Positions 1-37,636 of a stretch of DNA of 37,636 nucleotides are shown one piece after another. The translations under genes and the position numbers were made by a program. The first letter of the stretch is position 1. Each line of letters begins with the position of its first letter. The notes under the pieces are model-generated. The model saw only the letters and a program-made list of their open reading frames with translations. It had not been told where the DNA came from and made no database searches. Origin of the DNA: Desulfobacteraceae bacterium (GTDB lineage: Bacteria; Desulfobacterota; Desulfobacteria; Desulfobacterales; JAABSP01); the NCBI GenBank assembly GCA_011389855.1, contig JAABTM010000013.1:1-37636 (forward strand), given 5' to 3'.

Positions 1-134
1 TGATGCCCGGCGACAACGTGACCATCGAAGCGACCTTGATCACGCCAATCGCCATGGAAAAAGAGCTGCGGTTCGCCATCCGCGAGGGCGGCCGGACCGT
101 GGGCGCGGGCGTCGTCAGCGACATCATTGAGTAA
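1..134 (+). CDS. tuf: Elongation factor Tu, C-terminal end (partial)
   Basis: Only the last 44 codons are in the window; the 5' part lies off the left edge. The visible residues include [22 protein letters not shown] and the terminal VVSDIIE, which are the conserved end of EF-Tu domain III. EF-Tu delivers aminoacyl-tRNA to the ribosome as a GTP complex. Position just ahead of rpsJ is the usual str-S10 junction, with 18 bases between the tuf stop and the preferred rpsJ start, so the two are probably co-transcribed. Confidence 0.95.
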
Positions 135-152
135 ATTGATATGGAAGGCATG

Positions 153-458
153 ATGAACACCAAAATTCGGATCAGGCTGAAGGCATACGACCACAAGCTG
201 TTGGACCAGTCGTCATCGGACATCGTGGATACGGCCAACAAGACGGGCGCAAAAGTGGTGGGGCCCATACCGCTGCCGACCAAGATCAACAAGGTCTGCG
301 TCCTCCGGTCGCCCCATATCGATAAAAAGTCCCGCGAGCAGTTCGAGATGCGGACCCACAAGCGGCTTTTGGACATCCTGGAGCCGACCCAGCAGACGGT
401 GGATGCGCTGATGAAGCTGGATCTGTCCCCCGGCGTCGATGTGGAGATCAAACTCTAG
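153..458 (+). CDS. rpsJ: 30S ribosomal protein S10 (NusE)
   Basis: The 101-residue product starts [20 protein letters not shown] and carries [11 protein letters not shown] and [19 protein letters not shown], diagnostic for S10. It sits in the 30S head and also acts as NusE in transcription antitermination. I chose the ATG at 153 because GGAAGG at 143-148 is a good ribosome binding site for it; in-frame ATGs at 141 and 150 would add only one to four residues. It opens the S10 operon, and rplC follows after 19 bases. Confidence 0.96.
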
Positions 459-477
459 GATTGGGAGCGAAAGCGTC

Positions 478-1125
478 ATGAGCAAAGGAATGTTGGGAAA
501 AAAGCTGGGGATGACGGGTTTCTTCGCCCCGGACGGGCGATATGTGCCGGTGACCATTATTCAGACGGGGCCCTGCGTGGTGACCCAGGTCAAGACCGAG
601 GCCACCGACGGATACAACGCCCTTCAATTGGGGTTTGAAGAGAAAAAGCCGTCCCGGGTCAACAAACCCCGGAAGGGACACATGGCCAAAAGCGGCGAAG
701 CCTGCTTTGCCCATTTAAAAGAGGTGCCGGTGGCGGAACCGGGCGAGTATAGCGTCGGCCAGACCCTGACGACGGAACTGTTTCAGATCGGCGACCGGGT
801 GACGGTCACCGGCCGCACCAAAGGCCGGGGCTTTTCCGGAGTCATCAAGCGTCACGGGTTCCACGGGGGCCGAAAAACCCACGGCAGCAAATGTTACCGG
901 ATTCCAGGGTCCATCGGGTGCAGCGCCTGGCCCGCCAAGGTCATCAAGGGCAAAAAACTTCCCGGCCAGTACGGCAACGAACGGAAGACCGTCCGGAACC
1001 TTGAAGTCGTCGATATTCGGGCCAAGGACAACATCCTGCTGGTCAAAGGGCCGGTGCCGGGCTCGAAATCGGGACTCGTCATGCTGAAAAAGGCCGAAGC
1101 GGCCGCGGCCGCCGGTCGCGGTTGA
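478..1125 (+). CDS. rplC: 50S ribosomal protein L3
   Basis: The 215-residue protein begins MSKGMLGKKLGMTGFFAP and contains GRTKGRGFSGVIKRHGF and HGSKCYRIPGSIG, the L3 core that reaches toward the peptidyl transferase centre. The ATG at 478 is used because GGGAG lies about ten bases upstream and the homologous N-terminus starts there; an open frame back to 439 runs into rpsJ. The end is Ala-rich. L3 is an early 50S assembly protein and lies in its standard place between S10 and L4. Confidence 0.96.
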   Translation: MSKGMLGKKLGMTGFFAPDGRYVPVTIIQTGPCVVTQVKTEATDGYNALQLGFEEKKPSRVNKPRKGHMAKSGEACFAHLKEVPVAEPGEYSVGQTLTTELFQIGDRVTVTGRTKGRGFSGVIKRHGFHGGRKTHGSKCYRIPGSIGCSAWPAKVIKGKKLPGQYGNERKTVRNLEVVDIRAKDNILLVKGPVPGSKSGLVMLKKAEAAAAAGRG

Positions 1126-1167
1126 ACCGACGCAATGAATTGATAACCTGATTGGATGAGTATCGAT

Positions 1168-1791
1168 ATGGCTGTCGTAGATGTGATCAACAGTAAGGGA
1201 GAGAATGTGTCGCAGGTGACCCTGTCCGAAGCGATCTTCGACGTCCCTCTAAAAGAGAGCGTTCTGCACGATGTCGTGAGAATGCAGATGGCCCGCCGAC
1301 GGTCGGGAACCGCCGCGGTCAAGCATCGAAGCGATGTCGCGGGGAGCACGAAGAAGCTCTTTCGTCAGAAAGGGACCGGCCGCGCCCGGCGGGGCAATAT
1401 CAAATCTCCCCTGCTGAGAGGCGGCGGCTCGGTCTTCGGTCCGGACCCGCGCTCTTATGATTTCCCCGTTCCCAAAAAGGTTCGGCGGCTGGCCCTCAAG
1501 ATGGCCCTGAGCGCCAAGCTCCGGGATGCCCGGCTGACCGTCATCGACGGGTTCGAGCTAAGCCGGGTCAAAACCCGGGACTTCGTCGGGATTCTTGCGA
1601 CCATCGGCAAACCGGGCGGATTGATCGTCACCAACGGAAAGAACGACGCGCTCAAGCTTTCCGCCCGGAATGTGCCGGGGGTAAAGGTGCTGTCGGCCGA
1701 CGGGCTCAACGTGTACGACCTGCTCCGGTACCCGGAGCTGATTCTGGTGGAAGAGGCCGTCGGCGCCATCGAAGGGAGGCTGTCCAAATGA
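1168..1791 (+). CDS. rplD: 50S ribosomal protein L4
   Basis: The 207-residue protein carries the L4 signature loop [16 protein letters not shown] and the preceding [14 protein letters not shown], which enters the nascent-peptide tunnel. I prefer the ATG at 1168 ([11 protein letters not shown]) because GGATGAG at 1154-1160 is seven bases upstream; an in-frame ATG at 1156 has no visible site. In enterobacteria L4 represses its own operon; no such leader can be judged here. The stop overlaps the rplW start in ATGA, implying translational coupling. Confidence 0.95.
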
Positions 1792-2075
1792 TCGACTACG
1801 GGATTATCAAACGGCCGCTGACAACGGAAAAAACGACGGTCCAGCGGGAGACCGACAACCAGTACACCTTTGAAGTTGATCGCCGCGCCAACCGGATCGA
1901 GATAAAACGGGCCGTCGAACAGATTTTCGAGGTGCGGGTGGACACCGTGCGGACCCAGCATGTCAAAGGCAAGATCAAAATGCGGGGCCGCATCCCGGGC
2001 AAGCGGAAAGACTGGAAAAAAGCGATCGTGACCCTGTCGGCCGGCGAACGGATCGATATCTTTGAAGGCGCATAG
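1788..2075 (+). CDS. rplW: 50S ribosomal protein L23
   Basis: The 95-residue protein has the family opening [14 protein letters not shown] and the RNA-binding strand [21 protein letters not shown]23 lies at the polypeptide exit and docks trigger factor and SRP. Length is typical for bacterial L23. The start codon overlaps the rplD stop by four bases, so translation is probably coupled. No unusual features are visible. Confidence 0.95.
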
Positions 2076-2097
2076 AACGGAGTTTCGGGAGTAAAGC

Positions 2098-2925
2098 ATG
2101 GCGATAAAGAAAAGCAAACCCACATCTTCAGGCCGCCGGTTCCAGGGATACGCCGACAACGCGGAGATCACCCGGAAAACCCCTGAAAAGGGACTTCTGG
2201 AGGCGAACCGGAAAAAAGGCGGGCGAAACGTCCACGGCCGAATCACCTGCCGGCACCGTGGCGGCGGACACAAGCGCCACTACCGGATCATCGACTTCAA
2301 GCGCGACAAGGATGGCATTCCCGCCAAGGTCGCGACCATCGAATACGATCCCAACCGGAGCGCCCGGATCGCCCTGCTCCACTATGTGGACGGAGAGAAA
2401 CGGTACATCCTGGCCCCTGTCCGCCTGTCGGTGGGCGACACGGTGATGTCCGGCCCCGAGGCCGACATCAAACCCGGCAACGCCTTGCCTTTGGCCAGCA
2501 TCCCTTTAGGCACCCATGTCCACAATATCGAATTGCGGCTGGGGAAGGGCGGTCAGATCGTCCGGAGCGCCGGATCCTTTGCCCAGGTCATGGCCAAGGA
2601 GGACCGGTATGCGCTGGTCAAACTCCCCTCCGGCGAGGTTCGAAAGGTTCTGGGCAGATGCACGGCCACGATCGGGCAGGTGGGCAACGTGGTACATGAG
2701 AACATCTCTTTGGGCAAGGCCGGCAGGAAACGGTGGCTGGGCCGGCGTCCGGAAGTCCGCGGCGTGGCCATGAACCCGGTAGACCATCCCATGGGCGGCG
2801 GCGAAGGCCGCTCCTCGGGCGGCCGTCATCCCTGCTCGCCCTGGGGCAAACCCACCAAGGGCTATGTCACGCGGGTGAACAAAAGCACTGATCGCTATAT
2901 TGTCAAAAAGCGCACCAAGAAATAA
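2098..2925 (+). CDS. rplB: 50S ribosomal protein L2
   Basis: The 275-residue protein shows the L2 landmarks [20 protein letters not shown] near the N-terminus and [18 protein letters not shown] near the C-terminus, including the conserved His (VDHP) close to the peptidyl transferase centre. L2 is needed for subunit joining and peptide bond formation. Length is standard (273 in E. coli). It follows rplW after 22 bases with GGAGTTTCGGGAG upstream. Confidence 0.96.
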
Positions 2926-2939
2926 GTAAGGAAGAATCG

Positions 2940-3221
2940 ATGCCACGGTCGTTAAAAAAAGGTCCATACGTCGAAGATAAATTGATTGCGAAGATCGACG
3001 CCGCTCAGGGAAGCCGGTCCGGAAAGGTGATCAAAACCTGGTCCCGCCGGTCCACGATTCTCCCTGAAATGGTGGGGATCACGCTGGCGGTCCACAACGG
3101 CAAAAAGTTCGTCCCGGTCTTCGTGACGGAGAACATGGTCGGCCACAAGCTGGGCGAATTTTCCCCGACGCGGACGTTCTACGGACACGCCGGAGACAAG
3201 AAGTCCAAGCTGAAAAAGTAA
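2940..3221 (+). CDS. rpsS: 30S ribosomal protein S19
   Basis: The 93-residue protein begins [15 protein letters not shown] and ends around [20 protein letters not shown], both invariant for S19, a 30S head protein that pairs with S13 near the A site. Length matches the family. AAGGAAG lies just before the start. It is followed by an unusually long gap (121 bases) before rplV that holds two hairpins. Confidence 0.96.
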
Positions 3222-3227
3222 CAGATG

Positions 3228-3277
3228 CCGATTGCAAAAGCGCCAATCGGAAAATTCAAGGGGGCCGGAACGGCCCC
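3228..3277 (+). promoter_or_regulatory. Two tandem hairpins in the rpsS-rplV gap
   Basis: Two stem-loops lie in this otherwise empty 121-base gap. CCGATTG (3228-3234) pairs with CAATCGG (3244-3250) around a nine-base loop. GGGGCCG (3261-3267) pairs with CGGCCCC (3271-3277) around GAA. No U-run follows, so a simple intrinsic terminator is unlikely. Processing, mRNA stabilisation or attenuation are possible roles; this is inference from pairing only. Confidence 0.5.
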
Positions 3278-3342
3278 TTCTACGGTGAGCCGTTGAAACC
3301 CATCGGCGCCGCCGGTTAAACGTTATGATAGGGGTGTCTGTC

Positions 3343-3678
3343 ATGGAGGTAAAAGCGGTTTTAAAATATGCGCGGATTTCGCCGCAGAAGGTTCGCAAAC
3401 TGGTGGGCGCCGTCAAGGGACAGCCGGTCGAAGACAGTCTGAACAGATTGAAGTTCATGCCGCAGAAGGGGGCCGGGATCCTCGAAAAGATCGTCCGGTC
3501 CGCGGTGGCCAACGCCGATCAGTACAGCCTCGACGTCGATTCCCTAGTGGTCCGCAACATTATCGCCGACAATGGGCCCACGTTGAAGCGGTTTCGGGCG
3601 AGAGCCCGCGGCAGGGGAACGCGGATACTCAAAAGAACGTCTCACATCACGGTCATTTTGGCAGAAGATTCGGTCTAG
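3343..3678 (+). CDS. rplV: 50S ribosomal protein L22
   Basis: The 111-residue protein starts [20 protein letters not shown] and ends with [16 protein letters not shown], the beta-hairpin that lines the exit tunnel. I chose the ATG at 3343, which has GGGGTG at 3331-3336 and gives the usual length of about 110; an in-frame ATG at 3325 would add six residues. The gene is preceded by the two-hairpin gap and followed after 21 bases by rpsC. Confidence 0.95.
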
Positions 3679-3699
3679 ACAAAAAAGGAGGAAACAAGC

Positions 3700-4362
3700 T
3701 TGGGCCAGAAAGTTAATCCCATAGGGCTGAGACTCGGTATTGTAAAAACCTGGGAATCACGATGGTACGCCGATCGAAATTATGCGGCTTACATCCTGGA
3801 GGATGATAAGATCCGCAAATTCATCAAAAACAAACTCTACCATGCGGGCATTGCCAGGATAGAGATCGAACGCTCGTCCAAGCGCGTCAGGCTCCGAATC
3901 TATACGGCTCGACCGGGCATCGTTATCGGTAAAAAGGGATCCGAGATCGAACTCCTCAAACGGGAGTTGGAAAAAATGATCTCCCAAGAGGTTCTCATCG
4001 ATATTCAGGAAGTGCGCAAGCCGGAAATCGACGCCCAGCTGGTGGCGGAAAACGTGGCGCTCCAGATTGTCCGCCGGGTGGCCTTTCGCCGGGCCATGAA
4101 GCGCGGCGTCTCATCGGCCATGCGCTTTGGCGCCAAAGGCGTCAAAATCATCTGCTCCGGCCGCCTGGGCGGCGCCGAAATGGCCCGGACCGAATGGTAC
4201 CGGGAGGGACGGGTGCCCTTGCACACCCTCCGGGCGGACATTGATTACGGCTTTGCCGCGGCCAGGACCACCTACGGCACGGTCGGGGTCAAGGTCTTCA
4301 TCTTCAAAGGCGAGATCCTGAAAAAAGATACCCTCGAAGCGGCCATGGGACAGCAGCAGTAG
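3700..4362 (+). CDS. rpsC: 30S ribosomal protein S3
   Basis: The 220-residue protein begins [19 protein letters not shown] after the initiator and carries the KH-domain motif [15 protein letters not shown], followed by the S3 C-domain ([20 protein letters not shown]). S3 lines the mRNA entry channel. The start is TTG at 3700, supported by a near-perfect AAGGAGG at 3686-3692; no in-frame ATG matches the family N-terminus. Length is close to the usual 210-235. Confidence 0.96.
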
Positions 4363-4411
4363 GTTGGATGATCACCGCGGGCCGCTTTAAGATTCGATAG
4401 GAGACAGTGGA

Positions 4412-4828
4412 ATGTTAAGTCCCAAAAAGGTCAAGTTTCGCAAACAGCAGAGAGGCAGAATGACGGGCCTCGCCAATAGGGGGTCTTCTTTGACTTTCGG
4501 CGAGTACGGCCTTCAGGCCGTCGAATGCGGGAAAATCACCTCCAAGCAGATCGAAGCGGCGCGTATCGCCATGACCCGCCATGTAAAGAGGGGCGGGAAG
4601 ATGTGGATACGGATCTTTCCGGACAAGCCCTTCACCAAAAAGCCCGCCGAAGTCCGGATGGGCAAAGGCAAAGGCGCTCCCGAAGGATGGCAGGCCGTGA
4701 TCAAGCCGGGCAGAATGCTCTACGAAATGGCGGGTGTTCCCAGGGAGTTGGCCAAGGAGGCGCTTCGGCTCGCGTCCCATAAGCTTCCGGTTAAAACGCG
4801 ATTCGTCGAGAGGAGCGTGGCACAATGA
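4412..4828 (+). CDS. rplP: 50S ribosomal protein L16
   Basis: The 138-residue protein has the family N-terminus [18 protein letters not shown] and the internal [20 protein letters not shown]16 organises the A-site region of 23S rRNA and is a late 50S assembly factor. Length is standard. AGGAGA lies ahead of the ATG. The stop overlaps the rpmC start (ATGA, 4825-4828). Confidence 0.96.
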
Positions 4829-5022
4829 AGGTAAGCGAAATCAGGGATATGAGTCCGGACGAAATGCGGGAAAAGATGGTGTCTCTGGAAGAGGAGTTGT
4901 TCAATCTCCGGTTTCAACACGGCATCGGCCAGTTGGAGAATCCGAAGAAGATGCAGCACCTTCGCCGGGACATCGCGCGGTTCAAGACGGTCCTCAACGA
5001 TATCGCCAGAGAGTCTAAATAG
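4825..5022 (+). CDS. rpmC: 50S ribosomal protein L29
   Basis: This small 65-residue helical hairpin protein contains [20 protein letters not shown], the L29 signature, and the basic helix [13 protein letters not shown]. It binds near the exit tunnel beside L23. Length is normal (60-70). It overlaps rplP by four bases and is followed by rpsQ after 12 bases, so coupling with both is likely. Confidence 0.95.
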
Positions 5023-5034
5023 GTAGGAAGCGCC

Positions 5035-5292
5035 ATGAAAACACGAGGAATGAAGAGGCAGATGGTGGGGAAGATCGTCAAGGATCGGATGGACAAGACG
5101 GTCGTCGTTCGGATCGAGCGGATGGTGAAACACCGATTCTACCACAAATATATTCGAAGACGCGCCACTTATGCCGCCCATGACGAACGGAACGAGTGCA
5201 AGATCGGCGACAAGGTCGTCATCACCGAATCGAGGCCGTTGAGCAAAACCAAAAGATGGCGGGTCGCCCGTGTCTTGGAAAAAGCCGTTTAA
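5035..5292 (+). CDS. rpsQ: 30S ribosomal protein S17
   Basis: The 85-residue OB-fold protein shows GKIVKDRMDKTVVVRIER, then VKHRFYHKYIRR and the end SKTKRWRVARVLEKAV, all typical of S17, a primary 16S rRNA binder. TAGGTAGG precedes the ATG. Length is standard. No irregularities were seen. Confidence 0.95.
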   Translation: MKTRGMKRQMVGKIVKDRMDKTVVVRIERMVKHRFYHKYIRRRATYAAHDERNECKIGDKVVITESRPLSKTKRWRVARVLEKAV

Positions 5293-5312
5293 AGGGATAA
5301 GGGATAGCGAAA

Positions 5313-5681
5313 ATGATTCAGGCAGAATCCAGATTGAAAGTGGCGGACAATTCAGGGGCCAAGGTGCTCTACTGCATCAAGGTGCTCGGCGGCTCGCGCA
5401 GACGGTACGCCAGAATCGGCGACATCATCGTGGTCTCGGTCAAAGAGGCCATTCCCAACGCCAAGGTGAAAAAGGGCGACGTCCTGAAGGCCGTCGTGGT
5501 GCGGACCAAAAAGGAGCTGCGCCGGCCCGACGGTTCACTGATCCGGTTCGACGACAATTCGGCCGTTCTCATCAACCAGCACCGCGAGCCCATCGGCACC
5601 CGTATCTTCGGACCTGTTGCAAGAGAACTCAGAGCCAAGCGTTTTATGAAGATCATATCCCTTGCACCGGAGGTGCTGTAA
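5313..5681 (+). CDS. rplN: 50S ribosomal protein L14
   Basis: The 122-residue protein begins [19 protein letters not shown] and contains [21 protein letters not shown], the conserved L14 core. L14 forms an intersubunit bridge and is the docking point of the silencing factor RsfS. Length is exactly typical (122). It leads the spc part of the cluster, ahead of rplX. Confidence 0.96.
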
Positions 5682-5726
5682 GCATCTTTCGGCGGCCAGC
5701 GGGTTGCCCTGTGGAGAAGACAGATC

Positions 5727-6056
5727 ATGCAGAAACAAAAGTCCAGTTTAAAAAAAGATGACACCGTCAAGGTGATTGCCGGGAAAGACAAAGGCAAGAT
5801 CAGAAAGGTGCTCAAGGCCGCCAACAAAAAGAACCGCGTGCTCGTCGAGAAAGTCAATATGGTCAAGCACCACAGGCGGCCCGACGCCCAGATGAAACAG
5901 GGCGGCATCGTTGAAGCCGAAGCGCCCATTCACGCGTCCAACCTCATGCTGATGTGCACCAAGTGCAACTCCCCCATTCGGGTTAAGATGCAACGGCTGG
6001 ATGACGGGAAGAAGGTCCGGGTTTGCCGGAAGTGCAATGAGATCATCGACAGTTAG
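5727..6056 (+). CDS. rplX: 50S ribosomal protein L24
   Basis: The 109-residue protein has an N-terminal KOW motif ([16 protein letters not shown]) and the L24 core [14 protein letters not shown]. The C-terminal part has two CxxC pairs (CTKC and CRKC), a potential zinc knuckle found in many L24 proteins but absent from E. coli. L24 initiates 50S assembly. TGGAGAAG precedes the ATG. Confidence 0.95.
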
Positions 6057-6081
6057 ATCGACCGGGTGAGGGAGGAGTGAC

Positions 6082-6621
6082 ATGTCGCAACTGAGAAAAC
6101 AATACGAAGAGACGGTCGCCCCCAAGCTGATCGAGACCTTCGGGTTCAAGAACAGCATGGAGGTTCCCAGACTCGAAAAGATCGTGCTGAACATGGGGCT
6201 TGGGGATGCGATCCAGAATATCAAATTGATCGATACGGCCACCGCGGAATTGAAGATGATCGCCGGCCAGCAGCCGGTCGTGACTCGGGCCAAACGGTCC
6301 ATCGCCGCATTCAAGCTCCGGGTCGGGATGCCCATCGGCGTCATGGTGACGCTGCGTCGGAAGCGGATGTACGATTTCCTGAACAAGCTCGTCAACGTGG
6401 CCTTGCCCCGGGTGCGCGACTTCAGGGGCATATCGGGCAAGGCGTTCGACGGCCAGGGAAACTACTCCCTGGGCATCAAGGAGCACATCATTTTCCCTGA
6501 GATCGATTACGATAAAATCGATGAGATCAAGGGGATGAACGTATCGATCGTTACCACGGCCAAAACCAACGAGCAGGGAAAGGAACTCCTCAAGCTCTTG
6601 GGGATGCCGTTCCGAAATTAA
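6082..6621 (+). CDS. rplE: 50S ribosomal protein L5
   Basis: The 179-residue protein has [20 protein letters not shown] near the N-terminus and AIAAFKLR-type RNA-contact residues, ending with [15 protein letters not shown]5 binds 5S rRNA and contacts S13 across the subunit interface. Length is standard (179). The ribosome binding site is GAGGGAGGAG at 6068-6077. Confidence 0.96.
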
Positions 6622-6639
6622 GAGGTCAAGGAGGCGGAT

Positions 6640-6825
6640 GTGGCGAAAAAATCGCTGAGGATGAAGGCCAATAGAAAGCCCAAGTTCAAGGTCAGGTCCT
6701 ACAATCGGTGTCCGATTTGCGGCAGGCCGAGGGGGTTTCTGAGAAAATACGGCATCTGCCGGATCTGCTTCCGGAACCTGGCTTCGGAGGGCAAACTGCC
6801 GGGCGTCATCAAATCGAGCTGGTAG
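6640..6825 (+). CDS. rpsN: 30S ribosomal protein S14, zinc-binding type
   Basis: This 61-residue S14 is of the short C+ (type Z) class: the motif [20 protein letters not shown] contains both CxxC pairs for zinc. It binds in the 30S head. The start is GTG at 6640, preceded by AAGGAGG at 6628-6634. No zinc-free long paralogue is present in this window, so a zinc-starvation switch cannot be inferred. Confidence 0.95.
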
Positions 6826-6878
6826 AGATCGATTAGGTCAGAGCCGAACAACAACGTGAGAAATCGACGGAGAAAACG

Positions 6879-7274
6879 ATGTCAATAACTGATCCCATTG
6901 CGGATATGTTGACCCGAATCCGGAATGCGGGGCGGGCGAAATTCAATAGTACGGACATCCCCGGGTCCAAGCTCAAGGTCGCCATGGCCAAGGTGCTCAA
7001 GGAAGAGGGCTACATCCGCAACTTTAAGTTCGTCAAGGACGGAAAGCAGGGGGTTCTTCGGGTGTATCTGAGATACCACGAAGGGACCAATGCTATCTAT
7101 CGGATGGAACGGGTGAGCAAGCCGAGCCGCCGCGTGTATGTCAAAAGCGAGGACATCGCCCCCGTTTATAACGGAACCGGCATTGCGATTCTCTCCACAT
7201 CCCGGGGCGTCATGGCGGACCGGCGTGCGAAGGCGGATAACCTCGGCGGAGAAGTTCTCTGCAAGATCTGGTAA
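6879..7274 (+). CDS. rpsH: 30S ribosomal protein S8
   Basis: The 131-residue protein opens with MSITDPIADMLTRIRNAGRA and ends GVMADRRAKADNLGGEVLCKIW, both diagnostic of S8, a primary 16S rRNA binder in the platform. In E. coli S8 represses the spc operon by binding near rplE; the sequence here was not folded to test this. Length is typical. Confidence 0.96.
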   Translation: MSITDPIADMLTRIRNAGRAKFNSTDIPGSKLKVAMAKVLKEEGYIRNFKFVKDGKQGVLRVYLRYHEGTNAIYRMERVSKPSRRVYVKSEDIAPVYNGTGIAILSTSRGVMADRRAKADNLGGEVLCKIW

Positions 7275-7288
7275 GTTAGGAGAAAGCT

Positions 7289-7828
7289 ATGTCTCGAGTA
7301 GGAAAGAAACCGATTCCGATCCCAGCCAACACGAAGGTCGGGTACAAGGACGGACAGATCACGGTAGAGGGCCAGAAGGGAACCCTGTCCAGGCCGATTC
7401 CGCCCATGGTCGATCTCGACATCGAGAACGAGACCATTCGCGTGAGCGCGTTGAAGGACGATAAAAAGAGCGTGGCCATGCAGGGGCTGGCGCGCAGCCT
7501 GGTCGCCAACATGGTCGACGGGGTCAGCCGGGGCTTCGAGCGGCTGCTGGAGATCAACGGCATCGGGTACCGGTCGGAGGTCAGCGGCAAAACCATCGTC
7601 TTTCACCTGGGGTATTCCCACCCCATCAATTTCAATGTTCCCGAAGGCATTGACGTCGTCATCGAGAAGAACAATGTTTTAAAGCTTTCCGGCATCGACA
7701 AGGAGCTGTTGGGACACACGGCTGCGGCGATCCGTCGTTTGAGACCGCCCGAACCCTACAAAGGCAAAGGGGTCAAGTACGCGGAAGAATACGTTCAACG
7801 GAAGGCCGGGAAGACCGGTACGAAATAA
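7289..7828 (+). CDS. rplF: 50S ribosomal protein L6
   Basis: The 179-residue protein begins MSRVGKKPIPIPANTKVGYK and contains the C-terminal L6 signature RRLRPPEPYKGKGVKYAEE. Two duplicated L6 domains fit the length. L6 lies next to the sarcin-ricin loop and supports translation factor binding. It follows rpsH after 14 bases with TTAGGAGAAAG ahead of the start. Confidence 0.96.
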   Translation: MSRVGKKPIPIPANTKVGYKDGQITVEGQKGTLSRPIPPMVDLDIENETIRVSALKDDKKSVAMQGLARSLVANMVDGVSRGFERLLEINGIGYRSEVSGKTIVFHLGYSHPINFNVPEGIDVVIEKNNVLKLSGIDKELLGHTAAAIRRLRPPEPYKGKGVKYAEEYVQRKAGKTGTK

Positions 7829-7840
7829 GGATCTGAGATC

Positions 7841-8209
7841 ATGGGTTCTACGAATGTGAAAAAAGAGGCGCGACTGAAACGGAAACAGCGAATCCGGAAA
7901 AAGGTGGCCGGCAGCCAGGAACGGCCCCGATTGAGCGTGTTTCGCAGCTCCAAGCACATCTACGCCCAGGTTATCGATGATGTTCTGGGCCAGACCATCG
8001 TTGCGGCGTCCACCATGGAAAAGGCGGTCAAGGATAAGTCCGATTTCGAAAACAAAGTATCGAAAGCCTCCTACATCGGAAAACTGGTGGCGGAACGCGC
8101 CAAGGAAAAAGGGGTGTCGAACGTAGTGTTCGACCGTAACGGGTTCATGTACCACGGACGGGTCAAGGCCCTTTCCGACGGCGCCAGAGACGGTGGACTG
8201 AATTTCTAA
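7841..8209 (+). CDS. rplR: 50S ribosomal protein L18
   Basis: The 122-residue protein has a basic N-terminal tail ([20 protein letters not shown]), then [18 protein letters not shown] and the end [21 protein letters not shown]18 binds 5S rRNA with L5 and anchors it in the central protuberance. Length is standard (117-122). Confidence 0.95.
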
Positions 8210-8224
8210 AGAGGAGGCAAGCCC

Positions 8225-8722
8225 TTGTTCAAGCATGACGCATCAGATGATAACCAACTGATCGATAAGGTTGTCCACATCAATCGGGTCGCCAAGGTGG
8301 TCAAAGGCGGGCGCCGGTTTTCCTTCTCGGCCATTGTGGTGGTTGGAGACGGAGAAGGCAACGTCGGGTTCGGTCTCGGAAAAGCCGGAGAGGTGCCCGA
8401 GGCGATCCGGAAGGGCGTCGAAAAGGCCAAGAAGACCATGATCGCGATTCCCCTGGTGGAAGGGACGATCCCCTTTGAAGTGGTGGGGAAATTCGGCGCC
8501 GGACGGGTTCTGTTGAAACCGGCGTCGGAGGGCACCGGCCTTATCGCCGGCGGCGCCGTTCGCGCGGTGCTGGAGGCGGTGGGCATTCAGAACATCCTGA
8601 CCAAGTGTCTGGGAACCAACAACCCGCACAATGTGGTGAAAGCGACCATGTCGGGCCTGGCGGAACTCCAGAGCCGGGCCGCGGTCGCCGCCAGACGGGG
8701 CAAACGCGCGGAAGAGCTGTAA
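8225..8722 (+). CDS. rpsE: 30S ribosomal protein S5
   Basis: The 165-residue protein includes the S5 signature [20 protein letters not shown] and [20 protein letters not shown], then the C-terminal domain with [14 protein letters not shown]5 shapes the decoding-site fidelity and the mRNA entry helicase. The start is TTG at 8225 with GAGGAGG at 8211-8217; there is no in-frame ATG before the conserved core. Confidence 0.95.
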
Positions 8723-8754
8723 CCGGAGCGTCCTGTATAGAGGAGATCGGATCG

Positions 8755-8940
8755 ATGTTGAAAGTGACGCTGAAAAAGAGCATGATCGGACGGCCGGAGA
8801 AGCAACGCCAGATCCTGAGAGGCATGGGTTTGACGAAGTTGAACCGGACCGTGGAACTGAAGGATACGCCCGCCATCAGAGGCATGGTGAACGCCGTATC
8901 CCATATGGTGGACATGGAGGAGACGGGCGATGCAACTTAA
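8755..8940 (+). CDS. rpmD: 50S ribosomal protein L30
   Basis: The 61-residue product begins MLKVTLKKSMIGRPEKQRQI and contains MGLTKLNRTVELKDTPAIRG, the L30 core. AGAGGAGAT lies about ten bases upstream of the ATG at 8755; a longer open frame back to 8605 overlaps rpsE and is rejected. The 3' end overlaps the rplO start by 11 bases. Confidence 0.94.
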   Translation: MLKVTLKKSMIGRPEKQRQILRGMGLTKLNRTVELKDTPAIRGMVNAVSHMVDMEETGDAT

Positions 8941-9385
8941 CGAACTTAAACCAGCGCCGGGATCCCGCCGTCAACGCAAGCGGCTGGGCCGCGGCGTGGG
9001 GTCGGGGAACGGAAAGACGGCCGGAAGAGGGACCAAGGGACACAACAGCCGCTCCGGCGGGGGTGTGCGACCCGGTTACGAGGGCGGACAGATGCCCATC
9101 CACCGGCGCCTTCCCAAGCGCGGTTTTAAAAACCTGTTCAAAAAGACCGTCGTCGTGGTCAACGTCGGGGATCTGGTCCGCTTCGACGCCGACGCGGCTG
9201 TCGATGAGGCGGCGCTCCGGGCCAAAGGCCTGGTGAACGGCCGCTGCGACGCCGTCAAACTCCTGGCAAGCGGCGACATCGACCGACCCCTGACCGTGGA
9301 ACTCAATCTCGTGTCGGCCGCCGCCAGGGCGAAGATCGAAGCGGCCGGCGGACGGATCGAAACCGCAACCCCGGGTGAGGCATAG
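8930..9385 (+). CDS. rplO: 50S ribosomal protein L15
   Basis: The 151-residue protein opens [20 protein letters not shown], then [20 protein letters not shown], the Gly/Lys/Arg-rich extension that threads into 23S rRNA. It starts inside the end of rpmD (11-base overlap) with GGAGGAGACGGGCG just upstream. The 3' end abuts secY with one base between stop and the preferred secY start. Confidence 0.95.
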
Positions 9386-9386
9386 C

Positions 9387-10697
9387 ATGGTCGGCGGCGG
9401 ATTCCAGAACGTTTTCAAAATCCCGGAGCTGAAACGCCGGGTTCTTTTCACCGCGGCGCTGCTCTTCGTCTACCGGATCGGGGTTCACGTGCCGACGCCG
9501 GGCATCGACAGCGTGGCCCTGGCCGGGTTTTTCGAGCGGGCCAAGGGCACCCTGCTGGGGCTCTTCGACATGTTCTCCGGCGGCGCCCTGGAGCAGATGT
9601 CGGTGTTTGCGCTGGGCATCATGCCCTATATCAGCGCTTCCATTATCATTCAGTTGCTGACGGTGGTCATCCCCCACCTCGAACGCCTCTCCAAGGAGGG
9701 CGAACAGGGGCGGAAAAAAATCACCCAGTACACCCGCTACGGCACCGTCGTCCTCAGCGTCATCCAGGGGTTCGGCATCAGCTTCGGGCTGGAGACCATG
9801 ACTTCCCCGGGCGGCGCGCCGGTGGTGATCGTTCCCGGGTGGGGGTTTCGGATCATGACCGTCATTACGCTGACGGCCGGCACAGCCTTTATCATGTGGC
9901 TCGGCGAGCAGATCACCGAACGGGGCATCGGCAACGGCATCTCCCTGATCATCTTCGCAGGGATCGTGGCCCAGATGCCGGCGGCCATGGTCAACACCTT
10001 TCGCCTCATGTCCACCGGCGAGATGAGCATTTTCATGGTTATCCTCCTGCTGGTGTTCATGGTGACGGTGGTGGCCGTCATCGTCTTCATCGAGCAGGGA
10101 CAGCGGCGCATTCCGGTCCAGTACGCCAAACGGGTGGTGGGCCGCCGGATGTACGGCGGACAGAGCACCCACCTGCCCCTGAAGATCAATCAGTCCGGCG
10201 TCATTCCGCCGATTTTCGCGTCATCGATCATCATGTTTCCGGCTACGCTGGCCAGCTTTATCAAGGTTCCCTGGATGCAGACGGTGGCCAATTCCATGAG
10301 CCCGGGCAATGTGCTTTATGAACTGCTCTTCGTGGGATTCATCTTCTTTTTCTGTTATTTCTACACCGCGGTCACCTTCAATCCGGTGGACGTGGCGGAG
10401 AACATGAAAAAGCACGGGGGCTATATCCCGGGGATCCGACCTGGGAAACGGACCGCCGACTACATCGACCGGGTTCTGACCAGGATCACGCTGGGGGGGG
10501 CGACCTACGTCTCCATTATCTGTGTGCTGCCGTCGATACTGATGACCAAATTCAACGTCCCCTTCTATTTCGGGGGCACGGCTCTGCTCATCGTGGTCGG
10601 CGTGGCCATCGATACAGTGTCTCAGATGGAATCCCACATGATAACCCGGCACTATGAGGGCTTTTTGAAAAAAGGCAGCGTCAAGGGAAGACGGTAA
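9387..10697 (+). CDS. secY: Protein translocase channel SecY
   Basis: This 436-residue membrane protein starts [13 protein letters not shown] after a short leader and has ten predicted hydrophobic segments. It includes the plug-region text [16 protein letters not shown] and GMFSGG-like [20 protein letters not shown], and the cytoplasmic loop [13 protein letters not shown]. It forms the Sec channel in the inner membrane. I chose the ATG at 9387 because GGTGAGG at 9374-9380 precedes it; a GTG at 9375 would add four residues and overlap rplO. adk and map do not follow. Confidence 0.95.
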
Positions 10698-10759
10698 AAA
10701 ACGGCGGATGGCCGCCGTGAACGCTATAGAGATAACGGGGCGCAACGGGAGCGGACAAC

Positions 10760-10978
10760 ATGGCGAAAGAGGAACCGATAAAAGTTCAGGGAACGGTGAT
10801 TGAAACCCTTCCCAATGCGATGTTCAAGGTGGAATTGGAAAACAAGCATCAGATACTTGCGCATATTTCCGGCAAGATGCGCATGCACTTCATTAAAATT
10901 CTGCCCGGCGACACCGTCACGGTTGAGCTGTCTCCGTACGACCTTACGCGCGGCCGGATTACGTACAGGGCGAAATAG
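10760..10978 (+). CDS. infA: Translation initiation factor IF-1
   Basis: This 72-residue OB-fold protein begins [20 protein letters not shown], has [20 protein letters not shown], and ends [13 protein letters not shown]. That is the complete IF-1 family pattern at exactly the usual length. IF-1 binds the 30S A site during initiation. It lies between secY and rpmJ, as in many bacteria. Confidence 0.96.
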
Positions 10979-11006
10979 GGGCGAAATTGGGATTGAGGAG
11001 CTTAAG

Positions 11007-11120
11007 ATGAAAGTCAGAGCATCGGTTAAAAAGATGTGCAGCAACTGTAAGGTGATTCGCAGACGAGGGGTGATCCGGATCATTTGCAAAAACAAGCGCC
11101 ATAAGCAGCGCCAGGGATAG
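11007..11120 (+). CDS. rpmJ: 50S ribosomal protein L36, zinc-binding type
   Basis: The 37-residue product starts [20 protein letters not shown] and ends [11 protein letters not shown]. The zinc ligands CxxC, C and H are all present, so this is the C+ form. The ATG at 11007 is preceded by GAGGAG at 10995-11000. It is the smallest 50S protein; its position between infA and rpsM is canonical. Confidence 0.95.
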
Positions 11121-11131
11121 GAGGGACGACG

Positions 11132-11515
11132 TTGGCACGCATTGCAGGTGTAGATTTACCACGGCAGAAACGGATCGAGATCGGTCTGACCTATATCTAC
11201 GGCATCGGACGATCGACCTCCCGAGAAATCCTGGACCGGCTGGACATCGACCAGGGGGTCAAGACGGACGATCTGAGCAGCGATCAGATCAACGACATCC
11301 GGAAGGCCATCGATAACGACTACAAGGTCGAAGGGGAACTCCGCACGGAGATCTCCATGAACATCAAACGGTTGATGGACCTGGGGTGTTACCGGGGCCT
11401 TCGCCACAGGAAGTCGTTGCCGGTCAACGGCCAGCGGACCTCCACCAACGCCCGGACCCGGAAGGGACCGAGGCGGGCGGCGGTGAAGAAAAAGGGCGGA
11501 GCCAAGAAGAAGTAA
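11132..11515 (+). CDS. rpsM: 30S ribosomal protein S13
   Basis: The 127-residue protein begins [20 protein letters not shown] after the initiator and includes [20 protein letters not shown] near the C-terminus, which contacts P-site tRNA. Start codon is TTG at 11132, preceded by ATAGGAGGGA. The tail is Lys-rich (KKKGGAKKK). Length is typical for bacterial S13. Confidence 0.95.
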
Positions 11516-11543
11516 CCCGATATCCATACACAGGATGTGACAG

Positions 11544-11930
11544 ATGCCGAGAAGAACCCGAACGAAGAAAAAAGAGAAGAAAAATATTGCCAGCGGCGTG
11601 GTGCATATTCAATCCACGTTCAACAACACCATTATCACTATCACCGACCCCAACGGCAACATCGTCTCCTGGTCCAGCGCCGGGGTCCAGGGCTTCAAGG
11701 GGTCGCGCAAAAGCACCCCCTTCGCCGCCCAGCTGGCCGCCGAAGATGCGGCCCGCAAAGCCATGGATCACGGAATGAAGAGCGTGGAAGTGTACGTCAA
11801 GGGGCCGGGCGCGGGTCGTGAATCCGCCCTGCGGTCGCTCCAGGCCGCAGGGTTCAACGTGCTGATGATCAAAGACGTCACCCCGATTCCCCATAACGGA
11901 TGCCGCCCGCCGAAACGGCGCAGAGTTTAG
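11544..11930 (+). CDS. rpsK: 30S ribosomal protein S11
   Basis: The 128-residue protein shows [20 protein letters not shown], then [20 protein letters not shown], and ends [14 protein letters not shown], all S11 hallmarks. It lies in the 30S platform facing the E site. Length is standard. An upstream ACAGGATGTGACAG contains AGGA. Confidence 0.96.
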
Positions 11931-11947
11931 TGTAAGGAGGAAAAGAC

Positions 11948-12577
11948 TTGGCACGATACAGAGGTTCAGTGTGCAGGATATGCCGACGGGAAAACATGAA
12001 GTTGTTTCTGAAGGGAGACCGTTGTTATTCCGATAAATGCGCCTTCGACCGGCGGGGTTATCCGCCGGGACAGCACGGGCAGCGACGCCGGGGCAAAGTG
12101 TCCGACTACGGCATCCAGCTCCGGGAAAAGCAGAAGGTCAAGCGGATGTACGGGCTGGTGGAAAATCAGTTCCGGCTCTTTTTCGAGCGGGCGGAAATGC
12201 AGAAGGGGATCACCGGCGCCAACCTGCTGGTTTCCCTGGAACGCCGCCTCGACAATGTGGCCTACCGGCTCGGGTTCGTCAATTCCCGAAACCAGGGGCG
12301 TCATTTCGTCCGCCACGGCCATTTTACCATCAACGGAAGAAAAGCCAACATCCCGTCCCAGCTTGTGAACATCAACGACGTGATCGAGGTCAAGGAGAAG
12401 AGCCGCAACATCCAGGCCATCCAGGATGCGCTGGAAGCGGTGGTCCGTCGGGGAGTTCCTCCCTGGCTGGAACTGGACAAGGACAACTTCAAGGGCGTCG
12501 TCAGCTCCTTCCCGGCGCGGGAAGACCTGACCATGCCGATGCAAGAAAACCTCATTGTCGAGCTTTACTCCAAGTAG
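11948..12577 (+). CDS. rpsD: 30S ribosomal protein S4, zinc-binding type
   Basis: The 209-residue protein begins [20 protein letters not shown] and carries [19 protein letters not shown]. The four cysteines form the zinc knuckle of C+ S4. The S4 RNA-binding domain follows ([20 protein letters not shown]). S4 nucleates 30S assembly. Start is TTG at 11948 with TAAGGAGG at 11933-11940. In E. coli S4 represses the alpha operon; not tested here. Confidence 0.96.
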
Positions 12578-12632
12578 AAAGGCATATTCCTGATTTCAGG
12601 GATCATGCTGCAACACCATTCGGAGTGGATAC

Positions 12633-13655
12633 ATGCCATCAAATGAACTGATGTACATGAACTGGCAGAACATCATTCTGCCGGAAAAAGTTCATGTCGA
12701 AGAGAGTACGCCCTCCCATGGAAAGTTCGTCTGCGAGCCTTTTGAACGCGGATTCGGCATTACGATCGGCAACTCCCTGAGGCGGATCATTCTGTCCTCC
12801 CTCTACGGGGCGGCCATCGTCGCGGTAAAGTTCGACACGGTAATGCATGAGTTCAGCGCGGTGCCGGGGGTGTTGGAGGATGTGTCCGAGATCATCCTCA
12901 ACCTCAAGGCGGTCCGACTCAAAACAGGCGATGGCGAACCCAGGACGGTGCGCATCGATGCAAAAGGGCCTGCGGACGTCAAGGCCCGCGACCTCGTAAG
13001 CGAGGACGGGAGGGTGGAAATCCTGAACCCGGAACAGCACATCGCCGCCCTTTCGGATGAAGGGGAACTGAAAATGACCCTGACCGTGAAAGTGGGAAAA
13101 GGGTATTCGCTGTCCGAGGACAACAAGGATCCGGACGCCCCGGTGGGGACCATCCCCATCGACGCCGTCTTTTCTCCCATCAAGCGGGTGAACTATAACG
13201 TGGGAAACGCCCGTGTAGGGCAGATGACCGACTATGACAAACTGACCCTGGAGGTCTGGACCGACGGCAGCGTCATGCCGGAAGATGCGGTGGCTTACGC
13301 AGCGAAGATTTTGAAAGAGCAGATGAACATCTTCATCAATTTCGATGAGGATCAGGAACCGGAGCCGGAAAAAGGGGATGAAGAGGATGAACAACCCTCC
13401 TTCAACGAAAACCTCTACCGGAGCGTCGAAGAGCTGGAACTTTCGGTCCGGAGCGCCAACTGTTTGAAAAACGCTGATATTAATAAAATCTATCAACTGG
13501 TGAGCAAATCCGAGTCCGAAATGCTCAAAACCAAGAATTTCGGGCGAAAATCCCTGAACGAGATCAAGGAAGTGCTCAGCGAAATGGGGCTGTCGCTGGG
13601 CATGAAGCTTGACGGATTCGCACCGCCGGAAGACGATACCGAAGAAGGAGAATAG
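12633..13655 (+). CDS. rpoA: DNA-directed RNA polymerase alpha subunit
   Basis: The 340-residue protein has the alpha-NTD with [20 protein letters not shown] and the dimerisation/assembly core, then an acidic linker ([19 protein letters not shown]), then the alpha-CTD containing [20 protein letters not shown] and [13 protein letters not shown]. The ATG at 12633 has GGAG at 12622-12625; in-frame ATGs at 12651 and 12657 would trim the N-terminus to the commonest family start. The linker is more acidic than usual. Confidence 0.96.
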
Positions 13656-13664
13656 GAGCGCGCC

Positions 13665-14117
13665 ATGAGACATCGCAAAGCCGGTGCAAAACTGGGACGG
13701 AGCAGCAGCCACAGGAAGGCCATGTTTCGCAACATGGTCACATCCCTTTTCAAATACGACCGAATTCGAACCACGGACGTCAAAGCCAAGGAACTCCGGG
13801 GATGGGTCGATCATCTGGTCACCCTCGCCAAGCGGGGCGATCTGCACGCCCGGCGGCAGGCGCTGTCCATCATGAGGGAAAAGGCGGTGGTCCACAAGCT
13901 TTTCGAGGAGGCCCCCAGCCGGTTCGGCGATATTTCCGGCGGCTACACCCGGATCATCAAGGAGGGCATCCGAAAAGGGGATTCGGCCCCGCTGTCCATC
14001 ATCGAACTGGTGGCGGCCGATAAGAAGAAAGACCGTAAGCCGGAAAAGAAAAAGGCTGCGGCGGCGGCGCCGGCCAAGCCCCCAGCCGCCGGAGAAGAGA
14101 CGGAGAGCAACGCCTAA
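13665..14117 (+). CDS. rplQ: 50S ribosomal protein L17
   Basis: The L17 core of about 120 residues starts [20 protein letters not shown] and includes [10 protein letters not shown]-like [20 protein letters not shown]. It is followed by a charged, Ala/Pro-rich extension of about 30 residues ([20 protein letters not shown]) absent from E. coli L17 and presumably disordered. It is the last gene of the superoperon; an intrinsic terminator follows 50 bases later. Confidence 0.95.
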
Positions 14118-14166
14118 ACGACAGCTTTCCCCAGCGCTTCGACCGGCGCTCCCATACGGCGTACCC

Positions 14167-14199
14167 AAGCCCCGTCCACATCGGATGGGGCTTTTTTTT
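14167..14199 (+). terminator. Intrinsic terminator of the ribosomal superoperon
   Basis: AAGCCCCGTCC (14167-14177) pairs with GGATGGGGCTT (14183-14193) around ACATC, with one G-U pair, and the stem runs into eight consecutive T (14192-14199). This is a textbook Rho-independent terminator. It ends only 24 bases before the dapB ATG. Confidence 0.9.
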
Positions 14200-14223
14200 A
14201 TCCCAAAAACAAGGAGACGAAAC

Positions 14224-15048
14224 ATGACGCCCATCGCCCTCATGGTCAACGGCATCCCCGGCAGCATGGCCCTGCAGGTGGCCCGGCGGGCCCTCGAAGA
14301 TGACCGGTTCGCACTGATTCCCTATTCGCTTACCGGACCGGAGATATCCGAGGATCGGTACCGTTTGGCGGATCGCGACATCCAGTTGATCCGGCCCGAT
14401 GAACGGGCGTCGCGCCTGCCGGACATCGCCGCCCGGCCGGTGATCGCCGTCGATTACACCCATCCCTCGGCGGTGAACGACAATGCGCGGTTTTACCGCG
14501 ACCATGACATCCCTTTTGTCATGGGCACCACCGGCGGCGACCGGCGAGAGCTGACGGAGACCGTTCAACGCGCCGCCATCCCGGCCGTGATCGCTCCCAA
14601 CATGGCCAAGCAGATCGTGGGCTTCCAGGCCATGATGGAATGGGCCTCGGAGACCTTTCCAGGACTGTTCGGCGGGTATTCGCTGAAAATCGAGGAAAGC
14701 CACCAGAAGGGCAAGGCGGACACCAGCGGCACCGCCAAGGCCATGGTCGGCTATTTCAACGACCTGGGGGTCCCTTTCTCAGCCGACGAGATCGTCCAGG
14801 TCCGGGATCCGGAAGTCCAGCGGCGGGAGTGGGCCATCCCCGAGACCCATCTGGGCGGGCACGGGTGGCACACCTACACCCTGACCTCGCCGGATGAGAC
14901 GGTGCGGTTCACCTTTTCCCACAACGTCAACGGCCGGGATGTCTACGCCAAAGGCACCCTGGACGCGGCGGCCTATCTGGCGGAGAAGGTTGCCAAGGGC
15001 GAGAAAGGGCGGGTTTTCAGCATGATCGATGTGCTTCGGGGGGTTTGA
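14224..15048 (+). CDS. dapB: 4-hydroxy-tetrahydrodipicolinate reductase, plant-type
   Basis: The 274-residue protein has an N-terminal nucleotide-binding stretch (ALMVNGIPGSMALQVARRAL), a central GTTGGDRREL, and the substrate site ESHQKGKADTSGTAKAM. This matches the K-x-x-SGT motif of DapB, with His-Gln where classical DapB has His-His, a pattern of the plant-type subgroup. It catalyses an NAD(P)H-dependent step of lysine/diaminopimelate synthesis. I chose the ATG at 14224 because AAGGAG lies at 14211-14216; an upstream in-frame ATG at 14185 falls inside the terminator stem. There is little room for its own promoter. Confidence 0.88.
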   Translation: MTPIALMVNGIPGSMALQVARRALEDDRFALIPYSLTGPEISEDRYRLADRDIQLIRPDERASRLPDIAARPVIAVDYTHPSAVNDNARFYRDHDIPFVMGTTGGDRRELTETVQRAAIPAVIAPNMAKQIVGFQAMMEWASETFPGLFGGYSLKIEESHQKGKADTSGTAKAMVGYFNDLGVPFSADEIVQVRDPEVQRREWAIPETHLGGHGWHTYTLTSPDETVRFTFSHNVNGRDVYAKGTLDAAAYLAEKVAKGEKGRVFSMIDVLRGV

Positions 15049-15060
15049 TGAAGGGGGCGA

Positions 15061-15086
15061 CACGCTAGATTCATGGATCCAGCGTG
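15061..15086. terminator. Possible bidirectional terminator between convergent genes
   Basis: CACGCT (15061-15066) pairs with AGCGTG (15081-15086); inside, GATT can pair with GATC around CATG, after an A-C mismatch. The stem lies between the convergent dapB and cytochrome genes. There is no U-run on either strand, so a terminator role is only suggested by position. Confidence 0.35.
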
Positions 15087-15096
15087 CCGGAATGGA

Positions 15097-17151
15097 TTAT
15101 TGGTTCAGCTGCTCATAGAAAGCAGCGATGGGTTGGTAGGGTCCCAATTGGTGCTGGACCTGTGGAAAATCATCCGCATAGGGCGGGTAGGGCGAATCGA
15201 TCGGTTTGGTGGTCAGATCCGGATAATCGGTCTTCAGGAATTCCGGGTCCATCTTGGGTCGGACATCCTCCCCGAAGAACAGATAATATCCCGCCACATC
15301 ATAAGCCTGCTCGTCGCTGAGGAAGGGATCATTCCAGACAGTCCCCATCGGCATGTTGGCTTTCATGAATTCCGCCGAGGTGAGCAACCGGTGCATCCCG
15401 GCGCCGTTGTTGAAGGGCTTGACATCCATATTTTCCCATAGCGATGGAACGGTCATGGCGCCCTCCGGTTCCCAAGGCGCGCTGTAACCGGCGTGTTCGG
15501 GCCAATCCGGCGTGCCGTGGCAGCCCTGACAGTAGGTCCGGTAGTTTTCCGCGCCCCCGGCCAAGTCGGCCCGCCGCGACGGGTTGCGCAGCGTGATCCG
15601 ACCGACGCCGTGCAGCTCTTCCGGAGTATCCTCCGGAGTCATCCAGTTAAAAAAGGCCACTATGGCCCGCATCTCCTCACTGTCGACGGGCAGGGGCTCG
15701 CCGTTCATGCTCCGTTGCATGCAGCCGTTGATCCGGTCCTCCAGGCTTGCCATGGCCGCTGCTCGATTCCGGTACTGGGGATAGCGATTCGCCACGCCAA
15801 GCCAAGTGAGCCCAAAGGGCTTGGCGCCGGCTTCCTGATGACAGTTGCTGCAAGCCAGGTTGTTGCCGGCATACCGCATCTTCTCATCTTCGGCCGCCGG
15901 GCCGATCAGGCTTGCGGTGCGGGTCAGGAGTTCATACCCGTAGCGGATATCGCCATCGGGCATTTCATCCATGTTCGGCGGCTGCCACCAGCCAATTTTC
16001 TGGGCGGCTTCCGGGGGCGGCGTCGCCGTGGTCCGTTCGATATCGGACAGTGACACCAGGAAGCGGAGCAGGGCGTGAACTTGATCCCGGGTCAGGGTTT
16101 TGTCCAGCTGAAGCCGCGACATCAGGTCCACCGCTTCACCCAAGGTCCGGACCCGGCCGTTATGGTAATAGGGGGAGGTCAACACCACTTCACGGAGGGA
16201 GGGAACCTTGAAGAAAAACCGGTCGGCCGGATCACCGGTCACTTTAAATCGGCCGTAGTCGATGGTCTCCTCGACTTCCCCGGTGGCGGGATCGAATTCT
16301 TCGGGATAGGGATAATCGCCGAAGATTCCGACCTTCTGGTAAAACTGTCCGCCCAGGACCGGCCCGTTATGGCACTGCACACATCCGGCGTCGATGAAGA
16401 GGGTCAGCCCCTCTTTCTGAGCGTTGGATAAGGCGGATTCCTCGCCGGCCAGGTACTGGTCGAATCGGTTCCGGGTAATCAGGGTCCGTTCAAAGGCCGC
16501 GATGGCTTCTCCCACATTGTCGTAATTGACGGCGGAATCAACCTCCGGAAACGCGGCTGCAAATGCATCCGGATATCCTTCCAGGGTCCGCAGTCGTTCC
16601 AGAACATCCTGCTCATCGGGCATTCCCATTTCGATGGGATTCAGGATTGGTCCTCCGGCCTGTGCCTTCAGATCGGCTGCCCGTCCGTCCCAGAACTGGC
16701 GGAAGTGGAATCCGGCGTTGAGGGTGGTGGGAGAATTTCGGGGTCCGAAATCGTTTTTTGAACCGGGCGACGTGATGCGGTTGTCGGCGCCGGCGGCATT
16801 CCGATCAATGGGGTGACAGGTATTGCAGGACTGATCTTTGTTGATGGAGATCCCCTGCTCGAAGTAGAGGCGCTCACCCAATGCGACCTTGGCGGGTGTA
16901 TCCGACAGTGCCCCGGGCATCTGGGAAGGCAGTTCTCCGAAAAGCACTTGACTCCGGGCCATCAGAGTGCTTGGCTCCTGGGGCGCCGGGGCGGCAGGCT
17001 CCTCCACGGGCGGGCCTTCGGACAGATCGCCGCCGTCGTCATAATCATCGTCGTCGTCATTGTCGCATCCCAAGACCAGCAAACACATCGGCAGCAGGCA
17101 CAGAACCGACAGTTTGAGCCAAAATGACCGTCTCAAAAACAGAAGTTTCAT
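15097..17151 (-). CDS. Tetrahaem lipoprotein: MauG/CcpA-like peroxidase fused to a TsdA-like dihaem domain
   Basis: This 684-residue protein has a lipoprotein signal (LLVLGC, Cys29, followed by an Asp-rich stretch). Residues about 65-375 form a dihaem peroxidase domain with CNTCH (109-113), WDGRAADL, NPIEMGM and CVQCH (257-261). Residues about 400-640 have CSNCH (434-438), then YPQYRNR and LEDRINGCMQRSMNG, conserved in TsdA-type thiosulfate dehydrogenases, and CQGCH (541-545). I expect electron transfer in the periplasm, anchored to a membrane. Start at 17151 is supported by AAAGGAGAGGAT directly upstream; an ORF extension to 17220 is not needed. Peroxidase or thiosulfate oxidation is inferred from family resemblance; the true substrate is unknown. 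Confidence 0.85.
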   Translation of the reverse strand: MKLLFLRRSFWLKLSVLCLLPMCLLVLGCDNDDDDDYDDGGDLSEGPPVEEPAAPAPQEPSTLMARSQVLFGELPSQMPGALSDTPAKVALGERLYFEQGISINKDQSCNTCHPIDRNAAGADNRITSPGSKNDFGPRNSPTTLNAGFHFRQFWDGRAADLKAQAGGPILNPIEMGMPDEQDVLERLRTLEGYPDAFAAAFPEVDSAVNYDNVGEAIAAFERTLITRNRFDQYLAGEESALSNAQKEGLTLFIDAGCVQCHNGPVLGGQFYQKVGIFGDYPYPEEFDPATGEVEETIDYGRFKVTGDPADRFFFKVPSLREVVLTSPYYHNGRVRTLGEAVDLMSRLQLDKTLTRDQVHALLRFLVSLSDIERTTATPPPEAAQKIGWWQPPNMDEMPDGDIRYGYELLTRTASLIGPAAEDEKMRYAGNNLACSNCHQEAGAKPFGLTWLGVANRYPQYRNRAAAMASLEDRINGCMQRSMNGEPLPVDSEEMRAIVAFFNWMTPEDTPEELHGVGRITLRNPSRRADLAGGAENYRTYCQGCHGTPDWPEHAGYSAPWEPEGAMTVPSLWENMDVKPFNNGAGMHRLLTSAEFMKANMPMGTVWNDPFLSDEQAYDVAGYYLFFGEDVRPKMDPEFLKTDYPDLTTKPIDSPYPPYADDFPQVQHQLGPYQPIAAFYEQLNQ

Positions 17152-17450
17152 ATCCTCTCCTTTAAGATTTAGATCGTTTAATTGACGCCTCACATCCCTG
17201 ATTCCGTTGAACCGCATCACCCCCTCTCGCCTGTATCGGTTGAAAATGAATTATTCCCATATTTCTTGTATACATCGGGCAGGAAGGGGGGGCTATGGGG
17301 TATATCTATTATAATCTACGCTGAAAGGGTGTAGATCGGGCAAGAAAAGGTGAGGCGGGAATGCAGGGGGCCGGAGCCCCCGGTTTGATCGGCTGAGCCT
17401 GGAGGGCCTTTTCAGGGGACACCGCCACGATGGAAGACGGCGTTACGGGA
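17152..17450. other. Gene-free stretch upstream of the cytochrome gene
   Basis: No convincing gene is seen. It should hold the promoter of the minus-strand cytochrome gene and the end of the 63-aa gene's transcript. An AT-rich patch with TATAAT on both strands lies around 17308-17316, and a weak hairpin pairs ATCTAC (17314-17319) with GTAGAT (17331-17336). No good -35 box was found, so I do not call a promoter. Confidence 0.5.
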
Positions 17451-17642
17451 TTATTTTTCGGCGTCGGAGGAGGTGTCCGGCGGTGGGGTATTTTGGGGAC
17501 CGGCGACGGTCTCTTCAACGGCGTTGTAAATGGTCTTGAACGCCTCGGGAAAAGCGGTGGGCGATATCCGCCCCACCTCGATGAACTTGACGATGATTTC
17601 TTTGGACGTTCTCAGAATTTGTTCTTCAACGGAGGATGCCAT
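17451..17642 (-). CDS. Small conserved-looking protein, possibly MucR N-terminus-like
   Basis: The 63-residue product begins MASSVEEQILRTSKEIIVKF and continues IEVGRISPTAFPEAFKTIYN, then an acidic, Pro-rich tail. The pattern of two helices with a turn around 'RISPTAFPEAF' resembles the N-terminal part of Ros/MucR regulators, but the zinc finger is absent. AAAGGAAC lies about ten bases ahead of the ATG. It follows map on the same strand after 61 bases, so it may share its transcript. Function is unknown. Confidence 0.6.
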   Translation of the reverse strand: MASSVEEQILRTSKEIIVKFIEVGRISPTAFPEAFKTIYNAVEETVAGPQNTPPPDTSSDAEK

Positions 17643-17703
17643 GGGCCGCGGTGTTCCTTTCTTATCTGGCGGGGATTGGGATTAACGAGAGGTTGAAGCC
17701 GCT

Positions 17704-18600
17704 TCAGTCGTAGGGCGTCATGCTCTCGAAACCGGTTTCGGTGACCAGCACCGTCTGTTCGAACTGGGCCGACAGGGAGCTGTCCCGTGTGACGGCGGTC
17801 CACTTGTCCTTGAGCACCTTGAGATCTTTTTTCCCCAGGTTGATCATAGGTTCGATGGTGAAGACCATCCCCGGCGTCAGCGCCACCCCGTCGCCCCGGC
17901 TGCCGTAATGGGGCACCTGGGGCGCTTCGTGGAAGGCGAACCCGACCCCGTGGCCCACGAATTCCCGGACAATGGAACACCGCTCCGACTCGGCGTACTT
18001 CTGGATTGCCCATCCGATATCGCCGATGGTATTGCCGGGCCGGACGGCGTTCATCCCTACCCGGAGGCTCTCCCGGGCCACCGAAACGATTTTCCGGGCG
18101 TCCGCGCTTGGCGTTCCCACGAAAAACGTCTTGTTGGCGTCGGCGAAATAGCCGTCGAGGACGGAGGTGACGTCCACATTGACAATGTCCCCGTCCTTTA
18201 AAATCCGCTCCCCGGGTATGCCGTGGCAGATCACCTCGTTGACCGAAATGCAGCAGCTTTTGGGGAACCCGCGATAATTGAGGGGCGCCGGCGTGGCCCC
18301 GCGGGCCAGGGTGAACTTATGGATGAGGGTGTCGAGTTCTCCGGTGGCGATGCCCGGTCGAATGGCGGATTCCGCCAGATCCAGGGTTTCCAGCACCAGC
18401 CGGCCGGCTTTTCTGATCGCCTCGATATCCTCGGCCTTCTTGAGCCGGATCTTGTATTTGCTGAAATACTGCGCTTCGACGGACTGCGACTCGGGCTGCT
18501 TCCCCTTGAGGAGACAGCATTTTTTATATTTCCTGCCGCTGCCGCAGAGGCAGGGATCGTTCCGGCCGATTTTGAGTTTCTTTTTGTCCAGATACATCAT
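17704..18600 (-). CDS. map: Methionine aminopeptidase, type I, with N-terminal SEC-C motif
   Basis: The 298-residue protein starts with a SEC-C zinc motif (GRNDPCLCGSGRKYKKCC), then the pita-bread aminopeptidase domain from about residue 50. Metal ligands are visible: the two Asp in VDVTSVLDGYFADANK, His in GHGVG, Glu in TIEPM and Glu in QFEQT. It removes the initiator Met from nascent proteins; SEC-C probably helps ribosome association. In many bacteria map sits between secY and infA; here it is outside the cluster on the opposite strand. The start is M18600 or the adjacent ATG at 18597; neither has a clear ribosome binding site. Confidence 0.93.
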   Translation of the reverse strand: MMYLDKKKLKIGRNDPCLCGSGRKYKKCCLLKGKQPESQSVEAQYFSKYKIRLKKAEDIEAIRKAGRLVLETLDLAESAIRPGIATGELDTLIHKFTLARGATPAPLNYRGFPKSCCISVNEVICHGIPGERILKDGDIVNVDVTSVLDGYFADANKTFFVGTPSADARKIVSVARESLRVGMNAVRPGNTIGDIGWAIQKYAESERCSIVREFVGHGVGFAFHEAPQVPHYGSRGDGVALTPGMVFTIEPMINLGKKDLKVLKDKWTAVTRDSSLSAQFEQTVLVTETGFESMTPYD

Positions 18601-18905
18601 GGCGTAAGGGCGTGGATGACGCCCGATTATCTCCGTTTTCCGTATTTTTAATAAACGGGTATAAACTAAATAGTTATGGAAGGTCTGTCAAGAAGGTTTT
18701 GGAAGGCGCCCATCGCCGGGAGTAGGATATTTCTACCGATGATTACCCTCCATTCCCTATTGATCAACAGCGCTTCAATGTGGAATATACCACTTAGGGC
18801 GAATTTAAGAAAAACGTATAAAAACATTCAAGAAACCCACGATTTCACATGGAAACCAAGACGAACCCATTGGCGACACATATATCTCCCCCGAGGAAGG
18901 ACGGC
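18601..18905. other. Divergent intergenic region between map and a + strand gene
   Basis: No gene is supported here. The region is more AT-rich than its flanks and should carry promoters for both directions. On the minus strand TTGACA (18691-18686) is followed after 17 bases by the poor -10 TAGTTT, with TTTATA slightly further on, a plausible map promoter. A strong ribosome binding site, GAGGAAGGA, at 18893-18901 belongs to the + strand gene. Confidence 0.45.
18660..18691 (-). promoter_or_regulatory. Candidate sigma-70 promoter for map
   Basis: A perfect TTGACA is read on the minus strand at 18691-18686. Candidate -10 elements are TAGTTT (17-base spacer) or TTTATA (20-base spacer). The match at -10 is weak, so this is tentative. 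Confidence 0.35.
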
Positions 18906-19901
18906 ATGCAATTATACTCGAACCTCGTAATTCTGGGCCTCATCGGCGCCCTGCTGTCCGCCTATCTCTCTTTCAAGGTATTCGATCCCACCGTCTCCTT
19001 TGTGTCCACCGTTCTGTCCTATGTGGTCCTTCTGCTGGCGACCTTCCTTCTGACCAAAAAGGATCTGGAGCAGAAATACAGCGATCTCCTGAATCGGATC
19101 AAGCGGAAATATTCCCTGAAAATCCGAAAACTGAAGCGGGAACACGACACCACCACCCTGGAGCGGACCATCCGGAACGGGACCCAGACCCTGATCAAAA
19201 ACGCCATCGACTATTTCAAGATCGACAACATCAAAAACGAGATGGGGTCCACCGCCGCCATCCAGAACCTCCAGCTGGACAAGTATGGCCAGATCATCGA
19301 ACTCCTGGCCGATTTCTCCCTTATCCTGCCGGATTATGAGGAGAACCGACGCATCGTCCAGCAGGAAATCCACCATCAGATCGACATCTACGAGATCGAC
19401 GAAAAACCCTTTGCCCAGTTTCTGATCCGGATTCTGGAAAAATACCGGGTCACCTTCAATAAAAAACTCCGGGAGCGGGAGGAGCAGAACGCCTACGGGC
19501 GGATGAAAGCCTGCCCCAAGTGCGCCGAAAAGGTCTGGCCCAAGGCCAAGATTTGTCGGCACTGCGGGCACCGGTTCGATGCGAAGCCGCTGCTTGCGCC
19601 TGCCGGGGCCAACGGCAACCGCGATCTGATGAAAAAGGGGCGCGTACTCTTCAACGACGGGAAATTCACGGAGGCCGTGGATATCTACACCAAGGCCATT
19701 GACGCGGACCCCGACGCCGGCCAGGCGTATTACAACCGCGGCATCATCTTCCTCAAGCTGGACGACGAGGCCCAGGGCATCGAAGACCTGAAAAGTGCGG
19801 CCCGGATGGGCCACAAAAAAGCGATCCGGCTGCTGGAAGTGCTGCGGATGATGAAAACCCATGATGAAGGCTACCACCCCCGCACGGACATCCCCACCTA
19901 A
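18906..19901 (+). CDS. Membrane-anchored coiled-coil protein with zinc ribbon and TPR
   Basis: The 331-residue product has two hydrophobic segments near the N-terminus (LVILGLIGALLSAYL and VLSYVVLLLATFLL), then a basic coiled-coil region, a double zinc ribbon CPKCAEKVWPKAKICRHCGH of the UPF0547 kind, and a C-terminal pair of TPR-like helices (FTEAVDIYTKAIDADPDAGQ). I prefer the ATG at 18906 because GAGGAAGGA ends five bases upstream; an in-frame ATG at 18849 would add 19 residues. It is likely an inner-membrane scaffold facing the cytoplasm. I do not recognise a specific function. Confidence 0.75.
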   Translation: MQLYSNLVILGLIGALLSAYLSFKVFDPTVSFVSTVLSYVVLLLATFLLTKKDLEQKYSDLLNRIKRKYSLKIRKLKREHDTTTLERTIRNGTQTLIKNAIDYFKIDNIKNEMGSTAAIQNLQLDKYGQIIELLADFSLILPDYEENRRIVQQEIHHQIDIYEIDEKPFAQFLIRILEKYRVTFNKKLREREEQNAYGRMKACPKCAEKVWPKAKICRHCGHRFDAKPLLAPAGANGNRDLMKKGRVLFNDGKFTEAVDIYTKAIDADPDAGQAYYNRGIIFLKLDDEAQGIEDLKSAARMGHKKAIRLLEVLRMMKTHDEGYHPRTDIPT

Positions 19902-20225
19902 TCCCCGCCCCCGCCTCCCCCTTTATACTTTTTAAGGGTCAATCTCCGGATATCAAAGGTCGATCTTGTCATATCCCCCTCCAAAGGCGGCGAACCCGCG
20001 GGCTCGCCGGTCGGGTTGGTTCGCGGTTTCCATGGAAATTCAGCTTAGGGGGGACCCCTGCTTTTGTCAATCGGTTTGTCGGCGATGGCGGTCAAGAGAG
20101 GTGTTGCGGAAGGCCATGAATCGATGATAAACAGAATGGACGGCGCGGCCTGTTTTCGACATGACGCCGGAATCCGGCCGGCCGCGCCTTTTTTAAAGAG
20201 GAACATCTCCAAGGAGTCTGCGCCC
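19902..20225. other. Intergenic stretch with two hairpins before the CHAT gene
   Basis: No gene is supported. CGGCGA (19988-19993) pairs with TCGCCG (20004-20009) around the palindrome CCCGCGGG. AGGGG (20047-20051) pairs with CCCCT (20055-20059) and is followed by GCTTTT, a weak terminator for the upstream gene. An open frame extends upstream of the CHAT start from 20064 but lacks a signal peptide at its N-terminus. Confidence 0.45.
20047..20064 (+). terminator. Weak intrinsic terminator
   Basis: A five-pair stem AGGGG/CCCCT with loop GGA is followed by GCTTTT. It is short and the T-run has only four bases, so efficiency would be modest. It suits the end of the zinc-ribbon/TPR gene. Confidence 0.35.
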
Positions 20226-22562
20226 ATGGCATTTCTTCCCATCCGTCTCGGCGGCCTTTTTATTATTGGGTTGATGGTTTCGACCCTGCTTTCCGGACCG
20301 GCCCCCCGGCCCGCCAGCGCCGGAACCCCGAACCCCGATGCCTCCGGCCAATGGCTGGAGAGGGGAAAGGCGCTCTATCGGAAGGGGGACATGCCTAATG
20401 CCGCCGAAGCTCTGTCGGCGGCATTGAAAGCCTTGCCGCCCGCCGACCCCGCATCCTTCCGGGTCCGGCGTCTTTTGGCGGCGACCCATGAGGCCCATGG
20501 GTTTTTCAAAGCGGCGCTGGCGGTTCTCCGGGAGGGATTGCCCGACCTGGACCGGAGCGGCGTCGATCCGGCAAGCCGCGCCGCCTATCTGAGCCAGATG
20601 GGGGATCTCCATCTGTCGCTGGGCCGGACATCGGAAAGCCTGGCGATGCTGGAGCGGGCCGAGGATCTGGCCACGACCGCCGGGGACCGCGTGGCGCTGG
20701 CCGGGGTCCTCAACAACCGGGGCAACGCGCTCGAACTGGCCGGGGAAAGACCGGACGCCCTGGCCGCCTATCGGGAGGGGATCGACATCCTCCAGGGCCG
20801 GGGGACCGCCGAAGCGGCCCGGGTCCGAATCCGACTGATGCTCAATCTGGCGGGATTTTATCTGGAAGAGGGCGATCCGACCGAAGCCCGCCCCTTCCTG
20901 ACGTCCGCCATGACGGCGCTTGAGACCCTGCCCGGCGATCACGATGCCGGCGCCGCCCTGATGACCGTCGGCGCGCTCTCCCTGGAGGTTGCCGAAAAAG
21001 ACGGAACACAAAGCGCCCAAGACCTTCAAAGGGCTTTTTCCGCTTTCCGAAAGGCTCGGGAGATCGGGCGCGGCCTCGACGATCCGGGACTGACGGCCTC
21101 CGCCGCCGGCCATCTGGGCGGGATGTACTGGGACGACGGTCGTCAGGAAGAGGCCATGGCCCTGACCCGGGAGGCGGTCTTCCTGGCCCGGCAGGGACGG
21201 TTTCCCGAGGAACTCTACCGATGGCAGTGGCGACTGGGCCGGTTCCACGACGCCCGGGGCGATGCCGATTCGGCCATGGCGTTTCTGGGGCGGGCGGTGG
21301 AGACCCTCACCCCCATCCGGGGCGAGCTGATGCGGGACCCCCGTCGCCGGGGAGAGGTCTTTTACACGCGGATTCGACCGGTCTACCTCGATCTGGCCCG
21401 CCTCCTTCTGACCTCCGCGGAAGAATCGCCCCCCGGACCGGATCGCCAGGAGCGGCTTTTGGCCGCTCGGGACGTCATGGAAACCCTGAAGACGGCGGAG
21501 CTGGAGGATTTTTTCCAGGATCCGTGCGTGACGGCCCAGGCCGGGCAGCGGCGGCGACTCGACCGGGCGCCGGCGGGGACGGCGGTGGTTTATCCCATTG
21601 TCTTCGCGGATCGGATCGCCCTGCTGCTGACGCTTCCCGACGGCATGCGCCTGGAGACGACGCCCATTGACGAAAGCCGGCTGGACGGGGCGGCGCGCCG
21701 CTTCCGCCGGTTGCTCCAGTCCCCCGAAACGGGACGGCGGTATTTTTACTACGCCCGGCGCCTCCACGACTGGCTGATGGCGCCGCTGGCCGAAGCCCTT
21801 CGGGAGAACAATGTCCGCACCCTCATCGTGGCGCCCGACGGGGTCCTGCGGCTGATCCCGTTTTCCGCGCTCCACGACGGAGACCGGTTCCTGTCCCAGG
21901 CATATGGCGTGGCGACGGTTCCCGGCGTCACCCTGACCGATTCCGAAAAGACCGGACTTTCCGATCCCCAAGTGCTGCTGGGCGGCCTTTCCGAAGCCCG
22001 GGAGGGGTTCATGCCCCTGCCGGCCGTTCCGGAAGAACTCCGGTCCATCCAGTCGCTCATGGGCGGCAGGGTGTTGCTGAACGGCGACTACACCCTCGAC
22101 AACCTGAAGGCGGCGTTCCAGGGGACCGATTACGCCGTCGTCCACCTGGCGACCCACGGGGAGTTCGGCGGCAGCAGCGACGCCACCTTTCTGCTGACGG
22201 CCGAGGGGCGTCTGACCATGGATCGCCTGGAGCGGTTCATCCACCTGGGGCGGTTCCGGGAAAACCCGGTGGAGTTGCTGACCCTGAGCGCCTGCCAGAC
22301 GGCCCTGGGGGACGCCCGGTCGGCATTAGGACTGGCAGGCGTCGCCGTCAAAGCCGGGGCCCGCAGCGCGGTGGCGACCCTCTGGTCGGTGGACGACGAA
22401 GCCACATCCCTGGCGGTCCAAGCCTTTTACACGGCCCTCCGGAAGCCGGAAGCGGGAAAGGCCGAAGCCCTTCAATCGGCCCAGGCCCGCCTTCTGGCGG
22501 ACGCGAACTTCCATCATCCCGCTTACTGGGCCCCCTTTCTGCTCATCGGCAACTGGCGCTGA
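20226..22562 (+). CDS. Secreted TPR-repeat protein with C-terminal CHAT (caspase-like) domain
   Basis: The 778-residue protein has an N-terminal signal sequence (LGGLFIIGLMVSTLLSG), a TPR array over residues about 40-400 (for example WLERGKALYRKGDMPNAAEA), and a C-terminal CHAT peptidase domain. The CHAT catalytic dyad is intact: His644 in HLATHG and Cys690 in SACQTA, followed by GLAGVAVKAGARSAVATLWS. Such proteins are caspase-like proteases whose TPR part senses partners. I chose the ATG at 20226 because it opens the signal peptide and has AAGGAG at 20210-20215; the frame is open from 20064. No regulated partner protein is next to it. Target unknown. Confidence 0.88.
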   Translation: MAFLPIRLGGLFIIGLMVSTLLSGPAPRPASAGTPNPDASGQWLERGKALYRKGDMPNAAEALSAALKALPPADPASFRVRRLLAATHEAHGFFKAALAVLREGLPDLDRSGVDPASRAAYLSQMGDLHLSLGRTSESLAMLERAEDLATTAGDRVALAGVLNNRGNALELAGERPDALAAYREGIDILQGRGTAEAARVRIRLMLNLAGFYLEEGDPTEARPFLTSAMTALETLPGDHDAGAALMTVGALSLEVAEKDGTQSAQDLQRAFSAFRKAREIGRGLDDPGLTASAAGHLGGMYWDDGRQEEAMALTREAVFLARQGRFPEELYRWQWRLGRFHDARGDADSAMAFLGRAVETLTPIRGELMRDPRRRGEVFYTRIRPVYLDLARLLLTSAEESPPGPDRQERLLAARDVMETLKTAELEDFFQDPCVTAQAGQRRRLDRAPAGTAVVYPIVFADRIALLLTLPDGMRLETTPIDESRLDGAARRFRRLLQSPETGRRYFYYARRLHDWLMAPLAEALRENNVRTLIVAPDGVLRLIPFSALHDGDRFLSQAYGVATVPGVTLTDSEKTGLSDPQVLLGGLSEAREGFMPLPAVPEELRSIQSLMGGRVLLNGDYTLDNLKAAFQGTDYAVVHLATHGEFGGSSDATFLLTAEGRLTMDRLERFIHLGRFRENPVELLTLSACQTALGDARSALGLAGVAVKAGARSAVATLWSVDDEATSLAVQAFYTALRKPEAGKAEALQSAQARLLADANFHHPAYWAPFLLIGNWR

Positions 22563-22583
22563 CGCTGAGGGAAAAAACGGCGC

Positions 22584-23519
22584 ATGGTTAAAAACATCCA
22601 CAAAGACCACCGCCATTACGGATGGGACAATTCCCTGAGACCGGCCCTGACCGTCGCCCCCGGCGACGCTGTAACCTTCGACGTGCCGGACGCCTCCGGC
22701 GGCCAGTTCACCCCTGAATCCAGGGCCGAAGACATCGCGGCCCTTGATTTTTCCAACGTCAACCCGGTGACCGGCCCGGTCCGGGTGGACGGCGCTGAAC
22801 CCGGCGACGCGCTGAAGATCACGCTTTTGGAATTCGAGCTGATCGACTGGGGCTGGACCGCTATCATTCCCGGTTTCGGCCTGCTGGCGGACGATTTTCC
22901 CGATCCGGCCATGCACATCTGGCGGTTTGCGCCCCAAACCGGGGCCCTGGCCGAATACGGTCCCGGGGGGCGGGTCCCCATCCGGCCCTTTCCGGGAACC
23001 ATTGGGCTGGCGCCGGCGGCCAAAGGCGTTCAGGAGGTGATCATCCCCCGCCGGGTGGGCGGCAACATGGACACCCGGGACCTGACGGCCGGGACGGTCC
23101 TTTACCTGCCCGTGGAGGTTCCGGGCGCCCTGTTGTCCATCGGCGACGGCCACGCGGCCCAGGGCGACGGCGAGGTGTGCGGCACGGCCATCGAAAGTCC
23201 CTTCAAGCTGACGGTGAAGGTGGAACTGGAGAAGGGCGGGGCGCCGCCCTTTCCCCGGTTCACCACGCCGGGGCCGGTCACCCGCCACATCGACGGCGCC
23301 GGATACGAGGCGACCACCGGTGTGGGTCCGGACCTGATGGCCTCGGCCCGGGCCGCCGTGGCCGCCATGATCGACCTCGTTTCCGGCCGGTACGGGATGA
23401 GCGCTCCCGAGGCCTACATGCTGTGCAGCGTGTGCGCCGATCTCCGGATCACCGAGATCGTGGACGCGCCCAACTGGATCGTCGCCTGCCACTTTCCGCT
23501 GTCGGTCTTCGCCGGATGA
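22584..23519 (+). CDS. Acetamidase/formamidase family protein
   Basis: The 311-residue protein matches the FmdA/AmdA amidohydrolase family: an N-terminal HYGWDNSLRPALTVAPGDAV, the central VNPVTGPVRVDGAEPGDALK, then ALLSIGDGHAAQGDGEVCGT, and a C-terminal EAYMLCSVCADLRITEIV. It hydrolyses short amides to ammonia and an acid, probably in the cytoplasm as no signal peptide is seen. GAGGGA precedes the ATG. It starts 21 bases after the CHAT gene on the same strand and could be co-transcribed, although no functional link is obvious. Confidence 0.88.
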   Translation: MVKNIHKDHRHYGWDNSLRPALTVAPGDAVTFDVPDASGGQFTPESRAEDIAALDFSNVNPVTGPVRVDGAEPGDALKITLLEFELIDWGWTAIIPGFGLLADDFPDPAMHIWRFAPQTGALAEYGPGGRVPIRPFPGTIGLAPAAKGVQEVIIPRRVGGNMDTRDLTAGTVLYLPVEVPGALLSIGDGHAAQGDGEVCGTAIESPFKLTVKVELEKGGAPPFPRFTTPGPVTRHIDGAGYEATTGVGPDLMASARAAVAAMIDLVSGRYGMSAPEAYMLCSVCADLRITEIVDAPNWIVACHFPLSVFAG

Positions 23520-23621
23520 GGCAGGAGGAGATGTCGGCCGCGGGGATGGCCGCGTTGCAGGAGGGGCAGTGGATTTTCATGGAACGATCCTTTCGATGAG
23601 TGTGTCATAAAAGGAGGCATC

Positions 23622-26105
23622 GTGAGGTTTTTCGGCAGTATCCTGTTTTTTTGTTGCTTGATGGCGCTGCCCTGGATGGCGGGAGCCGCAGACTTGGAAT
23701 CCTACACCTTCCGTCTGGAAGGGTCGACCGCCGATCCTGTCTTCTGGACGACGCCGCCCGCCGAACGGGTGTTTAAGGACGCTGCGGTCCCCACGGAGAC
23801 CGGATCCGAGATCCGGGTCTATGCCGCCCGGAACGAGTTCGAGCCGTTTCAACTGGTCGTCCGTCCCGCGGCCTCGGGGCCGGTCACCGTGGAAGTCGGC
23901 GATTTTGGGTCGGGCATCTCCGCCGAGATCCATCAGGTGAAGTATGTGCCGATCACTCAAGCCACGGACAGTCTGGGCCGGATCGGCGATTACCCCGATC
24001 CCTTGTGGCCGGTCGAAAACGGCGCATCGGTATCCCTTCCGGGTGGGGAAAACACGGCGTTTTGGATCACGTTGAACGTGTCGAAAGCGGCGGCTCACGG
24101 GGATCACGTTTCCACGATATCCATCGCAGGAGTCCCCATTTCCGTTAATCTCCATGTCTTCAATTTTATCCTTCCGGACGACCTCCACGTCAAATCCCAG
24201 ATGAATTTCAGTCATAATGCCGTACTGGAAAAATACAGCGTCTCAGGCACGGGCGATGAATACTGGATGTACGTTGACATGATGAAGCGCTTTTTCATCG
24301 ATCATCGCCTTACGTCCAAATCTCCCCTCTGGTCGGGCGGATTGACCAGCAGCGGAGGCGGTCCTTATATCGATTATTGCGATACGAAGACGCTATCCGA
24401 TCCCCATGGCATCTGGGGATTTGAAGAACCCGCGAAGCGATATTTGGACGGCACGGGCAAAATGGACGGAAAATTCGCCGAACCTTTCAATGACGGAACC
24501 GGCTTTCCCTCTTTCATGGCAGCCACCTTTGACAACAATGATGCATCCAAGGACCAGCGACCGGAGACGTTCTGCGGCATTCCCCGCGGCAGTGGCGATT
24601 GGTACACGGCAGCCGATCCGAACACGGCCTACAACAAGGCGTGGTTCCGATACATGAACGCCATCCAGGAATACCTGCGCGGTTTGGGATATCTTGACAA
24701 AGCCTATTATTATTTCGCCAACGAACCGCAAGATCAGGCGGATTACGACGCCGTGGCCTGGTATTCCCAGGAATTGAAAAAAGCCGCGCCGGATTTCAAA
24801 CGGATGGTCTCCGAGGAACCCAAACCCGAAATCTTCGATCATCTCAAGTATGCCGGCGCGAAAATCGACATCTGGTTGCCGGTCCTAAACAACTACGATC
24901 CCGAGATTTCCCACGACCGGGAACTGAATCACGGCGAGGAGACCTGGATCTATTTCCTCCACGGCACCCGCCCGCCCTATTTCAACCCCATCACCCTGGA
25001 TCATCCCGGCATCGAGAGCAAATTCACGGGATGGTTCCTTTGGAAATACCGGGTTCGGGGCATCGCGTACTATTCGCTGAACAACTGGAGCAAAAACCCC
25101 TGGACGGACCCCATGACCGACGGCCACAACGGCGACACGTTCATGCTCTATCCGCCGTCGGAAGACAATTCGAACATCGCCTACGGCGCCAACAACCACC
25201 GAATGGTTCCGTCCATCCGCTTCGAGCTGATGCGGGACAGCCTGGAGGATTACGAATACCTCTACCTGCTCAACGGCGGCGCCCAGCCCGCCGTTGAGCA
25301 GGTCAATGCCGCCGATGCCCAGGCGGACAAGATCATCACTTGGTTGACCAGTTATACCCGGGACAGCGGGTTCATGTACAATCTCCGACGCGTCATCGGG
25401 CTGAAGCTGGGCGGCGAGATCGAGACGATTCCCGATATCCAGCCGCCGGCGCTGCATCCCCGTGCCCAGGGATCGCCGGGAAACTATTATATCAACTTTC
25501 AGGATCCCAACGGCGATCCGACGGCGGATCCGCTGGTCGTGGACGGGCATACCTATATGAGGATCGGCATCAACGAATACGACAGCGATCTGGGGTACGG
25601 ATGGTTTGGCGGAACCGACCATTTCCTGACCAGGTATGATCCCTGGGGCACGGAAACGAGCGAGCTGAAAAGAAGCTATGTCTACGACGATTATGCGCAT
25701 CATCCGGTCATTTTTGAATTTGACCTGCCCAACGGAAAGTATAATGTGGAATTATGCGTCGGAAAGCCGAGAAATTCGTGTCCGCATACCCGAGCGGTCA
25801 TTGAAGGCGTCGTGTTCGTCGATGATGAGCCTTCGGATACCTATATCATCCGCCAAAAACCCGTTACGGTTTCAGATGCCAAACTGACGGTGGATGTGGG
25901 GATTTGGGGTTTTTATACGATGCTGGCTTATCTAAAGATCGAAGCCGCCGAGGCGGCGGCGAACCTCGGCGACGCCATGTTGATCATGAAAGTCCTGGTG
26001 GGCCTGGAGCCTATGGGCGTCGATCTATCACTGGATGTCGACGGCGACGACGTGTTGGGACTGAAGGATGCGATCTCGATTTTTCGTGATGTCGCGGGAT
26101 TTTGA
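23622..26105 (+). CDS. Secreted DUF4091 (GH123-like) protein with dockerin-like C-terminus
   Basis: The 827-residue protein has a signal peptide (SILFFCCLMALPWMAGA), a beta-sandwich N-terminal region, and a DUF4091-type catalytic-like domain with YYFANEPQDQADY and SIRFELMRDSLEDYEYLY. Those motifs are typical of GH123 N-acetylgalactosaminidase relatives. A second beta domain (residues about 600-770) is followed by GDAMLIMKVLVGLEP and DVDGDDVLGLKDAISI, an EF-hand/dockerin-like pair. Start is GTG at 23622 with AAAGGAGG upstream. It is likely extracellular and acts on glycans; the substrate is inferred only from the family. Confidence 0.85.
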   Translation: MRFFGSILFFCCLMALPWMAGAADLESYTFRLEGSTADPVFWTTPPAERVFKDAAVPTETGSEIRVYAARNEFEPFQLVVRPAASGPVTVEVGDFGSGISAEIHQVKYVPITQATDSLGRIGDYPDPLWPVENGASVSLPGGENTAFWITLNVSKAAAHGDHVSTISIAGVPISVNLHVFNFILPDDLHVKSQMNFSHNAVLEKYSVSGTGDEYWMYVDMMKRFFIDHRLTSKSPLWSGGLTSSGGGPYIDYCDTKTLSDPHGIWGFEEPAKRYLDGTGKMDGKFAEPFNDGTGFPSFMAATFDNNDASKDQRPETFCGIPRGSGDWYTAADPNTAYNKAWFRYMNAIQEYLRGLGYLDKAYYYFANEPQDQADYDAVAWYSQELKKAAPDFKRMVSEEPKPEIFDHLKYAGAKIDIWLPVLNNYDPEISHDRELNHGEETWIYFLHGTRPPYFNPITLDHPGIESKFTGWFLWKYRVRGIAYYSLNNWSKNPWTDPMTDGHNGDTFMLYPPSEDNSNIAYGANNHRMVPSIRFELMRDSLEDYEYLYLLNGGAQPAVEQVNAADAQADKIITWLTSYTRDSGFMYNLRRVIGLKLGGEIETIPDIQPPALHPRAQGSPGNYYINFQDPNGDPTADPLVVDGHTYMRIGINEYDSDLGYGWFGGTDHFLTRYDPWGTETSELKRSYVYDDYAHHPVIFEFDLPNGKYNVELCVGKPRNSCPHTRAVIEGVVFVDDEPSDTYIIRQKPVTVSDAKLTVDVGIWGFYTMLAYLKIEAAEAAANLGDAMLIMKVLVGLEPMGVDLSLDVDGDDVLGLKDAISIFRDVAGF

Positions 26106-26108
26106 TCG

Positions 26109-27374
26109 TCAAATGATGCCCAGAAGGCGGACGGCCAAATACCCCGACAAGGCCGCCAGCACCACGGACAGCGGCAGAAGGATGAAAAAGGCTTTGCGGT
26201 AAAACAGGTAGGCCGAACGCAGGGTGGCGTCCGTGGGTCCGTCGCCGGCCGCGCCTTTTCCGCCGAGGTCGGTGGCGTTGAGGAACCGTTCGATCTCCCG
26301 GGCCCGGACCCGCTGACCGTTGGATTTGAGCACATCGATGGCCTTGCGCAATTGGGCCGAGGCCCGTTTTCGTTCCCGCCGGGCGGAAAGCTGGCCCTGG
26401 GCGTATCGGTCCTTGATGTCCAGAAAATCGGTGTAGACGGCGTCGATGGCCTGCTGGTCTTTGTCCGACTGAACGGCCTCCATCCGCTTCCGGGCGTCGA
26501 TTTTTTTCTGGAGCCGTTCGAGGGTGGCTTCCACGGTTTCCATGTATCCCGCCACCCGGTCCCGTCGCTCTCCGTCGCCCAGGGCGTCGAAGAGGTCGCG
26601 ATACCGCTTGAGTTCATCCTTCTGGGCCATGAAGGTGTCGATGTTGCCGATTTCGGCCAGCGTCGACTGGTACATCTTGAAGATCACGCCCGCCTGGTCC
26701 ATGATGAATTTGACGGATCGTTTGGACTGATTGTCCATGGCCCGGGCGGTTCGGTTGAGGGCCTGCCTGAGCTTGGCCAGGGCGTTTTCCAGCCCGCCGT
26801 CCCCCTCGAAGACCGCGTAGCGGGATTCGATTTCGTCCAGCCGGGCCCGGTGTTCGGACAGTTCTTTCAGCAGGGCCAGCGCCTCTTCTTCGTCCCGGGG
26901 TTTGGTGAACCGCCGTTTGGGAAGGGATTCCCGGATCTCCCGGGCCTCCTGGACCAGGTCCATGACCTCCCCGGCCTTTTGCCGGGTCCGGTCGAAGCGT
27001 TCGGATTTGAGATTGACCAGGCTTTTCAGGGCGGTGTTCCGCAGCCCGAAAAGAGAAGCGGCCATGAGGGCCTCGAACCGTCGCTTCTTGGCCGCGTAAT
27101 GGCGGAAATCGGGCGCCGGCATCGCCGCCGGGTCGAGATGGAGCCGGCCGTCCTCCTTGAGCTGGAGGCTCACCTGGAACAGGCGGGGAAGCTTGTCGAA
27201 CAGGTTCCCCGTCTGATGGGCCTGGACGATCTCCCGGTTGACCCGTTCAAGGGCGGCGAATACCTCCCCCGGATGGGGCGGCCGCCGCCGGGCCGACAGC
27301 CGGTCGTTGATTTCGGCCGTGATGATCCGGTCGAGGGCCTGTTCGGTTTTCTGGTAATCGGCGGCTGTTTTCAT
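26109..27374 (-). CDS. Tail-anchored coiled-coil protein of unknown function
   Basis: This 421-residue protein is almost entirely helical and charged, with long coiled-coil stretches. One hydrophobic segment lies at the extreme C-terminus (AFFILLPLSVVLAALSGYLA), as in tail-anchored membrane proteins. It is the third gene of a minus-strand operon and starts within five bases of the preceding stop; ATG at 27374 has GGGGTG upstream, while a GTG at 27380 would overlap by four bases. It ends three bases from the convergent DUF4091 gene. I do not recognise the family. Confidence 0.75.
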   Translation of the reverse strand: MKTAADYQKTEQALDRIITAEINDRLSARRRPPHPGEVFAALERVNREIVQAHQTGNLFDKLPRLFQVSLQLKEDGRLHLDPAAMPAPDFRHYAAKKRRFEALMAASLFGLRNTALKSLVNLKSERFDRTRQKAGEVMDLVQEAREIRESLPKRRFTKPRDEEEALALLKELSEHRARLDEIESRYAVFEGDGGLENALAKLRQALNRTARAMDNQSKRSVKFIMDQAGVIFKMYQSTLAEIGNIDTFMAQKDELKRYRDLFDALGDGERRDRVAGYMETVEATLERLQKKIDARKRMEAVQSDKDQQAIDAVYTDFLDIKDRYAQGQLSARRERKRASAQLRKAIDVLKSNGQRVRAREIERFLNATDLGGKGAAGDGPTDATLRSAYLFYRKAFFILLPLSVVLAALSGYLAVRLLGII

Positions 27375-27376
27375 GA

Positions 27377-28255
27377 TCACCCCGCGCGACGCCGGTCGGG
27401 GGCCGCGGCGCGGCTTTCCCGGATGAATTTCCGGAAGGCGCGGCGACGCGCTTCGTGTTGGAAAGACAGTTTTTCAGCCTTTTGGCGGATCTTATGCGAG
27501 TATCCTTTGGCGGACAGGCGGTGGAGCAGGCGCCAGCCCTCTTTGAGTTCGGCGTCGGCGTGGGCGATTTTCCGGCCGCGCTGTTCCAGTTCCTCCCACA
27601 TGGACTGAATGACCCGGCCGTAGGGCGACAGCGTCGCCACCCGCAGGGATTCGGCCGAGCCGTCGTCTTCCGAATCGGCCGCCGCCTCCCAGTTCTCCAT
27701 GCCCTCCACCGCGTATTCCAACTGTCGGACGTCCGGCGACTCCCCCCCGACCCGGTAGGCGACGGTGGGCCGGTGGGCGAACCGTTCCAGGAGGATGTCC
27801 AGCAGGGTCGCGGACCGCTTCATGGGATCGGTGTGATCGGACACGATCCGGCGAACTTTTTCCCCCTGTCTGAGGGTTTCCTGGACGATGCCGATTTCGT
27901 CGGCGAGGTGGGCCAGCAGTTCCATCCCATGGCGCTTGAGTCCGTCGAAACACCGTCTGGACGCCTCTCCAATCTCGGGCGGTGCGATTTTTTTTCCATT
28001 TTCCTCATGGTGAAGGTCGACCATCTGTTCCCGGATTTCCGTAACGCTCTTGATTAGAAGGGGGATTTCGCCGAAAAGTTCCCAACAGCACGCCTCGAGT
28101 TGGTCCATGACCCTGCCGCCGTCGAGGTCCGGGCGGCGCAGGGATTCGTCCGCGGCCGCGGAGAGGTGAACATAGCGCGAAATGCGGCCTGTCAGCCGCC
28201 GGGTGTCGAGTTTGCGGATGCGCCGGGATATGTCGTTCAGGAGGGACGGATCCAT
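27377..28255 (-). CDS. Unrecognised helical protein, middle gene of coiled-coil operon
   Basis: The 292-residue product is soluble-looking, mostly helical, with an acidic patch (AAADSEDDGSAES) and a strongly basic C-terminus (EARRRAFRKFIRESRAAAPD). It has no signal or membrane segment. It follows the upstream operon gene after 13 bases and its stop lies next to the start of the tail-anchored gene, so the three products are probably made together. No family is recognised. Confidence 0.72.
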   Translation of the reverse strand: MDPSLLNDISRRIRKLDTRRLTGRISRYVHLSAAADESLRRPDLDGGRVMDQLEACCWELFGEIPLLIKSVTEIREQMVDLHHEENGKKIAPPEIGEASRRCFDGLKRHGMELLAHLADEIGIVQETLRQGEKVRRIVSDHTDPMKRSATLLDILLERFAHRPTVAYRVGGESPDVRQLEYAVEGMENWEAAADSEDDGSAESLRVATLSPYGRVIQSMWEELEQRGRKIAHADAELKEGWRLLHRLSAKGYSHKIRQKAEKLSFQHEARRRAFRKFIRESRAAAPDRRRAG

Positions 28256-28268
28256 GGGCGGAAGGACG

Positions 28269-29453
28269 CTACTCGCTGATCTTGAGCAGCTTTTCGATCT
28301 CTTTCCTGTTTTCCTGGATCTGTTCCAGACGGAGGTTGTCGTTTTTCTTGTAGACCTCCTCGGCTTCCTTGAGGGCGTTGTATTCCATCTCCCACTGGGG
28401 GCTGGCCGAGATCTGGTCCCCCACCAGGGAGGCGTACCGGCCCAAAACCCTGTTGCCGTCGTCGATGCTTTCCACGATCATCACCATGGACTGGGTGACC
28501 CGGGCCACGCCGGAGCAGATCTGGGAGACGTTGTCCACGGCGATCTTCATGTGGCTGGCGCCCTGGGCGAATTTGTCCACCATGTTGACGTGGATGTCGC
28601 CCCGTTCCTTGAAATCGTTGATGAGAGCCCGGTAGCTTTTGAGGGCCGCCTGGTATTTGACCCCCATGTCGATGTTGGTCTTGTATTTCAGCTCCATGCC
28701 CTGGCTTTCCCGCAGGGCCATTTCCAGGTGGTCCCGCTGCTTTTCCACCTCGGCGTACCGGTCGTGGAGGGGGGACATGGATTCATGCAGGGGGACGATC
28801 TCTTCGACTTGCGCTTCCAGCTCGCGGCTGTGCGCCACCTGGGATCGGTAGGCCCGGCGGTCGCCGTGGATCTGGTCCGTAAAGGTGTCGCTCACCTCGG
28901 TGAGGTTTTTGACGATGCCGTCCACTTCGTAGACCGTGTCCCGCAACCCTTCGTTGAGTCCCTGGAGGCTGCCGAGATAGTTTTCGATCATGACCCGGAA
29001 CTCGGTGATCAGGACGTCGTCGGGGTCCCGGGGGATCTCTTTTTTAACGATCTCGTAGTCGGTGTAGTCCTCGTATTCCTGTTGCTTCAGCCCCAGGCGG
29101 ACCAGCAGTTTGTCGAGCCCCACCGTCCGGACCGCCCGCTTTTTTTCCACGGGGACTTCTTCCTCGATGATCTTCGTGGTCCGGGCGGCGATGATGTTCT
29201 TGATGCCGTCTTCGATGATCTTGATCTCATCGACGATGTGCTGGAGCTTCTCGGCGTTGAAGGTGCGGGATTTGATCTCGTCGGCTTCGTAATACCGGAC
29301 GGACGGGGGGCGGTAGCTTTGGGGCGCCGCGGCGTCCGGGGTCGGACCGGCGGTCATCTTTTTGCCGGCGGAGGCCTCCAGAAGGTCGTCGATTGTCTTG
29401 TCGTCGTCCGCCGGTTCCGGTGTTCGGGCCCGGGCGGTGTCGCGGTCTGGCAT
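28269..29453 (-). CDS. Unrecognised coiled-coil protein, first gene of operon
   Basis: The product is 394 residues from the ATG at 29453, which has GGAGGAA nine bases upstream, or 400 from the ATG at 29471. A disordered Pro/Ala-rich N-terminus (about 55 residues) is followed by YYEADEIKSRTFNAEKLQHI and long helices with heptad-like spacing up to the end. The general helical layout recalls TelA/KlaA-like proteins, but I see no decisive motif. It leads a three-gene operon whose last member is membrane-anchored, which suggests an envelope-associated scaffold. Confidence 0.72.
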   Translation of the reverse strand: MPDRDTARARTPEPADDDKTIDDLLEASAGKKMTAGPTPDAAAPQSYRPPSVRYYEADEIKSRTFNAEKLQHIVDEIKIIEDGIKNIIAARTTKIIEEEVPVEKKRAVRTVGLDKLLVRLGLKQQEYEDYTDYEIVKKEIPRDPDDVLITEFRVMIENYLGSLQGLNEGLRDTVYEVDGIVKNLTEVSDTFTDQIHGDRRAYRSQVAHSRELEAQVEEIVPLHESMSPLHDRYAEVEKQRDHLEMALRESQGMELKYKTNIDMGVKYQAALKSYRALINDFKERGDIHVNMVDKFAQGASHMKIAVDNVSQICSGVARVTQSMVMIVESIDDGNRVLGRYASLVGDQISASPQWEMEYNALKEAEEVYKKNDNLRLEQIQENRKEIEKLLKISE

Positions 29454-29691
29454 TTTAGGCGTTTCCTCCATGATCGTCTAAATCTAACCGAATGAGTATA
29501 TACATTGCGGGAATAGGGGTCAACAGGAATCGGGAGTTCCGAATCGTATGGGAAAATCAAAGGTGGAAAGGCGTGTGTGGATATCAATGTAATGTGTTGC
29601 TTTGGTTGTTTTGGACGCGGTTGTATCCGACGGCCAAAGATGATATGCAACTTGGAAATTACGCGAGGGCAAAGGAGAAATCAACCCCGAA

Positions 29692-30486
29692 ATGAACGCC
29701 GACATCTCAAAAGATCCCAACCTGACCCTCTGCATCCTGGCCAGCGGCAGCAAGGGAAACGCCATTTACGTCTCCGACGGCCGAACATCGCTGTTGATCG
29801 ATGCCGGGCTTTCCGGCAAGGAGATCGAGCGGCGGATGCGGTCCAGGGATCTCGACCCCGGGTCTCTGGACGCCATCCTGGTGAGCCACGAGCACGCGGA
29901 CCATGTGCGGGGCGTCGGGGTGCTCTCCCGGCGGTACGGCCTGCCGGTCTACATCAGCCCCGACACCGACGGGGCGGCCGCCCAACAGATCAAGAAGATC
30001 CGGGAGGTCCGCCATTTCGAGTGCGGCCGGTCGTTCGCCATCGACGACCTGACGATCCATCCCTTCAGCACCTCCCACGACGCCAGCGATTCCGCCGGGT
30101 TCACGGTCCAGCGCAATGGCGTCAAGATCGGCATCGCCACGGACCTGGGCGCCGCCACGTCCGTGGTCCGGACCCACCTCCGGAACTGCTCCCTGCTGGT
30201 CCTGGAATCGAACCACGACCCGAAAATGCTCATGGAGGGGCCCTATCCCTGGCATTTGAAGCAGCGGGTCCGGGGCCGGACCGGCCATCTGGCCAACGAG
30301 GCCTCCCGGGATCTGCTGGGGGAACTTCTCCACGACGGCCTCGGTCATGTGGTGCTGGCCCACCTGAGCGAACAGAACAACACCCCGGAGCTGGCCCTCC
30401 GGGCAGCGGCGCCGGTCCTTTCTCGGACACGGATTCGCCTTTCCGCGGCGGCCCAGCACACATGCGGGGAAATTTTCCGCTTGTAA
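29692..30486 (+). CDS. MBL-fold metallohydrolase, YycJ/WalJ type
   Basis: The 264-residue protein has the metallo-beta-lactamase fold: ILASGSKGNAIYV and LLIDAGLSGKEIERR at the start, the metal motif SHEHADH, a later His in STSHDASDSAGF, Asp in GIATDLGA and ESNHD. This arrangement is that of the YycJ/WalJ subfamily, thought to be a DNA-directed exonuclease. It lacks a signal peptide. The start at 29692 is an ATG with a modest AAGGAGAAA site 17 to 20 bases upstream. It is transcribed away from the coiled-coil operon. Confidence 0.9.
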   Translation: MNADISKDPNLTLCILASGSKGNAIYVSDGRTSLLIDAGLSGKEIERRMRSRDLDPGSLDAILVSHEHADHVRGVGVLSRRYGLPVYISPDTDGAAAQQIKKIREVRHFECGRSFAIDDLTIHPFSTSHDASDSAGFTVQRNGVKIGIATDLGAATSVVRTHLRNCSLLVLESNHDPKMLMEGPYPWHLKQRVRGRTGHLANEASRDLLGELLHDGLGHVVLAHLSEQNNTPELALRAAAPVLSRTRIRLSAAAQHTCGEIFRL

Positions 30487-30506
30487 GCCTTTTCCCGTAT
30501 TCATCC

Positions 30507-30539
30507 TTGACATCCAACTCCACATCCTCTAACTAAATA
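30507..30539 (+). promoter_or_regulatory. Candidate promoter of the pot operon
   Basis: A perfect -35 TTGACA lies at 30507-30512. Possible -10 elements are TAACTA (17-base spacer) and TAAATA at 30534-30539 (21-base spacer); neither is ideal. Position about 60 bases before potB makes it a reasonable candidate. Confidence 0.35.
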
Positions 30540-30598
30540 CTGGGCATATTTTTCAGTATCACCAAACGGATGAATCTTTATCATCATTTGAAGGGGCG

Positions 30599-31459
30599 AT
30601 GGAAACTAAACGATGGAAACCATGGGCATTGCTGGCGCCGTCCCTGAGCGCCGTTTTTTTCCTGCTGGTCATCCCCGTCTGTTTCGTGGTGGTCTACAGC
30701 TTTTGGCTGCGGTCGCCCTACGGGGGGGACATCCCGGCCTTCCAGTTCGGGAACTACGCCAAGTTTTTTGACGATTTCTTTTATCCGTCCCTGTTGATCC
30801 GCACCATACGGGTCGCCCTGGAAACAGTCGCCCTGTGCCTGGTGATGGGGTACATCCCGGCCTATTTTTTCTACCGGACCGAATCCCGCTTCAAGCCGTT
30901 TCTGATGATCCTCATCATGCTGCCCTTCTGGATCAGCTTCATCATCCGAACCCTGAGCTGGATCAACATTCTGGGCGATTCGGGCCTGATCAACCACGTC
31001 CTGATGAAAATTGGGCTCATCGATTCGCCGTTTCAGATGCTCTACAACGAGGCGGCGGTGCTTATGGGCCTGCTCCAGTACCTGCTGCCGTTTATGATCC
31101 TCAATATTTACGTCAGCCTCGACGGCATCGACAAAAGTCTGACCGAAGCGGCCAAAAGCCTGGGCTGCACCGAGTGGCAGGCGTTCAAGGAAGTGACGCT
31201 GCCCCTGAGCCTGCCGGGGGTCAGCGCGGGTTGCCTGCTGGTGTTCGTCCTGACCTGCGGGACCTACCTGCCGCCGATGATTCTGGGCGGGCCGGGCAAC
31301 GACATGATCGCCAACCTCATCTTCAAGCGGATCGTCGGCACCCTCGACTGGCCCTTCGGGTCGGCCCTGTCCACCATCCTGCTGGGCCTTTTGGGGGTCA
31401 TCGTCTACACCTACAACCGGTATCTGGGCATCAACCAGATTTTCAAAAGCCTGCAATAG
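30599..31459 (+). CDS. potB: Spermidine/putrescine-type ABC transporter permease (PotB-like)
   Basis: This 286-residue inner-membrane protein has six hydrophobic segments and the EAA loop EAAKSLGCTEWQAFKEVTLP that docks the ATPase. The N-terminal PWALLAPSLSAVFFLLVIP is the PotB/PotH pattern. AAGGGGCG precedes the ATG. It is the first gene of a pot-type importer (potB, potC, potD, potA), with potC nine bases downstream. The substrate is likely a polyamine, though related systems move other small cations. Confidence 0.9.
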   Translation: METKRWKPWALLAPSLSAVFFLLVIPVCFVVVYSFWLRSPYGGDIPAFQFGNYAKFFDDFFYPSLLIRTIRVALETVALCLVMGYIPAYFFYRTESRFKPFLMILIMLPFWISFIIRTLSWINILGDSGLINHVLMKIGLIDSPFQMLYNEAAVLMGLLQYLLPFMILNIYVSLDGIDKSLTEAAKSLGCTEWQAFKEVTLPLSLPGVSAGCLLVFVLTCGTYLPPMILGGPGNDMIANLIFKRIVGTLDWPFGSALSTILLGLLGVIVYTYNRYLGINQIFKSLQ

Positions 31460-31468
31460 GGATATGAT

Positions 31469-32263
31469 ATGAAACGTCCATCGGGTTGGTCGCTGATAAA
31501 GATCTACACACTGCTCATATACGTGTGGATGTTCACGCCCATCGTGGCTGTGGTGCTGCTCTCCTTCAATCCCCAGCAGTTCGGGTCGTTTCCCATGGAA
31601 GGGTTCAGCTTCCGGTGGTACGTGAAGCTGGCCGGCAACGCCACCATCCTGGGCGCCTTCAAGAATTCCCTGGTGCTCGGGTCCCTCACCGCCGTGATGG
31701 CCACGGCCATCGGCATTCCGGCCGCCATGGCCTTTGTCCGGTACGATTTCCGGGGCAAGGAGACCCTCAACACCCTGCTGCTGTCCCCCATCATGATCCC
31801 GGAAGTGGTGCTGGGCGTGGCGTTGCTCATTTTTATCCGGTGGCTCCAGCAGCCCAAGAGTTTCGCCCTGTTGCTTATCGGCCACGTGGTGCTGACGCTG
31901 CCATACGTGCTGCTGGTGGTCCAGGCCCGGCTGGTGGGCATCAAGAGGGAATACGAAGAGGCGGCCCAGACCCTGGGGGCCAGCCCGTTCCAGACCTTCT
32001 GGTCGGTCACGTTTCCGCTGCTGGCGCCGGCCATCTTCGCCGGAATGCTCTTTTCCTTCACCATTTCCTTCGACGACGTGACGGCCACGCTCTTTTGGGC
32101 CACGGCCCAGAATCAGACGGTTCCGGTGAAGATTTTCGGGATGCTCCGAAACTCCATCAGCCCGGAAATCAACGCTTTGGGGGCGGTGATGATCTTATTG
32201 ACCGTATCGCTGCCGCTGGCGGCGGGGTATGTGTCGAGGCGGTTTGCACGGGGAAGCGGTTGA
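31469..32263 (+). CDS. potC: Spermidine/putrescine-type ABC transporter permease (PotC-like)
   Basis: The 264-residue protein has six hydrophobic segments, the PotC-type start YTLLIYVWMFTPIVAVVLLS, the text FNPQQFGSFPMEGFSFRWYV, and the EAA loop EAAQTLGASPFQTFWSVTFP. It pairs with PotB to form the channel. The gene ends at 32263; after eight bases an unrelated small gene starts, so the operon is interrupted before potD. Confidence 0.9.
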   Translation: MKRPSGWSLIKIYTLLIYVWMFTPIVAVVLLSFNPQQFGSFPMEGFSFRWYVKLAGNATILGAFKNSLVLGSLTAVMATAIGIPAAMAFVRYDFRGKETLNTLLLSPIMIPEVVLGVALLIFIRWLQQPKSFALLLIGHVVLTLPYVLLVVQARLVGIKREYEEAAQTLGASPFQTFWSVTFPLLAPAIFAGMLFSFTISFDDVTATLFWATAQNQTVPVKIFGMLRNSISPEINALGAVMILLTVSLPLAAGYVSRRFARGSG

Positions 32264-32271
32264 GGCATTGA

Positions 32272-32511
32272 ATGCCGCTTCATTTGTACAGGGATATTTA
32301 TGATTCTGACTCGGTTCCGGAAAATTGGCGTCCCATCAAGGGGGCTGCAATCAAATATCCCGTGCGCAATTCAGCAGTGCTCCGTCACCTTCGGCAACTG
32401 GCGTCCGGTCGGTGGCAAAAAGTGATCAAGAAGGGGAATGCTGGAGAGGTGCATTATTTTGAACACGCTTCCGGACAGGTCGCCGGAGTGAAATTCTTTC
32501 CGGTCGAATGA
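32272..32511 (+). CDS. Small unrecognised protein, first gene of a cassette inside the pot operon
   Basis: The 79-residue product includes ENWRPIKGAAIKYPVRNSAV, a basic middle (SGRWQKVIKKGNAGE) and the end VHYFEHASGQVAGVKFFPVE. The compact basic fold with conserved-looking aromatic strands could suit a small toxin or nucleic-acid binder, but I do not recognise a family. It sits eight bases after potC and four bases before the next small gene. Base composition is less GC-rich than the pot genes, suggesting acquisition. Confidence 0.65.
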   Translation: MPLHLYRDIYDSDSVPENWRPIKGAAIKYPVRNSAVLRHLRQLASGRWQKVIKKGNAGEVHYFEHASGQVAGVKFFPVE

Positions 32512-32515
32512 TGAA

Positions 32516-32863
32516 ATGAAACAACGTCTCGATTTCCATTCAATTTTGTCTCAACCTGACGATGAAGAACAGACCTTGGCTTCATTCGCCCTGCTTTCGC
32601 TTGGCATTGTGGCGTCTTTGAGCGGGGGAGCGATGGACGCTTCCACCGCGGTTCAACTGTTCTTTCATGCCGATAACTGCCTTTTTGCGAGAAAAGAATT
32701 GCGATCTAAGATCGCGGACGAGATTATGAGCCGCGGGGTCCAGTTGCCGGATTTATTCGAGTCATTGCCCATCATAGAAGCGCAGAGAGAATTTCAGAAA
32801 GAACTGGATTCGATGCGCATGAGATGCTTGGAGATCCTTGAAGGCAGTCGGATAGCAGCCTAA
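32516..32863 (+). CDS. Small unrecognised protein, second gene of the cassette
   Basis: The 115-residue product is helical: an acidic N-terminal part (SILSQPDDEEQTLASFALLS) and then DASTAVQLFFHADNCLFARK and ELRSKIADEIMSRGVQLPDL. It starts four bases after its partner's stop, which is typical of toxin-antitoxin or toxin-immunity pairs. It lies 58 bases before potD. Antitoxin function is only a guess from the arrangement. Confidence 0.65.
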   Translation: MKQRLDFHSILSQPDDEEQTLASFALLSLGIVASLSGGAMDASTAVQLFFHADNCLFARKELRSKIADEIMSRGVQLPDLFESLPIIEAQREFQKELDSMRMRCLEILEGSRIAA

Positions 32864-32921
32864 CGGAAGTTTGGCATTTAGAAATGGCAACCACTCACCA
32901 TAAACAGAAGGAGGATTGACC

Positions 32922-34082
32922 ATGGGAAAGAAGATGGAAGAGAATCTCGACAGGATGATGGATGCGTACCGCGAGGGCAAGGTTTCCCGCCGCGACTTCA
33001 TGAAATACCTCGGCATCGCCGGGGCGGCGGCCGGCATTGTGGGCGGTCCCTTCGGCATGGCCCGGAAGGCCTTCGGCGCCAAATCGATCACCTTCCACAG
33101 CTGGGGCGGGTCCACCTCCGAGGCCCTGCGGAAATACGCCTTCGACCCCTTCACCAAGGAGACCGGCATCGAAGTGATCGACGCCGCCTTCACCGGCATG
33201 GATACGTTTCTGGCCCAGGTCAAGGCTTCTTACCCGCCGGGCGGAGAATTCAACCTCGCCCATTTGAGCGCCGTCTACGACTACGCCCGGTACAAGAACC
33301 TCGGGTTCAACTCGGTGCTGGATGAAAGCAAAATCCCGAACCTCCAGAACGTCCTGCCCAAGATGATTGAAACCCTGCGGGCCATCACCAACGGCAAGCT
33401 GTCGGCGGTTCCCTACGACTACGGCCAGACCGGCATCGCCTACAACACCAAATACATCAGCAAGGAAAAGGCGGAAAAGCTGGGCGCCTCCCTCCTTTGG
33501 GACAAGGAGCTGAAGGGCAAGCTGGGAAGCTGGGGCGGCGATTTCCGGACCAACATGTGGTACGCGGCCCTCCACACCGAGCAAAGCCCCAACAACATCA
33601 CCAACCTGAACGCCGTCTGGAACGCTTTGCGGGAACAACGGGAGATGGTCAAGAAATACTGGGCTTCGGGCTCCGAGCTGATGAGCCTGCTGGCCAACGA
33701 CGAGGTGTACGCCACCGTGGCCTGGTCCGGCCGCGTGGCCAATCTCCAGGCGGAAGGACATCCCATCGGCTACCTGGCGCCCAACAACACCTATTCCTGG
33801 ATGGAGTATATGTACGTCCTGAAGGGGACGGACATGTCGGTGGCCCAGAAACTGCTCAATTTCATGCTGGAACCCGAACCGGCCATCGCCGTGGCCGAAG
33901 CCCAGAAATATCCGCCCAGTCTCGATCCGCGGAAGATCGACATGCCCAAGTCGATCCAGAAACTGCCGGCCTTCGATCCCACAGGCACCCTGGACGGGTA
34001 TCTGTTCGCCGACCCCGAGTACTGGAACAGCCACCAGCTCGAATGGACCGAAAAATGGGACCGGATCAAGGCGGGGGCCTAA
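32922..34082 (+). CDS. potD: Polyamine-type periplasmic substrate-binding protein (PotD-like), Tat substrate
   Basis: The 386-residue protein has a twin-arginine signal near residues 22-45: VSRRDFMKYLGIAGAAAGIV. The mature part begins ITFHSWGGSTSEALRKYAF and has ligand-pocket-style text SAVPYDYGQTGIAYNTKYIS. Family relatives bind spermidine or putrescine. The Tat signal differs from the Sec signal of E. coli PotD. Start at the ATG 32922 has AAGGAGG at 32908-32914; a TTG at 32916 is also in frame. It is separated from potC by two small genes and from potA by a repeat-rich gap. Confidence 0.9.
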   Translation: MGKKMEENLDRMMDAYREGKVSRRDFMKYLGIAGAAAGIVGGPFGMARKAFGAKSITFHSWGGSTSEALRKYAFDPFTKETGIEVIDAAFTGMDTFLAQVKASYPPGGEFNLAHLSAVYDYARYKNLGFNSVLDESKIPNLQNVLPKMIETLRAITNGKLSAVPYDYGQTGIAYNTKYISKEKAEKLGASLLWDKELKGKLGSWGGDFRTNMWYAALHTEQSPNNITNLNAVWNALREQREMVKKYWASGSELMSLLANDEVYATVAWSGRVANLQAEGHPIGYLAPNNTYSWMEYMYVLKGTDMSVAQKLLNFMLEPEPAIAVAEAQKYPPSLDPRKIDMPKSIQKLPAFDPTGTLDGYLFADPEYWNSHQLEWTEKWDRIKAGA

Positions 34083-34090
34083 AACCAACC

Positions 34091-34221
34091 TAACCCCCCC
34101 GGCCCCCCTTCCCTGAGAGGGAAGGGGGGAGATCGGCGTCCAACCGCCTTACCGGTAGGCGAAGCGCTGAACAGTCGTCACCCCCTCTCCTTCCAGGGGA
34201 GGGGGCCGGGTGGAGGGGTTA
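34091..34221. repeat. REP-like inverted repeat element between potD and potA
   Basis: The left arm (34091-34129) begins TAACCCCCCCGGCCCCCCTT and is itself a hairpin with CCCTgagAGGG at its tip. The right arm (34179-34221) has CTCTCCTTCCAGGGGAGGGG and ends GGGCCGGGTGGAGGGGTTA. The outer ends are inverted (TAACCCC/GGGGTTA). Between them CGCC...GGCG at 34145-34161 frames TACCGGTA. This layout matches REP/BIME-type elements that can slow or stabilise mRNA between operon genes. Confidence 0.7.
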
Positions 34222-34266
34222 TCGGTGAGCCATCTATCATGACTGTTTTAATGGGAGAGTGATATT

Positions 34267-35367
34267 TTGGAAAAGGAGAAAGATCCCGGCCTGGTTCAGT
34301 TCAGAGGGGTGATGAAAAAGTTCGGCGATGTGCTGGCCGTTGAAAAAACCGATCTGGACATCCCCGAAGGCTCCCTGGTCACGCTTCTGGGGCCGTCGGG
34401 CTGCGGCAAGACGACGCTGCTTCGGATGGTGGCGGGCCTGGAGACGCCCACCGAGGGCGACATCTACATCAAGGGCAACCGGATCAACGATGTGCCGATC
34501 CACAAACGGAATCTCGGGATGATTTTCCAGAATTACGCCCTGTTCCCCCACAAAACCATTTTCGACAACGTCGCTTTCGGGCTGAAATACCGGAACATCC
34601 CCAAGGACAAAATCAAGGAGAAGGTCTCCCGCGCTTTGGAAATGGTCCGCCTGCCGGGGGTGGAAAACCGGATGCCCTCCCAGCTCTCCGGCGGCCAGCA
34701 GCAGCGGATCGCCCTGGCCCGCGCCATCGTCATCGAGCCGGACGTGCTCCTCATGGACGAACCCCTTTCGGCCCTGGACGAGAACCTGCGGGAGGAGATG
34801 CGCCTGGAGATCGACAACATCCAGCGGATGCTCGGGGTCACCAGCATCTTCGTCACCCACGACCAGCGCGAGGCCCTGTCCATGTCCGACAAGATCGTGG
34901 TCATGGAAGGGGGCAAAAAGCAGCAGGAGGGCGGCCCGGAGGAGGTCTACAACAATCCGGCGAATCATTTCGTGGCCGACTTTTTGGGCCATTCCAATTT
35001 CGTGGACGGCGTGATCCAGAGCCGGGACGGCGACAGCTACCGCGTAAAGCTCGAAGACGGCAACGAATTGATGGCCGAAGGCGGCGACTGGCGGGAAGGC
35101 GACGCCGTGGAGGTGGTGGTGCGCGCCCAGAAGCTGGACATCGTCCCCCGGGATTCCCACCAAACCGACGACGCGGTCAACTGCTTTTTCGGCAAGATCA
35201 AGGAGCGCAGCTACATGGGCGGCGAAGTGAGCTATTTCGTTGAACTGGAAAACGGCACGGTGCTTCACGTCATCGGCATCGTGAAGACCAAACCGTTTCG
35301 GAGAGGGGATCCGGTGGCGGTGACGGCGCCGCCGCGGCATTGTAAGTTGTTGCGGAAGGAGGGGTGA
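34267..35367 (+). CDS. potA: Polyamine-type ABC transporter ATP-binding protein (PotA-like)
   Basis: The 366-residue ATPase shows Walker A GPSGCGKTT, Q-loop (IFQNYALFPHKTIFDNVAFG), signature LSGGQQQR, Walker B VLLMDEPLSALD and the switch His in FVTHD, followed by a C-terminal TOBE-like region. It powers the PotBCD importer. Start is TTG at 34267 with GGGAGAG at 34253-34259. The last 50 or so coding bases recur after the downstream toxin-antitoxin cassette. Its stop overlaps the HEPN start (TGATG). Confidence 0.93.
   Translation: MEKEKDPGLVQFRGVMKKFGDVLAVEKTDLDIPEGSLVTLLGPSGCGKTTLLRMVAGLETPTEGDIYIKGNRINDVPIHKRNLGMIFQNYALFPHKTIFDNVAFGLKYRNIPKDKIKEKVSRALEMVRLPGVENRMPSQLSGGQQQRIALARAIVIEPDVLLMDEPLSALDENLREEMRLEIDNIQRMLGVTSIFVTHDQREALSMSDKIVVMEGGKKQQEGGPEEVYNNPANHFVADFLGHSNFVDGVIQSRDGDSYRVKLEDGNELMAEGGDWREGDAVEVVVRAQKLDIVPRDSHQTDDAVNCFFGKIKERSYMGGEVSYFVELENGTVLHVIGIVKTKPFRRGDPVAVTAPPRHCKLLRKEG
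35311..35360 (+). repeat. Copy 1 of the potA 3'-end direct repeat
   Basis: This is the genuine potA end, coding PVAVTAPPRHCKLLRK. It is 46 of 50 bases identical to 36418-36467. Three of the four differences are synonymous in the potA frame, so the second copy looks like a fragment of a homologous potA rather than an exact target duplication. Confidence 0.85.
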
Positions 35368-35765
35368 TGAGCGATGACGCAAAGCAATCTCTGAAATATG
35401 CAAAAGAACATTTGGAGCGGGTGCAAAACGCTTGGGACAATCCCACTGATTGGTCAGACCTTTCGATTTATGGATTCTATTGCTTGGAGGCTGCCGTAAA
35501 AGCGGCAATATTGCACTATGGGTTGCCGACTACCCGCAGGCATTACAGAAAAGCGGAGATCGCAAAACAAATTGCCGATCAATACAATCTGCCGGATATT
35601 TCCGATCTCCTCATTAAACTTAATGCCGCACGCAAAGCCACCGCTTATGGAGATGTGGATTTTCCAGAAGAACTGGATGCTCAAGATACGGCGACCAAAA
35701 TCGAGGAATATGTTGACGCAGTGTATCGATTAATTGAAGGTGGAGCGAGTAAAAATGTTGACTGA
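35367..35765 (+). CDS. HEPN-domain protein, probable toxin (HepT-like)
   Basis: The 132-residue helical protein has the HEPN layout of HEPN-MNT modules: SLKYAKEHLERVQNAWDNPT, then DLSIYGFYCLEAAVKAAILH, and the last helix region LLIKLNAARKATAYGDVDFP. The usual RX4-6H active site appears here as Arg89-X4-Tyr94, with Tyr in place of His. GGAAGGAGG (within the potA end) serves as ribosome binding site for the ATG at 35367. HEPN proteins are RNases in type VII toxin-antitoxin systems. Its 3' end overlaps the MNT gene by 11 bases. Much less GC-rich than potA. Confidence 0.82.
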   Translation: MSDDAKQSLKYAKEHLERVQNAWDNPTDWSDLSIYGFYCLEAAVKAAILHYGLPTTRRHYRKAEIAKQIADQYNLPDISDLLIKLNAARKATAYGDVDFPEELDAQDTATKIEEYVDAVYRLIEGGASKNVD

Positions 35766-36411
35766 AAGCCTGTCAATAAACAATGCTGATTTTCCGCCGC
35801 ACTTTTTGCATGGCATTCAGCGATGGCCAAGCGAAGCATCAAGAAATTGGGTTGAACAATTTATAGCGTTTAATGCTTCCAACAAGCAAATCATTGCGGT
35901 TATTGCATTTGGTTCCTGCATCAGAGATGTTTCTTATAGCGCCGATGTGGACTTGCTCATCATATATTCCGGCCAAAAACCTGAGATTTCTCCACCTATC
36001 GAAGTTGATGTAAGAGCGTACAAAAAGGATAATGTTGAATCGCTGATAAACAAAGGCAATGAAGTTTTAGGGTGGTCAATCCGATATGGAATTGTTTTGC
36101 ATGAAAAAAATGGGTATTGGACCGCGCTTTGCGATAGGTGGCGTGACCGCCTGCCGTTGCCATCTGCGGACGAAGCGCTAAAACGAGCTGAAAGATCGAA
36201 AAAGTTGCTTGAAGATCTCGAAAAAATAGGCGATGAAGAGGCTATTGAAGAACAGCAGCTTACAATGTTTACTCAGCTTGCTCGCATGCATTTGATTAAT
36301 TCCGGCATTTTTCCAATATCTCGCCCTGAGCTGCCCATGCAATTAAAATCCGTTGGCGAGGAAAAAATATCAAATAAATTGTCAAAGCTCCTTTCTGAAA
36401 GATATATTTGA
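35755..36411 (+). CDS. MNT-family nucleotidyltransferase, probable antitoxin (MntA-like)
   Basis: The 218-residue protein has the minimal nucleotidyltransferase motif GSCIRDVSYSADVDLL (GSX9DXD, residues 53-66) and a third acidic residue in IEVDVRAY. In type VII systems MntA AMPylates and so silences HepT. The C-terminal third is helical. I prefer the ATG at 35755, with GGAG at 35742-35745, over a TTG at 35734. The overlap with the HEPN gene implies coupled synthesis. AT-rich compared with the pot genes. Confidence 0.83.
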   Translation: MLTESLSINNADFPPHFLHGIQRWPSEASRNWVEQFIAFNASNKQIIAVIAFGSCIRDVSYSADVDLLIIYSGQKPEISPPIEVDVRAYKKDNVESLINKGNEVLGWSIRYGIVLHEKNGYWTALCDRWRDRLPLPSADEALKRAERSKKLLEDLEKIGDEEAIEEQQLTMFTQLARMHLINSGIFPISRPELPMQLKSVGEEKISNKLSKLLSERYI

Positions 36412-36417
36412 CATATG

Positions 36418-36467
36418 CCGGTTGCGGTGACCGTGCCGCCGCGGCATTGTAAGCTGTTGCGGAAGGA
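36418..36467 (+). repeat. Copy 2 of the potA 3'-end direct repeat
   Basis: It encodes PVAVTVPPRHCKLLRK in a frame with an upstream ATG at 36415, matching the potA C-terminus except Ala to Val. The remaining three differences from copy 1 are synonymous. The pair of copies bounds the HEPN-MNT cassette exactly (35361-36417). Confidence 0.85.
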
Positions 36468-36470
36468 ATC

Positions 36471-36566
36471 ATGGTTGGGCGTCGTTTGGGATCGCTTGAT
36501 ATGTGGAAAAACAGTAAAAAAGATGTCATATTTCATAATTCCACAGCCGCTTGTTCTTGTGAATAA
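36471..36566 (+). pseudogene. Short open frame or gene remnant behind the second potA end
   Basis: An ATG at 36471 is preceded by GGAAGGA from the repeat and opens 31 codons (MVGRRLGSLDMWKNSKKDVI and a Cys-containing tail), then stops. It may be the truncated remnant of a gene that once followed the copied potA end. It resembles no family I know, so this is tentative. Confidence 0.25.
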
Positions 36567-36612
36567 ATGGCGCCGCATAAGGACAAGGCGGCGGACATAA
36601 AAACATGACCTT

Positions 36613-36643
36613 TCAGCCATGCCAAGCATGGCTGATTTCTTTT
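36613..36643 (+). terminator. Strong intrinsic terminator after the HEPN-MNT cassette
   Basis: TCAGCCATGC (36613-36622) pairs perfectly with GCATGGCTGA (36626-36635) around CAA and is followed by TTTCTTTT. A ten-pair stem and T-rich tail make this a strong Rho-independent terminator, the likely end of the pot/HEPN-MNT transcript. Confidence 0.88.
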
Positions 36644-36716
36644 GTCGGACAGCATTCAAATTGTTATGATGACCGTCTTGGGCGATAAAGTCCGACTGTC
36701 GGATAGTGTCATAAAG

Positions 36717-36846
36717 TGGATGTTGGCCGGCTTTTTTTGTGGGCTTAATGCGAAAAAAAGTTATAAATTCAATTTAGAATTTAGTTTGTGAAACTTCTAT
36801 CCTTTTTATAAAATGAGCAGATATTCTTATTTTGGATGTTGGCCGG
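36717..36846 (+). repeat. 14-bp direct repeat flanking an AT-rich segment
   Basis: TGGATGTTGGCCGG occurs at 36717-36730 and 36833-36846. The 102 bases between are AT-rich and contain no gene. The second copy lies just ahead of the promoter-like TACAAT (36853-36858) of the small gene at 36890. Confidence 0.7.
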
Positions 36847-36889
36847 AAACTGTACAATAACTAATTATATTTTTTTAAAAGAGGTGCTT

Positions 36890-37168
36890 ATGAGAAGAGA
36901 AGAAATAATTGATAGAATACAAGAGAAAGATTTAATAGCTATTCAAGATTCACATGAAAAAGTTCATATTGTTTGGCGAGATAATAAGCATGGTTTAAGA
37001 ATTTGTAGACCAAGTATGATCAGGATAGGAACATATAGTAGAGTAGATAAAGAATGGGAAATTTTAGACCGATGCTCTAATTACAATGAATACGAAACAA
37101 GAGTAGAAAATTTGGGAAGACCAATATGTAAACATTGTTTAGAATATACATTTAAACATATAGAATAA
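36890..37168 (+). CDS. Small unrecognised Cys-containing protein
   Basis: The 92-residue product starts MRREEIIDRIQEKDLIAIQD, has DSHEKVHIVWRDNKHGLRIC in the middle and a C-terminal CxxC (RPICKHCLEYTF) that with an earlier Cys could bind zinc. AAAGAGGTG lies just upstream of the ATG at 36890; an open frame from 36836 has no such site. Codon use is strongly AT-biased, unlike the ribosomal and pot genes, so it was probably acquired. Function unknown. Confidence 0.65.
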   Translation: MRREEIIDRIQEKDLIAIQDSHEKVHIVWRDNKHGLRICRPSMIRIGTYSRVDKEWEILDRCSNYNEYETRVENLGRPICKHCLEYTFKHIE

Positions 37169-37351
37169 TTTTTGATTAAAAGGATCTTTTAAAATATGGT
37201 TCCAGGCATGTTTTTTGCTGCAATAACTTCTGAGAATGTTTTAATTTTTTTGCCTGAAATAGCTGACACGATAACATAAAAAAAACGAATTCCGTTAAAT
37301 CTACATATTTTATGCCAGAAAAAACAAAGTTGGATGACTATATGCCTAAAA

Positions 37352-37555
37352 ATGAACGATAAGGATAAACAATCACTGATTAACATTATTATCAATGAAT
37401 TGAAAAGAAGGGCTGCTGGCAGTCATCTTTATGGAATTTACATGAATCCCGGGGACAGGGCGCTCAAATATTCAATTCGGAAGAAACCCAAGACAGGGCC
37501 AGCCGCTAATCAGCCATATCGCACCCCGAATTTGCCCCAAAGGAGATTAACATGA
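37352..37555 (+). CDS. Short hypothetical protein, doubtful
   Basis: The 67-residue frame starts MNDKDKQSLINIIINELKRR and ends basic (KYSIRKKPKTGPAANQPYRT). No good ribosome binding site is visible, but the stop overlaps the next gene's ATG as ATGA, which favours a real coupled gene. An in-frame ATG at 37334 would add six residues. No family is recognised. Confidence 0.4.
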   Translation: MNDKDKQSLINIIINELKRRAAGSHLYGIYMNPGDRALKYSIRKKPKTGPAANQPYRTPNLPQRRLT

Positions 37556-37636
37556 TATTCAGAAAATACAGTGAAATCGAAAACAGCTCCCGCAGGAAAA
37601 CATTGGATGATATTATCGAACGAAATCTGGATCAGG
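37552..37636 (+). CDS. N-terminus of a possible Rnl2-type RNA ligase (partial)
   Basis: Only the first 28 codons are in the window: MIFRKYSEIENSSRRKTLDD and on. The opening 'F-x-KYS-x-x-EN' matches the start of T4 RNA ligase 2 (MFKKYSSLEN) and related proteins. AAGGAG precedes the ATG with a six-base gap. If correct it would seal RNA nicks. The catalytic lysine motif lies beyond the edge, so the identity is tentative. Confidence 0.5.
   Translation, partial: MIFRKYSEIENSSRRKTLDDIIERNLDQ

Follow-up and report, generated by a model that had tools for sequence, protein, structure and literature searches.

How toxin-antitoxin modules without an integrase move between chromosomes is an open question, and it is raised by a locus at which a small HEPN/MNT gene pair stands directly behind a potA gene. 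The locus lies in a stretch of 37,636 nucleotides, called the window below, which is a contig of a metagenome-assembled genome (MAG) of an uncultured, sulfate-reducer-type Desulfobacteraceae bacterium. The original prediction held that the last 50 bases of potA recur behind the MNT gene, and that the cassette probably arrived with the end of a homologous potA, regenerating the gene in the manner of some integrative elements. The locus was compared with the corresponding place in a genome of the same genus, the Desulfobacteraceae MAG S20.Bin143 (G001).

Cassette and repeats at the end of potA

The repeat search recovered the predicted direct repeat with its four mismatches. Positions 35311-35360 and 36418-36467 were identical at 46 of 50 positions, with 1,107 nt from start to start. 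The next-best matches of the 50-mer in the window reached 28/50 on the + strand and 32/50 on the - strand, and the best score in 200 shuffles of the window was 32/50. The four differences between the copies were those described before: three are synonymous in the potA frame (GTG>GTT, ACG>ACC and TTG>CTG) and one exchanges Ala for Val (GCG>GTG). The longest run of exact match between the copies was 19 nt. The repeat ends 7 nt short of the end of the potA stop codon and so includes neither the last PotA codon nor the stop. The features of the locus are as follows.

34267..35367, + strand: potA-like ABC transporter ATPase gene (spermidine/putrescine type), 366 aa, ending in ...LLRKEG*; open reading frame with ABC_tran and TOBE_2 matches, 95% DNA identity to the congeneric gene in G001
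35311..35360, + strand: upstream copy of the 50-nt repeat, the functional potA 3' end; repeat search, 50/50 identical to the potA end of G001
35361..35369, + strand: GGGGTGATG, with the last PotA codon, the stop and the HEPN start in a TGATG overlap; sequence and alignment, missing from the empty site, which has ATCATGA there
35367..35765, + strand: gene for a HEPN-domain protein, 132 aa, without RX4-6H (it has RKATAYGD); PF05168, AlphaFold model and Foldseek
35755..36411, + strand: gene for an MNT-like nucleotidyltransferase, 218 aa from ATG 35755 (listed ORF start 35734), with GSX9DXD and an alpha-helical C-terminal part; PF18765 below cut-off, 28% identity to the protein of a distant pair (G074)
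36418..36467, + strand: downstream copy of the 50-nt repeat, probably the displaced old potA 3' end; repeat search, followed by ATCATGG where G001 reads GAA TCA TGA, the stop now being TGG
36468..36862, + strand: original potA downstream flank, common to the empty site; alignment, and blastn of 36418-36862 against G001 at 90%
36613..36635, + strand: terminator-like hairpin behind potA, also in G001, so placed that the cassette lies between potA and the hairpin; consensus scan, with counts near, not above, shuffle expectation, and conservation in the alignment

Two gene starts were corrected with respect to the first reading of the sequence: the HEPN gene starts at ATG 35367, in the TGATG overlap with the potA stop, and the MNT start is best placed at ATG 35755, with an 11-nt overlap with the HEPN stop. 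A promoter scan of the + strand from 34900 to the HEPN start, in which consensus counts were near shuffle expectation, found nothing promoter-like. The coupling of potA, HEPN and MNT suggests that the cassette is expressed with the transporter operon, whose terminator would be kept.

A 61-codon open frame (36415-36600) starts with the displaced potA tail in the potA frame, its ATG 4 nt behind the MNT stop; this is probably coincidence. Between potC and the potD-like gene, two overlapping small genes of 79 and 115 aa without family match occupy positions 32272-32863, where G001 has about 37 nt. They amount to another small insertion of two genes in this operon, without flanking repeats.

Empty site and origin of the new potA tail

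The original prediction had proposed that closely related strains be compared for an empty site, and among 40 related genomes one was found, in G001 (contig JAABTD010000011.1). There, blastn and alignments showed that potA runs through a single 50-mer directly into the flank that follows the second copy in the window, without a cassette, and the contig is collinear with most of the window. The stop and flank of G001 match the side of the downstream copy, with TGG in the window for TGA. The last codon and stop of the window potA (GGG TGA) are unlike those of G001, and the resulting C-terminus, ...KEG* in the window vs ...KES* in G001, is the only change that the insertion would have made in PotA. 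Because the ending and flank of G001 match the downstream copy, this copy is best read as the old resident potA end, and the upstream ending as having come with the cassette. The alignment thus points to an insertion of the cassette at the potA 3' end, from which the present last PotA codon and stop would derive and in which the old tail became a relic (TGA to TGG); the comparison is between one empty-site genome and one filled genome, itself a MAG.

An insertion with regeneration of the potA end was therefore borne out by the empty site and the lost stop of the relic, and the differences between the copies suit ends that evolved separately. No related genome carried both copies without the cassette. 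An old tandem potA was rejected, as the repeat spans just 50 nt and the potA tail is single-copy in other genera.

Whether the new tail was imported or copied on the spot was judged from the substitutions. The downstream copy differs from G001 at 4 of 50 positions, the flank at 26 of 438 and potA at 52 of 1095; within potA, the last 68 nt of the window gene show no difference from G001 and the preceding 84 nt show ten. At least three synonymous changes out of four would be expected with p ~0.93 under coding divergence, as between the two potA genes, and ~0.11 under neutral decay. Had the four changes of the downstream copy arisen in situ, they would be ~3x the expectation (P>=4 ~0.05, half the flank divergence assumed); all these statistics rest on four substitutions. 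They are moderate evidence that the tail was imported from a related strain rather than freshly duplicated, since the differences between the copies look older than the insertion. Of the original claim that the cassette came with the end of a homologous potA, the regeneration of the end thus stands on the empty site, and the import of the tail is favoured with moderate strength.

DNA encoding PPRHCKLLRKE was searched for in 84,980 species genomes, a collection that may omit the window's own genome, and matched once, in G001. This single match marks the tail as a feature of the genus rather than a widely travelling attachment site, and suggests that both tails come from this genus. The 50-mer was absent from the viral contigs of IMG/VR.

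The HEPN/MNT module

The HEPN protein matched PF05168 with 31.5 bits (cut-off 22). Its AlphaFold model had a pLDDT of 84, and the best Foldseek match was 2hsb, an archaeal HEPN protein, followed by the HepT structures 7bxo, 6m6w and 5yep. The MNT protein matched PF18765 (Polbeta) at E 1e-4, below the curated cut-off, and did not reach PF01909; its AlphaFold model, built from two sequences, was poor (pLDDT 52) and was set aside. The nucleotidyltransferase motif in the window, GSCIRDVSYSADVD, reads GSX9DXD, where GSX10DXD is expected of the MNT proteins of Class I and Class II alike. The G+C content is 42-45% in the module vs 61% in potA. No Rfam or PADLOC match was obtained.

Relatives of the module are rare. 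A search of 390 genomes of the class at E 1e-6 gave no further MNT relative, and one of 291 genomes at 1e-8 gave no HEPN relative. The phylum sample yielded one distant HEPN/MNT pair (G074; MNT 28% identity), in which the HEPN protein has RKDVAYGE at the place of the motif and the MNT protein has GSX10DXD and passes PF01909. A tblastn search of phage and plasmid records and a search of viral contigs gave no relative of the MNT protein, and a phage or plasmid origin was rejected on this result and on the absence of the 50-mer from viral contigs.

Type VII systems combine a toxic HEPN protein with an MNT protein that neutralises it by AMPylation. In these systems, the Class I HEPN protein carries an RX4HXY motif, whereas Class II combines a PF05168 HEPN protein without RX4H with an NTP_transf_2 MNT protein (PMC7641770). 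The module had first been labelled type VII, and this label was not upheld: like HepT/MntA of Shewanella (SO_3166/SO_3165), the pair combines a HEPN fold with an MNT partner, but its HEPN protein has RKATAYGD where RX4HXY is expected and so has no predicted RNase centre. The HEPN side instead fits Class II, with PF05168 above cut-off, no RX4H RNase motif, a conserved tyrosine in the equivalent segment and an adjacent, overlapping MNT-like gene. The MNT side departs from Class II (PMC7641770) in having GSX9DXD rather than GSX10DXD, a length of ~218 aa, a helical C-terminal part, a score below PF01909 and a position behind HEPN. A toxin role of Class II pairs is unproven, and the module is called toxin-antitoxin-like. 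By family, a pair controlled by nucleotidylation would be the likeliest function: the MNT protein may nucleotidylate the HEPN protein, perhaps at the conserved tyrosine of the RKxxAYG segment.

Route of insertion and similar loci in the family

We give an even chance to the reading that a compact Class II HEPN/MNT module was inserted at the potA 3' end by recombination in a shared, imported tail. The module would have arrived joined to a potA tail that stemmed from a congeneric strain. A Campbell-type single crossover in the shared tail, with a circular or short molecule as donor, would then have given the resident potA a new tail and pushed the old one behind the module. PotA would stay whole, and the module would be co-transcribed with the transporter operon and translationally chained to it by the TGATG and the 11-nt overlap. 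A single crossover is preferred because it yields exactly an intact gene, the module and a truncated old end. A point against it is that the repeat, at 50 nt with an exact core of 19 nt, is short for RecA-type recombination. The donor arrangement was found nowhere in the data searched.

The ORF list, Pfam and PADLOC showed no integrase or transposase in the insert, which holds HEPN and MNT only, and a repeat search found no terminal inverted repeats at its ends. A DDE transposon was rejected on both counts.

The main rival to the single crossover is a recombinase acting in trans. Here the 50-mer would be the attachment site, the cassette a minimal element, the potA 3' end attB and the enzyme a tyrosine or serine recombinase; we consider this possible, if unlikely. 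The use of an exact gene 3' end with a regenerated frame, the att-like length of the repeat and the precise empty site all speak for it, and tyrosine recombinases are present in the window's genome. SGI1-type islands insert at the trmE 3' end in a like manner (PMC8409611). They share with the locus the gene 3' end, the direct repeats on both sides and the restored host gene. Unlike them, the window insert is 1.1 kb long, without integrase or transfer genes, and no second instance of the site was found. The recombinase is absent from the insert, the tail occurs in no other genus and on no viral contig, and a travelling element adapted to it was not seen; moreover, around similar modules in other family members the duplications range from 285 to 735 nt in length, whereas an att core is fixed. 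The predicted likeness to integrative elements extends to the direct repeats that include a gene 3' end and to the single-copy empty site, but is unproven, as the insert holds no integrase and viral contigs of IMG/VR lack the 50-mer.

Duplication in situ is unlikely. An insertion would have copied 50 nt of its target, as a long target-site duplication or by repair or template switching, and the downstream copy would have decayed. This would require no donor with a potA tail, and it agrees with the identity of the upstream copy to G001 and with the placing of all changes, including the loss of the stop, in the downstream copy. However, three of the four changes are synonymous, the amount of change is too great for the time since insertion, and the TGATG coupling would be fortuitous. 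Neither a transposase nor terminal inverted repeats were seen, and the usual target duplications of transposons are far shorter than 50 nt.

It is quite improbable that the cassette is ancestral and that recombination between the copies removed it from G001. Such a loss would leave one 50-mer like the upstream copy, followed by the flank of the downstream copy, as in G001. The cassette was nevertheless found in no other sampled genome of the class, potA tails are single-copy in other genera, a gain and a loss would be needed vs one gain, and the formation of the structure would be left unexplained. Given the rarity of the module in the class and phylum samples, gain in the window lineage is preferred by parsimony to loss in G001.

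An assembly artefact is very improbable indeed: the MAG is in 569 contigs and direct repeats are typical break points, but the longest exact match, 19 nt, falls below the k-mer lengths usual in assembly, the two junctions are internal to a contig of 37.6 kb that is collinear with G001, and the reading frames are coupled without a scar.

The arrangement appears to recur in the family, if rarely: three more toxin-antitoxin-like modules stand between gene ends duplicated over 449, 285 and 735 nt. On contig C55 of G001 (L082 1021-1469 and 2365-2813), the gene order is a 936-aa Hsp70/DUF3731 gene, an antitoxin-like gene and a PIN gene, behind which the 449-nt Hsp70 3' end stands a second time. The displaced copy is 91% identical and keeps an open frame (23 of 38 coding changes synonymous), and a 99-nt duplicated piece of a HEPN gene adjoins; this locus could also stem from a tandem duplication. 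On contig C401 of G001 (L166 2617-2901 and 3945-4229), the 3' 285 nt of a DUF4351 gene are repeated across a frameshifted HEPN-like gene and an 86-aa gene. On contig C147 of a further genome, G002 (L083 6392-7126 and 9009-9740), 735-nt copies of a membrane-protein gene, 94% identical, flank a HEPN-MNT pair. A 320-nt match (L133) was discarded as a tandem gene copy without a cassette. The survey covered ~1.1 Mb of G001 and of the window's genome (G000), selected in part for HEPN genes, with HEPN-containing loci that are no random sample, and its clear cases were the window, C55 and C401.

Side observations were made at these and other contigs. Contig C490 of G000 breaks at the place corresponding to the C55 duplication. 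Beside one of the 735-nt copies on C147 lie 41 nt that exactly repeat part of the MNT gene. On contig C77 of G002 (L071 316-397, 1383-1464 and 2826-2904), three copies of a hairpin-forming repeat of 80-95 nt separate an Rpn-like nuclease gene and a HEPN/87-aa/MNT cluster.

The varying lengths of the duplications speak against a fixed attachment core and for recombination or repair. We tentatively raise the possibility, in itself unlikely, of a general integrase-free route by which small toxin-antitoxin-like modules spread with the 3' ends of host genes. A module would travel with such an end, enter by recombination there, renew the gene and leave its former end on the far side; products of this route would be the potA/HEPN-MNT, hsp70-like/PIN, DUF4351/HEPN and gene X/HEPN-MNT loci.

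Integron traces were observed nearby. The likeness between the window and G001 ends at ~36862, beside a GTTAGGC in G001, and just past the potA flank G001 has an attC-like site with a strong hairpin (GCCTAAC...GTTGGGC; L021 9075-9151, contig C135) behind a 118-aa gene, which suggests integron-type cassette turnover next to the flank. The window's genome encodes a full-length integron integrase (C168, 10346-11278; TIGR02249, 367 bits, cut-off 265), near which a simple script found no attC-like site. The insert resembles an integron cassette in being small, behind a host gene and near the place of the G001 site. Unlike such cassettes, the window had no attC-like site from 36301 to its end at 37636, the cassette 3' end included, by a script that detects the G001 site and is not a full attC covariance search; an integron cassette was rejected for this reason.

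Literature searches found no precedent for gene-end integration of this kind, for duplicated ends around toxin-antitoxin cassettes or for potA as a site of insertion. HEPN/MNT modules and the targeting of gene ends are each known already; what is new is that the two are combined without an integrase, that old and new ends can be distinguished and that there are hints of recurrence. The locus bears on how integrase-less modules move: sister species provide a filled and an empty site, the present gene end is distinguishable from the former one, and the insert takes a place in a host operon that it leaves unharmed. Should the pattern recur, recent captures may be found systematically by their signature, a truncated gene end behind a small module, and the recombination route tested.
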